From Polaribacter marinus (GTDB lineage Bacteria > Bacteroidota > Bacteroidia > Flavobacteriales > Flavobacteriaceae), in NCBI RefSeq assembly GCF_022662535.1, contig NZ_JAKQYM010000006.1, forward strand, positions 62,001 through 126,000: a DNA stretch of 64,000 bases, given 5' to 3'. A program made the translations under genes and the position numbers. Shown here one piece after another: positions 1-64,000 of this stretch (position 1 is its first letter; the number at the start of each line of letters is the position of its first letter). Under the pieces are notes generated by a model, which saw nothing but the letters and a program-made list of their open reading frames with translations, was not told the origin of the DNA and ran no database searches.

Positions 1-459
1 GCATCTTTAATTGCAGGTGTTATTATGATTATTTTCTTGTTTTTAGGACAGAGTTTATTAGGGTTAATTGGCATTGATGTAAATTCTTTTGCCGTTGCCG
101 GTTCTTTTATTTTATTTTTTATTGCTTTAGAAATGATTTTAGGAATTACATTATATAAAGACAATGAAGATAGTGGAGCAATTACAGCTTCTGTTTTCCC
201 TCTTGCTTTTCCTTTAATTGCAGGACCAGGAAGTTTGACAACATTACTTTCTTTACGTGCAGAATTTCATATAGAAAACATTATTACTGCGGTTTTATTA
301 AACGTAATATTAATTTATATTGTATTAAAAACATCGTCTAAAATAGAAAGGTTAATTGGACCTAACGGAATACTAATTATTAGAAAAGTATTTGGAGTAA
401 TTTTATTAGCCATTGCTGTAAAACTTTTTGCTCATAATATTAAAGCCTTATTTGTTTAA
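1..459 (+). CDS. MarC family integral membrane protein (5' end outside window)
   Basis: The reading frame is open from the first base, so the true start lies before the window. The visible 152 residues hold several hydrophobic segments. The motif AFPLIAGPGSLTTLL is the conserved loop of the MarC/UPF0056 family, and the FFIALEMILGITLY helix fits too. MarC proteins are inner-membrane proteins of six helices whose substrate is unsettled; the old link to multiple antibiotic resistance is not well supported. The stop codon is followed after one base by the start of the next gene, so the two are probably cotranscribed. The family call is firm, the function is not. Confidence 0.88.
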   Translation, partial: ASLIAGVIMIIFLFLGQSLLGLIGIDVNSFAVAGSFILFFIALEMILGITLYKDNEDSGAITASVFPLAFPLIAGPGSLTTLLSLRAEFHIENIITAVLLNVILIYIVLKTSSKIERLIGPNGILIIRKVFGVILLAIAVKLFAHNIKALFV

Positions 460-460
460 T

Positions 461-1066
461 ATGAATTTTGATGTTTTAATAATTGGAGGAGGGGTTTCTG
501 CAATGCAATGTGCGTTGGTTTTAGGATCTGCAAAAAACAAATCTTTTGCATCAAACAAAAACATTGGCATAATAATAAATCAAAAATCTTCTCATTTACA
601 AAACGCTCTTTTTAATAACGTTTTAGGTTTATCTCCTAAAACGTTGGGACAAGATATTTTAATTGAAGGAAAAGAACAATTATCAACCTTATATCCACAT
701 ATTTCTCAAATAGAAAACGAAAAAGTTTGTTCTATTGATGATTGTAAAAGTGGTTATAAAGTAATTACAAATAAAAGTATTTATGAATCTAAAATTGTAA
801 TTGTTGCTTTAAATTACTCAAAACCTTTTACAATTGAAGGTTTAAACCATTTTATTGAACCACATCAAAAAGCAAATCCAACAAAAGATAGAATTCAACT
901 TAAGAACAAAGATCATTTTATAAAAAAAGGATTGTATTGTTGCGGAACAATTGCTGGTCATAGAAGTCAATTTGCAATTGCTGCCGGAAGTGGCGCTTCT
1001 GTTGCAACAGATATTTTAACACTTTGGAATGATGGAAACCATGTTAAAGTTCATGATAAGGTTTAA
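461..1066 (+). CDS. small FAD/NAD(P)-dependent oxidoreductase, thioredoxin-reductase-like
   Basis: I take the ATG at 461 as start, because the protein then begins MNFDVLIIGGGVSAMQCA, a Rossmann dinucleotide-binding fold starting at residue 3 as usual for this family. An upstream in-frame ATG at 428 would lie inside the preceding gene. Near the C-terminus the stretch GLYCCGTIAGHRSQFAIAAG resembles the FAD-binding end of thioredoxin reductase-like proteins, where it contacts the flavin. At 201 residues it is much shorter than thioredoxin reductase (about 310), so the central NADPH domain appears missing, and there is no CxxC redox pair of the usual kind. It is probably a flavoprotein; substrate unknown. 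Confidence 0.75.
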   Translation: MNFDVLIIGGGVSAMQCALVLGSAKNKSFASNKNIGIIINQKSSHLQNALFNNVLGLSPKTLGQDILIEGKEQLSTLYPHISQIENEKVCSIDDCKSGYKVITNKSIYESKIVIVALNYSKPFTIEGLNHFIEPHQKANPTKDRIQLKNKDHFIKKGLYCCGTIAGHRSQFAIAAGSGASVATDILTLWNDGNHVKVHDKV

Positions 1067-1260
1067 ATTAGACTGCAGTAACTTATTCAATATCTTTTAA
1101 AGTATCTCTTTCCTTCTTCTTTATCAAGAAACTTCAATCACTCTTTTTTTTAGAAGAGACACCTTCTAAAACACAACTATCATTAATCTATTTATTGATA
1201 TTTTTATAATTATAATCTTATCTAAAACATCTAAAAAGACTCACTATAAAAACTTTTTTT

Positions 1261-1288
1261 ATCCTTAATTACTCAGATTAAGGATTTT
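1261..1288 (+). terminator. possible terminator hairpin
   Basis: ATCCTTAAT (1261-1269) is the exact reverse complement of ATTAAGGAT (1277-1285), with a seven-base loop, and TTT follows. The U-tract is short and the stem is AT-rich, so this may be a weak terminator or only a chance palindrome. It is about 195 bases past the end of the oxidoreductase gene. Confidence 0.4.
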
Positions 1289-1293
1289 ACCTA

Positions 1294-1324
1294 TTGAACA
1301 AGCTTAAATAGTTATATATGTTTG
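1294..1324 (+). promoter_or_regulatory. Bacteroidetes-type promoter for the gene at 1411
   Basis: TTG at 1294-1296 is followed after 20 bases by TATGTTTG at 1317-1324. This matches the known Flavobacterium/Bacteroides consensus TTG-N(17-23)-TAnnTTTG exactly. Transcription would begin near 1330, giving an untranslated leader of about 80 bases. Confidence 0.6.
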
Positions 1325-1410
1325 TAGAGTAATATTAAACTTAATGTTATTATTTATTAACCCCCACTTTTGCAGAAAACAATTTCTATGAAAGTTTTAA
1401 ATTATTTATT

Positions 1411-1845
1411 ATGAAAAAATTACATTTATTTTTTACACTTGCAATAATCGCTTTTTCAATCCAAGGTCAAGAATTAGCAATGAACACTCCTAGTAATTAC
1501 TCAAACAATATTACTAGTGAAGCTACAAGCTCCGCAATAGTTCCTTTATTAACAAAAACAACCTACACATATAAGTATCATGGAAATGATGTTTTAGTAA
1601 TCTTTACAGACAATGAACATATAGAGTACTTTAATAATAAAAAACACTTTATTAAATCTAGTTTGGTATGGACATCTAATGACGAATGTTATATGACTAT
1701 AGAAGACTCTAATTTACCCAACTTTCCTTTTAGTAATGGTACTAAATTAAACATGAAAATCACAAAAATTAAACGTGGTTATATTTTTTACGAATCGACT
1801 TTAGGTGGCAGAAGCTGGACTGGTAAAATGAAAAAACTAAACTAA
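1411..1845 (+). CDS. hypothetical exported protein
   Basis: I do not recognise this 144-residue protein. The first 20 residues (MKKLHLFFTLAIIAFSIQGQ) form a type I signal peptide with the Q-G-Q end typical of flavobacterial exported proteins. The rest looks beta-rich and polar, with short segments such as YKYHGNDVLVIFTDNEHIEYF and a basic end (GRSWTGKMKKLN). No catalytic motif or lipobox is seen. A consensus promoter lies upstream at 1294-1324. The next gene, 55 bases downstream on the same strand, is also exported, so the pair may be cotranscribed. The exact product is unknown; that it is a gene is supported by its length in AT-rich DNA, its signal peptide and its promoter. Confidence 0.7.
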   Translation: MKKLHLFFTLAIIAFSIQGQELAMNTPSNYSNNITSEATSSAIVPLLTKTTYTYKYHGNDVLVIFTDNEHIEYFNNKKHFIKSSLVWTSNDECYMTIEDSNLPNFPFSNGTKLNMKITKIKRGYIFYESTLGGRSWTGKMKKLN

Positions 1846-1900
1846 AATTTAAATACAATTAAAAGTTGTATCTAAATAAGTATTAAAATTCCCCTAAGCT

Positions 1901-2413
1901 ATGAAAAAATTATTTTTACTTATTTGTTGTTTTCTTTTTGTGCTTCCTAGTTACGGACAAAACAACATAGAAATCTCTTTGCAACAAGATGTAAGATTAA
2001 TTACTGTAGGCGATAAAAAAGGAAATGCACCTTTAACTCTTAATCTTTTATCTAAGATAGAGATCCCTACTTACAAACTTAAAAAAAATTATTTATCAAC
2101 TTATATCTCTATAGAATATGCTGACTTAGTTAAAAAAAACTACAAGCGTTTTGCTTTAGGTGCAGGATATGTTGTTAAGAGTGTATACAAAAAAATAGGT
2201 GTGGCTACTTATATTGATTTTGGAAGAATCTATAGAGAAAAAGATGGTTTTTATAGTTTTAGTATTAGTGGAGAGCTCAATTATAAAATAAATAATCGCT
2301 TAAAGCTAATTTTTACACAGCAACTTACACAGAGAAAAGATTTAAAGATGATGTATAGTCATAAAAATGGAAATATAATAAGTGGTTTTTTTGGCCTAAA
2401 ATATAGCCTTTAG
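1901..2413 (+). CDS. hypothetical exported protein, possible small outer-membrane barrel
   Basis: The protein of 170 residues begins with a signal peptide (MKKLFLLICCFLFVLPSYGQ). The remainder alternates polar and hydrophobic residues in strands of about ten, for example STYISIEYADL, RFALGAGYVV, GVATYIDFGRIY, FYSFSISGELNYKI, LKLIFTQQLTQRKDL. The chain ends FFGLKYSL, with an aromatic residue near the C-terminus as in outer-membrane barrels. This pattern suggests a small beta-barrel of perhaps eight strands, but no named family is recognised. It follows the exported protein at 1411-1845 after 55 bases and a bidirectional terminator comes after it. Confidence 0.7.
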   Translation: MKKLFLLICCFLFVLPSYGQNNIEISLQQDVRLITVGDKKGNAPLTLNLLSKIEIPTYKLKKNYLSTYISIEYADLVKKNYKRFALGAGYVVKSVYKKIGVATYIDFGRIYREKDGFYSFSISGELNYKINNRLKLIFTQQLTQRKDLKMMYSHKNGNIISGFFGLKYSL

Positions 2414-2578
2414 AAAAATTAAGTAAATTGCTTATTGTTTGGCTTTGCCTTCTTAAATATATTTACAGTGTAGTAATCTTAATGTTCTTAGACGATGTTA
2501 CACACCGACTTAAAGCTTCATTAACACTACTTATAACAGACCGCATCATCTATTAAAAATTCCCCCTAATTTTTTTAT

Positions 2579-2617
2579 AAAAAAAGCTAAACGTTTTAAA
2601 ACATTTAGCTTTTTTTG
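2579..2617. terminator. bidirectional terminator between convergent genes
   Basis: An A-rich arm ending AAAGCTAAA and a T-rich arm starting TTTAGCTTT pair around 2579-2617, with an inner GTTTT/AAAAC extension and one mismatch. A and T tracts flank both sides, so the hairpin can act in both directions, for the exported-protein gene on the plus strand and the receiver gene on the minus strand. Confidence 0.75.
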
Positions 2618-2658
2618 TTTTTATATCCTTAGATAATATCTAAAATAGAATTGTTTAA

Positions 2659-3009
2659 TTATACTTTTTTTATTGCTTCTACCAATTTATTAAAGTCTTT
2701 AGCTTTATCAAAAAAGGCTTCGGCTCCGTATTTTAAACATGTTTTTTTAAGCTCTGTACTCATAGAAAAAACAAAAACTTTTGTTTTTATTTGTCTTTCT
2801 TTAAGTACCTTTAATAACTCTATACCATATCCGTCTGGTAATTTTATATCGAGTATTATTAATTCAAAATTAGTATCATCTAATAAAGAAATTGCTTCTT
2901 TTAAAGATTCTGTTTGTTGAATTTCTCCAACACTACGAGTATCTTTAATGGCATCAAATATATTATTTCGAACAAAAGAGTTGTCCTCTAGTATTAATAA
3001 GTTATTCAA
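2659..3009 (-). CDS. single-domain response regulator (receiver only)
   Basis: A stand-alone CheY-like receiver of 116 residues. The acidic pair E8-D9, phosphoacceptor D54 (in LIILDIKLPDGYG), S82 and K102 are in the expected places. There is no output domain, so it should act through protein contacts or as a phosphate sink. It lies 99 bases downstream of the NarL-type regulator and the multi-PAS kinase, on the same strand, so it may share their transcript and be a second target of that kinase. This pairing is inferred from position only. Confidence 0.88.
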   Translation of the reverse strand: MNNLLILEDNSFVRNNIFDAIKDTRSVGEIQQTESLKEAISLLDDTNFELIILDIKLPDGYGIELLKVLKERQIKTKVFVFSMSTELKKTCLKYGAEAFFDKAKDFNKLVEAIKKV

Positions 3010-3108
3010 AATTGAATTTAAGATAAAAGGTTAAATCATTGTGTAAATAATACCTAAAGGTAAGTATTTTCCGCCTACACATAGGTAAGCAAAATGCTTA
3101 TATAAACC

Positions 3109-3750
3109 TTATAAATCTAATGATGTTAGTCCTTTTTGAATTGCATATTTTGTTAACTCAGAAATGGTATAGAGGTCTATTTTTTTCATAATATTATTTC
3201 TATGAACATCTATCGTTTTTGAGCTTAAAAATAGAATTTCACCAATTTCTTTAGACGAATTACCTTCTGAAATTAATTGTAATACTTCTTTTTCTCTAGC
3301 GCTCAACTCTACTTCTTCTATTGTTTCTCCATTTTTAAGTAAAGACAAAAATTCTTGATCAATATCTTTTGATAGGTATTTTTTATTTTGCATTACTGTA
3401 GAGATTGCATCAATCATTTCATCTGAATCTCCATCTTTTAATAAATAACCAAAAGCACCTGCATTAAACATTCCTTGAATAAATTGTTTTGTAGAATGCA
3501 TAGAAACACCTATTATTTTTATACCTGGTTGATTTTTTATAATCTGTCTTGCTGCCTCTATACCATTTAAACCTGGCATTGCAACATCTAGAACAACAAC
3601 ATCTGGTTGTAATTTTAAACATGTTTTTATAGCTTCTCTCCCATCGGAAGCTTCACCAATTATTTGCATGTTTGACTTTTGTTCTATAATATTTCTTAAA
3701 CCATCCCTAAGTAACTTATGATCATCTACTAATACTATTTTAATTTCCAT
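3109..3750 (-). CDS. NarL/LuxR family response regulator
   Basis: Residues 1-120 form a receiver with D9-D10, phosphoacceptor D55, S83 and K105. Residues about 147-210 form a LuxR-type helix-turn-helix, starting LSAREKEVLQLISEGNSSKEIG, with the recognition segment LSSKTIDVHRNNIMKKI. It should bind DNA as a phosphorylated dimer. Its ATG overlaps the kinase stop codon in the sequence TAATG (one shared base), which points to translational coupling, so the multi-PAS kinase is almost certainly its partner. The regulon cannot be read from this window. Confidence 0.92.
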   Translation of the reverse strand: MEIKIVLVDDHKLLRDGLRNIIEQKSNMQIIGEASDGREAIKTCLKLQPDVVVLDVAMPGLNGIEAARQIIKNQPGIKIIGVSMHSTKQFIQGMFNAGAFGYLLKDGDSDEMIDAISTVMQNKKYLSKDIDQEFLSLLKNGETIEEVELSAREKEVLQLISEGNSSKEIGEILFLSSKTIDVHRNNIMKKIDLYTISELTKYAIQKGLTSLDL

Positions 3751-6700
3751 TAGATAACTCTTTTAGATAAAGGTATAAAAAAACTTACCGTTGTTCCTAT
3801 ATTCTTTTTTGATTTTATATTAAACTCCCCTTGTATATTTTTAATACGTTCTTGAACTGTAAAAAGACCAAAACCAGACCCCGAACCAGAACGGATGTTA
3901 TTATATAATTTAGAAGTGTCAAACCCTGCGCCATTATCTCTAACAAAAAGATTTACTCCAAGAGTATTTTTATCAACCTCTAAAGTTATTAAAGATGCTT
4001 TAGCATATTTAATCGTATTATTTATTACTTCTTGTATACTTCTATATAATAAAATTGATTCTATGTCGCTTAGTTTGATATAATCTACATTACTAGTAAG
4101 TTGACATTTAATTTTATGAATGGTTTCTATCTCCTCTAAAAGCCAGCCTAAAGCATCTATAATACCCAATTGATATAATATTGGAGGAGAAAGTTCGTAA
4201 GTAATTTTTCTACTATTTTCTAAGGCAGTAGAAATGTGTGTTTCAATAAATTTTAAATCTTCTTCAGTTCCTTTTAATTGCGGATTTTTTTTCAACTCAT
4301 TAATTTTCATTTTAGAAATAACTAAAGACTGACTTAGATGATCGTGTATATTTGAAGCAATTTCTTTTTTTTGTTTTTCTTCAATCAAGGTAATTTCAGT
4401 AGTTAATTTCTGAAGAGATGTTTGATATTCTTCAATTTCTTTTTTTACAATTACAGATTGACTAATATCTCTTGCTGATGAAACAAAATGACTAATCTCT
4501 TTGTTTTTATAAACAGGTGACGCTAAAAACTCTAACCAAACATAATGTCCTTTTTTATGAAGAACTCTACAAGAAAAGGTTTCTATAAATACTCCTTTAA
4601 GAGCTCGCTTTTTCAAAATTTCTTTTAATTCATCTACATCTTCTTTATGAACAATACTTAAGGCTTTTTCACCTTGAAGTTCTGCTTGTTGATATCCTAA
4701 TAGTGTTTCTACTGAAGGGCTAATATATTTAAAAGTACTATCGGGTTTATGCAAACAAATTAAGTCATTAGAATTGTCTGTTAATATACGATACATCTCA
4801 TCTGCCTTTTGAATTTTAAGACTTATTTTCTTTTCTTCAGTTATATCTTGTGCGGTTCCATAACAACCAATGACTTTATGATCTTTATCTTTAATAACCC
4901 TACCTCTTGATCTTATATGTTTTATAGAACCATTAGTAGTATATATGTCTAACTCTATATTATAAGGAGTTTGATCTTGAATACAATTATTAACAGAATC
5001 ATTCATTAAAACAAAACTTTCTTCAGTATATAGTAATTTATGTTCAGAGTAATTTGGTGCTCCTAATTCATACTTACGTTCAAAAATGTTAAATAATTCT
5101 TTAGACCACGTAACCTTATCTGTTGCAAGAATATATTCCCAACTTCCCAAATGAGATAATTGTTGTGCTTCGTTTAAAGCATTGTTTAACTTAAATAATT
5201 TTTCATTTTGAGCATCTAATTTATTTTGTCTTGTTTTTTGTAAAGTTATATCTTGAAAAACACCTATTATACTTGTTATTTTCCCTTCACTATTGGTTAA
5301 TGGATAGCCAATGGCATTAATCCAAAGTTTTTGATTTTGTACATTCTTAAATCTTAAAACAAGGTCAAATTTTTTATTTTCTGCAATACTTTCTTCAATC
5401 GCTTGTGCAATAATTTTATCAGAACCATCTACATAAAAACTGATACACTCATCAAGAGGAGGAACTTCTCCTACTGGAATACCATGTATTTCAAAAACCT
5501 GTTCTGACCAACGTATTTTTTGTGATGCCAACTCAATTTCCCAGGCGCCAACTTTAGCCAATCTTCCAGATTCATTTAACAAAAACTCACTTCTTTTGAT
5601 TTCAGATTGACTTCTTTTTAAGTTGTTCTCTACAAATTTTTGTTGAGTAATGTCATTCATCACTATTAATGCCCCTAATTTATTTCCTGTTGAATCAGAA
5701 AAAGAAGTACCATTACAAACAACAATTCTTGGTTTTTTGTTTTTTGCTTTAATTACAATTTCAACATTAGCAACCTTTTTATCATTAAAAGCTTGCACTA
5801 AAGGTATTTCATGGTTTTCAAGTAACGTTTCTCCGTCTTCTTTGTACAAACCATAATTTTCTGCCCATTTTTTTTGAGAAATATTTAAAGCATCTATACC
5901 GTGCCATTCTTTAGCTACTTTATTAAATAAAACCAATTTACCATTAGCATCACATGCAATGATTCCTGCAGGTTGATTTTCTGTCATTGCAGTTATAAAC
6001 TTGCTTTGAGATCTTAACATTTTTAAAGATTCTCTTTGGGCGTATTCTGCATCTCTTATACTTTGTATACTCTGTATACTAATAGGAACTGTTTTCTGTT
6101 CAATTTCTGTTTGAGGAATAGGAATGGAAACTACTGCCGCAAATTCATCTCCTTTTAGGGTTTTATAATTTACTTCAGATATAAATATTTTTTCATTATT
6201 CCATATTGCTTCTATAAATTTTCCAAATACTTTGTTTGCACCTTTTCCAAATGTGTCTTGTATATTTTCTATAAACTCTTGACTACTATTAACTTTAAAC
6301 AATTTTAAAGTAGCTTTATTTACCTTTACTATTTTTACTTTATTTAGTATAGTTAATAATACTTGAGGGTTTTGATTAAAGTAAAGTTCAAGATTAGGTA
6401 TCTTAAGTTTTTTAAGTTCTAAAATTTGTTTAAAAGCCAAACTTAAATCTTCATTTAAAATAGAAACCGTAGCATTATCAAATAGTTTTTTATAATTTTC
6501 TGATACTATTAAATTTTTTTGTTCAATGAGTTTTTGTTGTGTAATATCTTGCGAAACACCTCTTCTACCAATAATCTCATTTTTATCATTAAAGATGCCC
6601 TCACCAATGTTTAATATCCAACGTTTTTCTTTTTTGGCATTAATCATTTGTAATTCAATCTCAAAACGAACCCCTTTAGAGGCAAGCATTGCGGTTGCTT

Positions 6701-8921
6701 CAACCAGTTTTTCTCTAGATTCTTTATTAAAAAAATTAAGGATTTCTTCAATTTTTGGCACACCTTCTTCTGGATTAGTACCATAAATTTTATGAAGAGA
6801 ATCAGACCAACTAATGGTATCGGTTTGTTTATCGTACCCCCAGTAGCCTATACTTGCCATTCTACTGGCTTCTTTTAATAAATATTCATTTTCTTTTACC
6901 AACTCTAAAGAGGCTTCTAATTTATTTTTAGAATGTTCTAATTCTAATTGCCCTTTTTTAGAAGCAGTAATATCTTGGGTAATACCTCTTCTGCCAACAA
7001 TTTTATTTTTTTCATTATATACAGGTGCCGCTATATTTCTTACCCAAACCTCTTCGTTTTTTAAATTGATTATTCTTAACTCTAGGTCATAAGGAATTCC
7101 TTTATTGTCAAGTTCTACAGTTGCTTTTGCCATTTTATTTTGAGAATCTTCATCAAATAAAACAACGATTTCATTTCTTGGGGGCACTGGTTTTTTAGGA
7201 TCAAATCCAAAAAAATGATAAAGATAATCTGACCAGATAAACGTATCTGTTGCAATATCATATTGATGATACCCTATTTTAGCCGTTTTACTAGCTTCAT
7301 TCTTAGAATACTCACTTGTCTCTAGAAGATCTAAAGTAGTTTGAATTTCTTGCTTAGAAAGCTCTAATTCTTGTTGTGCTTTTTTAGAGTTTACAATATT
7401 TTGCAGAATTCCTCTTTTGCCAACAATTTCTTTTTTTTCGTTATATATGGGTTGTGCAACATTTCGCACCCATATCACTTCGTTTTTAAGATTTATCCAT
7501 TTTAACTCAATATCATAATGAACACCTTTCGTTTTAAGATCTAAAGTTGCTTGTATTAATTTATCTTGAGAATCTTTATCAAAGTATCTAAAAATCTCTT
7601 CTTCTTTTGGAATTCCATCTTTGGGGTGTAAACCAAAAATATGATATATATAATCCGACCATACAACAACATCTGTTACAAGGTCATGTTCCCAATATCC
7701 AATTTTAGCTATTTTACTAGCTTCATTCTTGGAAAACTCACTGCTCTCAAACAACTCTAAAGAAGTTTCAAGTTTTTTGTTGGCTAAAACTCTTTGAGTA
7801 ACATCTCTAGCGATAGTAACAAAATAGCTAATTTCTTTTCCCGTATATACAGGAGATGATAAAAATTCTAGCCAAATATAATGTCCGTTTTTATGACGAA
7901 CTCTAAAAGGAATAGCTTCTTTAGCAATACCTTTACTAAATAATTTATTATTCAATGTGTCTTTTAGAGATAGTACATCATCCTTATGAACAATACTAAA
8001 AATAAATTTACCTATAAACTCCGATTGCTCATAACCCAATAGTTTTTTTATTGTAGGACTTATATATTTAAATGAACTATCTGGTTCTTGTAAAAAGATT
8101 AAATCTTTAGAATGGTCTGTTAAAATTTGATACATCTCTGCATTTTTTTGAATCACTTTTTCTGCAGATTCAAACTTCTGTTTATAAGTTAAAGGCTGAA
8201 ATACATCTTTGATGTTAAAAATAAATGTTAATGGTTCTCTTGAATCAAATAATATTAAGTAAGAATAGAGAAGAATACTGTAAAAAATTGTAAAAACTCC
8301 TTTTGAGATAAGCCCTGATATTAAAATTGATTCTAAATTTTCTAAATTCCAAAAAACTATGGTTGTAAAAATTAATGTATCAAAAATTATAACAATTAAC
8401 ATTGTTATAAAAATTTGCAAGAATAAGAATCGTATTCTTTTAGCTATATATTCAAATAAGATAATAATTAAAAAGGCATCTATAAACAATAAAATTGTGT
8501 TCACAAATAATCCCCACGAATTAATATTAAAAAGCCTTTGTGGTAACTTTACCTGAGCAGCTGTTGATAAATTATTAAAATGCCAGTTTAATGTCTCTAA
8601 AAGAACCGACATTACGATGTTTACAATAAACAAAGCGTAAATTGTTTTTTTTGTTTCAGTAGTATCATCCTTTATATATACCATTAGTAAAACAAAAAGA
8701 GTTGCCGTAAAATAGACAGCAGAAGAAGGAGATACTAAAAAATTATCTGTAATTGAAATAGAAACAGCACTATATAAAGAAACCTGAACAAATTGAAATA
8801 AGCCAAGACAGGCAAACATAACTCCAATACCTAACTGCTTACGAAAATGGAATAATAAAAGCATTACTAAGGCAACCAAAGTACCCTGCATAAACAAGAT
8901 TGCTATCTGACTATAATTCAT
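3750..8921 (-). CDS. very large multi-PAS sensor histidine kinase (HisKA_3 type)
   Basis: A 1723-residue kinase. Residues 1-225 hold about seven membrane helices with few polar loops. Residues about 255-1510 hold roughly nine PAS units of about 140 residues each, most closing with a D[IV]T/DIS segment followed by a short coiled linker; the fifth is degenerate. The kinase core is of the HisKA_3 (NarX/DesK) class: H-box with H1526 in SNIHDHLSQ, N-box EVINN near 1631-1635, G1 box DNGAGFD near 1662-1668 and G2 box near 1680-1690. It is followed directly by its NarL-type regulator. PAS1 and PAS9 are near copies, and PAS2-4 are another set of copies, so it grew by internal duplication. Ligands are unknown. 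Confidence 0.93.
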   Translation of the reverse strand: MNYSQIAILFMQGTLVALVMLLLFHFRKQLGIGVMFACLGLFQFVQVSLYSAVSISITDNFLVSPSSAVYFTATLFVLLMVYIKDDTTETKKTIYALFIVNIVMSVLLETLNWHFNNLSTAAQVKLPQRLFNINSWGLFVNTILLFIDAFLIIILFEYIAKRIRFLFLQIFITMLIVIIFDTLIFTTIVFWNLENLESILISGLISKGVFTIFYSILLYSYLILFDSREPLTFIFNIKDVFQPLTYKQKFESAEKVIQKNAEMYQILTDHSKDLIFLQEPDSSFKYISPTIKKLLGYEQSEFIGKFIFSIVHKDDVLSLKDTLNNKLFSKGIAKEAIPFRVRHKNGHYIWLEFLSSPVYTGKEISYFVTIARDVTQRVLANKKLETSLELFESSEFSKNEASKIAKIGYWEHDLVTDVVVWSDYIYHIFGLHPKDGIPKEEEIFRYFDKDSQDKLIQATLDLKTKGVHYDIELKWINLKNEVIWVRNVAQPIYNEKKEIVGKRGILQNIVNSKKAQQELELSKQEIQTTLDLLETSEYSKNEASKTAKIGYHQYDIATDTFIWSDYLYHFFGFDPKKPVPPRNEIVVLFDEDSQNKMAKATVELDNKGIPYDLELRIINLKNEEVWVRNIAAPVYNEKNKIVGRRGITQDITASKKGQLELEHSKNKLEASLELVKENEYLLKEASRMASIGYWGYDKQTDTISWSDSLHKIYGTNPEEGVPKIEEILNFFNKESREKLVEATAMLASKGVRFEIELQMINAKKEKRWILNIGEGIFNDKNEIIGRRGVSQDITQQKLIEQKNLIVSENYKKLFDNATVSILNEDLSLAFKQILELKKLKIPNLELYFNQNPQVLLTILNKVKIVKVNKATLKLFKVNSSQEFIENIQDTFGKGANKVFGKFIEAIWNNEKIFISEVNYKTLKGDEFAAVVSIPIPQTEIEQKTVPISIQSIQSIRDAEYAQRESLKMLRSQSKFITAMTENQPAGIIACDANGKLVLFNKVAKEWHGIDALNISQKKWAENYGLYKEDGETLLENHEIPLVQAFNDKKVANVEIVIKAKNKKPRIVVCNGTSFSDSTGNKLGALIVMNDITQQKFVENNLKRSQSEIKRSEFLLNESGRLAKVGAWEIELASQKIRWSEQVFEIHGIPVGEVPPLDECISFYVDGSDKIIAQAIEESIAENKKFDLVLRFKNVQNQKLWINAIGYPLTNSEGKITSIIGVFQDITLQKTRQNKLDAQNEKLFKLNNALNEAQQLSHLGSWEYILATDKVTWSKELFNIFERKYELGAPNYSEHKLLYTEESFVLMNDSVNNCIQDQTPYNIELDIYTTNGSIKHIRSRGRVIKDKDHKVIGCYGTAQDITEEKKISLKIQKADEMYRILTDNSNDLICLHKPDSTFKYISPSVETLLGYQQAELQGEKALSIVHKEDVDELKEILKKRALKGVFIETFSCRVLHKKGHYVWLEFLASPVYKNKEISHFVSSARDISQSVIVKKEIEEYQTSLQKLTTEITLIEEKQKKEIASNIHDHLSQSLVISKMKINELKKNPQLKGTEEDLKFIETHISTALENSRKITYELSPPILYQLGIIDALGWLLEEIETIHKIKCQLTSNVDYIKLSDIESILLYRSIQEVINNTIKYAKASLITLEVDKNTLGVNLFVRDNGAGFDTSKLYNNIRSGSGSGFGLFTVQERIKNIQGEFNIKSKKNIGTTVSFFIPLSKRVI

Positions 8922-9151
8922 AATTTTATGATTAATTAGATATCAGTGATCAATTAGCATCTTAGCAAACTTATATATCATATTAAATATCTTAAAGACT
9001 AAGATAGGTATAATTTTTTAGTGCCTTTTTTAGTTTACTAATATATCTAAGAGTTAAGAAAAAACTCAACAAGATTTTTCTGAAAAAATAAATGTAAATT
9101 TATTTATGACTTCGTTTGTGAAGTAATATTAATTATTAGAATCTATAAACC

Positions 9152-9180
9152 AATAAATCCAGCATAAAGCTGGATTTATT
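9152..9180 (-). terminator. terminator after glmS
   Basis: A perfect 12-base inverted repeat (AATAAATCCAGC and GCTGGATTTATT) with a five-base loop lies 25 bases beyond the glmS stop. The U-tract is short, but the arms and position fit a Rho-independent terminator of the minus-strand operon. Confidence 0.7.
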
Positions 9181-9204
9181 TATTATTTAAATGCAAAGTA
9201 TAAG

Positions 9205-11061
9205 TTACTCTACGGTAACAGATTTTGCTAAATTTCTTGGTTGATCTACATTTTTACCTAACATAACTGCAATATGATAAGACAATAATTGAAAAGGAAT
9301 TGTAGTTAACAAAGGAGATAATGCTTCTTCGGTTTCAGGGATCTCAATTACATGATCTGCAATTTCCTTTACTTGTGTATCGCCTTCTGTAACAATGGCA
9401 ATAATTTTTCCTGCTCTAGATTTTATTTCTTGAATATTACTAACTACTTTTTCGTAATGTCCTTTATTTGTTGCAATTACAAAAATAGGCATGTTTTCAT
9501 CAATTAAAGCAATTGGTCCATGTTTCATTTCTGCAGCAGGATAACCTTCTGCATGAATATAAGAAATCTCTTTTAATTTTAAAGCACCTTCTAAAGCCAC
9601 AGGGAAATTAAACCCTCTACCCAAATACAAACAGTTTGGTGCGTCTTTATAAACAGCAGCAATCTCTTTTACTTTATCGTCAATTTTTAATAAATCTTCT
9701 ACCTTCTTAGGAATCATTTGCATTTCTTGTAAAAATGCTCTGAGTTTTGGTTTAGAAATTTCACCTTTTTTAGAAGCTAGTTTTAAAGCAATTAATGTTA
9801 AAACGGTAATTTGTGTTGTAAAAGCTTTTGTAGATGCAACTCCTATTTCTGGTCCTGCATGCGTATAAGCTCCTGCATCTGTTTCTCTAGCAATAGAAGA
9901 CCCTACAACGTTACAAATACCAAAAACAAATGCTCCTTTTGATTTTGCTAATTTTATTGCTGCTAATGTATCTGCAGTTTCACCAGATTGTGAAATTGCA
10001 ATAACAACATCTTTTGAAGTAATTATTGGATTTCTATATCTAAATTCTGATGCATATTCTACCTCAACAGGAATTCGTGCCTTGTCTTCAATAAGGTATT
10101 CTCCCACTAAACCAGCATGCCAAGAAGTACCACAAGCAACAATAATAATTCTCTCTGCATTTAAGAATTTATTCATGTTATCATCAATACCAGCCATTCT
10201 TATAATTCCCTCATCTGCTAGCATTCTACCACGATAAGTATCAATAATTGCTTTTGGCTGTTCATGAATCTCTTTCAACATAAAGTGATCATAACCTCCT
10301 TTTTCAATTTGATCTAAACTCATCTTTAACTTATGAACATCAGCATCAACTAAAGAGTCATCATTTATTTTACGAACATTTACTCCTTTACCTAATTTTA
10401 TGATTGCCATTTCTTCATCTTCCAAATAAATAGCATCTTTAGTGTATTCTATAAAAGGAGAAGCATCAGAAGCAACAAAAAACTCTGTATTGTCTTTACC
10501 AACTCCAATTGCAATTGGACTTCCTAAACGAGCAACAACAATTTCATTTGGCTTTGTTTTATCAAATACTGCAATTGCATAAGCTCCAATTACATTATTT
10601 AAAGCCAATTGAACTGCTTTACCTAATTTACAACCTTCTTGTTTTTTTACTTCTTCAATAAGATTTATTAAAACTTCTGTATCGGTATCACTATGAAAAG
10701 TATAGCCTCTAGAAATTAATTCTTTTCTTAAAGTGTCATAATTTTCTATAATACCATTATGAACAATTACCAAATCTCCCGATTGAGAAACATGTGGGTG
10801 AGAATTAACATCATTTGGAACTCCGTGGGTTGCCCAACGCGTATGACCAATTCCTATATTTCCTTTTTTTCTTTTTTCTTCTTTATTTGAAATAACCTCT
10901 AAATCAGAAACTTTTCCTTTGGTTTTAGAAAGGTGTATGTTGTTTCCATCAAACATCATAACACCAGCACTATCATAACCCCGGTATTCTAATCTTTTTA
11001 GTCCATTAATTACTATTGGATAGGCCTCTCTATAACCTATGTAACCTGTAATTCCACACAT
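9205..11061 (-). CDS. glmS: glutamine--fructose-6-phosphate aminotransferase (isomerizing)
   Basis: Makes glucosamine-6-phosphate from fructose-6-phosphate and glutamine, the first step to UDP-GlcNAc for peptidoglycan and lipid A. The protein of 618 residues has the usual length. It begins MCGITGYIG, so Cys2 becomes the N-terminal nucleophile of the glutaminase domain (about 2-220), with the YRGYDSAG segment that follows. Two SIS sugar-isomerase domains follow (about 290-430 and 460-600), with CGTSWHAG, SQSGETADT and the C-terminal LAKSVTVE. It lies 18 bases after the DUF4270 lipoprotein gene, as the last gene of the operon starting at 13493. No glmS ribozyme-like leader is possible in such a short gap. 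Confidence 0.97.
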   Translation of the reverse strand: MCGITGYIGYREAYPIVINGLKRLEYRGYDSAGVMMFDGNNIHLSKTKGKVSDLEVISNKEEKRKKGNIGIGHTRWATHGVPNDVNSHPHVSQSGDLVIVHNGIIENYDTLRKELISRGYTFHSDTDTEVLINLIEEVKKQEGCKLGKAVQLALNNVIGAYAIAVFDKTKPNEIVVARLGSPIAIGVGKDNTEFFVASDASPFIEYTKDAIYLEDEEMAIIKLGKGVNVRKINDDSLVDADVHKLKMSLDQIEKGGYDHFMLKEIHEQPKAIIDTYRGRMLADEGIIRMAGIDDNMNKFLNAERIIIVACGTSWHAGLVGEYLIEDKARIPVEVEYASEFRYRNPIITSKDVVIAISQSGETADTLAAIKLAKSKGAFVFGICNVVGSSIARETDAGAYTHAGPEIGVASTKAFTTQITVLTLIALKLASKKGEISKPKLRAFLQEMQMIPKKVEDLLKIDDKVKEIAAVYKDAPNCLYLGRGFNFPVALEGALKLKEISYIHAEGYPAAEMKHGPIALIDENMPIFVIATNKGHYEKVVSNIQEIKSRAGKIIAIVTEGDTQVKEIADHVIEIPETEEALSPLLTTIPFQLLSYHIAVMLGKNVDQPRNLAKSVTVE

Positions 11062-11079
11062 AACATTTTTTTTTATTAA

Positions 11080-12672
11080 TTAATCCTTTTTCTCTGAATA
11101 TGAAATCTTTAATTGTGCTTTCTTATCTCCATTAACAGCAGAATTATTAAAAAGTGTTACTGCTTTAGGGTTCCAACTATAATTTGTAAAGATAGAATCT
11201 GATACAGGGTAATCTGAAACATTTAATACTTTTAATTTTAAGGTAGGAGAATAATTAGTTTCTCCACTTAATAAATCAGAAATATAATCTGTAATTTTAA
11301 AAGTATATTTTTCTTTTTTACCATTACCATCTCTTACCAAGCGTCCGTTAAAAGCATCTGTTCCTTCAGAATAAACATCTTTTATTTGACTTGCTGTTGG
11401 ATTAATACCAGTATCATCATACTTATACAAATACAATGCATATGGCGCTGCTGTAGTATCAGCAGACTGATTAATGTAAAAAGTTAAAGAAGCATCATTT
11501 ACTAATAAGTTTTTAGTTCTTAATTCTTCTATTTTATCTGCAATTCCGTTTCCATCATTATCTGGTCCAAAAAGATCTATTTTTGCTTCACTACCAGCTG
11601 TACCTTGTAAAATAATTTCATTATTTACAGGGTAAACTTTGTCTTCCATTTTAAAATTATTTGACCTGAGCCCTAATAAAGGAAAGCTATGGTTTTTACT
11701 TATAGTGTCTATAACAATTGTTCCTGACTTTAAAACAGTGTTAGTATAATACACCTCAATAGAAGGATTTAAACTTGTATTAGAAGTATTTCCAAAACTA
11801 AATGAAATCAAAGACCCTTCATTTCCTGTTGCCTCAAGAATTAAGCCTCTAAAATAATCATTAAAAGCATCTTGAGAAGCAAACTCGTTAGAGTCATATT
11901 TATCTAAAAATAACGCTTTTATTACATCTTCTTTTAAAGGAATTCTAGCAAAAGGAAGAGGAGTACTGTTTGTTGTAGAAGCAACATACTTAACAGTATC
12001 TTTAGTATATTCTACATCATTACTCAATCTTCTTTTAATAACAATTAAAGTATCATTTTTGTTTGGTTTAAACTGTAAGTTTAACTCACTATTTAACTCA
12101 CTTCCTGTTTTTTGAAAAACACTATTAGAATAGTATTTATTTAATTTTGAAGGATCTGTAGGGTCTAAACTATTTAAATAAGTATCTGTTTGATACACGT
12201 TTAAAGTAAAACTTTTAGTTTGATCTCCAATAATTGAATCTAATTTAAATTCTGGCCCTGTAGATGTTGTTTCTTCTAAAGTAGCATGATATGGTAATTT
12301 GATAAAAACAGTATCTATAGTTGTTACCACAGTTGTATCTGCACCGTAATTGCTGTTTTCTTCATCTATTAATTTTATTCCTACAGAGATTGCAACTTGA
12401 GAAATAATAGAAGCTTCTACTTTCTCATATTCTGGGCTAGCATAAACCCCTAATAAATATTCTCCAGGTTCTCTAGAAATATTGTCGGATTGAACCTTTT
12501 CTAAAGGACTATTTTCTACTTTGATGTCAATCAATTCTTGACCAATATCAAACTTAGTGTTGCTAATAACTTCTGTACCAATATTTGTAAAGTCTTCTTC
12601 GCAAGAAATAACTGCAGAAAATAAAGACACTAAAACACCTAGGTATAAACTCTTTCTAATAATTCTTTTCAC
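11080..12672 (-). CDS. DUF4270 family lipoprotein
   Basis: A 530-residue lipoprotein. Residues 1-24 give a signal peptide with lipobox ending at C24 (SAVISC), followed by acidic EED, which fits export to the outer membrane surface in Bacteroidetes. The start CEEDFTNIGTEVI and the long beta-rich body match the DUF4270 family, common in Flavobacteria and of unknown function. The family call is from memory of its pattern. The gene lies between the glycogen-synthase-like gene (11 bases) and glmS (18 bases) in one minus-strand operon, an order I know from other Flavobacteria, which suggests a link to cell-envelope sugar supply. Confidence 0.8.
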   Translation of the reverse strand: MKRIIRKSLYLGVLVSLFSAVISCEEDFTNIGTEVISNTKFDIGQELIDIKVENSPLEKVQSDNISREPGEYLLGVYASPEYEKVEASIISQVAISVGIKLIDEENSNYGADTTVVTTIDTVFIKLPYHATLEETTSTGPEFKLDSIIGDQTKSFTLNVYQTDTYLNSLDPTDPSKLNKYYSNSVFQKTGSELNSELNLQFKPNKNDTLIVIKRRLSNDVEYTKDTVKYVASTTNSTPLPFARIPLKEDVIKALFLDKYDSNEFASQDAFNDYFRGLILEATGNEGSLISFSFGNTSNTSLNPSIEVYYTNTVLKSGTIVIDTISKNHSFPLLGLRSNNFKMEDKVYPVNNEIILQGTAGSEAKIDLFGPDNDGNGIADKIEELRTKNLLVNDASLTFYINQSADTTAAPYALYLYKYDDTGINPTASQIKDVYSEGTDAFNGRLVRDGNGKKEKYTFKITDYISDLLSGETNYSPTLKLKVLNVSDYPVSDSIFTNYSWNPKAVTLFNNSAVNGDKKAQLKISYSEKKD

Positions 12673-12683
12673 AATAAAATTAA

Positions 12684-13493
12684 TTAATCAACTGATAATA
12701 AATCAGCATAAAAATTTAAATAAGATTCTTTTAAGTTTTCTAATTGATATTCTAAAACAGGCATTTCTTTTTCTTTTATAAAAGATTCTAATTCTTCAGA
12801 AATTGTTTCACTTCCATGAATAATTGCATCAGAATTTTCGATAGCACTTTTTAAAATATTAGTATGGCTTGGTGTTTCTATAGTTGCTAGTTTTTTTCCC
12901 TCTCCCATATCAAACTTAACTTTATTAGCAAGCTCAGTATCCAAGGTACCTTCAAAACTATTATTATACAAAGACGTTACAATTTTACTTTCTGTAAATA
13001 ATGGTTCTTCTTTGTAAAACTCTTTAAGGTAAAGAGGTAATAAAGATGCCAACCATCCATGAACGTGGATAATATCTGGCGCCCAATTTAATTTTTTTAC
13101 AGTTTCTATAACTCCTTTTGCAAAGAAAATTGCACGCTCGTCATTATCTGAAAACAACTGATCATCTTCATCTGTAAAAACAGCTTTTCTTTTAAAGTAT
13201 TCTTCATTATCTATAAAATAGACCTGCATTCTTTCTTTAGGAATAGATGCTACTTTTATAATTAGCGGCATATCTACATCATTTACAACTAAGTTCATTC
13301 CAGATAAACGAATAACCTCGTGTAATTGATGTCTTCTCTCGTTAATTACGCCATATCTTGGCATAAAAATACGTGTTTGTACCCCTTTAGAATGTGCGTT
13401 TTTGGCTGCATTAAATGCCGTAGAAGAAAGTTCAGTTTCCGGTAGATAAGGAACCACTTCAGACGACACAAATAAAATTCTCTTGTCCTTCAT
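12684..13493 (-). CDS. glycogen/starch synthase N-terminal domain protein (GT5-like)
   Basis: The 269-residue protein resembles the N-terminal Rossmann domain of ADP-glucose-dependent glycogen synthases: ILFVSSEVVPY at residues 6-16 in place of the usual start, then RIFMPRYGVINER, and DIIHVHGWLASLLP where GlgA carries its HDWH-type motif. It stops well before the C-terminal GT-B domain that holds the nucleotide-sugar site (full GlgA is about 480 residues). No in-frame remainder is found downstream, where the DUF4270 gene begins after 11 bases, so this is a stable short form and not a fresh truncation. The KTGG motif for ADP-glucose binding is absent. It may be a non-catalytic relative. Confidence 0.8.
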   Translation of the reverse strand: MKDKRILFVSSEVVPYLPETELSSTAFNAAKNAHSKGVQTRIFMPRYGVINERRHQLHEVIRLSGMNLVVNDVDMPLIIKVASIPKERMQVYFIDNEEYFKRKAVFTDEDDQLFSDNDERAIFFAKGVIETVKKLNWAPDIIHVHGWLASLLPLYLKEFYKEEPLFTESKIVTSLYNNSFEGTLDTELANKVKFDMGEGKKLATIETPSHTNILKSAIENSDAIIHGSETISEELESFIKEKEMPVLEYQLENLKESYLNFYADLLSVD

Positions 13494-13519
13494 TAAATCA
13501 AACTCTTTTATAAGATGCG

Positions 13520-13527
13520 CAAAAGTA
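13520..13527 (-). promoter_or_regulatory. -7 element of the glgA-like/DUF4270/glmS operon
   Basis: On the minus strand this reads TACTTTTG, a full match to TAnnTTTG, 27 bases before the start codon at 13493. I see no clear TTG at -33, so the call rests on the core and its position in a 97-base divergent gap. Confidence 0.5.
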
Positions 13528-13559
13528 CAAATTATTATGCTAATATCGTGTTAAAATGG

Positions 13560-13567
13560 TAAGTTTG
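13560..13567 (+). promoter_or_regulatory. -7 element of panC
   Basis: TAAGTTTG matches TAnnTTTG and ends 23 bases before the panC ATG. No good TTG is seen at -33. It lies back to back with the minus-strand element at 13520-13527 in the same divergent gap. Confidence 0.5.
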
Positions 13568-13590
13568 CAGACTTTGCTTAATTTTTTAGA

Positions 13591-14439
13591 ATGAAAATTT
13601 TTAATAAAAAAACCGATTTAAAAGATTATTTATCCAATTTAAAATTGATGAATAAAACTATTGGTTTTGTACCAACAATGGGAGCTTTACACCAAGGTCA
13701 TTTGTCTTTAATCAATAAAGCCAAACAAAAAAACGACATTGTTGTGGTAAGTATTTTTGTAAATCCAACTCAGTTTGACAATACAGAAGATTTAGAAAAA
13801 TATCCTAAAACATTAGAAAACGATACAAAATTATTAGAGTCTGTTTCTTGTGATGTGCTATTTTATCCTTCTGTAAAAGAAATTTATGCTAAAAATATTA
13901 TTTCAGAAAAGTTTAATTTTGATGGATTAGAGAATCAAATGGAAGGAAAATTTAGAGATGGTCATTTTAACGGAGTAGGTACAATTGTAAAGACACTCTT
14001 TGAAATTGTTACACCAAACAAAGCTTATTTTGGACAAAAAGATTTTCAGCAACTACAAATCATCAAAAAAATGGTCAAAAAAAACCAATTATCTGTAAAG
14101 ATAAAAGGGTGTCCAATTTTTAGAGAAAAAGATGGTTTGGCTATGAGCTCTAGAAATACTAGGTTGTCTAAAGAACATAGAGATGCAGCTCCTTTTATTT
14201 ATAAAACATTAAAAAAAGTTTATGCTAAATTTGGCACAGAAAGTGCTACTAAACTTACTGAATGGGTAGAGGATCAGTTTAAAAAACATCCTTTATTAGA
14301 TTTAGAGTACTTTACAATTGCTGATGAAAAAACATTAAAAACCATAAAAAGCAAAGAATCTAATAAGAAATACAGAGCTTTTATTGCTGTATTTGCAGGA
14401 GACATCAGATTGATTGATAACATACATTTAAAAAATTAG
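13591..14439 (+). CDS. panC: pantoate--beta-alanine ligase
   Basis: Joins pantoate and beta-alanine with ATP to make pantothenate, the coenzyme A precursor. The 282-residue length is normal. The class I nucleotidyltransferase signature is seen in [16 protein letters not shown] (residues about 25-40), with the second motif in [12 protein letters not shown]. The segment [20 protein letters not shown] is typical of PanC, and [19 protein letters not shown] holds the conserved FGxKDFQQ. The next gene, panD, makes its beta-alanine substrate and begins 28 bases later, so the pair supplies one pathway. Confidence 0.97.
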
Positions 14440-14455
14440 TAATCAAAAAAAACAG

Positions 14456-14463
14456 TATTTTTG
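14456..14463 (+). promoter_or_regulatory. possible internal -7 element before panD
   Basis: TATTTTTG matches TAnnTTTG but ends only four bases before the panD ATG at 14468. If active it would give a leaderless or almost leaderless panD transcript. No TTG is seen at the right spacing, so it may be a chance match. Confidence 0.35.
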
Positions 14464-14467
14464 CAAC

Positions 14468-14818
14468 ATGTTAGTACAAGTAGTAAAATCAAAAATCCAC
14501 CGTGTAAAAGTTACAGGTGCCGATTTAAATTATATAGGAAGCATTACCATTGACGAAGATTTAATGGATGCTGCCAACATTATTGAAGGGGAACGTGTTC
14601 AAATTGTAAATAACAATAATGGAGAGCGTTTAGAAACCTATGCAATTCCTGGGCCTCGTAAAAGTGGAGAAATTACATTAAACGGAGCAGCCGCAAGAAG
14701 AGTTGCTGTAAATGATGTTTTAATTTTAATTGTTTATGCTTTTATGGAACTAGAAGAAGCTAAAGTATTTAAGCCTGCTTTAGTATTTCCTAACGAAAAA
14801 GACAATACACTTACCTAG
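14468..14818 (+). CDS. panD: aspartate 1-decarboxylase proenzyme
   Basis: Decarboxylates aspartate to beta-alanine for pantothenate synthesis. The enzyme is made as a proenzyme that cleaves itself between Gly and Ser to form a pyruvoyl group. That site is visible in [11 protein letters not shown] (G24-S25). The 116-residue length and segments such as [14 protein letters not shown] and [12 protein letters not shown] are standard for the family. It follows panC by 28 bases on the same strand, and the downstream membrane protein gene starts two bases after its stop. Confidence 0.97.
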
Positions 14819-14820
14819 TT

Positions 14821-15765
14821 TTGAATATTAAAAAGATTTTAAAAATTATATTACCTCTCGTTTTGGGAGGTTTTTTAGTTTGGTATTCTATCTCCAAAAT
14901 CTCAATAGATGTTTTAATTGGCTACTTTAAAGAAGCCAAATACGGTTGGATTTGTTTAGGTTTATTTTTCGGAATTTTAAGCCACTTATCTAGAGCATAT
15001 AGATGGAAGTTTATGTTAGAACCTTTAGGTTTTAAGCCAAAATTCACAAACAGTGTTTTAGCTGTTTTAATAGGCTATTTAGTAAACTTAGCATTACCAA
15101 GAGCTGGAGAAATCTCTAGAGCTACCGTAATGGCCAATTACGAAGAAATTCCATTCGAAAAAGGTTTTGGAACCATTGTAGCTGAAAGAATTGCAGATTT
15201 AATAATGATGCTTTCTATTGTAGCAATTACACTTTTTGTACAGTTCGATTTTATTTATGAATTGCTCACAAAAAATTTCGACCCAACAAAAATAATCATC
15301 GGTTTAGCCATTTTAACTATTGGTTTCTTTATTTTTTCTTCCTTTGTTAAAAAAGCAAAAACAGGATTTTTACTAAAAATTAAAACCTTTGTTTCTGGCT
15401 TAATTGAAGGCGTTACCAGTATCTTTAAAATGAAAAATAAATGGGCGTTTATTTTTCATACCGTATTTATTTGGGCAATGTATGTAGCCATGTTTTGGGC
15501 AACCATTCCTGCTATTGAAGGATTACACGTTCCTTTTGGCGGAATTTTAATTGGTTTTATTGCTGGTGGATTTTCTATCGCTGCAACAAATGGAGGTATT
15601 GGTTTGTATCCAATTGCTGTGGCAGGAGCATTGGCTTTGTTCGATATCCCTACAGAACCCGCAACTGCTTTTGGTTGGATTATGTGGGCTGCACAAACAG
15701 CAATGATTATTGTTTTTGGTGGTTTGGCATTTTTATTCTTACCCATTTATAATAAAAATAAATAA
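14821..15765 (+). CDS. flippase-like / lysylphosphatidylglycerol synthase TM family membrane protein
   Basis: A 314-residue membrane protein with about eight helices. It matches the lysylphosphatidylglycerol synthase TM region/UPF0104 family by SHLSRAYRWKFMLEPLG, GYLVNLALPRAGEISRA and the late AATNGGIGLYPIAVAGAL. There is no aminoacyl-transferase domain, so it is the stand-alone transporter-like form, thought to move lipids or lipid-linked groups. The start is TTG at 14821, two bases past the panD stop; the next in-frame ATG would delete the first two helices. The tight spacing suggests cotranscription with panC and panD, though no pathway link is known to me. Confidence 0.85.
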   Translation: MNIKKILKIILPLVLGGFLVWYSISKISIDVLIGYFKEAKYGWICLGLFFGILSHLSRAYRWKFMLEPLGFKPKFTNSVLAVLIGYLVNLALPRAGEISRATVMANYEEIPFEKGFGTIVAERIADLIMMLSIVAITLFVQFDFIYELLTKNFDPTKIIIGLAILTIGFFIFSSFVKKAKTGFLLKIKTFVSGLIEGVTSIFKMKNKWAFIFHTVFIWAMYVAMFWATIPAIEGLHVPFGGILIGFIAGGFSIAATNGGIGLYPIAVAGALALFDIPTEPATAFGWIMWAAQTAMIIVFGGLAFLFLPIYNKNK

Positions 15766-15771
15766 TTTTTT

Positions 15772-15862
15772 GGGCGTTACCACAAAGGTCGCGCTTTACG
15801 TTATATCTTTTTGCAAAAAAGCAAAAAGGATGCCACTTCAATCGCTAACGCAACTGTTTGCT
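15772..15862. repeat. structured palindromic intergenic element
   Basis: A G+C-richer block in an AT-rich gap, just after the membrane protein gene. Outer arms GCGTTA (15774-15779) and TAACGC (15846-15851) are complementary. Inside, ATCTTTTTGC (15805-15814) pairs with GCAAAAAGGAT (15821-15831) with one bulged G around a six-A loop. The arrangement GGGCGTTAC...ATCTTTTTGC...AAAAGGATGCC...CGCTAACGC looks like an interspersed element I associate with intergenic DNA of Flavobacteria. Only one copy is seen here, so the repeat status is from memory and not shown by this window. Confidence 0.5.
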
Positions 15863-15914
15863 AGCTTTTAGAAAATCTTTTTTTATTATTATTTTTTAAA
15901 AGTTACATGCTTAT

Positions 15915-15953
15915 AAACTTTGTAACTTTGTTTTTCTAAAACTTTGTAACTTT
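15915..15953 (+). repeat. direct repeat upstream of radA
   Basis: The 15-base unit AAACTTTGTAACTTT occurs at 15915-15929 and again at 15939-15953, ten bases before the radA start. It may be a protein-binding pair or only low-complexity DNA. A matching inverted piece (AAAGTTAC) lies just upstream at 15899-15906. Confidence 0.5.
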
Positions 15954-15962
15954 TTTAAAAAA

Positions 15963-17324
15963 ATGGCTAAAACCAAAACAACTTTTTTCTGTCAGAATTG
16001 TGGAACCCAACATGCAAAATGGGTAGGACAATGCAGTGCTTGTAAAGAATGGAATACCATTGTAGAAGAAGTAATACAAAAAGAAGAAAAACGCGTTTGG
16101 AAACAATCTACAACTGCAAAACAAACTATAAACAAACCTTTAAAAGTTGCTGAAATTCAGTTAAACCCAGAAGAAAGAATTGTTACCAACAACAACGAAT
16201 TAGACACGGTTTTAGGTGGCGGATTGGTAAAAGGATCTGTTACACTTTTAGGCGGTGAACCAGGAATTGGAAAATCGACTTTATTATTACAAGTTGCGTT
16301 AAATATCAGCCAGAAAGTATTGTATGTTTCTGGTGAAGAAAGTCAATCTCAAATAAAAATGAGAGCAGAAAGATTAGAGGCCAACAACTCTAATTGCTTA
16401 ATTCTTACAGAAACAAACACACAAAATATTTTCAAAAACATTGAAGAAACCGAACCAGAAGTTTTAGTTATAGATTCTATACAAACATTATACACAAGCT
16501 CCATAGAAGCTTCTCCTGGAAGCATTTCTCAAATTAGAGAAACGGCTGCAGAGCTCATAAAATATGCCAAAGAAACCGCTACTCCTGTTTTGTTAATTGG
16601 CCATATCAATAAAGATGGAAATATAGCTGGACCCAAAATTTTAGAACACATGGTAGATGTTGTTTTACAATTTGAAGGAGACAGAAACCACACCTACAGA
16701 ATTTTAAGAAGTCAAAAAAATAGATTTGGTTCTACCTCTGAATTAGGAATTTACGAGATGCTTTCTAGCGGATTAAGAGAAATCTCTAATCCGTCTGAAA
16801 TTTTAATTTCTAAAAAAGATGCAGATTTAAGCGGAACTGCAATTGCAAGTACCTTGGAAGGAATTAGACCTTTAATGATAGAAATACAAGCCTTGGTTTC
16901 TACTGCTGTTTATGGAACTCCTCAGCGTTCTACAACCGGTTATAATTTAAAACGCTTACACATGATTTTGGCGGTTTTAGAAAAAAGAGCTGGCTTTAAA
17001 TTAGGCGCTAAAGATGTGTTTTTAAATATTACTGGAGGTATTAATGTAGATGATCCTGCAATTGATTTGGCGGTTGTTGCAGCCATCTTATCATCTAACA
17101 AAGATGTTGCAATTAACCCTAATGTTTGTTTTGCTGCAGAGGTTGGTTTAGCTGGAGAAATTAGACCTGTTTCCAAAATAGATCAACGAATTACAGAAGC
17201 AGAAAAATTAGGGTATAAAACTTTAGTGGCTTCTAAATACAATAAAATTACTTCCAAAAACCACGGAATAAGATTGGTTTTAGTCGGTAAAATTGAAGAG
17301 GCATTTGCCACTTTATTTGCTTAA
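15963..17324 (+). CDS. radA: DNA repair protein RadA
   Basis: RecA-related helicase-like ATPase that promotes branch migration in recombinational repair. Residues 10-27 form the zinc finger (C10, C13, C24, C27). The Walker A loop is GGEPGIGKST near residues 97-106, and the RadA-specific KNRFG motif is in RSQKNRFGSTSE. The C-terminal Lon-protease-like domain follows (NITGGINVDDPAIDLAVVAA and EVGLAGEIRPVSKIDQR). The 453-residue length is usual. It stands alone between a palindromic element and a terminator, so it is likely monocistronic. Confidence 0.97.
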   Translation: MAKTKTTFFCQNCGTQHAKWVGQCSACKEWNTIVEEVIQKEEKRVWKQSTTAKQTINKPLKVAEIQLNPEERIVTNNNELDTVLGGGLVKGSVTLLGGEPGIGKSTLLLQVALNISQKVLYVSGEESQSQIKMRAERLEANNSNCLILTETNTQNIFKNIEETEPEVLVIDSIQTLYTSSIEASPGSISQIRETAAELIKYAKETATPVLLIGHINKDGNIAGPKILEHMVDVVLQFEGDRNHTYRILRSQKNRFGSTSELGIYEMLSSGLREISNPSEILISKKDADLSGTAIASTLEGIRPLMIEIQALVSTAVYGTPQRSTTGYNLKRLHMILAVLEKRAGFKLGAKDVFLNITGGINVDDPAIDLAVVAAILSSNKDVAINPNVCFAAEVGLAGEIRPVSKIDQRITEAEKLGYKTLVASKYNKITSKNHGIRLVLVGKIEEAFATLFA

Positions 17325-17345
17325 GACAATTGCATTTTTAAATAA

Positions 17346-17374
17346 AAAAAACCGAACATTTCTGATCGGTTTTT
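17346..17374 (+). terminator. terminator after radA
   Basis: AAAAACCGA and TCGGTTTTT pair around a ten-base loop, 21 bases past the radA stop. A and T tracts on both sides let it act also for hemD, which ends at 17407 on the other strand. Confidence 0.8.
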
Positions 17375-17406
17375 ATAGTGTGTATCTGAATTAAATTCAA
17401 AATAAC

Positions 17407-18153
17407 TTATTTTTTATTTACTACTTTAATATACTTCTCTAAAGCCATTGTCATAGAAGGTGTTTCTGGTGTCGGTGCATGTATATCACATTTAAAACCG
17501 GCATCTTCAACAGCTTTTATAGTAGAATTTCCAAAGGCTGCAATTCTAGTTTTATTTTGTTTAAAGTCTGGAAAATTTTTCAATAAAGATTCAATTCCAG
17601 AAGGGCTAAAAAACACTAAAACATCATAAAAAACATCTTCTAAATCAGATAAATCACTGACGACTGTTCTGTACAAATCTACTCTCGTCCAATCTATTCC
17701 TAATTTATTTAATTCCTCAGGAATTAAGGGTTTTAATTTGTCTGAAGAAGGCAATAAAAACTTTTCAGTTTTGTGCTTTTTAATCAATTTAGTTAAATCT
17801 GGAAACGTTCTTTGTCCTACATAAATTTTACGTTTTCTATACACAACATATTTTTGCAGATAATAGGCAACTGCTTCAGACTGACAAAAATATTTCATTG
17901 CATCTGGCACTTTAAAACGCATTTCTTCAGCAATCCTAAAAAAATGATCTACAGCATTTCTACTTGTTAATATAATTGCAGTAAAATTAGCTAAATCTAT
18001 TTTTTGACCTCTAACTTCTTTTACAGAAATTCCTTCTACATGAATAAAAGATCTAAAATCTATTTTTACTTTTTGTTTTTCGGATAAATCAAAATAAGGT
18101 GAAGTTTCTGTCTTAGGGGCAGGCTGCGAAACTAAAATCGTTTTCACTTTCAT
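17407..18153 (-). CDS. hemD: uroporphyrinogen-III synthase family protein
   Basis: Closes and inverts hydroxymethylbilane to uroporphyrinogen III in heme and corrin synthesis. The 248-residue protein shows the loose HemD pattern: a start ILVSQPAPKTETSPYFDL, the LTSRNAVDHFF segment that lies after the first lobe, and the C-terminal DVLVFFSPSGIESLLKNFP and RIAAFGNSTIKAVEDAGF motifs of the second lobe. The family is poorly conserved, so the call rests on several short motifs together. It follows the DUF4271 gene by 21 bases in one operon, an arrangement usual in Flavobacteria. Confidence 0.9.
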   Translation of the reverse strand: MKVKTILVSQPAPKTETSPYFDLSEKQKVKIDFRSFIHVEGISVKEVRGQKIDLANFTAIILTSRNAVDHFFRIAEEMRFKVPDAMKYFCQSEAVAYYLQKYVVYRKRKIYVGQRTFPDLTKLIKKHKTEKFLLPSSDKLKPLIPEELNKLGIDWTRVDLYRTVVSDLSDLEDVFYDVLVFFSPSGIESLLKNFPDFKQNKTRIAAFGNSTIKAVEDAGFKCDIHAPTPETPSMTMALEKYIKVVNKK

Positions 18154-18174
18154 ATACGCTTTTGTTTTTAAAAT

Positions 18175-18816
18175 TTAAAGCATCAATTTAAACAGTATAA
18201 ATAGCGGTGCTATTTCGAAGGCGCAAAGGTACAAAATAAAATAAAACAACTTGCTAAAAATCAGCTTTTTGTTATTTACAATCTGTATTAGAAAACGCAG
18301 CACAAACAAAAAGCATGTGAAATAATACAAATAGGTTGGTTTTAGACCCGTATATTCAAATAAAACATATGCTATAAAAAGCATCAAAGAAACTGTATAA
18401 AAATAGGTGGATTTTGAAATTAAAAAAAAACGAACCTCTTCTTTAATTAAAAACAAAGCAGCCAAAACGTTTTCTAAAACCCATTTTATTAAAAAATAAA
18501 GAAACAAAATCAATAATATAGCCCAATACTGTATAATTTCTTGAGGATTTGTAGGGTCTTGGTATTGTAAAAAATTAGTTACAACAAGTGCTAAAACCGC
18601 TACTGAAAATATAAAAATTATACCATAAAAAGTTTTAAAAAAACTCATGTTTTCTTCAACCTCTTTTTCTACAAAAGCTTTGTTAAAAAAAGAAAACGCA
18701 AAACCTTTTAACTTGTCAGCATTTAATCCTTTTAATAAAAAAACAATAGTAAACAAAGCCATTAAAACAATGGTTATCCCATTATTAAAGTTTTCAATTC
18801 TTTCTATCCCTTGCAA
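18175..18816 (-). CDS. DUF4271 family membrane protein
   Basis: A 213-residue membrane protein with about six hydrophobic helices (near residues 10-25, 65-85, 95-115, 135-160, 165-180 and 190-210). Sequence and position next to hemD match the DUF4271 family of Bacteroidetes, whose function is unknown. It is the first gene of a two-gene minus-strand operon with hemD. A -7 element lies at 18842-18849, 25 bases upstream. A role in heme precursor handling would be a guess from context only. Confidence 0.8.
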   Translation of the reverse strand: MQGIERIENFNNGITIVLMALFTIVFLLKGLNADKLKGFAFSFFNKAFVEKEVEENMSFFKTFYGIIFIFSVAVLALVVTNFLQYQDPTNPQEIIQYWAILLILFLYFLIKWVLENVLAALFLIKEEVRFFLISKSTYFYTVSLMLFIAYVLFEYTGLKPTYLYYFTCFLFVLRFLIQIVNNKKLIFSKLFYFILYLCAFEIAPLFILFKLML

Positions 18817-18841
18817 GTATTTTGATTTAATAATATTAACA

Positions 18842-18849
18842 CAAAATTA
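18842..18849 (-). promoter_or_regulatory. -7 element of the DUF4271-hemD operon
   Basis: Reads TAATTTTG on the minus strand, a full TAnnTTTG match 25 bases before the start. No clear TTG at -33. Confidence 0.45.
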
Positions 18850-18863
18850 GTAATTAATTACTG

Positions 18864-18871
18864 TATATTTG
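18864..18871 (+). promoter_or_regulatory. -7 element of the glycosyltransferase-pyrC-DUF4296 operon
   Basis: TATATTTG matches TAnnTTTG and ends 26 bases before the ATG at 18898. It lies 14 bases from the opposing element at 18842-18849, so the two promoters may compete. Confidence 0.5.
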
Positions 18872-18897
18872 TCTTTATCTCTACTGAAAATTAATTT

Positions 18898-19620
18898 ATG
18901 TCAGACGCTTTAGTCATAATCCCTACTTATAACGAAAAAGAAAACATTGAAGCTATTATTAGAGCTACTTTTAACCAGAAAAAAGAGTTTGATATTTTAG
19001 TAGTTGATGACAACTCTCCTGATGGAACTTCCGAAATTGTAGAGCGTTTAATTACAGAGTTTCCCAATCAACTTTTTATAGAAAAAAGAAAAGGTAAAAA
19101 CGGATTAGGAACTGCTTATATTCATGGTTTTAAATGGGCTTTATCAAAAAAATATGAATACATTATTGAAATGGATGCAGATTTCTCTCACAATCCAAAA
19201 GATTTAATTCGTTTATATAATGCTTGTACAAAAAATAATGCCGATGTTTCTATTGGTTCTAGATATGTTAACAATCAAGTAAATGTGGTAAATTGGGATA
19301 TAAAACGATTATTACTTTCTTATTTCGCTTCAAAATACGTTAGGTTTATAACAAGAATTCCTGTTTTTGATACCACTGCTGGTTTTGTTTGTTGGAATAG
19401 AAAAGTATTAGAAACTATAAAGCTTGATAAAATAAAGTTTGTAGGTTATGCTTTTCAAATTGAAATGAAATTTAAAGCTTGGAAACACAAATTTAATATA
19501 AAAGAGGTTTCTGTAGTTTTTACAGATCGGGATTTAGGAACTTCTAAAATGAGTGGTAATATTGTTTCGGAAGCACTTTTTGGAGTGATAAAAATGAGAT
19601 TAAAAGGATTGCCAAAATAA
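18898..19620 (+). CDS. polyprenol-phosphate mannosyltransferase-like GT2 glycosyltransferase
   Basis: A 240-residue family 2 glycosyltransferase. It begins ALVIIPTYNEKENIEAII, then LVVDDNSPDGTSEI for nucleotide-sugar binding, and EMDADFSHNPKDL with the metal-binding DxD-type motif. The pattern is that of dolichol/polyprenol-phosphate mannose synthases, which load mannose from GDP-mannose onto a lipid carrier at the membrane. There is no C-terminal membrane domain, as in the short bacterial form. It precedes pyrC by nine bases; this pairing occurs in other Flavobacteria and has no obvious biochemical reason. The sugar is inferred, not shown. Confidence 0.87.
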   Translation: MSDALVIIPTYNEKENIEAIIRATFNQKKEFDILVVDDNSPDGTSEIVERLITEFPNQLFIEKRKGKNGLGTAYIHGFKWALSKKYEYIIEMDADFSHNPKDLIRLYNACTKNNADVSIGSRYVNNQVNVVNWDIKRLLLSYFASKYVRFITRIPVFDTTAGFVCWNRKVLETIKLDKIKFVGYAFQIEMKFKAWKHKFNIKEVSVVFTDRDLGTSKMSGNIVSEALFGVIKMRLKGLPK

Positions 19621-19629
19621 AAAGATATA

Positions 19630-20967
19630 ATGAGTTCTTATTTAATAAAAAACGCTAAAATTGTAAATGAAAACACCATTTTTTTAGGTGATGTTTTGGT
19701 TGAAAACGAAATTATAAAAGAAATTTCATCAGAAATAAAAGCTACCGAAAACGTAGAAATTATTGATGCTAATGGCAAATATTTGATTCCTGGTTTTATA
19801 GATGACCAAGTTCATTTTAGAGAACCTGGCTTAACACATAAAGCAAATATTGCAACAGAAAGTAGAGCTGCCGTTGCTGGTGGAATTACAACTTTTATAG
19901 AAATGCCAAACACGGTACCACAGGCAACAACTCAAAATTTATTAGAAGATAAATTTAAAATTGCAGCTAACGATTCGTATGCAAACTATTCTTTTATGTT
20001 TGGTGGAACAAATGATAATTTAGAAGAATTATTAAAAACAGATCCTAAAAAAGTTGCCGGAATTAAATTGTTCTTAGGTTCATCTACTGGAAATATGTTA
20101 GTTGATAATGAAGAAATTTTAGAAAAAATATTTTCATCCACAAAAATGATTATTTCTGTACATTGTGAAGATGAGGCAACCATCAGAAAAAACACAGAAG
20201 AATTTAAAGCAAAATATGGTGATGATATTCCTGTAAAATACCATCCAATTATTAGAAGCGAAGAAGCGTGTTATTTATCTTCTTCTAAAGCAATAAAATT
20301 AGCTAAAAAAACAGGTGCAAGATTGCATATTTTTCATGTGTCAACAGCTAAAGAAACCGCATTATTTAGAAACGATATTCCTTTAAAAGACAAACAAATT
20401 ACTGCAGAAGTTTGTATTCATCATTTGTGGTTTTCTGATAAAGATTATGAAGAAAAAGGAACTCATATAAAATGGAATCCTGCTGTAAAAACAGAAAAAG
20501 ACCGATTGGGTTTATGGAAAGCGCTTTTAGATGATAGAATTGATGTACTAGCAACAGACCATGCGCCTCATACTTTAGAGGAAAAAACAAACGTATACAC
20601 AAAAGCACCAAGTGGTGGGCCTTTGGTACAACATGCTGTAACAGCAATTCTAGAAAAAGTAAAAGAAGGAGTAATTTCAATTGAAAAAGCGGTAGAAAAA
20701 ATGAGCCATAATCCGGCAATATTATTTCAAATTGAAAAACGTGGTTTTATTAAAGAAGGTTATTTTGCGGATTTAGTATTAATAGACACCAACAAGCCCC
20801 AAACTGTTTCTAAAGATACTATTTTATACAAATGTGGTTGGTCTCCTTTTGAAGGAACCACTTTTTCATCAACCGTAACACAGACATTTGTTAATGGAAA
20901 TTTAATATATAATAATGGCCTTTTTAACGATAAAATAAAAGGTAAAAGACTAACATTTAATAGATAA
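19630..20967 (+). CDS. pyrC: dihydroorotase
   Basis: Third step of pyrimidine synthesis, closing carbamoyl-aspartate to dihydroorotate. The 445-residue length fits class I. Visible elements are the amidohydrolase start DGKYLIPGFIDDQVHFREPG-like segment, GIKLFLGSSTGNML with the lysine expected to be carboxylated, ISVHCEDEAT and LHIFHVSTAKE with metal-binding histidines, and the late LATDHAPHTLEEK with the catalytic aspartate. In the first metal site the usual HxH reads QVH, so one histidine is replaced by glutamine. This may be a lineage trait. DUF4296 follows after one base. Confidence 0.93.
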   Translation: MSSYLIKNAKIVNENTIFLGDVLVENEIIKEISSEIKATENVEIIDANGKYLIPGFIDDQVHFREPGLTHKANIATESRAAVAGGITTFIEMPNTVPQATTQNLLEDKFKIAANDSYANYSFMFGGTNDNLEELLKTDPKKVAGIKLFLGSSTGNMLVDNEEILEKIFSSTKMIISVHCEDEATIRKNTEEFKAKYGDDIPVKYHPIIRSEEACYLSSSKAIKLAKKTGARLHIFHVSTAKETALFRNDIPLKDKQITAEVCIHHLWFSDKDYEEKGTHIKWNPAVKTEKDRLGLWKALLDDRIDVLATDHAPHTLEEKTNVYTKAPSGGPLVQHAVTAILEKVKEGVISIEKAVEKMSHNPAILFQIEKRGFIKEGYFADLVLIDTNKPQTVSKDTILYKCGWSPFEGTTFSSTVTQTFVNGNLIYNNGLFNDKIKGKRLTFNR

Positions 20968-20968
20968 G

Positions 20969-21418
20969 ATGAAAAAAATTCTTTACTTTTTTTTATTAAC
21001 ATTCTTGTTTTCTTGTACAAGTAATACCATTTTTAAAAAACCCAAAGACTTAATTCCAAAAGATACAATGAGTCTTGTTTTACAAGAAATAATGATTGCA
21101 TCTTCTTCTAAATATGTAAAAAACATAAACTTAGAAAAGAATATTAATTATATGTCTTTTGTTTATGAGCGATATAAAATTGACAGTACTCGTTTTAAAA
21201 ACAGTAATTTATACTATATGTCTAATATAGATTTATATCAAAAAATTTTTAACGATGTGAAAGCTAATTTAGAAAAACAAAAAGAAGAATTAACTGCTTT
21301 AAAAAACAAAAAAGATTCTATTAGAATAGATTCTATTAAAAAGCATAAAGTAGTAAAAAAGCCTATAGATCTTAAAAACAATAAATTAACCTTAAAAAAG
21401 ATCGTGCCTAAATCTTAG
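20969..21418 (+). CDS. DUF4296 family lipoprotein
   Basis: A 149-residue lipoprotein with lipobox ending at C16 (FLFSC). The motif KPKDLIPKDTMSLVLQEIM near residues 24-42 and the later YERYKIDSTRFKNSNLYY and DLYQKIFNDVKANLE match DUF4296, a Bacteroidetes family of unknown function. The tail is lysine-rich. It starts one base after the pyrC stop, so it is cotranscribed with it. Its last eleven bases overlap the end of the epimerase gene on the other strand. Confidence 0.82.
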   Translation: MKKILYFFLLTFLFSCTSNTIFKKPKDLIPKDTMSLVLQEIMIASSSKYVKNINLEKNINYMSFVYERYKIDSTRFKNSNLYYMSNIDLYQKIFNDVKANLEKQKEELTALKNKKDSIRIDSIKKHKVVKKPIDLKNNKLTLKKIVPKS

Positions 21419-22409
21419 GATAATTTTGACAAACTCTTTTTACAGTATCCCTTATTTTTTCAAACTCAAAGTTCAAAGTTTTTCTTATTTTTTCTGATGA
21501 ATATTCTGAAACTGAATGTGCAGATCTTGCAGAATACTTACTTAACAAAGGTTCTTTTCTGCTAAAAAAAGAGAACAAACTAGAAATTCTCCAAAAAACG
21601 GAAGTTTGCCAAGGTTTAATCTTTTTAGAAGGTCGTTTTTTACCAAAAGCATCTGCAATTAAAAAGAAAATTTCTTTAAATGATTTGTTTTCTGAAACCA
21701 AAATAAAACGTTCATTTATTACCGTTGAATTCATTAATAAAATCATGGCTTTTACAACATCTTGTACAGCAACAAAACCCGTAACTCCTTCTGTATAAAA
21801 CGGAAATTCTTTGTAAACTTGAGAAAATAATTTCCCTGATCCAGCATTCCAAAAACCACTTCCTAATATTACTCCAGGGTTTACAATAACCACATCAACT
21901 CCTTCTTGACTTGCGCGCCAAACCTCCATTTCTGCACCAAATTTGGTAATAGAATATCCACTATTATCTAACTCCTTGTTCCATTCATTTTCTTCTGTAA
22001 TTAACTCTCCTTTTACAGCATCTCCCACAGAAGCGATAGATCCTACAAAACATAATTTTTGAATTTTTGAATCGATACAAAGATTTACAATAATTGCCGT
22101 TCCATGAATATTTACTTTTCGCATTCTTCTATAATCCTTCGGATGAAAAGAAATAAACGCAGCACAATGATACACATATTGTATCCCTAAAAAAGCAGGA
22201 ATCATAGAGGGTACATCCGTAATATCAGCTTGAAACCATTCTATTTTTTCAAAATAAGATTCATCAGACGTATAATATGAAAATACTTTTTTTACATTTT
22301 CTAAAGACGATTTCGTTCTGTAAACAGCTCTAATTGTATCATTTTGTAAACTTAAATGATACAACAAATGAGAACCTACTAAACCTGTGCCTCCGGTAAC
22401 TAAAATCAT
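21408..22409 (-). CDS. NAD-dependent epimerase/dehydratase family protein
   Basis: An extended short-chain dehydrogenase of 333 residues. It begins MILVTGGTGLVGSHLLYH, the Rossmann TGxxGxxG loop, and has the catalytic YxxxK in SGYSITKFGAE. The stretch NPGVILGSGFW and later AVQDVVKAMILLMNS fit the 3-beta-HSD/DFR-like branch, so it may be a reductase acting on a carbonyl and not a sugar epimerase. Substrate unknown. It is a lone gene whose 3' end overlaps the DUF4296 gene, and it diverges from tyrS with a 62-base gap. Confidence 0.88.
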   Translation of the reverse strand: MILVTGGTGLVGSHLLYHLSLQNDTIRAVYRTKSSLENVKKVFSYYTSDESYFEKIEWFQADITDVPSMIPAFLGIQYVYHCAAFISFHPKDYRRMRKVNIHGTAIIVNLCIDSKIQKLCFVGSIASVGDAVKGELITEENEWNKELDNSGYSITKFGAEMEVWRASQEGVDVVIVNPGVILGSGFWNAGSGKLFSQVYKEFPFYTEGVTGFVAVQDVVKAMILLMNSTVINERFILVSENKSFKEIFFLIADAFGKKRPSKKIKPWQTSVFWRISSLFSFFSRKEPLLSKYSARSAHSVSEYSSEKIRKTLNFEFEKIRDTVKRVCQNYPKI

Positions 22410-22442
22410 AGTACGAATTTAGTATATTTTGCTTGATAAACT

Positions 22443-22450
22443 TATATTTG
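22443..22450 (+). promoter_or_regulatory. -7 element of tyrS
   Basis: TATATTTG matches TAnnTTTG and ends 21 bases before the tyrS ATG at 22472. It supports that ATG over an in-frame ATG at 22433, which would precede the promoter. A TTG at the right -33 distance is not seen. Confidence 0.5.
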
Positions 22451-22471
22451 CCAACTGATAAATTGATTACA

Positions 22472-23767
22472 ATGACAAACTTTGTTGAAGAATTACGCTG
22501 GCGTGGACTATTACACGATATCATGCCAGATACAGAAGAATATCTATTAAAAAATAAAACGGCTGGTTATATTGGCTTTGATCCTACTGCAGATTCTTTG
22601 CATATTGGTAGTTTGGTGCAAATTTTAATTTTGAAACACTTTCAAAATGCTGGACATAATCCAATTGCTTTAATTGGAGGAGCAACAGGTATGGTTGGTG
22701 ATCCATCAGGAAAATCTGCAGAAAGAAATTTATTAGACGAAGAAACTTTGGCTAAAAATATTGCAGGAGTTAGAGAAAATTTAGAGCGTTTTTTAGATTT
22801 TGATGCTGCCGCAGAAAACAAGGCAGAATTGGTAAATAATTACGATTGGATGAAAGATATTTCATTAATCGATTTTGTAAGAGATACAGGAAAACACATT
22901 ACTGTAAACTACATGATGGCTAAAGATTCTGTTAAGAAACGTTTGAGTTCTGAGTCTTCTGTTGGAATGAGTTTTACAGAATTTACCTACCAATTATTTC
23001 AAGGTTACGATTTTTATCACTTATACCAAGAAAAAAATTGTAAACTACAAATGGGTGGTTCGGATCAATGGGGAAATATTACAACAGGTACAGAATTAAT
23101 CCGTAGAAAAGCGCAAGGAAAAGCTTATGCAATTACAGTTCCTTTGGTTACAAAAGCTGATGGAACAAAATTTGGAAAAACCGAAGGAGGAAATATTTGG
23201 TTAAATGCAAACAGAACCTCTCCTTATAAATTTTATCAATATTGGTTAAATTCTTCTGATGAAGATGCAGAAAACTTTATTAAAAAGTTTACTTTTTTAG
23301 ACAAAGAAACCATAGAGGGTTTAATTGCAGATCATAAAGAAAACCCACATTTACGTTTATTACAAAAAAAATTAGGAGAAGAAGTTACTGTAATGACGCA
23401 CGGAAAAGAAGCCTATGATAATGCCTTAAAAGCTTCTAATATTTTATTTGGAAAAAGTACAGCTAGCGATTTAAAGTCTTTAGATGAACAAACTTTTTTA
23501 GATGTGTTTGATGGTGTGCCTCAAGCAACAATACATAAAGAAGATGTTCCAGGTGAAGGTATAGATATGATTAGTGCTTTGGCTGCAAAAACTAATTTCT
23601 TAAAATCTAATGGTGAAGCAAGAAGAGCATTAAAAGAAAATGCAATTTCTGTTAATAAAGAAAAAGTAAAAGAAGATTATATGATTACTGCTCTTGATTT
23701 AATTGCTAATAAATATGTGCTTTTACAACGTGGTAAAAAAACATATTATTTATTAATTTTTGAATAG
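22472..23767 (+). CDS. tyrS: tyrosyl-tRNA synthetase
   Basis: Charges tRNA-Tyr. The 431-residue length is standard. I chose the ATG at 22472 because homologues begin [16 protein letters not shown] and because a -7 element lies at 22443-22450. The class I signature HIGH appears as [11 protein letters not shown], and KMSKS appears as KFGKT in [15 protein letters not shown], usual for bacterial Tyr[13 protein letters not shown] and [10 protein letters not shown] contact tyrosine. A C-terminal S4 RNA-binding domain ends the protein ([18 protein letters not shown]). A strong terminator follows. Confidence 0.97.
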
Positions 23768-23783
23768 TCAGAAATACAACAAC

Positions 23784-23821
23784 CAAAAAAAAGAGCTGAA
23801 TGTTATTCAGCTCTTTTTTTA
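23784..23821. terminator. bidirectional terminator between tyrS and the YHS gene
   Basis: AGAGCTGAA and TTCAGCTCT form a nine-base stem with a short TGTTA loop, flanked by A and T runs. It can serve both convergent genes. Confidence 0.88.
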
Positions 23822-23835
23822 TTCAAAGAATATTA

Positions 23836-24276
23836 TTATTTAATAATTATTTTCTTCCAATTTTTATCTGCTTTAACTTTTAATTTTTCTGCCCCTTCTT
23901 CATGCCATAATTCTAAAGTATTTGTTCCCCAAGCATTGTAAAAAAGATATAATTTTCCATCTCTAATTTCGAAATTTTTAGGGTTTACAGATACTTTCTC
24001 TCCTTTTACACCAATTGCATATGCACAATAACCTCCATATTGTGGTATATATTTTTTAGGCGATTTTTTAAAAATATCTAAATTTTCTTTTGATGAAAAC
24101 TTAAATTTTACGCCATCAAATTCTGTAGTAAATTTTTTATTTCCTTTTTCTGCTTTATTACTAAAATAAGATACTACATCATATCCTTCTGCAATATATC
24201 CTTTTTTTAAATTATAATCTTGAGCAAAAAATGTTGATGAGATTGTTAGAAATATAATAGCAATTAACTTTTTCAT
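23836..24276 (-). CDS. exported YHS domain protein
   Basis: The 146-residue protein begins with a signal peptide (MKKLIAIIFLTISSTFFAQ). The YHS-type core follows: EGYDVVSYFSNKAEKGNKKF, then FDGVKFKFSSKENLDIFKKSP and KYIPQYGGYCAYAIGVKG. Such stand-alone YHS proteins are common in Bacteroidetes and proteobacteria; their role is uncertain, with metal or heme-related binding often suggested. It is the last gene of a run that includes the peroxiredoxin-like protein 77 bases upstream, so it may be part of the TetR-headed set. Confidence 0.87.
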   Translation of the reverse strand: MKKLIAIIFLTISSTFFAQDYNLKKGYIAEGYDVVSYFSNKAEKGNKKFTTEFDGVKFKFSSKENLDIFKKSPKKYIPQYGGYCAYAIGVKGEKVSVNPKNFEIRDGKLYLFYNAWGTNTLELWHEEGAEKLKVKADKNWKKIIIK

Positions 24277-24353
24277 TGAGATTGTTTTTTTATTTGTCGA
24301 TAATTTTTAGATAAATTACATTAATGAACTAATCTTCAAAAACAATATTTATG

Positions 24354-25016
24354 TTATTTCATTTTTTTTAAAACAGATAATATTTCTGTAACTTCTGCTC
24401 TTTCTCTATAATCTGCATCTAAAAAAGCGTATTGAATGATCCCTTTTTGATCAATTACATACGTTGCAGCCAAAGGTAATTGATTACTTTCATCTCCATT
24501 TACTTCATTTAAACCAAATCCTGCATTATAAATTGTAGCAACTTCATTTGTTAATGTAAAAACGACACCAAATTCTTTTCCTATTTTATTACCAACATCA
24601 CTTAAAACAGTAAATTCTAAATTGTTTTTTTCTGAAGTACTTAATGAACTGTCTGGTAACTCAGGCGTTAATGCAATAAGCGTTGCTCCTGCTTTATTAA
24701 ATTCTGGAAATTTTTCTTGTAAATAATGCAATGTTATGTTGCAGTAAGGGCACCAGCCACCTCTATACCAAGTTAAAACTACAGGTCCGTTTTCTAATTC
24801 AGCATATAACGAAACAGCTTTATTTAGTGCGTTTTTTAATGTGAAATTTGGAGCTTTATCTCCAACATTTAATGCTTTCTCTAAGACTCCGGAATCTACA
24901 ACACTTGTAATTCCATCTGCATAAATTTTATTTTTTTCTTCTGTGAATTTAGCAGCTCCTTCTTTACGTTTTATATCTAATAAAGTATTTAACTCGCCCT
25001 TGTTTGTTGAATTCAT
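24354..25016 (-). CDS. peroxiredoxin-like / AhpC-TSA family protein
   Basis: A 220-residue cytoplasmic thioredoxin-fold protein. The active segment TWYRGGWCPYCNITLHYL has C89 and C92 as a CxxC pair. This is the pattern of the AhpC/TSA-type peroxiredoxin-like family and differs from typical PxxxTxxC peroxiredoxins. The fold start GDKAPNFTLKNALNKAVSL is clear. It begins two bases after the broken racemase gene ends, with the DsbA-like, EthD-like and AhpD-like genes further upstream, so a thiol redox or peroxide role fits the group. Its substrate is unknown. Confidence 0.88.
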   Translation of the reverse strand: MNSTNKGELNTLLDIKRKEGAAKFTEEKNKIYADGITSVVDSGVLEKALNVGDKAPNFTLKNALNKAVSLYAELENGPVVLTWYRGGWCPYCNITLHYLQEKFPEFNKAGATLIALTPELPDSSLSTSEKNNLEFTVLSDVGNKIGKEFGVVFTLTNEVATIYNAGFGLNEVNGDESNQLPLAATYVIDQKGIIQYAFLDADYRERAEVTEILSVLKKMK

Positions 25017-25018
25017 AA

Positions 25019-25768
25019 CTATATAATATTTCTTTTTTTAGATTCTCTTATTAATGCACTAGCTAAAACAGTTGTAGCATCAATAATTAAACTGTCTTCG
25101 ATTTTTTCATATTGAATTGCAAGCGGAATTTCTGTACAACCTAAAATTACTGCTTGAGCACCTTTTCTAGATAAATAGGTAGCTGCCATACTTAAGTTTT
25201 CTTTTGCTTTTTCATTTACAGGATTCGAAAATGCTTTAATTCCGTAACTAGAATCGTAAATTGATGGATGCACGAATAAATCTTGTATATCTTCTGATGG
25301 TTAAATTACTTCAATATTATATTTAGCCAATACTTCTGGATACACTTTTGCTAAAATTGTACCTGTAGTTCCTAAAACACCCACTTTTGTTATTTCTGGA
25401 TATGTAGTAGAAATATGTATGCCTACCTCTTCAATAAGGTTAACAAGTACACAAGATTCTGGTATGCTTTTTTCTATTAAACTTAAAATAGGTTTTGCAT
25501 GTGCAGTATTACAAGGAATACCAATAATGGTTGAACCACTTGCTATTAATGAAGCTATAATTTCTGAAATAGCAATTCCTGGATTAACATTAGTTTCTCC
25601 TAAAAGATATTTAGTACGGTCTATAATTTTATGGGGTACAGACATCGTAGAAACAGGTAAATGTTCTTGGTCTGACTTTGCCTCAGTAAGATCGTAAACC
25701 TTTTTTATTAAATCGATTCCAGCGTAACTACCAACACCTCCAACGATACCAATCATTTTATGTTGCAT
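25019..25768 (-). pseudogene. aspartate/glutamate racemase family gene with one in-frame stop
   Basis: Two parts in the same frame add to one Asp/Glu racemase (about 240 residues). The first part (25768-25304) has the start MIGIVGGVGSYAGIDLI and the first catalytic cysteine in IGIPCNTAHA. A TAA at 25303-25301 follows ...YNIEVI. The frame then continues without shift as PSEDIQDLFVHPSIYDSSYG, and includes the second catalytic cysteine in VILGCTEIPLA. No other damage is visible, so the loss is recent, or the stop is a sequencing error, or it is read through. A GTG at 25273 could in theory restart the C-terminal part, which alone would not be active. Confidence 0.85.
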
Positions 25769-25796
25769 TGCTTAAATTTTATTTCAGATAATATTT

Positions 25797-26441
25797 CTAT
25801 TCTGCAATTAATTCTGATAACACTTGTTTAAAAGTAGCAACAGGTTGTGCTCCTGTAACAGCACTTTTTCTATTAAAAACAATTGTTGGTACAGAATTTA
25901 CACCCAAACTTTTCCAGTATTTTTGTTTGGTTCTTACCTCATTTCTTGCTTCTTCATTCTTTAGTTTTGATAATGCCTCATCAGCATTTAAACCAATAGA
26001 TATTAGTGTTTCTTTTAAAATTTCTACTTTAGAAACATCTTTTCTATCGCTAAAAAAAGCTTTAGTAAATGCCATTTTTAATTCGGTTTGTTTTCCGAAA
26101 TCTTTGGCGTACTCTAATAAAATGTGTGCATCAAAAGTGTTTACCATTCGCATTTCATCAAAATAATCGAATATAAAACCTAATTCTGCACCAGCTTCTG
26201 TCATCATTTCTTTCGATTGGTTTTGTTGCTCTGTGGTAGAACCATATTTTTCTGTAATATGTTCATTTACGTTTTGTCCTTCTACTGGCATATTCGGATT
26301 TAACTCAAACGGTTGCCATTCAATTTCTACTTGATCCTGAATACCAAGTTCTGTAATCGCTTTTTCTAAACGTTTGTAACCAATGGTACACCAAGGACAC
26401 ACAACATCTGAAACGATATCTATTTTTAATTTTTCTTTCAT
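25797..26441 (-). CDS. DsbA family oxidoreductase (FrnE-like)
   Basis: A 214-residue protein with a thioredoxin fold and a helical insertion. The active site is CPWC (C15-C18) in SDVVCPWCTIGYKRLEKA, and the cis-proline loop is in GVNSVPTIVFNRKSAVTGAQP. No signal peptide is present, so it acts in the cytoplasm, unlike true DsbA. This FrnE/2-hydroxychromene-2-carboxylate-isomerase-like group is linked in other bacteria to stress resistance and polyketide chemistry. It follows the EthD-like gene by three bases and precedes the broken racemase gene by 28. Confidence 0.92.
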   Translation of the reverse strand: MKEKLKIDIVSDVVCPWCTIGYKRLEKAITELGIQDQVEIEWQPFELNPNMPVEGQNVNEHITEKYGSTTEQQNQSKEMMTEAGAELGFIFDYFDEMRMVNTFDAHILLEYAKDFGKQTELKMAFTKAFFSDRKDVSKVEILKETLISIGLNADEALSKLKNEEARNEVRTKQKYWKSLGVNSVPTIVFNRKSAVTGAQPVATFKQVLSELIAE

Positions 26442-26444
26442 CTT

Positions 26445-26759
26445 TTAAAATGTTATCAATTCACTTATCTGAAACACTCCTTTTACATTACTGTAATTTT
26501 TTAAATCTGCAGCAAAAACTTTTACATGAGGGCCAAAAGCATCTTGAAAAGAAGCAACATCCTCAAATATTAAATGTGCAATTGCTACATAAGGAGCAGG
26601 TTCTCCTGAATTCCTACTTCCAATCCCTAAATCTAACTCTAAGCCTTTTAACGCATTCCCAACGGCATTAGAAATCATTGGTAAATGCTTGTTTTTATAG
26701 TAATCTACATCAAATTGAACACCCTTACTATTTGGGTACATTACAGACACTTTTATCAT
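26445..26759 (-). CDS. EthD family protein (dimeric alpha-beta barrel)
   Basis: The 104-residue protein resembles the EthD group: MIKVSVMYPNSKGVQFDVDYYKNKHLPMI, of which VDYYKNKHLPMI is the family mark, then a central APYVAIAHLIFEDVASFQDAFG. These are small dimers of the ferredoxin-like fold whose reactions are mostly unknown; EthD itself is needed for ether degradation. It sits between the AhpD-like and DsbA-like genes. A hairpin in the 75-base gap upstream may reduce expression relative to the AhpD-like gene. Confidence 0.87.
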   Translation of the reverse strand: MIKVSVMYPNSKGVQFDVDYYKNKHLPMISNAVGNALKGLELDLGIGSRNSGEPAPYVAIAHLIFEDVASFQDAFGPHVKVFAADLKNYSNVKGVFQISELITF

Positions 26760-26784
26760 AATTGTATGTTTTTATAAATCATAA

Positions 26785-26809
26785 ACCTTCCATATTAATT
26801 CTGGAAGGT
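26785..26809 (-). terminator. hairpin between AhpD-like and EthD-like genes
   Basis: ACCTTCCA (26785-26792) pairs with TGGAAGGT (26802-26809) around a nine-base loop. On the minus strand it is followed by TTTATGATTT, a weak U-tract, so it may be a partial terminator or a processing site in the operon. Confidence 0.5.
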
Positions 26810-26834
26810 CTATTTATTCTTAAGGTATAAATAT

Positions 26835-27383
26835 TTATTTTTCCCAAGCAAAAGATTTAAAAGGGGTATCTACTGGAGTATTTGCAATATGATTAGTATA
26901 ATTACTAATTACTTTTTGTGATAATCCTAAAATGATTTCTAATACTTGTTGCTCGCCATATCCTACTGCGTAAAAAGCTGCTAACTCTTCTTGAGATACA
27001 TGCCCACGGTTACGAGTAATTGCTAATGTTAAAGTACGTAAAGCTTCTAACTTAGAGTTTTCAAGAGGTGTTTCGTTACGTAAAGCTTCCGTAATTTTAT
27101 CATCAACTTTCATCATTTTTGCAATAGCAGTATGTGCGGGTACACAGTAATGACATTCATGCTCTACATTAATTGTTTGCCACACTACAGTTAATTCTTC
27201 TTTATCAAAGGACGTTTCTGTAAATAACTTATGAATTGTTTGGTAAGCTTCTAATAAGCCTGGAGCTCCTGCTAATACACCGTGCAAACCAGGGATCATT
27301 CCATTTGTTTTTAACGATTTTGCTAACAATTCTTTACTACCTTCTGGAGCACTTTCTATGTTATGAATTTTTAAAGTTGTCAT
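26835..27383 (-). CDS. carboxymuconolactone decarboxylase family protein (AhpD-like)
   Basis: The protein of 182 residues starts at the ATG at 27383; an in-frame ATG at 27416 lies inside the operator and is unlikely. It carries the AhpD-type active site CHYCVPAH (C77, C80, H84), with upstream acidic residues in NVEHEC that relay protons. AhpD-like proteins are thiol peroxidase/reductase partners, so it fits with the redox genes that follow. A 20-base palindrome, probably a TetR site, lies 23 bases upstream. It is the first target gene after the regulator. Confidence 0.88.
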   Translation of the reverse strand: MTTLKIHNIESAPEGSKELLAKSLKTNGMIPGLHGVLAGAPGLLEAYQTIHKLFTETSFDKEELTVVWQTINVEHECHYCVPAHTAIAKMMKVDDKITEALRNETPLENSKLEALRTLTLAITRNRGHVSQEELAAFYAVGYGEQQVLEIILGLSQKVISNYTNHIANTPVDTPFKSFAWEK

Positions 27384-27406
27384 ATTTTCTATTTTACATT
27401 TATTAT

Positions 27407-27426
27407 AACTAAGCACTTGCTTAGTT
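27407..27426. promoter_or_regulatory. probable TetR operator before the AhpD-like operon
   Basis: A perfect inverted repeat, AACTAAGCA-CT-TGCTTAGTT, with 9-base arms and a 2-base centre, lies between the regulator stop (27443) and the AhpD-like start (27383). It shares its left half exactly with the site at 28024-28043. Length and symmetry fit a TetR dimer site. Confidence 0.7.
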
Positions 27427-27442
27427 TTTGATTAAAAAAAAA

Positions 27443-28006
27443 CTAAAAATTTAAGAAAGTCATTTCTACAATGTTTTTTAATTCTTTTGTGTTAAATACT
27501 TTTGAAGAAATGGATAAACCTAAGAGACAGTTCATTAAGAAGTCGGTCTTTTTATTTATCATTTCTTTGTCTATTGAGTCGTCTTGTTTTAATTTTCTTA
27601 CAAACAATTGTTTAATATCATTAGAAAACTTTTTTAGTTCATGCATAATAATTGGATCTGAATTTTCTTTTAGTTCATTTATAGTATTTGTAACTAAACA
27701 TCCTTTATATAAAGCTGCATCCTTAGAAAATTCTAAAAAATTATAAAAATATTCTTGAATAGCTTTTACTCCCTTATTTGAATTTTCTAAAATCTCTGTA
27801 ATTTTTCTAATTTTCTTTTTATAACATTTAATACTTTCTAAAAAAACGCCTTGTTTGTTACCAAAACTAGCATAAATAGAAAATTGATTGATACCCATTT
27901 CTTTTTCTAACATACGAACAGAAGTGTTTTCATAACCATTTCTCCAGAATAAAGCCATTGCTTTTTCTATTACTTCTTGTTCTATATATTGTTTTTTTCT
28001 TGCCAT
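27443..28006 (-). CDS. TetR/AcrR family transcriptional regulator
   Basis: A 187-residue regulator starting at the ATG at 28006 (MARKKQYIEQEVIEKAM), which leaves the upstream site free; an in-frame ATG at 28033 lies within that site. The N-terminal helix-turn-helix is seen in FWRNGYENTSVRMLEKEMG and NQFSIYASFGNKQGVFLES, the usual TetR recognition helix with Y-x-x-F. The C-terminal domain (about 75-187) is alpha-helical and should bind a small ligand, not identified. The palindromes at 28024-28043 and 27407-27426 suggest it controls itself, the redox genes downstream and the lipoprotein gene opposite. Confidence 0.92.
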   Translation of the reverse strand: MARKKQYIEQEVIEKAMALFWRNGYENTSVRMLEKEMGINQFSIYASFGNKQGVFLESIKCYKKKIRKITEILENSNKGVKAIQEYFYNFLEFSKDAALYKGCLVTNTINELKENSDPIIMHELKKFSNDIKQLFVRKLKQDDSIDKEMINKKTDFLMNCLLGLSISSKVFNTKELKNIVEMTFLNF

Positions 28007-28020
28007 TTTATAATTTACCA

Positions 28021-28028
28021 CAAAACTA
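28021..28028 (-). promoter_or_regulatory. -7 element of the TetR gene
   Basis: Reads TAGTTTTG on the minus strand, a full TAnnTTTG match 15 bases before the start. It overlaps the left half of the operator at 28024-28043, as expected for self-repression. Confidence 0.5.
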
Positions 28029-28043
28029 AGCAATCGCTTTGAT
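28024..28043. promoter_or_regulatory. probable TetR operator in the divergent gap
   Basis: AACTAAGCA-AT-CGCTTTGAT: the left arm equals that of the site at 27407-27426; the right arm matches its complement at six of nine positions. It overlaps the -7 element of the regulator and the -33 element of the gene at 28093, so one bound dimer could block both promoters. Confidence 0.62.
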
Positions 28044-28067
28044 ATAAAAAAATAATTCCTATTTTTG
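28039..28067 (+). promoter_or_regulatory. promoter of the DUF6503-like lipoprotein gene
   Basis: TTG at 28039-28041, then 18 bases, then TATTTTTG at 28060-28067: a complete match to the Bacteroidetes consensus. The ATG at 28093 lies 25 bases downstream. The -33 element falls in the operator. Confidence 0.62.
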
Positions 28068-28092
28068 TATTATTAATCAATAAAAAAAATTA

Positions 28093-28899
28093 ATGGGCAT
28101 GAGAAATTATATTTGTATAACATTATTACTTGTTGTTTTTACAGCGTGTAAACAAACAACAAAGCCAGAAGAACCTGTAAGTTCTTCCGAAGAAAAAACA
28201 ATCGTTTTAACAAAAAAATACCCTAAAGATTTACAAAATATTTTTAATGCTCATGGAGGAATTGAAGCTTGGAAATCAATGAAATCTCTAGCTTTTACAA
28301 TAGAAAAACCTAACGGAGATGAAATTATTTCTACTAATTTAAATTCTAGAGAAGCTCTTTTAGAAAATCCAAAAACAACTATTGGTTTCGATGGAAAAAA
28401 AGTTTGGCTTTTAAATAAAACATCCGAAAAATATAAAGGTTCCGATCCAAAATATGTGTATAATTTAATGTTCTACTTTTACGCCATGCCTTTTGTTTTG
28501 TCTGACGATGGAATTAATTATGCAAATGCAGAACCTTTGATTTTTGAAGGAAAAACGTATCCAGGAATCGAAATTACTTACAATAATGATGTTGGTGCAA
28601 CCCCGCAAGATCGATACGTATTATATTACAATTCGGAAACTTATCAAATGGAATGGTTAGGCTATACTGTTTCTTTTATTGAAGGTATTGATAAAAAAGA
28701 ATTACACTTTAGAAGGTATAATGATTGGAAAAAAGTAAACGGATTGATGTTACCTCAATCAATAACAGGTTATGCTTTTAAAGACGACAAACCAACAGAA
28801 GCAAAGCAAACAAATGTGTTTAAAAATATTATAATTACTGAAAAAGCTTTTGATAGTTCTAAATTTTCAAAACCTAAAAATGCAAAATTTATTGATTAA
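28093..28899 (+). CDS. DUF6503-like lipoprotein
   Basis: A 268-residue lipoprotein with lipobox at C19 (VVFTAC). The mature part begins with a Ser/Glu-rich spacer, then FNAHGGIEAWKSMKSLAF, a recurring start of a lipoprotein group that binds or senses hydrophobic ligands by an LolA/LppX-like fold (my inference from HGGIEAWKSMKSL). I recall this family as DUF6503 in Flavobacteria, with moderate certainty. An alternative start two codons later (ATG at 28099) is possible. It diverges from the TetR gene and its promoter is covered by the operator, so it may be part of the same response. Confidence 0.75.
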   Translation: MGMRNYICITLLLVVFTACKQTTKPEEPVSSSEEKTIVLTKKYPKDLQNIFNAHGGIEAWKSMKSLAFTIEKPNGDEIISTNLNSREALLENPKTTIGFDGKKVWLLNKTSEKYKGSDPKYVYNLMFYFYAMPFVLSDDGINYANAEPLIFEGKTYPGIEITYNNDVGATPQDRYVLYYNSETYQMEWLGYTVSFIEGIDKKELHFRRYNDWKKVNGLMLPQSITGYAFKDDKPTEAKQTNVFKNIIITEKAFDSSKFSKPKNAKFID

Positions 28900-29059
28900 A
28901 AAGTAGTAGCCTTAAAAATAATATTTAAAACCTTAGACCTTCTGTTCTATTGCGCCATAAAATACAAAAGGTTCAAAAGAAAAGAAGGTTCATTATATGA
29001 GTATTACAAACTAAAACCATCGTTTTATCTACTAAAATTTCGGATTAAAAAACACATTT

Positions 29060-30034
29060 TTACAACACCATTAAATTACAACCTCGAATATCCGAATTAT
29101 CAAAACGACCAATAATTTCGAAAGTTCCGTCTTTTTGTACATTCCCTAAATCTTGTGTAGCAATAAAAGAACATGAATTGTAATTTGCTAAATCAATTAC
29201 ATTTATGCCTCCGTTTTTTCCTAAAGAATTAATGGTTAATGCATCCTCTGTGTCTCGTGTTAATATTTTCATCCAAGGAGGAGTTTCAAAAACTCCTTTT
29301 CCTTTAGAATACGCCTGACTAAGTAACTCGGTCATTCCATATTCCGAATGAATTTCTTTCACTCCAAATCCATTTTGTAAAAGTTGATGTAATTCGTCTC
29401 TAATCAATTCTTTTCTTCTGCCTTTCATTCCACCTGTTTCCATAATTATGGTGTTTTGTAGATTGAATTGTTGCAGTTCTATTAAATCTAATAAAGCAAA
29501 CGAAACCCCAATTAATAGTATTTTCTGTCCAGCTTTATCTAATTTGATTAAATTTTTAGCTAATTCTTCAATGTTATTAAGATAAAAACCGCTTTCTAAA
29601 TTTTTAGATTTGGTTATTAAATCATCAACCATAAAAACCAAAGAAGAGCCGTTTCTTTCTAAATAATTAGGCAACAAAGCCAAAACAACATAATCTTCTA
29701 TATTTCCATAAAAATGATTAAATCCTTTTAAATAACTTTCTTTATAAAATTGAATATCTGTAACAAAATGCTTGCTTGTAACACTTCCTGTTGTTCCAGA
29801 ACTTGTAAAAGTTTCTTGAACCTCATCTAAAGAAGAAACTACTTTTTTATTCTTAAAAAACTCTATTGGTAAAAACGGAATTTCTTCAACGCTTTTTACA
29901 TCAGAAGGATGCACATATAATAAATCGCAAAAAGAACGATATACTTTATTATTTGTAAACTGATGTTTAAAAACAGCCAAAGCAATATTTGTAAATTCCA
30001 CTTCGGTTTGTATGTTAAAAATCTTGTCTTTCAT
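29060..30034 (-). CDS. LuxE/PaaK-like acyl-protein synthetase family protein
   Basis: A 324-residue adenylate-forming enzyme of the LuxE branch. The phosphate-binding loop is TFTSSGTTGSVTSKH (near residues 76-90), then ETGGMKGRRKELIRDEL and HSEYGMTELLSQAYS, which are the aryl-adenylate motifs. LuxE activates fatty acids and passes them to a reductase; no luxC or luxD genes are here, so this is a non-luminous relative, perhaps for surface polysaccharide or lipid acylation. It stands alone on its strand. A -7 element TATTTTTG lies at 30045-30052 on the minus strand, 10 bases from its start. Confidence 0.86.
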   Translation of the reverse strand: MKDKIFNIQTEVEFTNIALAVFKHQFTNNKVYRSFCDLLYVHPSDVKSVEEIPFLPIEFFKNKKVVSSLDEVQETFTSSGTTGSVTSKHFVTDIQFYKESYLKGFNHFYGNIEDYVVLALLPNYLERNGSSLVFMVDDLITKSKNLESGFYLNNIEELAKNLIKLDKAGQKILLIGVSFALLDLIELQQFNLQNTIIMETGGMKGRRKELIRDELHQLLQNGFGVKEIHSEYGMTELLSQAYSKGKGVFETPPWMKILTRDTEDALTINSLGKNGGINVIDLANYNSCSFIATQDLGNVQKDGTFEIIGRFDNSDIRGCNLMVL

Positions 30035-30044
30035 ATATATCCTG

Positions 30045-30052
30045 CAAAAATA
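30045..30052 (-). promoter_or_regulatory. -7 element of the LuxE-like gene
   Basis: Reads TATTTTTG on the minus strand and ends ten bases before the start codon at 30034. No TTG is seen at the right spacing. Confidence 0.42.
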
Positions 30053-30213
30053 TAACTAATTCCCAAACCTTAATACATTATAACAATTCATCTTTAAAAA
30101 TTGATAAATGAACTTATAATCTATACAGTTAATCGTATTTTAAAAAAGGCTGTTTTGATTTTTAATAGTTTCGCTTACTTTCTGATTCTAAAGATTAATC
30201 AAGAAAATATTTT

Positions 30214-30561
30214 ATGATGAAATTACTAGCAACTACCTATAGAACACTAAGCGGAACAAAAGAAGTTCTTGAGCTTCCTAAAAAGAAAAATACTCAATGG
30301 ATTGTTTATCAAGACAATCAGCCTGCTTATTTTGTAGATTTTTATGATTTAGAACATGAATCTAATTCAATGATGAATAGTTTGGTTCTGTGTACTAAAA
30401 GAAGCATAACCGAAGTTCTTGAACTTTTAAACAAAAGAAATAACATCAATTTATCTATTCCAAAAATATCTCGATTAGGCTTTAGTGTAAAATTAAAGTC
30501 TGAAGTAAAACATATAGAATTACAACCAATTCCAGAAAAATGGTTATCTTATTCTTTATAA
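30214..30561 (+). CDS. hypothetical protein of unknown family
   Basis: I do not recognise this 115-residue cytoplasmic protein. It is basic and leucine-rich, has no signal peptide, and ends EKWLSYSL. The peptides TKEVLELPKKKN (about 15-26) and ITEVLELLNKRNN (about 65-77) are alike, coded by nearly the same DNA, which hints at an internal duplication. It overlaps the last 13 bases of the isoaspartyl peptidase gene on the other strand. Start could be either of two adjacent ATGs (30214 or 30217). Likely real because it is open for 345 bases in AT-rich DNA. Confidence 0.6.
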   Translation: MMKLLATTYRTLSGTKEVLELPKKKNTQWIVYQDNQPAYFVDFYDLEHESNSMMNSLVLCTKRSITEVLELLNKRNNINLSIPKISRLGFSVKLKSEVKHIELQPIPEKWLSYSL

Positions 30562-31607
30562 ATTTTTACAACTAAATCTCCTTTATCGTTCATAGATGCC
30601 CTATACATTCCTGCTGTATTAAATTCAAAAGACATGTTTCCGTTTTTATCTAATGCAACGACACCTCCAGTACCACCAAGTTTTGTTAATTTTTTTTGAA
30701 TAACGTCTGTTGTAGCTTCTTTTAAAGATTTATTTTGATATTCCATCTGTGCAGAAATATCATAAGCAACTTGACTTCTAATAAAGTATTCTCCCCAACC
30801 TGTAGATGAAACACCGCAAGTAAGATTATTTGCATAGGTTCCAGAACCAATAATTGGCGCATCTCCTATTCTTCCCCAACGTTTGTTGGTCATTCCTCCC
30901 GTTGAAGTTCCAGCGGCAATATTTCCATTTTTATCTAAAGCAACACAACCTACTGTTCCAAATTTTGCGTTTTTAATATCCGCATCATAAAAAGCAGCTT
31001 TTTTATCATCATGATCTAGTTCTGTCTTTGTTTTATTTTTTATTCTTTGCAGTGATTGAAAACGCTTTTCTGTATAAAAATAACTTGGATCAACAATTTC
31101 TAACCCTTTTTCTTTCGCAAAAATGGATGCTCCTTTTCCCGAAAGCATTACGTGATCTGAATCCGTCATTATTTTTACCGCCAATTCTATAGGGCTTTTT
31201 ACATTGGTTACACCCGCAACAGCTCCAGCATTTAATGTTTTTCCATCCATAAACGAAGCGTCTAATTCATTGGTTTCTTCATGTGTAAAAACAGCTCCTT
31301 TCCCCGCATTAAAAAGTGGAGACTCTTCCATAACTTGAATGGTTTTAACCACAGCTTCCTGACTTGTCCCTCCATTTTTTAAAATTGTATACCCAACGTT
31401 AATGGCTTCCTTTAGTTTTGCTTTGTAAGCAATTTCTTTTTCCTCAGACATGTTTTTCTTTAAAATTGTTCCCGCTCCTCCATGAATAATAATGGCAAAA
31501 TCATTTTTTTTAATAACTCCTTTTTTTTCTTTGGATGATGATTCTGTTTGGTTTTTACATCCAATTAAAATTAATAATAACGTTGAAATAAAAAGAAATT
31601 TTTTCAT
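30549..31607 (-). CDS. iaaA: isoaspartyl peptidase / L-asparaginase, lipoprotein form
   Basis: An N-terminal-nucleophile hydrolase of 352 residues. The mature alpha subunit starts with AIIIHGGAGTI and the chain self-cleaves before T218 in KFGTVGCVALDKNGNI, the catalytic threonine. TSTGGMTNKRWGRIGDAPIIG and GTGGVVALD follow in the beta subunit. It removes isoaspartyl dipeptides and asparagine. Unusually for the enzyme class, the N-terminus is a lipoprotein signal (lipobox C17, ILIGC), so it is placed in the envelope, as is seen in other Bacteroidetes. It diverges from the aldehyde dehydrogenase gene. Confidence 0.93.
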   Translation of the reverse strand: MKKFLFISTLLLILIGCKNQTESSSKEKKGVIKKNDFAIIIHGGAGTILKKNMSEEKEIAYKAKLKEAINVGYTILKNGGTSQEAVVKTIQVMEESPLFNAGKGAVFTHEETNELDASFMDGKTLNAGAVAGVTNVKSPIELAVKIMTDSDHVMLSGKGASIFAKEKGLEIVDPSYFYTEKRFQSLQRIKNKTKTELDHDDKKAAFYDADIKNAKFGTVGCVALDKNGNIAAGTSTGGMTNKRWGRIGDAPIIGSGTYANNLTCGVSSTGWGEYFIRSQVAYDISAQMEYQNKSLKEATTDVIQKKLTKLGGTGGVVALDKNGNMSFEFNTAGMYRASMNDKGDLVVKIYKE

Positions 31608-31719
31608 GATTAGTTTGTTTGAAATTAAACAAAAATTGTTATTTCTGTTTAATTTATAAATGTGTAAAATTATTCGTATTTTCGGACATCAATTTAAACA
31701 ACTAAAATTTAACAGCAAA

Positions 31720-33261
31720 ATGACAGATTTTGGAATGAGTAAAGCCTTACAAGAGTTAGGTTTAAAAGACATAAATAACGGAACTTCTACAGGTTCTAAT
31801 AATTTTTCTAATGGCGAAATAATAGAAAGTTACTCTCCTGTTGATGGAAAACTGATTGGAAAAGTAAAATCGACGACTAAAGAAGATTACGAAAAAGTAA
31901 TGGAAACAGCTACAAAAGCTTTTCTATCTTTTAGAAATATGCCTGCTCCACAAAGAGGAGAAATTGTACGTCAATTTGGAAATAAATTAAGAGAATTAAA
32001 AGAGCCTTTAGGTAAATTAGTTTCTTACGAAATGGGAAAATCTTTACAAGAAGGTTATGGTGAGGTTCAAGAAATGATAGACATCTGTGATTTTGCTGTT
32101 GGTTTATCTAGACAGTTAAACGGACAAACAATTCCTTCTGAAAGACCAGGCCACGTAATGCGTGAGCAATGGCATCCAATAGGTGTTGTTGGTATTATTT
32201 CTGCATTTAACTTTCCTGTTGCTGTTTGGGCTTGGAACACAGCTTTAGCTTGGATTTGTGGTGATGTTTGTGTGTGGAAAGGTTCGGAAAAAGCACCTTT
32301 GTGTACCGTTGCTTGTCAAAATATTATTGCAGAAATCTTAAAAGACAATAATTTACCTGAAGGTATTTCTTGTATCATTAATGGAGATTATAAAGTTGGT
32401 GAAATGATGACTACAGATACTAGAATTCCACTAGTTTCTGCAACAGGTTCTACAAGAATGGGAAGAATTGTGGGCGCAACCGTTGCGCAACGTTTCGGAA
32501 AATCTTTATTAGAATTAGGAGGAAATAACGCCATTATTATTACACCAACTGCAGATTTAAAAGTAGTGGTTCCTGGTGCTGTATTTGGTGCTGTAGGAAC
32601 ATGTGGACAACGTTGTACCTCAACGAGAAGATTAATTATTCACGAATCGGTTTATGATAAAGTAAGAGATGCCATAGTAGGTGCTTACAAACAAATTAAA
32701 ATAGGAAACCCTTTAGATGAAAATAATCATGTTGGACCAGTAATCGATCATGAATCTGTAAACACCTATTTAGCAGCTATTGAAAAAGCAAAAGCTGAAG
32801 GTGGAAACGTATTGGTTGAAGGTGGTGTTTTAGAAGGTGAAGGTTATGAATCTGGCTGCTACGTTAAACCAGCAATTATTGAAGCTGAAAACCATTATGA
32901 AATTGTACAGCATGAAACATTTGCTCCAATTTTATATTTAATAAAATATGCCGGAGAAGTAGAAAATGCTATTGCGCTTCAAAATGGAGTAGCCCAAGGT
33001 TTATCTTCTGCAATTATGACCAATGAAATGAAAGAAGCAGAGAAATTCTTATCATATGCTGGTTCTGATTGTGGTATCGCAAACGTAAACATTGGAACTT
33101 CTGGTGCTGAAATTGGCGGTGCTTTTGGTGGTGAAAAAGAAACTGGTGGTGGACGTGAGTCAGGATCTGATGCTTGGAAAGTATATATGAGAAGACAAAC
33201 AAACACCGTTAATTATTCGGATGAATTGCCTTTAGCACAAGGAATTAAATTTGATCTTTAA
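31720..33261 (+). CDS. aldehyde dehydrogenase, alpha-aminoadipic semialdehyde dehydrogenase type (ALDH7)
   Basis: The 513-residue NAD-dependent dehydrogenase begins at the ATG at 31720 (MTDFGMSKALQELGL); an upstream ATG at 31660 gives a tail not seen in homologues. It shows GIISAFNFPVAVWAWN and GSTRMGRIVGATVAQRFGK for NAD, LLELGGNNA with the general base Glu, and the active Cys in GAVGTCGQRCTSTRR, the form typical of ALDH7 (piperideine-6-carboxylate or aminoadipate semialdehyde dehydrogenase). A role in lysine breakdown or osmolyte chemistry is likely, but no partner gene is adjacent. A strong terminator follows. Confidence 0.92.
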   Translation: MTDFGMSKALQELGLKDINNGTSTGSNNFSNGEIIESYSPVDGKLIGKVKSTTKEDYEKVMETATKAFLSFRNMPAPQRGEIVRQFGNKLRELKEPLGKLVSYEMGKSLQEGYGEVQEMIDICDFAVGLSRQLNGQTIPSERPGHVMREQWHPIGVVGIISAFNFPVAVWAWNTALAWICGDVCVWKGSEKAPLCTVACQNIIAEILKDNNLPEGISCIINGDYKVGEMMTTDTRIPLVSATGSTRMGRIVGATVAQRFGKSLLELGGNNAIIITPTADLKVVVPGAVFGAVGTCGQRCTSTRRLIIHESVYDKVRDAIVGAYKQIKIGNPLDENNHVGPVIDHESVNTYLAAIEKAKAEGGNVLVEGGVLEGEGYESGCYVKPAIIEAENHYEIVQHETFAPILYLIKYAGEVENAIALQNGVAQGLSSAIMTNEMKEAEKFLSYAGSDCGIANVNIGTSGAEIGGAFGGEKETGGGRESGSDAWKVYMRRQTNTVNYSDELPLAQGIKFDL

Positions 33262-33284
33262 ACTATTTAATATTTTTTAAAAGT

Positions 33285-33316
33285 AAAAAACCCAACTCTA
33301 TTATGTTGGGTTTTTT
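33285..33316 (+). terminator. terminator after the aldehyde dehydrogenase gene
   Basis: AAAAAACCCAAC and GTTGGGTTTTTT form a 12-base stem with an eight-base loop and a T-run, 24 bases past the stop. Confidence 0.88.
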
Positions 33317-33511
33317 CTTTTTAAAAAGAAAACCAAGAAACTTAGATTTCTTAAAAAGAAATCCTAAAAAATATGCTAACTTCGTCTAACGATTGATATA
33401 AAATACTTACACTGAATTTCTTTCAGAATTAAATCAAACTCGTTCATTAATTTTATATTCTATTTCAATTGTACAAACTGAAATTATTACAAAGGTCTAG
33501 AAGAAAAACAA

Positions 33512-35272
33512 ATGAAAAAGGCTAAAAAATTATCTGTATTAGCATCTACTGCTATTTGTGGAAACGACATAAGTTCATCTGTTCTATATGTATCTGCACT
33601 AGCAATTGCTTTTGCAGGACAGTATGCTTGGATAACATTACTTATTGTTTCATTAGTGCTTTTTCTTTTTCGGAAGATATATGGAGAAGTTGTTGGCGCA
33701 TTGCCTTTAAATGGAGGAGCTTACAATGCTTTGTTAAACACAACAAGTAAATCTATGGCCTCTTTTGCTGCCACTTTAACACTATTGTCTTATATGGCTA
33801 CAGCGGTTATTTCTGCAAATGAAGCCATTCATTACCTACATCATTTAATCCCTGCAATTCCCATAATTATTGCTACAATTATACTCTTAAGTTTTTTTGG
33901 AATATTAACTATTGGAGGTGTTTCTGAATCAGCTAAAGTTGCCATTGCAATTTTCCTTTTTCATTTAGTGTCTTTTGCTATATTGAGTATTTTTATCACT
34001 TTCTTTCTTTTTAATAGTGGCTTTGAAATTTTTATAGAAAACTGGCATTTACCAACTACAGGAGGCAGTATTGCCAATGCTATTTTTTTAGGATTTGCCG
34101 CTTCTATGTTAGGAGTATCTGGGTTTGAGAGTTCTGCAAACTTTGTAGAAGAACAACAAAAAGGGGTGTTTCCTAAAACATTAAAAAATATGTGGATTGT
34201 AGTAAGTGTTATCAATCCTTTAGCGGCTTTATTTGCACTTTCATTGTTTGCAATGCCTTTGTTAAAAAGTGATGCATATCAAAACACATTATTAATTGAA
34301 ATGGCTTCTCATGTAGGTGGGAATTGGTTAGCGATTCTAATTGCTATTGATGCTTTTTTAGTTCTTAGTGGAGCAGTACTAACAAGTTTTGTTGGTGTTT
34401 CTGGTTTATTAGAACGTATGGCACTTGATCGTATTTTACCTCAATACTTTTTAAAAAAGAACAAAAAAGGAAGTTCATATCGAATCATTATTGTTTTCTT
34501 ACTTTTAACTATCTCTGTTTTATTAATCACCAAAGGTGATGTAAAACTATTGGCAGGAGTATATACCATTTCGTTTCTTTCTGTAATGGCTCTTTTTGGA
34601 ATTGGTAATATATTATTAAAAGTAAAAAGAACAAGTTTACCGCGTCCAGAAAAAGCAAGTTGGTTTGCCATTATGGTGGCTATTACAGCTGTTATCATTG
34701 CTTTAACAGGAAATATTATTATGGAACCAGCAGAAGGAGTTCCTAGTAATCTCTCTGTTTTTCTAGAATATTTTATTCCTTCAATTATTTTTATTAGTAT
34801 CATGCTCAACCGAACAATATTGTTAAAATTTTTACTAAAATTAATGCATTCGGTTTTTGATCCTTTTAGACGATTTGTATTAAATACAGATAAAAAATTA
34901 CTTTCTGTTATTGATCATATTAATTCTCAAGAATTTGTTTTTTTTACCAAAGGAGATAATATTGCCAACTTAAATCAAGTAATGTTATACATCTCTAAAA
35001 ACGAACATACTAAAAAAATAAAGCTTGTGTTTGTTTCTAATAAAGACAATCCTTTACCTAAAAACCTTGCCCAAGAAGTTGATTTTTTAGATAGAGAATA
35101 TCCTGAAATTTCTATTGAATTTATTATTGAAAAAGGTGTTTTTTCTCCTCAATTAATTCAAGGTTTATCTAAAAGGTGGAATATTCCAATAAACTTTATG
35201 TTTATTGGCTCCCCTGGTGATCATTTTCCATATAAAATTGAAGAATTGGGTGGGGTCCGTTTGATTATTTAA
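33512..35272 (+). CDS. APC family amino acid permease with C-terminal soluble domain
   Basis: A 586-residue transporter. About twelve membrane helices span residues 1-440; the first has the family hallmark of an unwound core helix near GNDISSSVLYVSALAI, followed by LPLNGGAYNALLNTTSKS. A cytoplasmic domain of about 140 residues (from roughly 445) has a UspA-like alternating pattern, for example IKLVFVSNKDNPLPKN and ISIEFIIEKGVFSPQLIQGL. Substrate cannot be told; amino acids or related amines are likely. It is a lone gene between two terminators. Confidence 0.87.
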   Translation: MKKAKKLSVLASTAICGNDISSSVLYVSALAIAFAGQYAWITLLIVSLVLFLFRKIYGEVVGALPLNGGAYNALLNTTSKSMASFAATLTLLSYMATAVISANEAIHYLHHLIPAIPIIIATIILLSFFGILTIGGVSESAKVAIAIFLFHLVSFAILSIFITFFLFNSGFEIFIENWHLPTTGGSIANAIFLGFAASMLGVSGFESSANFVEEQQKGVFPKTLKNMWIVVSVINPLAALFALSLFAMPLLKSDAYQNTLLIEMASHVGGNWLAILIAIDAFLVLSGAVLTSFVGVSGLLERMALDRILPQYFLKKNKKGSSYRIIIVFLLLTISVLLITKGDVKLLAGVYTISFLSVMALFGIGNILLKVKRTSLPRPEKASWFAIMVAITAVIIALTGNIIMEPAEGVPSNLSVFLEYFIPSIIFISIMLNRTILLKFLLKLMHSVFDPFRRFVLNTDKKLLSVIDHINSQEFVFFTKGDNIANLNQVMLYISKNEHTKKIKLVFVSNKDNPLPKNLAQEVDFLDREYPEISIEFIIEKGVFSPQLIQGLSKRWNIPINFMFIGSPGDHFPYKIEELGGVRLII

Positions 35273-35464
35273 ATAAGAATAAACCTCAGATCACATCCCT
35301 TTTTCATTAAAAACTAAACTGTCTCTGTAATTAATAATCTTTCTCACTACTTAGGTTCATCATAGTGGCATTCAATTTTTTTGCTTGTTAGAAATAATTT
35401 GAGTTCTAAAAACACTGCATTCTTTTTGTATAGAGAAACAAAATGAAAATAATTACGGATTTAT

Positions 35465-35500
35465 AAAAAAAGCGAAAATTTTAAAATTTTCGCTTTTTTT
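35465..35500. terminator. bidirectional terminator between permease and thiL
   Basis: A perfect inverted repeat with arms ending in AGCGAAAATTTT and AAAATTTTCGCT, flanked by A and T runs. It lies 21 bases before the thiL 3' end. Confidence 0.85.
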
Positions 35501-35520
35501 ACATTCTTTTTTACAAGTTT

Positions 35521-36570
35521 TTAATTGTCCTTCAAAGCATTCCACCCTTGGGCTTTTAATGCTATTTCTTGACCAGCTCTTGTTACTAAGTTTAAACCTT
35601 GGTTTTCTGCAGTGATATGACCAACGACAGAAAAATTAGGATTTCCTTTTATCTTATCAAAATCTGCAATGGGCACTGTAAATAATAGTTCATAATCTTC
35701 TCCTCCACTTAAAGCAACCATGGTAGAATCTAACTCAAATTCTTCACAAGTAGAAATTACTTGTGGATCTAAAGGTAATTTGTCTTCATAAATTTTACAT
35801 CCAACTTTAGACTGAGAGCAAATATGCATAACTTCTGAAGAAAGTCCATCCGAAATATCTATCATAGAAGTAGGTTTTATATCCAATTCTTTTAACAAAG
35901 CAGCAATATCTTTACGTGCTTCTGGTTTTAATTGACGTTCAATCAAATAGGTATAATTATCTAAATCTGGTTGATTATTTGGATCTACTTTAAAAACTTG
36001 TTTTTCTCTTTCTAAAACTTGTAATCCTAAATATGCTGCACCTAAATCTCCAGAAACTACAATTAAATCGGTTTCTTTTGCTGTATTTCTATATACAATA
36101 TCTTCTTTTGCTGCTTTACCAATTGCGGTAATAGATATCAACATTCCTTTAGTCGAAGACGTAGTGTCTCCTCCAATTAAATCTACCTGATACGTTTCAC
36201 AAGCTAGCTGAATTCCTGCATATAATTCCTCAATTGCTTCTAAAGGAAATCTATTCGAAACCGCAATAGAAACGGTAATTTGCTCTGCAACTCCATTCAT
36301 TGCGTATACATCAGACAAATTAATCATTACAGCTTTGTAACCTAAATGTTTAAGAGGCATATAACTTAAATCAAAATGCACGCCTTCTATTAACAAATCT
36401 GTAGTAACCAATGTTTGTTTCTCAGATGCATCTATAACTGCTGCATCATCTCCAATCCCTTTTATGCTTGATGGATTTTGTAACTTAAAGTATTTTGTAA
36501 TATGATTAATTAAACCAAACTCACCAAGTTCTGCCAACGATGTCTTTTGTGTATTCTTATCTTCTAACAT
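35521..36570 (-). CDS. thiL: thiamine-monophosphate kinase
   Basis: Phosphorylates thiamine monophosphate to the diphosphate cofactor. The 349-residue length suits the family. It shows GIGDDAAVID with the metal-binding aspartates, TTDLLIEGVHFDLSYM, NLSDVYAMNG, LIGGDTTSS and SMIDISDGLSSEVMHI, all typical. It is a member of the PurM-like kinases (ATP-binding at the dimer face). Its 3' end is bounded by a terminator at 35465-35500, and no other thiamine gene is adjacent, so it is a lone locus. Confidence 0.95.
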   Translation of the reverse strand: MLEDKNTQKTSLAELGEFGLINHITKYFKLQNPSSIKGIGDDAAVIDASEKQTLVTTDLLIEGVHFDLSYMPLKHLGYKAVMINLSDVYAMNGVAEQITVSIAVSNRFPLEAIEELYAGIQLACETYQVDLIGGDTTSSTKGMLISITAIGKAAKEDIVYRNTAKETDLIVVSGDLGAAYLGLQVLEREKQVFKVDPNNQPDLDNYTYLIERQLKPEARKDIAALLKELDIKPTSMIDISDGLSSEVMHICSQSKVGCKIYEDKLPLDPQVISTCEEFELDSTMVALSGGEDYELLFTVPIADFDKIKGNPNFSVVGHITAENQGLNLVTRAGQEIALKAQGWNALKDN

Positions 36571-36789
36571 GCTGCAAAGATAAATACATTATAAGTGAAT
36601 ACAGAATTACTTTAACAGAGATGTTTATTTTTTTATGTTTTTAAGTGGTATTTTTGATTAATCATCATTAAAACAATAAAAAGGTAGTATCTTTATTTTG
36701 CTATCACTTCATAAAAAGTGATGAATCAAAATACTATACAACAAGAAAACTGCGTTTTATAAAAAGTAGCTGTTAGATAATTTAATAAT

Positions 36790-38004
36790 ATGGTTAAAAA
36801 TTCATTTCTATTAATATTTATTTTCCTTTTTAGTTGTACAAAAAAAGATGTTTTTGATGCTAAAAAGCAATTTATCATTAATCCTATTGCAAAATGTGAA
36901 AATGGTTTTGCCGGAGAATATCCTTGTAATGATTATGATTTACTTACCCACATTTCTTTAGAAGATATGAGTGGAGAAAACACCACTGGAAGTGATTGCT
37001 GGGGTTGGGTAAATCCACTTACTGATAATGAATACGCTTTAATGTGTACAAACAAAGGCGTAACTTTTGTAGATATTACAGATCCTGCAAATGCGGTTAT
37101 CCTTGGTACTTTAAAAACTAGAACCGTAGACAACCCTATCAGAGAGATAAAAGTACACAATTCTATTGCTTATATTGTTAGTGAAGCTGATGACCATCAG
37201 ATGCAACTTTTTAATTTAAGAAGGTTAGAGGGAGTTATCAATCCTCCAGAAGAATTTACAGCAGATAAAATTTACAACTCTTTTAAAACAGCCCACAATA
37301 TTACTATTAATGAAGATTCAGGTTATGCTTATGTTGTAGGTTCAGACACCTATAATGGGGGACCACACTTTGTTGATCTTAACAAAAATTTTAAACCTAT
37401 TGAGGCAGGAGGTTATGCAGATAACAGTTATTCTAATGATATACAAGTGGTAACGTATAATGGTCCTGATACAGAGTATTCGGGAAAAGAAATTTTAATA
37501 GGAAGTAATCAAACCGAAGTTGTTATTGTTGATGTAACTGATAAAGAAAATCCAAAAAAAATAACCTCTTTCTCATACCCAAATATTAGCTATACACATA
37601 AAGGATGGTTTACAGAAGACCAACGTTATTTTATTGTAGGAGATGAATTTGATGAAAGAGATTTTGGTATGAATACAAAAACGATTGTTTTCGATTTTTC
37701 TGATTTAAACAATCCTATCCATCATGTAGATTATTTTGGATTATCAATAGCAATAGATCATAATGGATATGTTAAAGGAAATCTTTTGTACCAAGCAAAT
37801 TATACGGGAGGAATAAGAATGATTGATATTTCAGATATTGAAAATAAAAACTTATCTGAAGTAGGGTACTTTGATACATATCCAGAAAATGACAACGCAA
37901 GTTTTAATGGTACTCAGAATGTTTATCCATATTTACCAAGTGGTAACATTATAGTTAGTGATATTAGTAGGGGCTTGTTTGTCATTAGAAAAAAAGGTTC
38001 TTAA
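36790..38004 (+). CDS. choice-of-anchor B family lipoprotein
   Basis: A 404-residue lipoprotein with lipobox C16 (IFLFSC). The segment CENGFAGEYPCNDYDLLTHISLEDM and GSDCWGWVNPLTDNEYAL are the signature of the choice-of-anchor B family (TIGR04312), which forms a beta-propeller-like fold of repeats such as VTFVDITDPANAVILGTL, TEVVIVDVTDKENPKKI and IRMIDISDIENKNL. Such proteins are exposed at the cell surface; their targets are unknown. The N-terminal anchor here is lipid, not the C-terminal sorting signal of other members. It stands alone. Confidence 0.86.
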   Translation: MVKNSFLLIFIFLFSCTKKDVFDAKKQFIINPIAKCENGFAGEYPCNDYDLLTHISLEDMSGENTTGSDCWGWVNPLTDNEYALMCTNKGVTFVDITDPANAVILGTLKTRTVDNPIREIKVHNSIAYIVSEADDHQMQLFNLRRLEGVINPPEEFTADKIYNSFKTAHNITINEDSGYAYVVGSDTYNGGPHFVDLNKNFKPIEAGGYADNSYSNDIQVVTYNGPDTEYSGKEILIGSNQTEVVIVDVTDKENPKKITSFSYPNISYTHKGWFTEDQRYFIVGDEFDERDFGMNTKTIVFDFSDLNNPIHHVDYFGLSIAIDHNGYVKGNLLYQANYTGGIRMIDISDIENKNLSEVGYFDTYPENDNASFNGTQNVYPYLPSGNIIVSDISRGLFVIRKKGS

Positions 38005-38165
38005 AAAAAAGATCTCTTATTACTTTGTCTTATTAACTTCTCAAAAAAATTAGGAGAATAAATAATTAATTCTTCTCCATTCTACCTTTAAATAGTAATC
38101 AACAAAACCAATTGTTACATCAGGTTTCATAATGAAAAATTACCTTTTTTATGCTACTTATATTG

Positions 38166-38173
38166 TATATTTG
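38166..38173 (+). promoter_or_regulatory. -7 element of the suf operon
   Basis: TATATTTG matches TAnnTTTG, 31 bases before the sufA ATG at 38205. It lies after the in-frame ATG at 38151, which argues against that start. A clear TTG at -33 is missing. Confidence 0.5.
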
Positions 38174-38204
38174 CAGTCAATTTAGATTTAATCTATTTAA
38201 AATT

Positions 38205-38534
38205 ATGATAAAAGTTTCAGACACAGCAAAGAAAAAAGTCATAGAATTAATGACTGAAGAAGGCTTTGATGCTACAAAAGACTATGTTCGAGTAGGTGTT
38301 AAAAGTGGAGGGTGTTCAGGGTTATCATATGATTTAACTTTTGATAACAAAAAAGCTGAAAACGATAAGGTTTTTGAAGAAAATGACGTAAAAATCATTG
38401 TAGACAAAAAGAGTTTTTTATATTTAGTTGGTACCACTTTAGAATATTCAGGAGGTTTAAACGGAAAAGGATTTGTTTTTAACAATCCAAACGCAAACAG
38501 AACTTGTGGTTGTGGAGAATCATTTTCACTTTAG
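38205..38534 (+). CDS. sufA: iron-sulfur cluster assembly A-type carrier protein
   Basis: The 109-residue HesB/IscA/SufA-type carrier has the three conserved cysteines C37 (GGCSGLSYD), C101 and C103 (TCGCGESFSL), which bind and pass on iron-sulfur clusters. The ATG at 38205 is chosen because homologues begin MIKVSDTAKKKVIELM. It is the first gene of the SUF locus, 145 bases before sufB; the gap holds AT-rich repeats (for example AAGTTGATAAG) and no further gene. A -7 element is at 38166-38173. The name sufA is by position; the sequence alone would also allow IscA. Confidence 0.92.
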   Translation: MIKVSDTAKKKVIELMTEEGFDATKDYVRVGVKSGGCSGLSYDLTFDNKKAENDKVFEENDVKIIVDKKSFLYLVGTTLEYSGGLNGKGFVFNNPNANRTCGCGESFSL

Positions 38535-38679
38535 CTCTTAAAGTTATAAGTTAAAACGTTTTTAAAGTTGATTGAAAAATAAAAAAGTAAATGAAGTTTC
38601 TAAGTTGATAAGTAGTTTATTAAAACACCTACATACAACTTTATAAACTTTCAACTTTTTAACATTATAAACTAATTGT

Positions 38680-40128
38680 ATGAGTAAGTATACAGAAGAA
38701 GATTTAGAAAAAGAATTAGAAACCCAAGAATATAAATACGGTTTTTATACAGATATAGAAAGTGATACATTTCCTGTAGGATTAAATGAAGATGTTGTTC
38801 GCGCAATTTCTAAAAAGAAAAATGAACCAGAATGGATGACGGAATGGCGTTTAGAGGCGTTTAGAGTATGGGAAAAAATGGAAGAACCAGAATGGGCAAA
38901 TGTGCATTATGAAAAACCAAAATTTCAAGATATCGCTTATTATTCTGCTCCTAAAAAGAAACCTAAATTAAATTCTTTAGATGAAGTAGATCCAGAATTA
39001 TTAGACACTTTTAAGCGTTTAGGGATTTCTATTGATGAGCAAAAAAAATTAGCCAATGTAGCGGTAGATATTGTCATGGATTCTGTTTCTGTTGCTACTA
39101 CTTTTAAGAAAACGTTAGGTGAAAAGGGTATTATTTTTATGCCAATTTCCGAAGCAATTCAAGAACATCCAGAATTGGTGAGAAAATATTTAGGAACCGT
39201 TGTACCAACAACAGACAACTTTTATGCAGCATTAAATTCGGCTGTTTTTTCTGATGGATCTTTCTGTTACATTCCAAAAGGCGTTCGTTGTCCTATGGAA
39301 CTTTCTACTTATTTTAGAATTAACGAAGGAGGAACGGGACAGTTTGAAAGAACCTTAGTAGTTGCAGATAAAGGTAGTTATGTTTCTTATTTAGAAGGTT
39401 GTACTGCACCAAGTAGAGATGAAAACCAATTACACGCCGCTGTTGTAGAATTAATTGCAATGGACGATGCAGAAATTAAATATTCTACAGTACAAAACTG
39501 GTATCCTGGTAATAAAGAAGGAAAAGGTGGTGTTTACAATTTTGTAACCAAAAGAGGATTGTGTGAAAACAATGCGAAAATTTCTTGGACTCAAGTAGAA
39601 ACTGGTTCTGCTGTAACTTGGAAATATCCTTCTTGTATTTTAAAAGGAAACAATTCTGTGGGTGAATTTTACTCAATTGCAGTAACAAATAATCATCAAC
39701 AAGCAGATACCGGAACAAAAATGATTCACTTGGGTAAAAACACCAGGTCTACCATTATTTCTAAAGGAATTTCTGCAGGGCATTCTCAAAACTCTTATAG
39801 AGGTTTGGTACATGTTGGGGCAAGAGCAGAAAACGCACGTAACTTCTCTCAATGTGATTCCTTATTAATGGGTAATGCATGTGGTGCACACACGTTTCCG
39901 TATATAGAAGCTAAAAATAAATCGGCACAAATAGAACACGAAGCTACAACAAGTAAAATTGGTGAAGACCAATTATTTTACTGTAACCAACGTGGTATCG
40001 ATACAGAAAAAGCCATTGCATTAATTGTAAACGGATTTAGCAAAGAGGTTTTAAATAAATTACCAATGGAATTTGCCGTAGAAGCGCAAAAATTATTGGA
40101 AATTAGTTTAGAAGGAAGTGTTGGATAA
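38680..40128 (+). CDS. sufB: Fe-S cluster assembly protein SufB
   Basis: Core scaffold of the SufBCD complex. The 482-residue protein shows the typical SufB sequence: [27 protein letters not shown]-type middle (in pieces [14 protein letters not shown] and [20 protein letters not shown]), the [27 protein letters not shown] segment, and the Cys residue in [16 protein letters not shown]-like region, [21 protein letters not shown]. The beta-helix core then ends in [19 protein letters not shown]. It follows sufA and precedes sufC by 78 bases, so the complex is encoded as a unit. Confidence 0.97.
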
Positions 40129-40139
40129 TTTATAACCAA

Positions 40140-40206
40140 CCATAAAATATATAATTATTAAAATAATGCTTCTAGCCAAAAGCTAAAAGCCAATAGCATA
40201 AAGAGA
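40140..40206. repeat. AGCC/AAAAGC repeat spacer before sufC
   Basis: The spacer between sufB and sufC contains CTAGCCAAAAGCTAAAAGCC, a run of degenerate units of about seven bases with inverted symmetry. A similar run lies at 60536-60613 before mutS. It looks like an accumulated low-complexity repeat, not a gene. Confidence 0.4.
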
Positions 40207-40956
40207 ATGTTAAAAATAGAAAATTTACAAGCAAGTATAGACGATAAATCAATTTTAAAAGGATTGAATTTAGAAGTAAAAGCAGGTGAAGTACACGCAA
40301 TTATGGGACCTAATGGAGCTGGAAAAAGTACCTTAGCTAACATTATTGCCGGAAAAGAAGATTACGAAGTTACTGCCGGAACTATTGAATTGAACGGTGA
40401 AGATATTAGCGAATTAGCACCAGAAGAAAGAGCTCATAACGGTGTGTTTTTATCTTTTCAATATCCTGTAGAAATTCCTGGAGTTTCTGTAACTAACTTT
40501 ATTAAAACGGCTATTAACGAAACTCGTAAAGCAAAAGGTTTAGAAGACATGCCAGCAAAAGACATGTTAAAAATGATTCGTGAGAAATCTGAATTGTTAG
40601 AAATAGACCGTAAATTCTTATCTCGTTCTTTAAACGAAGGTTTTTCTGGAGGAGAAAAGAAACGTAACGAGATTTTTCAAATGGCAATGCTAGAACCAAA
40701 ATTAGCAATACTTGACGAAACTGATTCTGGTTTAGATATTGATGCTTTGCGTATTGTTGCAAACGGAGTTAACAAACTAAAATCTAAAGACAACGCTGTT
40801 ATTGTAATTACACACTACCAACGTTTATTAGATTATATCGTACCCGATTTTGTACACGTTTTATACGATGGTAAAATCGTAAAAAGTGGAGACGCTTCTT
40901 TAGCTTTAGAGTTAGAAGCAAAAGGGTATGATTGGATTAAGAAAGAATTAGTGTAA
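40207..40956 (+). CDS. sufC: Fe-S cluster assembly ATPase SufC
   Basis: ABC-type ATPase of the SufBCD complex, soluble and without membrane domains. The 249 residues have Walker [10 protein letters not shown] near residue 36, the Q-loop in [13 protein letters not shown], the signature [13 protein letters not shown] and Walker [15 protein letters not shown], followed by the H-loop [11 protein letters not shown]. All catalytic residues are intact. It precedes sufD by 69 bases. Confidence 0.97.
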
Positions 40957-41025
40957 ATAAGTTTTCAATCTCCGTTTTCAGTTTACAAAACTGCTTACTG
41001 AGACTGAATACTGAATACTGAAACA
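40957..41025. repeat. CAGT/ACTG repeat spacer between sufC and sufD
   Basis: The spacer contains repeated ACTGA/TCAGT units: TTTTCAGTTTACAAAACTG followed by ACTGAGACTGAATACTGAA and one more ACTGAA. Neighbouring units are inverted copies, so it can fold. I associate ACTG-type spacers with flavobacterial intergenic DNA, from memory. Confidence 0.45.
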
Positions 41026-42339
41026 ATGGAATTAAAAGAAAAATTAATATCATCATATGTAGCTTTTGAAAACGGAATTGATATCAATTCCAATATTCAT
41101 GAGATTCGTTCTAAAGCTTTTCAAAATTTTGAAGCACTAGGTTTTCCTACCAAAAAGTTAGAAGCATGGAAATACACGTCTTTAAACTCGGTTTTAAAAG
41201 AAGACTATAGTATTTTCCCTAACAAAGCAAATAGTGTTGAAATGGCTGATGTAAAGCAATATTTTATACACGATATAGATACTTATAAAATTATTTTTAT
41301 CGATGGAAAATACAGCTCATTTTTATCGGAAACAACACATGATACAATTGATGTTTGCTTAATGTCTGCTGCTTTTACAAAACCAAAATACAAAGCAGTA
41401 ATAGAAAATTACTTTAATAAAGTTGCAAAACAAGACAATTTAACGTCTTTAAATACTGCTTTTGCAACCGAAGGAGCTTATATAAATATTCCTAAGAACA
41501 TCGAAGTTCAAAAGCCAATTCAAATCATTAATTTTACCACAGGTTCTGAGGCAGCAACCATGCTACAACCTAGAAATTTAATTGTTGTTGGAGAGAATTC
41601 TCATGTTCAAATTATAGAACGCCACCAAAGTTTAACAAATAATCCGGTTTTAACCAATTCGGTTACAGAGATTTTTGCAGATAAAAGAGCTTTTGTAGAT
41701 TACTATAAAATTCAAAATGATAAAAAAACAGCTTCATTAGTAGATAATTCTTTTATAGAACAAAAATCTAATAGTGTGGTTTCTGTGCATACTTTTTCTT
41801 TTGGAGGAAACATCACTAGAAATAATTTAAACTTTTATCAAAAAGGAGAATATATTGATTCTATCTTAAAAGGAGTTACAATTATTGAAGGAAAACAACA
41901 TGTAGATCATTGTACTTTGGTACATCATATAGAACCAAATTGCGAATCTCATCAAGATTATAAAGGAATTTATGACGATCGTTCTACAGCTGTTTTTAAC
42001 GGTAAAGTAATTGTAAATAAAGAAGCTCAAAAAACAAACGCTTATCAACAAAACAACAATGTTTTATTAAGTGATAAAGCAACCATTAATGCAAAACCTC
42101 AATTAGAAATTTTTGCAGATGATGTAAAATGTTCTCACGGTTGTACCATTGGTCAACTAGATGATGAAGCTTTATTTTACATGCAACAACGTGGAATTCC
42201 AAAGAAAGAGGGAAAAGCTTTGTTAATGTATGCTTTTGCAAATACTGTTTTAGAAAGTGTTAAAATACCAGAAGTAAAACAACGAATTACAAAATTGATT
42301 GCTAAAAAATTAGGTGTTAATATCGGTTTTGATTTATAA
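41026..42339 (+). CDS. sufD: Fe-S cluster assembly protein SufD
   Basis: Third subunit of the SufBCD complex, homologous to SufB and with the same beta-helix core. The 437 residues include KKLEAWKYTSLNSVLKEDYS, the long strand-rich body with QIIERHQSLTNNPVLTNSV, and the C-terminal FADDVKCSHGCTIGQLDDEALFYMQQRGI, which holds the conserved histidine and cysteine (KCSHGCT) needed for cluster assembly. A terminator follows within 25 bases, so sufS is not on the same transcript by read-through alone. Confidence 0.97.
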   Translation: MELKEKLISSYVAFENGIDINSNIHEIRSKAFQNFEALGFPTKKLEAWKYTSLNSVLKEDYSIFPNKANSVEMADVKQYFIHDIDTYKIIFIDGKYSSFLSETTHDTIDVCLMSAAFTKPKYKAVIENYFNKVAKQDNLTSLNTAFATEGAYINIPKNIEVQKPIQIINFTTGSEAATMLQPRNLIVVGENSHVQIIERHQSLTNNPVLTNSVTEIFADKRAFVDYYKIQNDKKTASLVDNSFIEQKSNSVVSVHTFSFGGNITRNNLNFYQKGEYIDSILKGVTIIEGKQHVDHCTLVHHIEPNCESHQDYKGIYDDRSTAVFNGKVIVNKEAQKTNAYQQNNNVLLSDKATINAKPQLEIFADDVKCSHGCTIGQLDDEALFYMQQRGIPKKEGKALLMYAFANTVLESVKIPEVKQRITKLIAKKLGVNIGFDL

Positions 42340-42362
42340 CATCTTCTTTAAAATTCTATTAT

Positions 42363-42395
42363 AAAAAAAACCACGATAAAATCGTGGTTTTTTTT
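42363..42395. terminator. terminator after sufD
   Basis: ACCACGAT and ATCGTGGT form the core stem with an AAA loop, and eight-base A and T runs extend the stem, giving a long hairpin. It serves sufD and, in reverse, the serine hydrolase gene. Confidence 0.88.
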
Positions 42396-42414
42396 ATAAA
42401 TTAATATTTTCTTT

Positions 42415-43737
42415 TTATTTAACAGCAGCAATTATCTCCTTTAAAAACTGATTTATATCGGCTTTTTCAGTTAAACTCATTCTAACAACTACCATTTCTT
42501 CATCCGGCAAAATAAACACATTTTGCCCTTGATAACCGTTAAAAGAATACATGTTTTTAGGAACATCTGGATATCTATTTCCTGCATTTAACCAAATTTG
42601 GGCACCATACCACCCGTTAGAAGTTGGTGTTGGTGTAGTGGCATATTTTACCCAATCTTTAGCAAATAATTGTTCTCCATTCCAATTTCCATTATGTAAA
42701 TACAATAAACCAAGTTTGGCCCAATCTCTTGGTGTTGCCCATCCGTAAGAAGACCCTACATAGTTTCCCTCTAAATCTGCTTCTACTAACATAGAATTCA
42801 TACCAATCTTATCAATTAAATCTGTATACCAAAAATCTAAATATTCTTGCTGTGTTTTAAACTGACTTCTTAAAATTCCAGATAACAAATTTGTAGTTCC
42901 AGAAGAATAGTGCCACTTTTCATTAGGTTTTGCTATTAAAGGTTTATTTATTTGTGATTTTGTCATATCTCTACCTAAAAACAACATTTTAGAAACATCA
43001 GAAATAGTGTTATAATCTTCATTCCATTCTAAACCAGAATTCATTTGTAATAAATTATGAATAGTAATTTCTTTTCTCTCATCATTTTTCCATTCTTTAA
43101 TAGGCGCTTTATCTTGTACATTTAACTTTCCTTGATGCTCTAAAACTCCAAATAAAGTTCCTGTAATACTTTTAGTCATAGACCAGCCTAAAAATTTAGA
43201 GTTTTTATCAAACCCTTCGATGTATTTTTCTGCAATAATTTGATTTTTATAAATTACAACAACAGCTCTTGTTTTATTTGTTTCATTAAAGATTGAATTA
43301 ACTGCAGTGTTTAATTGTTGATAATCAATTGTATTAAAAACGGTGTCTTTTTGATCTCCATTTCCATAAGGGTAGGGAGTTATATTATCTACTTCTAATC
43401 TTTTTGGAGTTAAAAAAGAAGCCGATTTATCTTTATCTTCTAAGGTTAAAACAGCTCCTAACCCCTCTCTATAAATGGCTTTTCTAGTTAGTAAGCCAAA
43501 AGCAGAAGAGTTTACGATTTTATTTTCTAAATCAATTTTATCCGATGCTAAATTTATGGGTGAAAAATTATTATCATTTGCATCTGTATATGCTAAATCT
43601 CTATTTGCAATAAACTGAGAAGATGCAATATTTTTAGCAGAATAACCGGCAAGAATATTTAATCGTGGATAATTATAAATTATTGCAACAGTAATTAATA
43701 CAAGAAGTAGAAGAAGAATTCGTTTAAAGTTTTTCAT
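42415..43737 (-). CDS. serine hydrolase of the beta-lactamase/PBP-like family
   Basis: The 440-residue protein has an N-terminal membrane anchor or uncleaved signal (RILLLLLVLITVAIIYNYP) and then the class C beta-lactamase fold. The SxxK catalytic motif is in GWSMTKSITGTLFG, with the tyrosine motif in KWHYSSGTTNLLSG and a third motif in YSFNGYQGQNVFILPDEEMVV. Such proteins cleave peptides or esters in the periplasm; a true lactamase role is not shown. It sits in reverse orientation between sufD and sufS, breaking the SUF operon. Confidence 0.87.
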   Translation of the reverse strand: MKNFKRILLLLLVLITVAIIYNYPRLNILAGYSAKNIASSQFIANRDLAYTDANDNNFSPINLASDKIDLENKIVNSSAFGLLTRKAIYREGLGAVLTLEDKDKSASFLTPKRLEVDNITPYPYGNGDQKDTVFNTIDYQQLNTAVNSIFNETNKTRAVVVIYKNQIIAEKYIEGFDKNSKFLGWSMTKSITGTLFGVLEHQGKLNVQDKAPIKEWKNDERKEITIHNLLQMNSGLEWNEDYNTISDVSKMLFLGRDMTKSQINKPLIAKPNEKWHYSSGTTNLLSGILRSQFKTQQEYLDFWYTDLIDKIGMNSMLVEADLEGNYVGSSYGWATPRDWAKLGLLYLHNGNWNGEQLFAKDWVKYATTPTPTSNGWYGAQIWLNAGNRYPDVPKNMYSFNGYQGQNVFILPDEEMVVVRMSLTEKADINQFLKEIIAAVK

Positions 43738-43809
43738 TGATATAATATTTAGTCTTGTAAAAATAAGAAAATCATATTCAGTTTCACAAAAGTTTAAAAA
43801 TACATCCTT

Positions 43810-43817
43810 TATCTTTG
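43810..43817 (+). promoter_or_regulatory. -7 element of sufS
   Basis: TATCTTTG matches TAnnTTTG, 19 bases before the sufS ATG at 43837. It gives sufS its own promoter after the inserted hydrolase gene. Confidence 0.5.
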
Positions 43818-43836
43818 TAACTTAAAACAATTTTCT

Positions 43837-45051
43837 ATGTTTAATGTTGATAAAATTCGAGAAGATTTTCCCATTCTAAAAAGAACAATTCATGGAAAGC
43901 CTTTGGTGTACTTTGATAATGCTGCTACTTCTCAAACTCCACAAATTGTAATAGATGCAATTGTTGATTATTATAGTAATTACAATGCTAATATCCATAG
44001 AGGTGTACATACTTTAAGTCAAGAAGCAACAGATAAATATGAAGAAGCACGAATTAAAATTCAAAAACATTTTAATGCAAAAGAAGCATATGAAATTATT
44101 TTAACTTCGGGTACTACAGATAGTATAAATATGGTAGCTTCTGGTTTTGCTTCGTTTTTAAATAAAGGTGATGAAATTATCGTTTCTGCATTAGAGCATC
44201 ATTCTAATATTGTACCGTGGCAAATGTTGTGCGAAAAAACAGGAGCTATCTTAAAGGTAATCCCAATGAATGAAGATGGTTCTTTACAAATGAATGAATA
44301 TCATCATTTATTAAATGAAAACACCAAATTGGTTTTTTGCAATCATGTTTCTAACGCATTAGGAACCGTGAATCCTATTAAAGAAATTATTGATGCTGCA
44401 CATAAAGTAAACGCTGCTGTTTTAATTGATGGTGCACAAGCAACGCCTCACATAAAGCCGGATGTACAAAAATTAGATGTAGATTTTTACGTAGCTTCAG
44501 CTCATAAATTGTGCGGCCCAACAGGAGTTGGATTGTTATATGGAAAACAAGAATGGTTAGAAAAACTACCTCCTTACCAAGGTGGAGGAGAAATGATAGA
44601 AACAGTTACTTTCGAAAAAACAACTTATGCTGGTTTACCTCATAAGTTCGAAGCTGGAACTCCAAATATTTGTGGAGGAATTGCTTTTGGAACTGCTATA
44701 GATTATCTAAACACCATTGGTTTTAATGCTATTGCTAAATACGAAAATGAACTTTTGGTATATGGAACTCAAGAATTATTAAAAATCGAAGGGTTAAAAA
44801 TTTATGGAACTACCAAAGAAAAAACATCGGTAATTTCTTTTAATATTGATGAAATTCATCCTTATGATATTGGTGCTATTTTAGATAAATTAGGTATTGC
44901 TGTAAGAACCGGACATCATTGTGCACAACCAATCATGAATTTTTATAAAATACCTGGAACCGTAAGAGCCTCTTTTTCCTTTTATAATACAAAAGAAGAA
45001 ATAGATCTTTTTATTGAAGCTTTAAAACGAGCTAAAAAAATGCTGGCATAA
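43837..45051 (+). CDS. sufS: cysteine desulfurase SufS
   Basis: Pyridoxal-phosphate enzyme that takes sulfur from cysteine for SufBCD. The 404-residue protein has DNAATSQTPQIVIDAI, the PLP lysine in YVASAHKLCGPTGVGLLYG, and the active-site cysteine in RTGHHCAQPIMNFY near residue 362. The start FDNAA and the RTGHHCAQP end are those of the SufS/CsdA group. The partner SufE is not found in this window. A -7 element gives it a separate promoter. The downstream lipoprotein gene starts 35 bases later. Confidence 0.97.
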   Translation: MFNVDKIREDFPILKRTIHGKPLVYFDNAATSQTPQIVIDAIVDYYSNYNANIHRGVHTLSQEATDKYEEARIKIQKHFNAKEAYEIILTSGTTDSINMVASGFASFLNKGDEIIVSALEHHSNIVPWQMLCEKTGAILKVIPMNEDGSLQMNEYHHLLNENTKLVFCNHVSNALGTVNPIKEIIDAAHKVNAAVLIDGAQATPHIKPDVQKLDVDFYVASAHKLCGPTGVGLLYGKQEWLEKLPPYQGGGEMIETVTFEKTTYAGLPHKFEAGTPNICGGIAFGTAIDYLNTIGFNAIAKYENELLVYGTQELLKIEGLKIYGTTKEKTSVISFNIDEIHPYDIGAILDKLGIAVRTGHHCAQPIMNFYKIPGTVRASFSFYNTKEEIDLFIEALKRAKKMLA

Positions 45052-45086
45052 ATTTTGAATAAAATATAATTACAAAACCAAAACAG

Positions 45087-45509
45087 ATGAAAATACTATC
45101 AAAAATATTATCGCTTTCCTTAGTGCTCTTTTTTTCTAACTGCTCATCTTCAAAAAAAGTAGCTACACCAAATTTTGAAGTTCATTTTAGTGCACAAAAT
45201 AGAGGATATTCAGAAATTATTGATTTTTCTAAAAACAACCTGCATCTTAAAACCACTAGAGAAGAGAAAACAGTTGTTTTAAGCACAAAACAACTTAGTT
45301 CTATACAAGAAGCTCTTTCTGAAATAAATCTTTCTGAAATAGCAAGTTTAAAAGCCCCATCTGAAAAAAGAATTTATGATGGAGCAATGACTGCAATCAT
45401 CATCATAAAAAAAGGAAATGAAACTTTTACCTCTTCTGGTTTTGATCATGACAATCCTCCTAAAGAACTTACTTCTTTAGTAAGTCTTTTAAGAACTTAC
45501 TTAAAATAA
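45087..45509 (+). CDS. hypothetical lipoprotein
   Basis: A 140-residue lipoprotein with lipobox C19 (VLFFSNC) followed by SSSKKV. The body is short, beta-rich and has no catalytic motif that I recognise; residues IDFSKNNLHLKTTREEKTVV and KRIYDGAMTAIIIIKKGNETF suggest a compact domain. It follows sufS closely and ends just before a terminator. A link to iron-sulfur assembly is only by position. In other Flavobacteria the place after sufS is commonly taken by sufE or a similar gene; here it is not. Confidence 0.7.
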   Translation: MKILSKILSLSLVLFFSNCSSSKKVATPNFEVHFSAQNRGYSEIIDFSKNNLHLKTTREEKTVVLSTKQLSSIQEALSEINLSEIASLKAPSEKRIYDGAMTAIIIIKKGNETFTSSGFDHDNPPKELTSLVSLLRTYLK

Positions 45510-45543
45510 AAAAAAGGTTGAGAAAATTCTCAACCTTTTTTTT
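45508..45543. terminator. terminator between the lipoprotein and SGNH genes
   Basis: GGTTGAGAA and TTCTCAACC form a nine-base stem, flanked by eight A and eight T, with a two-base loop core. It starts within the stop codon of the lipoprotein gene and can serve both convergent genes. Confidence 0.88.
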
Positions 45544-45563
45544 ATAAAATTTTATATTAATTA

Positions 45564-47048
45564 TTAACGTAACAAAGGTGAATAGTTTGTTTGATAATCA
45601 TCCGCTTTAGCTAAACCACCAGTAGCAGTTGTAAAATTAGAACCAAATTCTGCATCTATAGCTCCTAAAATTTTATTAGCCATTAAAGCATAACCTCTTG
45701 ATGTTAAATGAACACCATCTAAACTAATTAAACCACCAGTAACCAAACTTGTAGTCATAGAATATTCTCCAAAAGTAATTCCTGTAGCAGCTTCTTCTAA
45801 AAGCCCTTTAAAATCTACCATTACTATATTAGGATTTGCAGCAGCAACTGCCGCTATTGTTGTATTGTATGAGTCTGTTGCCGTTTTAATTGCTAATTGT
45901 TCTTCTGGTGTAAGAACCCATTTGTCAGCTAAAGGAACACCAATACCATTTACAGTTGTTGGATCGTTTGGATTTGCTAAAGTTCCTATAAAAGCAGAAC
46001 TTGCTAATATTAATAAATCGTCTTCTGTTGCTTGTCTATAAGAAGGTATTCCATATCCCGTTAAATCTGTTAAATATTCATCTACAATTACAACAGCATT
46101 TTGACCTTCTGTAAAGTTAATCGTTCTTTTTGTTACTTCATTAGCATCAATTAGATTATTAGCTGCTGCATAAAGCAAGCCTCCGTTATAAGTTGCATAG
46201 CCAGAATTAAGAGCACTTGCTGTTCCTGCATCTAAAGGAACAGGATTATATGGTACTGTTATAAAATTAGCTAAATTTGTAATATAAGGTAAATTTGCAA
46301 CAACTCCTTTTGCACCATTAGCAGTTAAAGTTGTTACCATATTACTAAATACACTTGCAAAAACATTAGGATTTGTAATATCATTTGGCCCATAATTTGA
46401 AGGGTTTAAGTTTGCTGCAGTGTTTGGACTTCTATCAACGCCATCTCCTCCTGCAAGTGCATATCCTAAAACATCATTTCCTCCCATTTCTGATAAAGTG
46501 AAAAAAGTTGGACTTTGCGCCATTACATCACCAATTACTGTTGCTGATGGGCTTGAAGCCATTCTACCAAAATAAGGATTAAGTTGTCCATAACCAGCAA
46601 CTCCTAAATGAAAACTTTTTGCTCCCGGAGCTCCAAAATTATTAAATGGGCCCGTAAGAACTGTTGTCATTTCTGTAGTTGGAACTGCATTTAATCTTTC
46701 AGGTCCTGAACCGTTAAAGTAAAATCTTGGAGGCTGAACAACTGCACCACCATAAACTAATCCTCCAATATTATCATTCATTAAAGGTTGTTTAAATTCT
46801 GTACCAAATTTTTGTGCTAAAATATTAGGGAAAGAGTTCTCTTGCCCCGCAATAAATAACGCTCCGTCTGTGTAACCAGCAGTAAAAGAAGCTCCAATAG
46901 AAACGTATTTAGAAAAGTCTAAACCATTAACATTTAAAGCAACCTGTGCTTCTTCGGCTACAGGGATTTCATCTAATTCATTGTTTACGTCACAAGACGT
47001 AAAACCAATTGATAATAAAAGTAATCCTATATATTTATAATTTTTCAT
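45564..47048 (-). CDS. SGNH/GDSL hydrolase family lipoprotein
   Basis: A 494-residue lipoprotein (lipobox C19, GFTSC). The GDSL-like block I is YVSIGASFTAGYTDG, with the catalytic serine at S54; the middle block is SEMGGNDVLGYALAGG with oxyanion Gly and Asn; the last block is DGVHLTSRGYALMANKIL, with catalytic Asp and His. All three parts of an SGNH esterase are present. It follows the TonB-dependent receptor gene by 18 bases. A secreted lipase or esterase that feeds its product to the receptor is a reasonable inference. The pair is common in Flavobacteria. Confidence 0.9.
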   Translation of the reverse strand: MKNYKYIGLLLLSIGFTSCDVNNELDEIPVAEEAQVALNVNGLDFSKYVSIGASFTAGYTDGALFIAGQENSFPNILAQKFGTEFKQPLMNDNIGGLVYGGAVVQPPRFYFNGSGPERLNAVPTTEMTTVLTGPFNNFGAPGAKSFHLGVAGYGQLNPYFGRMASSPSATVIGDVMAQSPTFFTLSEMGGNDVLGYALAGGDGVDRSPNTAANLNPSNYGPNDITNPNVFASVFSNMVTTLTANGAKGVVANLPYITNLANFITVPYNPVPLDAGTASALNSGYATYNGGLLYAAANNLIDANEVTKRTINFTEGQNAVVIVDEYLTDLTGYGIPSYRQATEDDLLILASSAFIGTLANPNDPTTVNGIGVPLADKWVLTPEEQLAIKTATDSYNTTIAAVAAANPNIVMVDFKGLLEEAATGITFGEYSMTTSLVTGGLISLDGVHLTSRGYALMANKILGAIDAEFGSNFTTATGGLAKADDYQTNYSPLLR

Positions 47049-47066
47049 AAAATATCTTGTTTTTTA

Positions 47067-49838
47067 TTAGTTATTAATTGTCCAAGAAAGGTAGTATTGA
47101 GAACCTATTGCACCAACACCTGGAGCACTTAAGTATTCTCTACCTGTTAAGTTTGCCCCTCCTAATTTAATTACAGATTTCAAGTTAGGAATTCTATAAT
47201 TTATTTGTGCATCTAAAACTGTTCTTGCAGCAATATCTGCATCTAAGAAAGTAGACTCCCATCTATACTTGTCTTGCCATCTTGCATTAATATTAAAACC
47301 AAAGTTTTCAAATAAATCTGTTTTACCAAATTGTATTTTTACTTTATGTTCTGGTGTATTAAATCCTGCTTCGAAGTCTGGATCTGAAGCTTGGTCAAAA
47401 TCAAACTTAGCATAAGTATAATTTAATCCTAAGCTAAATCCATTAAAAACCTTAGTATTTAAACCAATTGTTGCTCCATAAGAACTAATATCAGCTGCAG
47501 AGTTTGTATATGTTTGAAAAACAGTATAATCTCCCATACTTAAAGCCGCTAAAGCTAATGGAATAGGTGATCCTCCAGGACCAATAGGAGCTGTATCAGA
47601 TAAATCTGTGTTTCCATAATAAGGTGTAATCACATTCTTTCCAGAAATAAAATCTTCATAACTGTTGTAATAAACACTTAAATCTATAGTAATTCTTTGT
47701 TCTCCTGCTTCTACAAGTCCTCTATAACCAACTTCATAAGCAGTTACCTTTTCTGGTTTTACTAAAGCAACATTTGTTTTTGTTGGAGCTCCATTTTGAA
47801 CAGAACTTGCTGAAAACGCATTTTCATAAGCCGCTCTACCATAAACGGTTGCTGTAGTTGCTCCAAGAACGCTTTGTCCAAAAGGACTTAAAATATCTGG
47901 TTGCGTTTGATATCTATCTAAATTATCTGGAGCCGCACCCACTAAATAAGCTTTCCCTGCATTTAAACCAATATATTGATCTTGTGTTGTTGGGTTTCTA
48001 AAACCTGTTTGAAAAGAAGCTCTAAAGTTTTGATTTTTATTTTCTCCCCCTGCATAAGCAAAAGATACTCTTGGTGAAAAGTTACCATCAAAATTTTGTG
48101 CTTTATCATATCTCACAGAAGCCGTTAATTTTAAACGATCATCTTCTAAAAACTTTTTTTGCATTTGGGTGTAAACTCCAAATTCATTGTAATCAATTGG
48201 TCCATCATAATCTGTAAAAATACTTCCGTTTGAATTTAATGAATATACTCTATAAGAACCACCAACTTGAAATTCTGCCCAATCTATATAGTCTTGTAAA
48301 TTAAGATTCGCATCTGCATGATATATTTTTGTGTTATCTTGAAACTTAGCTCCTGTAGACAAATCTGGATCAGCAGTAACTTTATCAAAAGCAGCAATAA
48401 ACTCTGGTGTACCTGGTATTAATCTACCAGTATCAGCAAATTTTCTTGCTTCAGCATGAGAACCTGTCATAAAATAAGCTCCTGCATATTCTGTAAACCA
48501 GTCAAGGTCACTTTTCCATTGTCTGTTTACGTTAATAGCGGCAAAACGAGAATCATAAGAATTCCCTGCGTCTTCACTTGTTAAATATCCTCTAACAAAG
48601 AAATTTTTTCCTTTTACCTCTAATTTATGTTGCTCCATAAAAAAGTCTTTGATATTGTATCTATTTGTACCTTGATAAATAGTACTACCAATACCAAATT
48701 TAGAATTCCATATAATTTCTATACGATCATTCCCTAAAGGGCGATAATTTAAAGAACCTCCAAATTTCACACTTTTCGCTTCATACGGCATTAAATCTTC
48801 TTCTTTATACCCTGTTCTACTTACAGATCCTACAGCTCCGCCAACATTTGTAGAAACCTCATCACCATAAATATTTAATCCATCATAATTTTTATCATCG
48901 GTATCTAAAGGAACTTCACTTCTTGTTCCAGAAGTATAAACTCCGTTTGCTGTATTTCTATAATCTGTAGCAAACCATTCTGTCCCTTTTAAATAAGACA
49001 AAGTTGCTTTTGCAGCAAATTTATCAGAAAAAGCGTATGCCATTCTTAAGTTTACATCATAAAACTGATTATCTCCTGCAGCTTCTTGACTCGTAATTCC
49101 TGATTTTACAGAAAGACTGATTCCTTGATCATCAAAAGGATTTTTACTTGTCATAAACATAATTCCATTAAAAGCATTTGCTCCATAAAGTGCAGATGAT
49201 GCTCCTGGAAGTAATTCTACTGTTTTTATGTCTAATTCAGACATTCCTAATAAGTTTCCTAAAGCAAAGTTTAATGCTGGTGATGAATTGTCCATTCCGT
49301 CTACCAATTGCATAAAACGAGTGTTTGAAAAAGTTGCAAAACCACGTGTATTAACAGATTTAAACGTTAAACTATTCGTGTTAATATCTACACCTTTTAA
49401 GTTTTCTAAACCATCATAAAAAGAAGGTGAAGAAGTGTTTTTTATTGCTCTAGTATCCATTCTTTCAATAGTTACTGGAGACTCCATAATACGTTCTGGA
49501 GTTCTAGAAGCAGAAACAACAATCTCATCTAAAGAAGTTTCATTTTCTGTTAAACTAATTTCAACTTTTTGATTGTTTTTTGTAATTTCTATCTTTTCAG
49601 TTTTATATCCAATCATAGATACCTCTATAGTAAAAGGCGGAGCATCTGCTGTTTTTAAAACAAAAACTCCATCAAAATCGGTATTTGTCCCAACAGCTTT
49701 TCTAGAAATTTTAATATTCGCTCCAGGTAGAGTCTCTCCTGACTTAGCATCCTTAACTGTACCAGTAACAGTTGTTTGTGCTACCATTGCAATACTGCTA
49801 AAGGCAATAGCTACAACTAGTAAAATCTTTTTTATCAT
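47067..49838 (-). CDS. TonB-dependent outer-membrane receptor
   Basis: A 923-residue barrel. A signal peptide (MIKKILLVVAIAFSSIAMVAQ) is followed by a carboxypeptidase-like regulatory domain (TVTGTVKDAKSGETLPGANI, about 23-105), a plug domain (about 115-230, DEIVVSASRTPERIMESPVTIE and VELLPGASSALYGANAFNGI), and a 22-strand barrel that ends in SQYYLSWTINN. It is SusC-like in its N-terminal domain but has no SusD beside it; the neighbour is the SGNH lipoprotein. The substrate is unknown, and a lipid or ester is inferred from the partner. Confidence 0.95.
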   Translation of the reverse strand: MIKKILLVVAIAFSSIAMVAQTTVTGTVKDAKSGETLPGANIKISRKAVGTNTDFDGVFVLKTADAPPFTIEVSMIGYKTEKIEITKNNQKVEISLTENETSLDEIVVSASRTPERIMESPVTIERMDTRAIKNTSSPSFYDGLENLKGVDINTNSLTFKSVNTRGFATFSNTRFMQLVDGMDNSSPALNFALGNLLGMSELDIKTVELLPGASSALYGANAFNGIMFMTSKNPFDDQGISLSVKSGITSQEAAGDNQFYDVNLRMAYAFSDKFAAKATLSYLKGTEWFATDYRNTANGVYTSGTRSEVPLDTDDKNYDGLNIYGDEVSTNVGGAVGSVSRTGYKEEDLMPYEAKSVKFGGSLNYRPLGNDRIEIIWNSKFGIGSTIYQGTNRYNIKDFFMEQHKLEVKGKNFFVRGYLTSEDAGNSYDSRFAAINVNRQWKSDLDWFTEYAGAYFMTGSHAEARKFADTGRLIPGTPEFIAAFDKVTADPDLSTGAKFQDNTKIYHADANLNLQDYIDWAEFQVGGSYRVYSLNSNGSIFTDYDGPIDYNEFGVYTQMQKKFLEDDRLKLTASVRYDKAQNFDGNFSPRVSFAYAGGENKNQNFRASFQTGFRNPTTQDQYIGLNAGKAYLVGAAPDNLDRYQTQPDILSPFGQSVLGATTATVYGRAAYENAFSASSVQNGAPTKTNVALVKPEKVTAYEVGYRGLVEAGEQRITIDLSVYYNSYEDFISGKNVITPYYGNTDLSDTAPIGPGGSPIPLALAALSMGDYTVFQTYTNSAADISSYGATIGLNTKVFNGFSLGLNYTYAKFDFDQASDPDFEAGFNTPEHKVKIQFGKTDLFENFGFNINARWQDKYRWESTFLDADIAARTVLDAQINYRIPNLKSVIKLGGANLTGREYLSAPGVGAIGSQYYLSWTINN

Positions 49839-49992
49839 AATTTGAATTATTTGTTAACTACACGCAAAATACAATTTTTTTTGAATTATTAAATATTTCC
49901 TAACAAATTTTACTGTTTCGGTAAAAAAAGCGGCTAATACTGATAGAATAGCAATTGCTAAAAAAAGAAGAAATTTTAATTATTAGTTGTTG

Positions 49993-50000
49993 TACATTTG
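49993..50000 (+). promoter_or_regulatory. -7 element of ribF
   Basis: TACATTTG matches TAnnTTTG and lies 23 bases before the TTG at 50023. It excludes a longer start at TTG 49987, because transcription begins after it. Confidence 0.5.
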
Positions 50001-50022
50001 TACTATCATAAATTTTAGTTTT

Positions 50023-50955
50023 TTGATTACTTTTTTAGATATTTCTAATTTTACAACTCAGGAAAAAACATTTGTTACCATTGGTACTTTTGATGGCGTG
50101 CATTTTGGGCATCAAAAAATTATTGAAAAACTCGTTGCAGAAGCCAAAAAAGCAAATAAAAAATCTGTTTTGTTAACTTTTTTCCCTCATCCTAGAATGG
50201 TGTTACAAAAAGATGTTTCTTTAGAATTAATTAATACTATTGATGAACGTGAAAAATTATTAAAAAAAACGGGCTTAGATTATTTAATCATTCACCCTTT
50301 TAGTAAAGAGTTTTCTCGAAAAACTGCCTTAGAGTTTGTTAGGGAGGTTTTGGTAAATCAATTGAATATCTCAAAATTAATTATTGGCTACGACCATCAT
50401 TTTGGTAAGAACAGAGAAGGAAATATAGAGCAATTAACAGAATACAGTCATTTATACAATTTTACTGTAGAAGAAATTCCTGCTCAAGATATCGATGATG
50501 TTTCTGTTAGTTCTACAAAAATCAGACGTGCTTTAGCTTCTGGAAACCTAAAAACTGCCAACAACTATTTAGGTTATAATTTTATGTTAACTGGCGTTGT
50601 TATAAACGGAAAACATTTAGGTGGTAAAATTGGATTTCCAACGGCAAATATTGATGTAAAAGAAACCTATAAACTAATTCCAAAAACAGGAGTCTACGTT
50701 GTAAAGTCGATCATAAAAAACAAAATTGTTTTTGGAATGATGAACATTGGAAACAGACCAACTGTAAACGGAAATCACCAAACAATAGAAGTTCATTTTT
50801 TTGATTTTAATCAAGATTTATACAATCAAAAATTAACTGTAGAATTACTTTATTTTTTACGTGACGAAGAAAAATTTGACACTTTAGATTCTTTAATTCT
50901 TCAACTTAAAAAAGACGAAAAAACCACAAGAAATTATATTAAAAACAATCTCTAA
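50023..50955 (+). CDS. ribF: bifunctional riboflavin kinase / FAD synthetase
   Basis: Makes FMN and then FAD from riboflavin. The 310-residue protein has the N-terminal nucleotidyltransferase part (VTIGTFDGVHFGHQKIIEKL, LLTFFPHPRMVL, YDHHFGKNREGN) and the C-terminal flavokinase part (LGGKIGFPTANIDVKETYKLIPKTGVYV, GMMNIGNRPTVNG, FLRDEEKFDTLDSLILQLKKD). No ATG is in frame at the right place. I take the TTG at 50023, which gives ITFLDISNF after the start, because a promoter core lies at 49993-50000. It precedes serS. Confidence 0.94.
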   Translation: MITFLDISNFTTQEKTFVTIGTFDGVHFGHQKIIEKLVAEAKKANKKSVLLTFFPHPRMVLQKDVSLELINTIDEREKLLKKTGLDYLIIHPFSKEFSRKTALEFVREVLVNQLNISKLIIGYDHHFGKNREGNIEQLTEYSHLYNFTVEEIPAQDIDDVSVSSTKIRRALASGNLKTANNYLGYNFMLTGVVINGKHLGGKIGFPTANIDVKETYKLIPKTGVYVVKSIIKNKIVFGMMNIGNRPTVNGNHQTIEVHFFDFNQDLYNQKLTVELLYFLRDEEKFDTLDSLILQLKKDEKTTRNYIKNNL

Positions 50956-50962
50956 TTCTACA

Positions 50963-50993
50963 TTGCTAAAGTCTTAAGCTTACTGTATCTTTG
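50963..50993 (+). promoter_or_regulatory. promoter of serS
   Basis: TTG at 50963-50965, 20 bases, then TATCTTTG at 50986-50993: a complete match to the Bacteroidetes consensus. The ATG at 51014 is 20 bases downstream. It gives serS its own promoter after ribF. Confidence 0.65.
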
Positions 50994-51013
50994 CCTTCTT
51001 AAATTTTTTTAAA

Positions 51014-52288
51014 ATGTTACAAGTACAATTTATTAGAGAAAACAAACAAACCGTTTTAGACGGATTAGCAAAACGTAATTTTGCTAACGCAGAAATCATT
51101 ATTGAGCAAGTTTTAACGGCCGATGAAAACAGAAGAGCAACACAAGTTTCTCTAGATGACGTTTTAGCCGAATCTAATAAATTATCCAAAGAAATAGGGG
51201 GTCTTTTTAAATCTGGCGAAACACAAAAAGCTACTATTTTAAAAGAAAAGACAAGTCAACTTAAAGAAAAATCGAAAGAACTTGCAGAAAGTTTAAATAG
51301 TTTTGCTGATGAGTTACAAAACTTATTATATCAAATTCCTAATATTCCTCATGCCTCTGTAAAAGCAGGAACCTCTGAAGAAGACAATGAAAAAATTTTT
51401 AGCGAAGGTATTATTCCTGATTTAGGAGAAAATGCATTGCCACATTGGGAGTTAGCAAAAAAATACGACATCATAGATTTTGAATTAGGAACCAAAATTA
51501 CCGGTGCTGGATTTCCTGTTTACAAAGGGAAAGGAGCAAGATTACAACGTGCATTAATTAATTACTTTTTAGATAAAAATATTAAAGCAGGTTATACAGA
51601 GGTACAAGTTCCACATTTAGTAAATGAAGTTTCTGCCACTGCTACAGGGCAATTACCTGATAAAGAAGGACAAATGTATCATGTAGGTGAAGATGATTTA
51701 TATTTAATACCAACAGCAGAAGTACCAATTACCAATATGTTTCGTGGAAATTTAATTCAAGAATCAGATTTTCCTATAACAGTTACAGGATATACACCTT
51801 GTTTTAGACGTGAAGCAGGAAGTTACGGAGCGCACGTTCGTGGTTTAAATAGATTACATCAATTTGATAAAGTAGAAATTGTACGAATAGAACACCCTGA
51901 TAATTCTTACCAAGCTTTAAACGGAATGGTAGAACATATTAAAGATATCTTAAGAGAGTTAAAATTACCTTACAGAATATTACGTTTATGTGGTGGTGAC
52001 ACAGGGTTTACCTCTGCTTTAACATTCGATTTTGAATTGTTTTCAACAGCACAAGACAGATGGTTAGAAATTAGTTCTGCATCAAATTTTGAAACTTTCC
52101 AAGCAAATAGATTAAAACTACGTTTTAAAAATAAAGAAGGAAAAAGTGAATTTGCACACACCTTAAATGGAAGCTCTTTGGCTTTGCCTCGTGTTTTAGC
52201 TGGGATTTTAGAAAATTATCAAACAGCAGATGGAATTAAAATACCAGATGCTCTGGTTCCTTATTGTGGTTTTGATATAATAAATTAA
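51014..52288 (+). CDS. serS: seryl-tRNA synthetase
   Basis: Charges tRNA-Ser and tRNA-Sec. The 424-residue length is normal. The N-terminal coiled-coil arm (about 27-105, with the QKATILKEKTSQLKEKSKEL region) binds the tRNA long arm. Class II core motifs follow: motif 2 in TGYTPCFRREAGSYGAHVRGLNR and motif 3 in HTLNGSSLALPRVLAGILE. It has its own promoter and is followed by a palindrome and an opposite-strand small gene. Confidence 0.97.
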   Translation: MLQVQFIRENKQTVLDGLAKRNFANAEIIIEQVLTADENRRATQVSLDDVLAESNKLSKEIGGLFKSGETQKATILKEKTSQLKEKSKELAESLNSFADELQNLLYQIPNIPHASVKAGTSEEDNEKIFSEGIIPDLGENALPHWELAKKYDIIDFELGTKITGAGFPVYKGKGARLQRALINYFLDKNIKAGYTEVQVPHLVNEVSATATGQLPDKEGQMYHVGEDDLYLIPTAEVPITNMFRGNLIQESDFPITVTGYTPCFRREAGSYGAHVRGLNRLHQFDKVEIVRIEHPDNSYQALNGMVEHIKDILRELKLPYRILRLCGGDTGFTSALTFDFELFSTAQDRWLEISSASNFETFQANRLKLRFKNKEGKSEFAHTLNGSSLALPRVLAGILENYQTADGIKIPDALVPYCGFDIIN

Positions 52289-52305
52289 TAAAAAAGCTGT
52301 GTTAG

Positions 52306-52336
52306 TAGTAGCAAACTAAACTTTAGTTTGCTACTA
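52306..52336. terminator. 15-base perfect hairpin, possible terminator
   Basis: TAGTAGCAAACTAAA (52306-52320) is the exact reverse complement of TTTAGTTTGCTACTA (52322-52336), with one base between. It covers the last codons and stop of the small gene at 52323-52466 and lies 18 bases past serS. On the minus strand CTTTTTTA follows within ten bases, as a T-rich end. Confidence 0.65.
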
Positions 52337-52466
52337 TAGCAACCATTAATCTTTTATATTTATTCATTTCTAATAAAGCGTTTAAATAAGCTCCTATTTG
52401 TCCTTTTTTCATAAACTCAATAGAGTTTTGTTTTGCTATTTCGTATTGTGCTGTTAGGTCTTTCAT
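52323..52466 (-). CDS. small conserved-looking protein of 47 residues
   Basis: The ATG at 52466 opens a frame of 47 codons: MKDLTAQYEIAKQNSIEFM, then KKGQIGAYLNALLEMNKYKR, then LMVAIVAN. It looks like an amphipathic helical peptide, a pattern I recall in Flavobacteria as a small unannotated family, though I cannot confirm it. Its end lies within a 15-base perfect hairpin. It is convergent with serS and diverges from the TPR protein gene. Function unknown. It is short, so chance must be weighed, but codon use and helix pattern support a gene. Confidence 0.55.
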   Translation of the reverse strand: MKDLTAQYEIAKQNSIEFMKKGQIGAYLNALLEMNKYKRLMVAIVAN

Positions 52467-52577
52467 AATCTGTTTTTGTTTAGTTATTTTAAAGTAAAGA
52501 CAAATTTTATGCCAAAACGTTACAGTAGAACTTTACAAAATAGATGGGTTTAATAAAAATTTAACATTTTTGTTGAT

Positions 52578-52585
52578 TATCTTTG
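52578..52585 (+). promoter_or_regulatory. -7 element near the TPR gene start
   Basis: TATCTTTG matches TAnnTTTG and ends only seven bases before the ATG at 52593. If active the transcript would be nearly leaderless. No TTG at -33 is seen. Confidence 0.4.
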
Positions 52586-52592
52586 AGATTAT

Positions 52593-54416
52593 ATGAGAGT
52601 ATTTATTTTCTTTTTTTTTCTGTCTATTAGCGGTGTTTGCATTGCTCAAAACACCTTGCAAATAAATAATAAAACTCAAAATGATTATCTCATTGCAGAA
52701 AATTATTACCGAGAAGGAGCCTATGAAAAAGCTACTCAGATTTACAAAAAACTATATGACAAAAGCCCTTTTAACACCACATATTTAGAAAGGTTAATTT
52801 CTTGCTACCAAGAAACAGATAAGTTTTTAGAAGTAGAAAAATTATTAAATACACGTATAAGAGCAAATGCCTCTCAAACATATTTGTTTGTTTATTTAGG
52901 CTATAATTACGAACGTCAACAACTAAAAGAAAAAGCTAAAATTAATTATAATTTGGCTTTAAATTCTTTAGATAAGAATGCAGCATATGGTGGACTTATT
53001 GGAAGAATTTTTAAAAACTACAACTTATTAGATAATGCAATTATTGCTTATGAAAAGGCAATGATAAAAAATAAAAATGCCAATTATAGTTTTCAAATAG
53101 CTCAAATTTATGGAGAAAAAGGAGACTTCAAGAAAATGTTTGAAGCATACATAGATTTGGTAGATAAAAATGAAAATTATTTTAATCTAGTTCAAAGATA
53201 TACGAGTACTTACATCACAGATGATTCTGAAAGTGAAACCAATATTTTATTTAGAAAAACACTTTTAAAAAAATCTGTAAGTAATCCTAAAAATATTTGG
53301 AACGGTTTGTTAAGTTGGCTCTTTGCCCAACAAAAGGATTATAAAAAAGCATTAATACAAGAAAAAGCTCTTTATCAAAGAAACTCAACAGATTTATCTG
53401 CGATTTTTAGTTTAGGAAAAAACGCTTTTAACAATAACGATTTTAGCGCGGCAAAAGAATGCTTTGATTTTATCAACCAAAAATCATTCTTAAAAGAAGA
53501 AAAAATTGATGCAAATTTATACTTAGCTAAAATTGCTGTTGCTACCAAAAACCCAGAAACAGAAAAGTTCTTTCAAACTTTGTTTACCCAATTTGGTAAA
53601 AACACAGCAACAATTAAATTACAGGTAGAATATGCCGATTTTTTAACTTTTCATCAAAACAAACCCCAAAAAGCTAAAGAAGTTTTAGAAGAAGCATTAA
53701 CCTTTTCGCATTCCAAATTTGACAAAGCAAGAATTAAGTTAAAATTAGGAGATATTTTAGTTTTTACAGGGAAATATAATAAGGCATTGATCTATTTTTC
53801 TCAAATTCAAACACAACTTAAAAATCATGAATTGGCGCAACAAGCACGTTTTAAAGTAGCACAAACAAGTTATTTTAAAGGAGATTTTACTTGGGCAAAA
53901 GCACAACTAAAAGTGTTAAAAAGCTCTACAACACAGCTTATTGCAAATGATGCTGTAGATTTATTTTTAAAAATCACAGATAATGAACCTTTAGACTCTA
54001 TTCCTTCTGGTTTAAAACAATTAGCAAAAGCAGAATTATTATCATATCAAAATAAAGATGATGAGGCTTTAGCAGAATTAGATCAATTATTTACAACTAA
54101 AGAAGTTTTTGCCAATGGCTTGGTTCCTGGTGAAGCAATTTATGATGATGTATTGCTTTTTCAAGCAAAATTATTTATCAAACAAAAAAAATACGAGGAT
54201 GCAGTTTTAAGTTTTGCTAAAATTATTGCTGCAGATAATCAAGGTTTCTTAACCGATGATGTATATTATCAAATGGCAGAGTTATATAATCATAAATTAA
54301 ATAACCCCGAAAAAGCATCAGAATATTATCAAAAGATTATTTTTGAACACGCTTCTAGTATTTATCTAGTAGAAGCTAGAAAACAATACAGAAAATTACG
54401 CGGAGATAATATCTAA
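52593..54416 (+). CDS. exported tetratricopeptide repeat protein
   Basis: A 607-residue protein with a signal peptide (MRVFIFFFFLSISGVCIAQ). Several TPR-like units of about 34 residues fill it, for example AENYYREGAYEKATQIYKKL, NAIIAYEKAMIKNKNANYSF, and near the end YYQMAELYNHKLNNPEKASEYYQKI. It should serve as a scaffold for protein contacts in the periplasm; no enzyme motif is present. It precedes the DUF4286, rsmA and mgtE genes on the same strand with short gaps (15, 3 and -11 bases), so it is likely the first gene of an operon. Confidence 0.85.
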   Translation: MRVFIFFFFLSISGVCIAQNTLQINNKTQNDYLIAENYYREGAYEKATQIYKKLYDKSPFNTTYLERLISCYQETDKFLEVEKLLNTRIRANASQTYLFVYLGYNYERQQLKEKAKINYNLALNSLDKNAAYGGLIGRIFKNYNLLDNAIIAYEKAMIKNKNANYSFQIAQIYGEKGDFKKMFEAYIDLVDKNENYFNLVQRYTSTYITDDSESETNILFRKTLLKKSVSNPKNIWNGLLSWLFAQQKDYKKALIQEKALYQRNSTDLSAIFSLGKNAFNNNDFSAAKECFDFINQKSFLKEEKIDANLYLAKIAVATKNPETEKFFQTLFTQFGKNTATIKLQVEYADFLTFHQNKPQKAKEVLEEALTFSHSKFDKARIKLKLGDILVFTGKYNKALIYFSQIQTQLKNHELAQQARFKVAQTSYFKGDFTWAKAQLKVLKSSTTQLIANDAVDLFLKITDNEPLDSIPSGLKQLAKAELLSYQNKDDEALAELDQLFTTKEVFANGLVPGEAIYDDVLLFQAKLFIKQKKYEDAVLSFAKIIAADNQGFLTDDVYYQMAELYNHKLNNPEKASEYYQKIIFEHASSIYLVEARKQYRKLRGDNI

Positions 54417-54431
54417 TAAATTAAAGAAAAC

Positions 54432-54761
54432 ATGTACATATACAACGTAACTATAAATATTGATGAAACAGTTCATTTAGAATGGCTAAGTTGGATGGAA
54501 ACTCATATTGTTGATGTATTAAACACAGGAAAGTTTTTATCCGCAAAACTTACCCAAGTTTTGGTTGATGAAGAAATGGGAGGAAAAACATATTCGGTAC
54601 AATATACAGCAAACAGTAGAGAAGATTTAGACGATTATTATCAATTTGAAGCAGCAAAATTACAAAGTGATGGGTTTAAAAAGTTTGCCGATAAAATGGT
54701 AGCATTTAGAACCGAATTAAAAATTGTAAATGAATTTTTTCCAACAGTAGCAAGTAATTAA
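54432..54761 (+). CDS. DUF4286 family protein
   Basis: The 109-residue protein begins MYIYNVTINIDETVHLEWLSWM, with THIVDVLNTGKF and the TYSVQYTANSREDLDDYY segment that match DUF4286, a small Bacteroidetes family with a ferredoxin-like fold. Function is unknown. It lies 15 bases after the TPR gene and three bases before rsmA, an order known in Flavobacteria, so it is probably cotranscribed. Confidence 0.85.
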   Translation: MYIYNVTINIDETVHLEWLSWMETHIVDVLNTGKFLSAKLTQVLVDEEMGGKTYSVQYTANSREDLDDYYQFEAAKLQSDGFKKFADKMVAFRTELKIVNEFFPTVASN

Positions 54762-54764
54762 ATT

Positions 54765-55568
54765 ATGAGCGTTAAAGCAAAAAAACATTTAGGTCAACAT
54801 TTTTTAACAGATGAAAGTATTGCAAAAAATATTGCAGATGCTTTAACAGGAAAAGGTTATAATGATGTGTTAGAAATTGGTCCAGGAATGGGTGTTTTAA
54901 CCAAATATTTATTACAAAAAAAAGCAAAAGTAACTGTCATGGAATTAGACAGAGAATCCGTAGCTTATTTACATGAAACGTTTCCTTTAGAACATATAAA
55001 ACTAGATACCACAAAAGAAAAATTTGAAATTCTTGAAGGTGATTTTTTAAAGAAAAATATTCAAGACATTTTTAACAAAAAACAAGTAGCAATCATTGGT
55101 AATTTTCCTTATAACATTTCTACTCAAATTGTATTTAAAGCAATAGAAAACAGAGAATTTGTTCCCGAATTTGCAGGAATGTTTCAAAAAGAAGTTGCTA
55201 AAAGAATTGCAGAAAAAGAAGGCTCTAAAGTTTACGGAATCTTGTCTGTTTTAACACAAGCCTTTTTTGATGTTGAATATTTATTTACTGTTCCTCCTAC
55301 AGTTTTTAACCCACCGCCAAAAGTAGATTCTGGCGTAATTAGGTTGATTAGAAAAGATGATTACTCTCTTCCTGTTGATGAAAAATTATTCTTTAGAGTT
55401 GTCAAAACAGCTTTTAATCAAAGACGTAAAATGTTGCGTTCTAGTTTAAAATCCTTTAAACTTTCGGATTCTTTAAAAGAAGAGCCTATCTTTGCGAAAC
55501 GACCAGAACAATTGTCCGTTCAAGAGTTTATTTCACTTACGCAAAAAATAGCATCAAATGACATATGA
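54765..55568 (+). CDS. rsmA: 16S rRNA dimethyladenosine transferase
   Basis: KsgA/RsmA dimethylates two adjacent adenines near the 3' end of 16S rRNA in a late step of 30S maturation. The 267-residue protein shows [33 protein letters not shown] for S-adenosylmethionine, the catalytic [15 protein letters not shown], and [14 protein letters not shown]. It is intact and of normal length. Its last 11 bases overlap the mgtE start, so the two are translated from one transcript. Confidence 0.97.
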
Positions 55569-56910
55569 AATCACTGATGAATTTTTAGAAAAATTAGTTG
55601 GTTTAATTTATGAAAACAACGATTCTGAAATAAAAAAATTATTTGAAGAAGTCCACTTTGCAGATATTGCAGAAATTTTAGACGAACTAGACTTTGACGA
55701 TTCAATCTATATCATAAAACTTTTAGATAGCGAAAAAACATCTGAAATTTTAACCGAATTAGATGAAGACACTCGTGAAGAAATTTTAAAAAACTTATCT
55801 GCAAAAGAGATTGCAGATGAAGTTAGGGAAATGGATACGGATGATGCTGCTGATATTATTGGAGAGCTTTCCGAAGAACGTCAACAACGTGTAATTTCTG
55901 CACTTGAAGATGATGAACACGCAGCAGATATTAAAGAATTATTATCTTATGATGATGATTCTGCCGGAGCATTAATGGCAAAAGAATTAGTTAAAGTTTA
56001 CGAAACTTGGACCGTTGCTGGTTGTATGCGTAGAATTAGGGGGCAAGCCAAAGATGTAACCCGAGTTCATTCTATTTATGTTGTAGATAAAGAAGACAAA
56101 CTTGTGGGTAGAATGTCTTTAAAAGATCTCATTATAGCAAAATCCGATCAAAAAATTGCAGATATCTGTAAAACAAAAGTAGATGCCGTAAACGTACATG
56201 AAGATGATGAAGCTGTTGCTAAAATTATGGCAAAGTATGATTTAGAAGCCATACCTGTAGTAGATGATAATGGTGTTTTATTAGGAAGAATTACCATTGA
56301 TGATATTGTAGATGTTATTAGAGATGAGGCCGACAAAGATTATCAAATGGCAGCAGGTTTTTCTCAAGATGTAGAAGCAGATGATACTATTTGGGAACTT
56401 ACAAAAGCCCGCTTACCTTGGTTAATTTTAGCCCTTTTTGGTGGCTTTATTTCCGTTTCTGTATTAGGAAGTTTTGATGGTGCCATGAAAAATTTTCCAG
56501 AACTATTTTTCTTTACTCCTTTAATTGCTGCAATGGCAGGAAATGTAGGCGTACAATCTTCTGCAATTATTGTACAGGGTTTAGCAAACGATAGCTTAAA
56601 AGGCTCACTATTTAAAAGGTTGTTAAAAGAAATTTTACAAGGTTTATTAAATGGTTTTGTGCTAGCAACTTTATTAATGTCTGCAGGAATGTTATTTTTA
56701 GGTTTCAATTTAAACTTAGGGATTACTGTAGCAACATCTTTGATTTCTGTAATCATTATCGCCTCAATTATCGGAACATTTATTCCTATCATTTTAGAAA
56801 AAAAAGGAATAGATCCTGCATTAGCAACAGGTCCATTTATTACTACAAGTAATGATATTTTAGGAATTTTAATATACTTTAGTATTGCAAAACTAGTTTT
56901 AGGATTTTAG
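55558..56910 (+). CDS. mgtE: magnesium transporter MgtE
   Basis: A 450-residue MgtE channel. An acidic N-domain (about 1-130) acts as a magnesium sensor, with superhelical repeats such as [17 protein letters not shown] and [16 protein letters not shown]. Two CBS domains follow (about 140-255), and five membrane helices from about residue 285 form the pore, including the family's [15 protein letters not shown] segment and the end [17 protein letters not shown]. It is the last gene of the TPR-DUF4286-rsmA-mgtE run. A terminator is 67 bases beyond. Confidence 0.95.
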
Positions 56911-56976
56911 GCTTTTTTAGCTTAAAACGAACTAAAGACGATATATCTTCTAAACTATATTTCTTATAACATAAAA

Positions 56977-57000
56977 AACCTTTCAGTTTCCTGAAAGGTT
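56977..57000. terminator. terminator after mgtE
   Basis: AACCTTTCAG and CTGAAAGGTT form a 10-base perfect stem with a TTTC loop. T-rich DNA follows. Confidence 0.8.
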
Positions 57001-57103
57001 AGTTTCTTTTTCTTTTTTGAGTTTGTCTAAACAATTCTCCCCTGTAGTATTTGGTTAAATAGTACTCTACAAATGTACTTTGCCTTTTCACTTTTATTAC
57101 GAC

Positions 57104-57135
57104 AAAAACCGCAACTCAAAATGCGGATTTCCGCA
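57104..57135 (-). terminator. terminator of the response-regulator operon with alternative stems
   Basis: Downstream of the regulator, the minus strand reads TGCGGA-AA-TCCGCA, then TTTTGAGT, then TGCGG-TTTTTG. The middle CCGCA can pair with either TGCGG. Pairing with the second gives a terminator followed by five T. The first pairing would prevent it. Confidence 0.65.
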
Positions 57136-57144
57136 AAAGAAATA

Positions 57145-57822
57145 TTAATCTATAATTCCGAGTTCTTTTGCTTTTAAAATTAAATCTGTATTGTTATTTG
57201 CGTTTAAATCTACTCTTAGGTTTGCTAATTTAGTTTCAATAGAACGAAGTTTTAAAATAGAACCATCATTCTTCGTAATAACTCCTTCTAAATTACTAAT
57301 TTTAGGATGATTTGGAAGCTCTTTTAAGATTTGAATAGCTACGTTATCCATTTGTATTTGAATGATGTTTCTACGCATTATTTTTTGATGAATCTCATGC
57401 GTGTAATAATAATCATTTGCTAACATTTTTTGAACTGCAAAACCTATTTCTGTAACATCGCATTTACTTTTTAATAAATAAGCATTAGGATTTAAATTGC
57501 TAATTACATTATACACCCTATTGGTTTCTGTATGTCCAGTAATTACACCAATTTTGATATTAAATTCATTATTTTTAATTGCTTTTATTAATTCTTCTCC
57601 TCCATCTAAATTGGTATCTTTAGTAGAGTTATCAAAACTTAAATCTGTAAATAATAATTGAAAAGGATTGTTTTTTTGATGAGATTTAATCAACTGAAAA
57701 GCATCATCACAATTATTGGTTGTAACTACATCAAAATCGCCCACTTCTTTTAAAGAACATAAAATTCCTTGTATAACTAATTGATGGTCATCAACAATTA
57801 AAATTCTTATTTTAGTTGCCAT
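57145..57822 (-). CDS. response regulator with a divergent LuxR-like output domain
   Basis: A 225-residue protein starting at the ATG at 57822 (MATKIRILIVDDH); an ATG five codons upstream is possible. The receiver has D11-D12 and phosphoacceptor D60 (FQLLFTDLSFD), then GVITGHTE and YLLKSKC with the conserved lysine. The output domain (about 155-225) keeps only the late part of a LuxR helix-turn-helix, LRSIETKLANLRVDLNANNN followed by TDLILKAKELGIID; the usual start of the fold is replaced by an unlike stretch. Its start overlaps the kinase end by 11 bases, so they are coupled. Its DNA site is not known. Confidence 0.87.
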   Translation of the reverse strand: MATKIRILIVDDHQLVIQGILCSLKEVGDFDVVTTNNCDDAFQLIKSHQKNNPFQLLFTDLSFDNSTKDTNLDGGEELIKAIKNNEFNIKIGVITGHTETNRVYNVISNLNPNAYLLKSKCDVTEIGFAVQKMLANDYYYTHEIHQKIMRRNIIQIQMDNVAIQILKELPNHPKISNLEGVITKNDGSILKLRSIETKLANLRVDLNANNNTDLILKAKELGIID

Positions 57823-59770
57823 TTTTAGGGGTTTCAATTTTTATAGTTGTTCCTATTTCTAATTTACTTTCCAAAGAAAAAACTCCGTTAATTTCCACTA
57901 TTCTTTCTCTTAAATTTTTTAAACCTATTCCATTTTTCTTTCCCTCAACATCAAATCCCTTTCCATTGTCGAAAATAACTAAAAAAATTGCTTTCTTGGT
58001 TTCGCTAAATGTTATATTTATTTGATCAGCTTCTGCATGTTTTTTAGTGTTTTGAATACTTTCTCTTATTGATAAGAATAAGGTTCTTTTAATAGCATTA
58101 TTTACTTCGAGCCAATTAACATTATCAATTCCTTCTACTTTAATTTTAAAATTGACATCAAAGTAATCTGAAATTAAATTAATTATTTGATCTTTAAAAG
58201 AAACCATTTCAAAACTTTCACTACTTAATTGATGTGATAAAGTTCTAACATTTTCTTTAATAACATTTAACTTTTCTGCTTCATCAAGTTGATTTGCTTT
58301 GGATAGTTTTAGATGTAACATCCTTATATCTCCTGCAACCTCATCATGTAAAGATTTTGCTATTTGCTGACGTTCATTTTCTCTAACTTCAACTTGTTGT
58401 AACTTGGCTTCAAAAAGCAATTTTTTTCTTCTATTAGAAACAATACTAATTCCAAATCCTATAAATAAAATACTAACTCCAGCAATTAACCAACCTATTA
58501 TTTTTTGTTGCTTTTCGCTTTCTAAAAGCAGTTGTTTTTTATTATTTTCTTCTTTTAAACTATTATTTTCTTTGTCTTTTTTTTCTGTTTCATACCTAAT
58601 TTTAGCAAACTGATTTTTTAAATTTCTTTCTCTTTTTGTTATACTATCACTAAGCTGAATATAATCCATTAAATATTGTTTTCCCTTTTCTCCTTTAGTT
58701 AATTGAGATAAATATTTTAAGTTTTCTAAAATTCTTCTACTATTGTGTATTTTTAAAGAAATCTGTAACCCTTTTTTGGCGTGAAACAGTGCTTTTTGTT
58801 TATCATTATAAAAAATATAAAAATTAGACAATAATGAATGTGAAATACTTTGTCCGTATAAGTTCTTGTACTTTTCTCTAGATAGTAATGCTTTTTTATA
58901 CCCATTTAAAGCAAGGGTTTTATTTCCTAATTTAAAATTACTATAAGCTAAGTTGTCTGTAAGGGTGTGATATCTTCTGGGATACTCTGTTTCTATACCT
59001 TTAATAGATAAGCCTTGTTTATAATACTCAACAGCTTTTTTATGTTTGCCTTCATCTGCATATGATAAACCTACATTGATAAAATAATCAATATTTGCTT
59101 TTTTTCTTTCTTTTTCTGTCGGTTTTTTATCGTTTAATTTTTTAAAAATTAAAAAATTTTCTCTTGCTTCTGCAAACCTCTTTGTCTGCGTTAACACCAA
59201 TCCTAAATTATTATATATATTGGCCGTATACCTAATTTCGTTTAGAGGTTCTATATATTTTAATGCCTCTACAGAACTAATTTCACTCCCTAAATAATCT
59301 CTTTGCATTTCTTGATCTCTTGCCATAGAGAGTAACCTTCTTGCAACTTCAAGAGAATCTTTTAAATTTATAGATATTTTTTTTGATTTATGATAGTAAT
59401 AAAAACTACTATCCTTTATAAATTTAAGCCTAAAAATTAATGCTTTGTAATGGTAATGTTTTGCTAATGCAAAAGAATCTTTTGATTCTAAATATAGTTT
59501 TAATAAGTTTTGTTGACTGATAAATAAACTAGTTGTATCTTTTTTAAGATATCCATAGATACCATATTTTATATTAAGCTCTCTTTTTAATGAATCTAAA
59601 TTTGTTGGTTCAGCAATTAATACCGCTTTTTTTAATAAATTTAAATCTTTATTTTCTTTAAAAGATTTTAAATAAAAAGAAATTGAATCTTTTACGTCTT
59701 TATTTTCTTGAGAAAAAACGAAAGTGCTAAATAAAATAAAATAAATAAATAATGTCGTTTTTTTATACAT
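57812..59770 (-). CDS. TPR sensor histidine kinase (HisKA_3 type)
   Basis: A 652-residue kinase. A signal peptide (MYKKTTLFIYFILFSTFVFSQ) is followed by a large extracytoplasmic region (about 22-400) made of TPR-like units, for example NNLGLVLTQTKRFAEARENF, VGLSYADEGKHKKAVEYYKQGL and GYKKALLSREKYKNLY. A single membrane helix lies near 423-442. The kinase core has H475 in AKSLHDEVAGD, N-box at about 570-575, and G1 box DNGKGFD near 601-607. TPR kinases of Bacteroidetes are thought to sense peptide or protein ligands. A gene for a 43-residue peptide lies just upstream in the same operon. Confidence 0.93.
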   Translation of the reverse strand: MYKKTTLFIYFILFSTFVFSQENKDVKDSISFYLKSFKENKDLNLLKKAVLIAEPTNLDSLKRELNIKYGIYGYLKKDTTSLFISQQNLLKLYLESKDSFALAKHYHYKALIFRLKFIKDSSFYYYHKSKKISINLKDSLEVARRLLSMARDQEMQRDYLGSEISSVEALKYIEPLNEIRYTANIYNNLGLVLTQTKRFAEARENFLIFKKLNDKKPTEKERKKANIDYFINVGLSYADEGKHKKAVEYYKQGLSIKGIETEYPRRYHTLTDNLAYSNFKLGNKTLALNGYKKALLSREKYKNLYGQSISHSLLSNFYIFYNDKQKALFHAKKGLQISLKIHNSRRILENLKYLSQLTKGEKGKQYLMDYIQLSDSITKRERNLKNQFAKIRYETEKKDKENNSLKEENNKKQLLLESEKQQKIIGWLIAGVSILFIGFGISIVSNRRKKLLFEAKLQQVEVRENERQQIAKSLHDEVAGDIRMLHLKLSKANQLDEAEKLNVIKENVRTLSHQLSSESFEMVSFKDQIINLISDYFDVNFKIKVEGIDNVNWLEVNNAIKRTLFLSIRESIQNTKKHAEADQINITFSETKKAIFLVIFDNGKGFDVEGKKNGIGLKNLRERIVEINGVFSLESKLEIGTTIKIETPKNGN

Positions 59771-59811
59771 ATTAAAAACAAAAACAGTTTAGAATAAAAA
59801 AATATGAAACA

Positions 59812-59943
59812 TTAGTCTTTCTCTACGCCTTCGCCTCCTTCACCTTCACCAGTTCCTCCAGTATCTTCTCCTTCTGTTACCGTTCCTCCTCCTGGCAAAA
59901 AATTAATGCTTCTTTCTTCTAAGTTGTTTTCTTGTAAATTCAT
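59812..59943 (-). CDS. 43-residue Gly/Glu-rich peptide with a double-glycine-like leader
   Basis: A short gene with ATG at 59943 and TAA at 59812. The peptide starts MNLQENNLEERSINFLPGGG, then TVTEGEDTGGTGEGEGGEGV and EKD. If cut after the second Gly of LPGG (position 19), the leader has Leu8, Ile13 and Leu16 at -12, -7 and -4, as in double-glycine leaders of exported peptides. The mature part would be about 24 residues, rich in Gly and acidic. The DNA is richer in G+C than its surroundings. It lies 41 bases before the TPR kinase gene, and a near-consensus promoter lies at 59972-60001. Role as a signal peptide is an inference. Confidence 0.6.
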   Translation of the reverse strand: MNLQENNLEERSINFLPGGGTVTEGEDTGGTGEGEGGEGVEKD

Positions 59944-59971
59944 TTTTTTATGTATTTAAAATTAGTCTTGT

Positions 59972-60001
59972 TAAAAGTAAATTTTTAGATTTAAAAATCA
60001 A
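59972..60001 (-). promoter_or_regulatory. promoter of the peptide-kinase-regulator operon
   Basis: On the minus strand: TTG (60001-59999), 19 bases, then TACTTTTA (59979-59972), seven of eight matches to TAnnTTTG. The start codon at 59943 lies 28 bases downstream. It is the only promoter-like site in the gap to the methyltransferase gene. Confidence 0.45.
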
Positions 60002-60006
60002 CTGTT

Positions 60007-60534
60007 TTATTGTAGTTTTTGAAATAAATCCCACAAAACCACTCCTGTAGTTACAGAAATGTTTAGAGAATGTTTAGTTCCTAATTGCGGAATTTCGATA
60101 CATAAATCAGAGGCGCTTACCACTTCTTGTTGCACTCCTTTTACTTCGTTACCCATTACAATGGCATACTTTTCGTCTTTTCTAGGATAAAAAGTATTTA
60201 ATTTTGTGCTGTTTTCAGCTTGTTCAATTGCCAGCACTTTTACACCTTCAGTCTTTAATTTTTCAACTAAAGTCAAAGTGTCTTCTACATATTCCCATGC
60301 TACAGATTCTGTTGCTCCTAAAGCAGTTTTATGAATATCTTTGTTTGGCGGAGTAGCACAAATACCACATAAGTAGATTTTTTCAATCAAAAAAGCGTCA
60401 GAAGTTCTAAAAACAGAACCAATATTATTTAAACTTCTAATGTTGTCTAAAACTACAATTAAGGGAGTCTTCTCAATAGTTTTAAATTCATCAACTGTAA
60501 TTCTACCTAACTCGTTATTTTTTAATTTTCTCAT
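60007..60534 (-). CDS. TrmH family RNA 2'-O-methyltransferase (SpoU class)
   Basis: The 175-residue SPOUT enzyme shows the three SpoU motifs: LDNIRSLNNIGSVFRTSDAF, YAIVMGNEVKGV (motif 2) and IEIPQLGTKHSLNISVTTGVVLWDLF (motif 3). These form the trefoil knot that binds S-adenosylmethionine. It methylates ribose of tRNA or rRNA; the exact target cannot be told from length and sequence. It lacks the N-terminal extension of full rRNA methyltransferases. It lies upstream of the peptide gene by 63 bases and probably on its own transcript. Confidence 0.92.
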   Translation of the reverse strand: MRKLKNNELGRITVDEFKTIEKTPLIVVLDNIRSLNNIGSVFRTSDAFLIEKIYLCGICATPPNKDIHKTALGATESVAWEYVEDTLTLVEKLKTEGVKVLAIEQAENSTKLNTFYPRKDEKYAIVMGNEVKGVQQEVVSASDLCIEIPQLGTKHSLNISVTTGVVLWDLFQKLQ

Positions 60535-60535
60535 A

Positions 60536-60613
60536 CTTGAAGCTTTTGGCTTTTTGCATTTGGCTTTTAGTTAGTTTGTATGAAAACTATTGGCTAAGAG
60601 CTAAAGGCTAAAG
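60536..60613. repeat. TTGGCTTTT/GGCTAAAG repeat spacer before mutS
   Basis: The gap between the methyltransferase and mutS holds several degenerate units: TTTTGGCTTTTTGCATTTGG, then TTGGCTAAGAGCTAAAGGC and TAAAGAC. The first set is the inverted form of the second, so the spacer can fold as a long imperfect stem. A related run is at 40164-40200 before sufC. Confidence 0.45.
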
Positions 60614-60657
60614 ACTTTTTTCTATCTTCGCAAAACTAACTGAAAATTTCCAAAAAC

Positions 60658-63267
60658 TTGGCAAAATCAAAAGCTAAAAAGGTAACTCCTTTAATGAAAC
60701 AATACAATGCTATCAAGAATAAATATCCTGATGCCATGTTGCTTTTTAGAGTAGGAGATTTCTATGAAACTTTTGGAGAAGACGCTAAAAAAGCGGCTGG
60801 TGTATTAGGGATTACCTTAACAAAACGTGGGGCCGGAAGTGAAACCGAAACTGCTTTGGCTGGTTTTCCACATCATTCTTTAAATACGTATTTACCAAAG
60901 TTAGTAAAAGCAGGAATGCGTGTTGCCATTTGTGATCAGTTAGAAGATCCAAAAATGACCAAAACCATTGTAAAACGTGGTGTTACAGAATTGGTTACTC
61001 CTGGAGTTTCTTTAAACGACGAAGTTTTACAAACCAAAACAAATAACTTTTTAGCGGCAGTTCATTTCGATAAAAAACAACTCGGAATTTCTTTTCTTGA
61101 TGTTTCTACTGGTGAATATTTAGTAGCTCAAGGAAATGCAGAATACATCGATAAATTGTTGCAGAATTTTAGTCCGAGTGAAGTCTTGGTTCAAAAACAA
61201 CACAAACAACAATTTTTAGAGCTTTACGAAAACCGTTATTATACATTTTATTTAGACGATTGGGTTTTTCAAAAGGAATATGCCAACGAAACTTTACAAA
61301 ATCATTTTGAAGTAAAAAGCTTAAAAGGTTTTGGAATTGAAGATGTTAAAAACGGAATTATTGCTGCCGGTGCAGTAATGTATTATTTGTCCGAAACGCA
61401 ACACAATCAGCTAAAACACATTCAACATATCAGCAGAATTGCAGAAGATAATTATGTTTGGATGGATCGTTTTACGGTTCGAAATTTAGAGTTGTACAAT
61501 CCGAATTCTATCAATGCTGTTACCCTTTTAAATGTGATTGATAAAACAATATCGCCCATGGGAGGAAGATTGTTAAAACGTTGGTTGGCGCTTCCTTTAA
61601 AAAATATTGACGAAATTAAAAACCGTCATGAATTGGTCAAATTTTTTATAGACTCTGATGAATTTTCTCAGACGGTAACCTATCAATTAAAACAAATATC
61701 CGATTTAGAGAGGTTAATTTCTAAAGTAGCAACAGGTAAAGCTTCTCCAAGAGAAATTGTCTTATTAAAAGATTCTTTAAAAGCGATTTTACCAATTAAA
61801 ACATCCGCAGAAAACAGTAAAAATAAAGCGGTAAAACAACTCGGAACTCAATTACATACTTGCCAAGATTTAATTGAAAAAATTAACGAAACCTTATTTG
61901 ATGATGCTCCGGTAAACATCAATAAAGGAAATGCCATTGCAACAGGAGTTCATCAAGAATTAGATGATTTACGTGCCATTTCTAACTCTGGAAAAGAGTA
62001 TTTAGATAACATGTTGCAACGCGAAACAGAACGCACAGGAATTAATAGTTTAAAAATTTCATTCAATAATGTTTTTGGTTATTATATTGAAGTTCGGAAT
62101 TCTCATAAAGACAAAGTTCCGGAAGAATGGATTCGTAAACAAACCTTGGTAAATGCAGAGCGTTATATTACCGAAGAACTAAAAGAATACGAAACTAAAA
62201 TTTTAGGAGCTGAAGAGAAAATCGCCAAATTAGAACAAGAAATTTTTACTAAATTATTACAATATATCATTCAATTTGTACAAATTGTACAAGAAAATGC
62301 TCAGGTTATTGCAAAAATTGACTGTTTACTCGCTTTTTCGGTTTTAGCGATTGATAACAATTATGTGCGTCCACAAATGGATGAAAGCACAGATTTAGAA
62401 ATAAAAAATGGTCGTCATCCGGTTATTGAAAAACAGTTACCCATAGACCAAACCTATATTGCAAACGATGTGGTGTTGAACAGAAATCAGCAACAAATCA
62501 TCATGATTACCGGACCCAATATGTCTGGTAAATCGGCAATTTTACGTCAAACTGCACTGATTGTTTTATTAGCACAAATGGGGAGTTACGTTCCGGCTCA
62601 AAATGCTAAAATTGGTATTGTAGATAAGATTTTTACCAGAGTTGGAGCAAGTGATAATATTTCTATGGGCGAATCTACTTTTATGGTAGAAATGAACGAA
62701 ACAGCTTCCATCTTAAATAACGTTTCTGAGCGTAGTTTAATTTTGTTAGATGAAATTGGTAGGGGAACTTCTACTTATGACGGAATTTCGATTGCATGGG
62801 CCATTTCTGAGTTCTTACACGAGCATCCAACCAAAGCAAAAACGTTGTTTGCAACGCATTATCATGAGTTGAATGAAATGACTACCACCTTTGAACGCAT
62901 TAAAAACTTTAATGTGTCTGTAAAAGAATTAGAAAATACCATTATTTTCTTACGTAAATTGGTTTCTGGTGGTTCGGATCATAGTTTTGGTATTCATGTT
63001 GCCAAACTTGCAGGAATGCCAAATATGGTAATCCATAGAGCGAATAAAATTTTGGCTAAACTAGAAAAAAACAACAAAAACGGGGATGTTAAAGACGTTT
63101 TAAAACAAGAACAGAATGAAGAAATGCAACTTAGCTTTTTTCAGTTAGATGATCCGTTATTAGAAAACATTAAAGAAGAAATTTTAGCCACTAATATTGA
63201 TACGTTAACACCTATTGAGGCGTTAATGAAGTTGAATGAAATTAAACGAATGTTGATTAAAAAATAA
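60658..63267 (+). CDS. mutS: DNA mismatch repair protein MutS
   Basis: Finds mismatches and starts repair. The 869-residue protein has the mismatch-contacting FxE motif (F35-Y36-E37 in VGDFYETFG) and the C-terminal ATPase with Walker A TGPNMSGKSAILRQ, Walker B LILLDEIGRGTSTYDG and the FATHYHEL switch. The start is TTG at 60658 (AKSKAKKVTPLMKQYN follows); the next ATG at 60694 would remove the first 12 residues only. A near -7 core TATCTTCG is at 60623-60630. It has the full clamp and helical domains and appears intact. Confidence 0.97.
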   Translation: MAKSKAKKVTPLMKQYNAIKNKYPDAMLLFRVGDFYETFGEDAKKAAGVLGITLTKRGAGSETETALAGFPHHSLNTYLPKLVKAGMRVAICDQLEDPKMTKTIVKRGVTELVTPGVSLNDEVLQTKTNNFLAAVHFDKKQLGISFLDVSTGEYLVAQGNAEYIDKLLQNFSPSEVLVQKQHKQQFLELYENRYYTFYLDDWVFQKEYANETLQNHFEVKSLKGFGIEDVKNGIIAAGAVMYYLSETQHNQLKHIQHISRIAEDNYVWMDRFTVRNLELYNPNSINAVTLLNVIDKTISPMGGRLLKRWLALPLKNIDEIKNRHELVKFFIDSDEFSQTVTYQLKQISDLERLISKVATGKASPREIVLLKDSLKAILPIKTSAENSKNKAVKQLGTQLHTCQDLIEKINETLFDDAPVNINKGNAIATGVHQELDDLRAISNSGKEYLDNMLQRETERTGINSLKISFNNVFGYYIEVRNSHKDKVPEEWIRKQTLVNAERYITEELKEYETKILGAEEKIAKLEQEIFTKLLQYIIQFVQIVQENAQVIAKIDCLLAFSVLAIDNNYVRPQMDESTDLEIKNGRHPVIEKQLPIDQTYIANDVVLNRNQQQIIMITGPNMSGKSAILRQTALIVLLAQMGSYVPAQNAKIGIVDKIFTRVGASDNISMGESTFMVEMNETASILNNVSERSLILLDEIGRGTSTYDGISIAWAISEFLHEHPTKAKTLFATHYHELNEMTTTFERIKNFNVSVKELENTIIFLRKLVSGGSDHSFGIHVAKLAGMPNMVIHRANKILAKLEKNNKNGDVKDVLKQEQNEEMQLSFFQLDDPLLENIKEEILATNIDTLTPIEALMKLNEIKRMLIKK

Positions 63268-63304
63268 CTAGTTGATAGGTTTTAACTGTTTTTTTAATAT
63301 TTAA

Positions 63305-64000
63305 TTATGGATTTGTAGACCATAAAGCAGCACTTTTAAGCATCGCTCTTCTTGGTAATTTTAATCCTGCCACAATTAACTCTGCAAAATCTTCTGGTTG
63401 TAAAACACTATCTTCAGAATCTTTGCTTGCAATACCTAATTCTATAGACATATCTGATGCAATTGTACTTGGAGTTAACGTACAAACTCTAATATTATTT
63501 TTACGGACTTCTTTCATTAAAGATTCAGACATACCAATTACGGCAAATTTAGAAGCAGAATAAGCAGAAGTCGTTGCGTTACCACTTAAACCAGCTGTCG
63601 AAGAAACATTAATAATATCACCTTCATTTTTATCAATTAAATAAGGTAAAACTTCTTTAGTAACATAATACATACCCATTACATTCGTTTGTATAATTTG
63701 ACTCCATTGGTCAACTGGCATATCGTTAAAACTTCCAAAAGCTGCAATACCTGCATTATTCACTAAAATATCTACAGATCCTAGGGTATTTACAATACTT
63801 TTAATTCCTTTTTTTACACCTTCATAAACACTTACATCAAACACAGCGTAAATTGCCTTAATTCCATATGTTTCTAACTCAGCAACCGTTTCTTTTAAAA
63901 CAACTTCATTTCTACCTGTTATAGCAATATCAATTCCTTCTTTTGCAAATGCAATCGCAGTTGCCTTTCCTAATCCTCTACCTCCACCAGTAATTATTGC
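63305..64000 (-). CDS. 3-ketoacyl-(ACP) reductase-like short-chain dehydrogenase (5' end outside window)
   Basis: The frame is open to the window end, so the start lies beyond 64000; 231 codons are visible. It has the SDR cofactor loop TGGGRGLG, the NNAG motif, the catalytic serine in NVSSTAGLSG and YSASK as YxxxK. The family includes FabG and many alcohol dehydrogenases, so the substrate is open. A GTG at 63844 is not the real start because it is inside the Rossmann fold. It is convergent with mutS, with only 37 bases between them and no clear terminator. Confidence 0.9.
   Translation of the reverse strand, partial: AIITGGGRGLGKATAIAFAKEGIDIAITGRNEVVLKETVAELETYGIKAIYAVFDVSVYEGVKKGIKSIVNTLGSVDILVNNAGIAAFGSFNDMPVDQWSQIIQTNVMGMYYVTKEVLPYLIDKNEGDIINVSSTAGLSGNATTSAYSASKFAVIGMSESLMKEVRKNNIRVCTLTPSTIASDMSIELGIASKDSEDSVLQPEDFAELIVAGLKLPRRAMLKSAALWSTNP

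Follow-up and report, generated by a model that had tools for sequence, protein, structure and literature searches.

Two matching operator sites and a CifR-like TetR-family regulator that probably control a detoxification operon in Polaribacter marinus and other Bacteroidota

The window, which is the whole stretch of 64,000 nucleotides of Polaribacter marinus DNA that was analysed, contains seven co-directional genes (tetR, ahpD, ethD, dsbA, a broken racemase gene, prx, and yhs) separated by gaps of 2 to 77 bases, as well as a lipoprotein gene that is divergent from tetR. Two palindromic sites, referred to as op1 and op2, lie upstream of tetR and between tetR and ahpD, respectively. The features of the locus, in the numbering of the window, are as follows:

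28093..28899, + strand: divergent DUF6503-family lipoprotein gene (Pfam DUF6503, 33.9 bits, cut-off 22.9; lipobox by eye)
28060..28067, + strand: -7 box TATTTTTG of the divergent lipoprotein gene
28038..28041, + strand: TTTG within op1, candidate -33 element of the divergent gene
28024..28043, no strand: op1, upstream of tetR, overlapping the tetR -7 box and containing the TTTG of the divergent gene
28021..28028, - strand: -7 box TAGTTTTG (TAnnTTTG) of the tetR promoter, CAAAACTA on the + strand, with five bases in common with op1
27443..28006, - strand: tetR, CifR-like TetR-family repressor of 187 amino acids, with DNA-reading residues V30-R31, Q41, and Y45 and an invariant Cys103
27434..27442, - strand: T9 run directly 3' of the tetR stop codon, before op2 on the - strand
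27407..27426, no strand: op2, candidate operator by sequence, between tetR and ahpD
26835..27383, - strand: ahpD-like peroxidase-related gene (CxxC...H motif ECHYCVPAHT, by eye)
26445..26759, - strand: EthD-family reductase gene (TIGR02118, 76.5 bits, cut-off 30.5)
25797..26441, - strand: DsbA-like oxidoreductase gene (Pfam DSBA, 117 bits)
25019..25768, - strand: amino-acid racemase gene, broken by an in-frame TAA (open reading frames 25301-25768 and 25019-25273)
24354..25016, - strand: gene for an AhpC/TSA-family peroxiredoxin-like protein (Pfam AhpC-TSA, 99 bits)
23836..24276, - strand: gene for a YHS-domain protein, the last of the operon (NF041384, 122.8 bits, cut-off 70)
23786..23820, - strand: strong terminator-like hairpin of 16 pairs with a T tail, 3' of yhs, the likely end of the operon

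Judging by their spacing, the seven genes from tetR to yhs are probably cotranscribed. A preliminary description of this DNA had estimated a regulon of at least seven genes, and this fits the run from tetR to yhs up to the hairpin, or eight genes when the divergent lipoprotein gene is included. The ahpD product matches a solved AhpD structure (6e8l; phmmer E value of 1.6e-37), and its match to TIGR01926 falls below the cut-off. The DsbA-like oxidoreductase is presumably FrnE-like. The reading frame of the racemase gene is open apart from the TAA, and uninterrupted homologues of 252 to 257 amino acids are found in other loci (L040, with 252 amino acids, L131, and L149).

The sequence of op2 is AACTAAGCA-CT-TGCTTAGTT, in which two nine-base arms enclose an asymmetric central CT, giving 9 symmetric pairs out of 10. 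The preliminary description had called it a perfect 20-base palindrome, which places it correctly and slightly overstates its symmetry. In op1 (AACTAAGCAATCGCTTTGAT), the left arm is the same as that of op2, and the right arm differs by three mismatches, leaving 7 of 10 pairs symmetric; its proposed position on the -7 core of the regulator and the -33 TTTG of the divergent gene was confirmed by sequence. There are 18 bases from this TTTG to the -7 box of the divergent gene, 17 from the end of op1 to the start of tetR, and 23 from the end of op2 to the start of ahpD. We take TAnnTTTG with an upstream TTG to be a Bacteroidota promoter type, and it fits the data, with the box found in register in 116 of 122 op1 sites. 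The place equivalent to the -7 box of the divergent lipoprotein gene reads TACTTTTG in the three relatives shown (L037, L198, and L051).

With up to three mismatches allowed, the operator pattern occurs twice in the window, and two sites were found in none of 100 dinucleotide shuffles (mean, 0.07). Across the 3.39-Mb genome, the same search gave six places, compared to three for the reversed control. These include op1 and op2, and three of the other four lie within reading frames of at least 90 amino acids. A degenerate half-site pattern with at most one mismatch hit three places (control, one), namely op1, op2, and one place in a reading frame. The search for more palindromes that the preliminary description had suggested thus returned no further convincing sites in the genome and one intergenic look-alike. 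This look-alike, AAGTAAGCGAATGCTTACTT (L005, 1501-1520), is a palindrome outside reading frames of at least 90 amino acids and is three mismatches away from the operator. A wider regulon was rejected, as the scans of the 3.39 Mb gave no further convincing operator sites. The regulon looks local, comprising the seven co-directional genes up to the terminator and the divergent lipoprotein gene.

Within the genus, a TetR match at an E value of 1e-10 or better is present in 25 of 58 genomes, and in 14 of 17 full-length orthologues both operators occupy the corresponding two positions with at most three mismatches. At this cut-off, two of the exceptions do not have op1 (L045 and L052), and one does not have op2 (L053). 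At the family level, a profile search (E value of 1e-30) detected the regulator in 75 of 397 genomes, representing 57 of 237 genera, and a second draw that partly contained the same genomes gave 111 of 393 (E value of 1e-40). A class-wide draw yielded 9 of 395 genomes (E value of 1e-35). We also scanned another collection, from which the best 80 of 394 loci are named; the two nearest of these belong to Polaribacter.

We assembled 155 distinct tetR loci from the Bacteroidota, of which 134 have both operators, 10 have op1 only, 9 have op2 only, and 2 have neither. A site was called with at most 3 mismatches over 12 scored bases and at least five symmetric pairs. Without the symmetry filter, 249 of 18,389 control windows (1.35%) reached two mismatches or fewer and 2,100 of 18,389 (11.4%) reached three or fewer, so a few of the weakest site calls may be due to chance. 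A count at up to four mismatches was dropped, since 2,217 of 4,582 control windows reached that level, and stricter cut-offs with the symmetry filter were used instead. In the 155-locus set, the distance from the first base of op1 to the tetR start is mostly 38 to 42 bases. For op2, counting from the first base of the tetR stop codon, almost every site begins 17 to 23 bases further on. The earlier suggestion of self-control and of control over the AhpD operon is supported by the presence of both operators in the 134 loci and by the co-variation of the operators with recognition residues.

Within 450 nucleotides downstream of tetR, the first gene that could be recognised encodes AhpD in 145 of 171 loci, counting duplicates. 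The gene content of the 155 loci was scored as tblastn matches downstream on the same strand; the flanks differ in length, and cotranscription is not certain for all matches. Counted in this way, AhpD is present in 134 loci, followed by DsbA-like (77), haloacid-dehalogenase-type (HAD; 57), EthD (52), and Prx (33) proteins; less frequent are a 222-amino-acid protein (17), SDR (17), racemase (9), MRJP/SMP-30-like (8), YHS (5), and Old Yellow Enzyme (3) proteins, a second CMD type (2), and isochorismatase-like proteins (2). The 222-amino-acid protein is conserved and recurs in the operon (L040, L044, L144, and others), and one representative matched no Pfam or NCBIfam family. Lipoproteins distantly similar to the DUF6503 protein of the window lie inside the operon in 14 of the 155 loci; this similarity is by tblastn alone (22 to 24%), and a Pfam search of the one in L044 returned no family. 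The divergent DUF6503 gene had been named as a target of the regulator, but the arrangement is a local feature, with the gene divergent in only 4 of the 155 loci.

Bases 7 and 8 of the operator, along with their mirror positions, sort by residue 41 of the repressor (residues are numbered as in the window protein), even though the operator scan ignores site bases 7 to 14 and the variable bases were therefore not used in choosing sites. In the first set, all 23 loci with Q41 have GC and all 65 with K41 have non-GC, and in an alignment of 91 orthologues no protein columns other than 30, 31, and 41 sort the two main operator classes without a single error. Among the best 80 of the 394 named loci, 66 have Q with GC, 1 has Q without GC, 10 have K without GC, and the remaining 3 are GINQFSVY rows that also have Q with GC. 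A third set of 48 loci brought the total to 195 distinct loci, in which a locus was assigned to a class when that class made up half or more of its half-sites (for TC and AT, a strict majority). AACTAAGC half-sites (GC) accompany R31-Q41-Y45 in 85 of the 86 loci that have a site, with 1 mixed and 1 more without a site; K41 goes with AACTAA[A/C]C (AC/CC) in 103 of the 104 loci that have a site, again with 1 mixed and 1 more without a site. Two rarer versions are R31-Q41-N45 with AACTAATC (TC; 2/2 loci) and M41 (Q-M-Y) with AACTAAAT (AT; 1/1 locus). Counted by half-site, 286 of 326 are GC for R-Q-Y (19 are TC), and 365 of 388 are AC or CC for K. Among the exceptions are L188, without a recognisable site, and L262 and L052, which are mixed.

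Six distant TetR rows of the GINR or a similar type, which had no site at two mismatches or fewer, were excluded from these counts, as were L054, L055, and L056, in which tetR is fragmentary or broken; L054 reads MQ...K with AAAC operators and agrees with the code. Loci inspected outside the 195 (the class-level L278, L279, L281, L282, and L283, among others) also agree with it, L278 and L291 in part, with one site each, and L283 with an op1-like site only; the second copies of G840 and G841 (L349 and L350) are inside the 195. Among the 58 genus genomes, K-type operators with zero or one mismatch occur at 18 places, of which 17 are at tetR loci; the remaining place lies in G027. In G012, the operator counted among the 17 adjoins a tetR remnant. 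This locus (L055, 1227-1530) has a decayed tetR frame yet has kept the op2 site AACTAAACGGTTGTTTAGTT and the AhpD gene.

Aligning G38 with G35 of TetR places residues 31, 41, and 45 at TetR Arg28, Gln38, and Tyr42. According to passages of PMC7102968, Arg28 and Gln38 are the only TetR side chains that hydrogen-bond bases, at +2 and +3, with Tyr42 in van der Waals contact at +4; the residue register used for this comparison also draws on an extract of PMC2723105. Since residues 31, 41, and 45 match these base-contacting residues, the changing operator bases lie about where the structure predicts. We regard the joint change of the operator and the DNA-reading residues as strong evidence from nature that repressor and operator function together.

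The tetR product carries the Pfam TetR_N domain (PF00440; 41.7 bits, cut-off 24), and its structural model (pLDDT of 90.5) is predicted to be an all-helical TetR fold over the full length, with TetR-family structures in the top rows of the fold comparison. The first three rows are CifR, the nearest being 6nsn (Z of 21.3, rmsd of 2.4 over 186 residues, 22% identity), and CifR was also matched by sequence profile (E value of 3.7e-16, residues 3-169), where it ranks second, after 2i10, a chain named only as a putative TetR regulator. Cys103 aligns with Cys107 of CifR, which reads GC in 6nsn and GS in the C107S entry 6nsm, and it is invariant in 91 of 91 orthologues, with the motif GC[LFMIV] in 194 of 195 loci. 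The one HAD representative scored, out of 57 HAD loci, reached 169.3 bits with the type II haloacid dehalogenase model (curated cut-off, 125.4), and a Zobellia enzyme of the haloacid dehalogenase class has a proposed role in haloacetic acid catabolism, as summarised in part of PMC8490876. The CifR fold, the alignment of Cys103 with Cys107, and the frequent HAD genes together suggest that the likeliest inducer is a reactive, perhaps halogenated, electrophile sensed by the cysteine, a role for Cys103 that is inferred from its relatives.

We propose that the tetR product is a CifR-like dimer with two 20-bp binding sites: op1, which covers the tetR promoter, and op2, which lies between tetR and ahpD. 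At op1, the repressor would block its own promoter and occupy the upstream element of the divergent lipoprotein promoter; at op2, it would prevent transcription of the enzyme genes from a weaker promoter or by read-through. An inducer that reacts with Cys103 or binds near it would then take the repressor off the DNA and turn on the whole cluster, and because the induced cluster includes tetR, the proposed response would be self-terminating. The AhpD-like peroxidase, EthD-type reductase, DsbA-like oxidoreductase, peroxiredoxin, and YHS protein would remove or repair the damage done by an electrophile or peroxide, which may be halogenated and come from algae. The two matching switches most likely control the repressor itself and the detoxifying enzymes, and the whole explanation, from autoregulation through two operators to release of the repressor via Cys103, is in our judgement quite probably correct. 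Points against it include the lack of an in-register TAnnTTTG box at op2 and the small number of independent code changes (both treated below). In addition, 21 of the 155 loci miss one or both sites, and CifR has an epoxide as its inducer, whereas the operon in the window has no epoxide hydrolase gene.

If operator classes simply followed phylogeny, residues 31, 41, and 45 would be passengers. The operator and residue labels are both clustered on a tree built without the HTH columns (0 of 500 shuffles were as low), and independent changes are few: the codes need 5 changes on this tree, which was built from just 137 alignment columns with a bootstrap short of convergence, and only two independent pairs sit on well-supported branches, both in agreement with the code but too few for significance. 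However, a single Q clade was rejected (AU p of 0.025; 22 Q rows versus 67, after eight distant or long rows, two of them Q, had been removed), and HTH columns 30, 31, and 41 alone separate the classes without error. The rare codes M41 and N45 also bring their own operators. Moreover, the tree puts two Q-type repressors, L123 and L185, within the K clade, at approximate positions, and their operators are hybrids that mix GC and AC half-sites. These half-converted operators are apparent intermediates, as expected of recent specificity switches, and we consider it very improbable that descent by itself accounts for the pattern. It is possible, if somewhat doubtful, that the sites and the repressor are as described and the inducer is a specific non-covalent small molecule, with Cys103 being structural. 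Such a molecule would be an aromatic or lipid intermediate on which the EthD, DsbA-like, and racemase enzymes act. Most TetR regulators bind their ligands non-covalently, and the operon mixes catabolic-type genes (EthD reductase, racemase, and, in some loci, SDR) with redox genes. Against this stand the invariance of Cys103, the near-complete conservation of its motif, and its alignment with the CifR cysteine that the depositors of 6nsm mutated.

How op2 acts is less clear than the preliminary description implied: the site is conserved, but no canonical -7 box lies under it, and an in-register TAnnTTTG is found at 0 of 137 op2 sites versus the 116 of 122 op1 sites. We infer that op2 may lie over a weaker promoter or may act as a roadblock. 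In the latter case, op2 would stop polymerase coming from the tetR promoter rather than serve as the operator of a second promoter, and a T run would aid the release of the stalled polymerase. A run of at least six T's does lie within the 22 bases before op2 in 129 of 137 sites, and it does not look like a classical terminator, as a hairpin below -8 kcal/mol precedes it in 1 of 140 cases (mean z of -0.16 against base-composition shuffles); a terminator tail after tetR was rejected on these grounds. The run is not strictly tied to op2, however, as 7 of the 12 loci with no op2 call also have it, 10 of the 143 with a call do not, and it precedes 64 of 122 op1 sites; a T-rich -33 element with a degenerate -7 box (TAGTTATA in the window) is also possible at op2. 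We consider the roadblock reading rather unlikely. An RNA hairpin at op2, acting as a terminator or an mRNA stability element in place of a protein site, is very hard to credit. Although the palindrome is self-complementary and is reported on the + strand by a terminator scan, a site of the same sequence class precedes tetR, and the bases of both sites track residues 31, 41, and 45, which an RNA element would not need. This tracking of the repressor residues led us to reject op2 as an intrinsic terminator or RNA hairpin.

Systems in which a TetR repressor controls its own gene and a detoxification operon are already known. As with CifR, the proposed arrangement has a TetR-family repressor of its own operon with a matching cysteine (C103 for C107). 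MorB is, we assume, a relative of Old Yellow Enzyme; morB lies in the cif operon, and an Old Yellow Enzyme gene lies in the operon here in the three loci counted above. The title of a 2012 paper refers to two binding sites for CifR, and op1 and op2 provide two here by sequence. In Pseudomonas aeruginosa, CifR is described in excerpts of PMC8244358 as being released by certain epoxides and its operon as carrying morB. The present system differs in that tetR is co-directional with its targets, with AhpD, EthD, DsbA-like, and Prx genes in place of an epoxide hydrolase; Pfam and NCBIfam scans of the operon in the window gave no epoxide hydrolase, dehalogenase, or Old Yellow Enzyme gene. NemR of Escherichia coli, which presumably controls nemA, has a similar fold (4yze, Z of 17.6), but with 14% identity and a different operon; the invariant Cys103 is at most a candidate counterpart of its Cys106. 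Portions of PMC8748444 describe NemR as sensing hypohalous acids through Cys106 and a sulfenamide with Lys175 as not supported in a sensor built from NemR. The recognition register is the same as that of TetR(B) on tetO, in that residues 31, 41, and 45 correspond to Arg28, Gln38, and Tyr42, whereas no tetracycline pump is among the genes here. The tetO sequence itself, as we understand it, differs from the present operators. Lastly, the response of Zobellia to fresh kelp, according to parts of PMC9296495, includes the induction of oxidative-stress genes and of a CMD-family protein. Other Zobellia species carry the locus, but Zobellia galactanivorans is absent among the best 80 of 394 loci; its ZGAL_1598 is at most a candidate for the AhpD of this locus.

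Two full copies of the regulator (E value of 1e-40 or better) occur in 11 of the genomes searched (G150, G352, G269, G292, G444, G840, G841, G930, G948, G950, and G004); weaker second matches, with E values above 1e-20 (G001, G003, G044, G031, and G033), were excluded as second copies. The copies differ in code in 10 of the 11 genomes, and both are K type in G004. Random pairing gives a difference in 0.51 of genomes and a probability of 0.007 for at least 10 of 11, which is suggestive only, because several of the 11 genomes belong to one genus. Second copies often precede other genes, for example, Prx and Old Yellow Enzyme (L155 and L350) or Old Yellow Enzyme (L154). In L304 and L349 (N45, with AACTAATC operators), op2 is followed by a haloalkane-dehalogenase-like hydrolase that has a signal-peptide-like start by eye and scores below the curated cut-offs of haloalkane dehalogenase models. 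The pairing of an N45 repressor with such a hydrolase is a parallel to CifR and Cif. Tentatively, we can picture the Bacteroidota, including Flavobacteriaceae, as carrying still-evolving, insulated repressor-operator pairs, in which residues 31, 41, and 45 read two bases in at least four versions (GC, AC/CC, TC, and AT), two copies are kept almost only if their codes differ, and the response is to halogenated or electrophilic compounds, such as those from marine algae; we regard this broader picture as quite possible, short of probable.

Judging by titles and the beginnings of abstracts of open-licence papers, we found no literature on this regulator or on natural switching of its code. What appears to be new is how strong the evolutionary evidence is, together with a natural code that exists in four or more versions and that copies sharing a genome apparently exploit. 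A widespread and apparently uncharacterised stress operon of marine Bacteroidota thereby gains a putative regulator, candidate operators, and a testable class of inducer. The four codes, the half-converted intermediates, and the paralogues of mostly different code also constitute a natural experiment on how the specificities of TetR proteins and their operators change together, so that natural proteins can be used to address a question usually studied by engineering. Should the inducer prove to be an electrophile or a halogenated compound, this regulator would be linked to how flavobacteria withstand the defence chemistry of algae.
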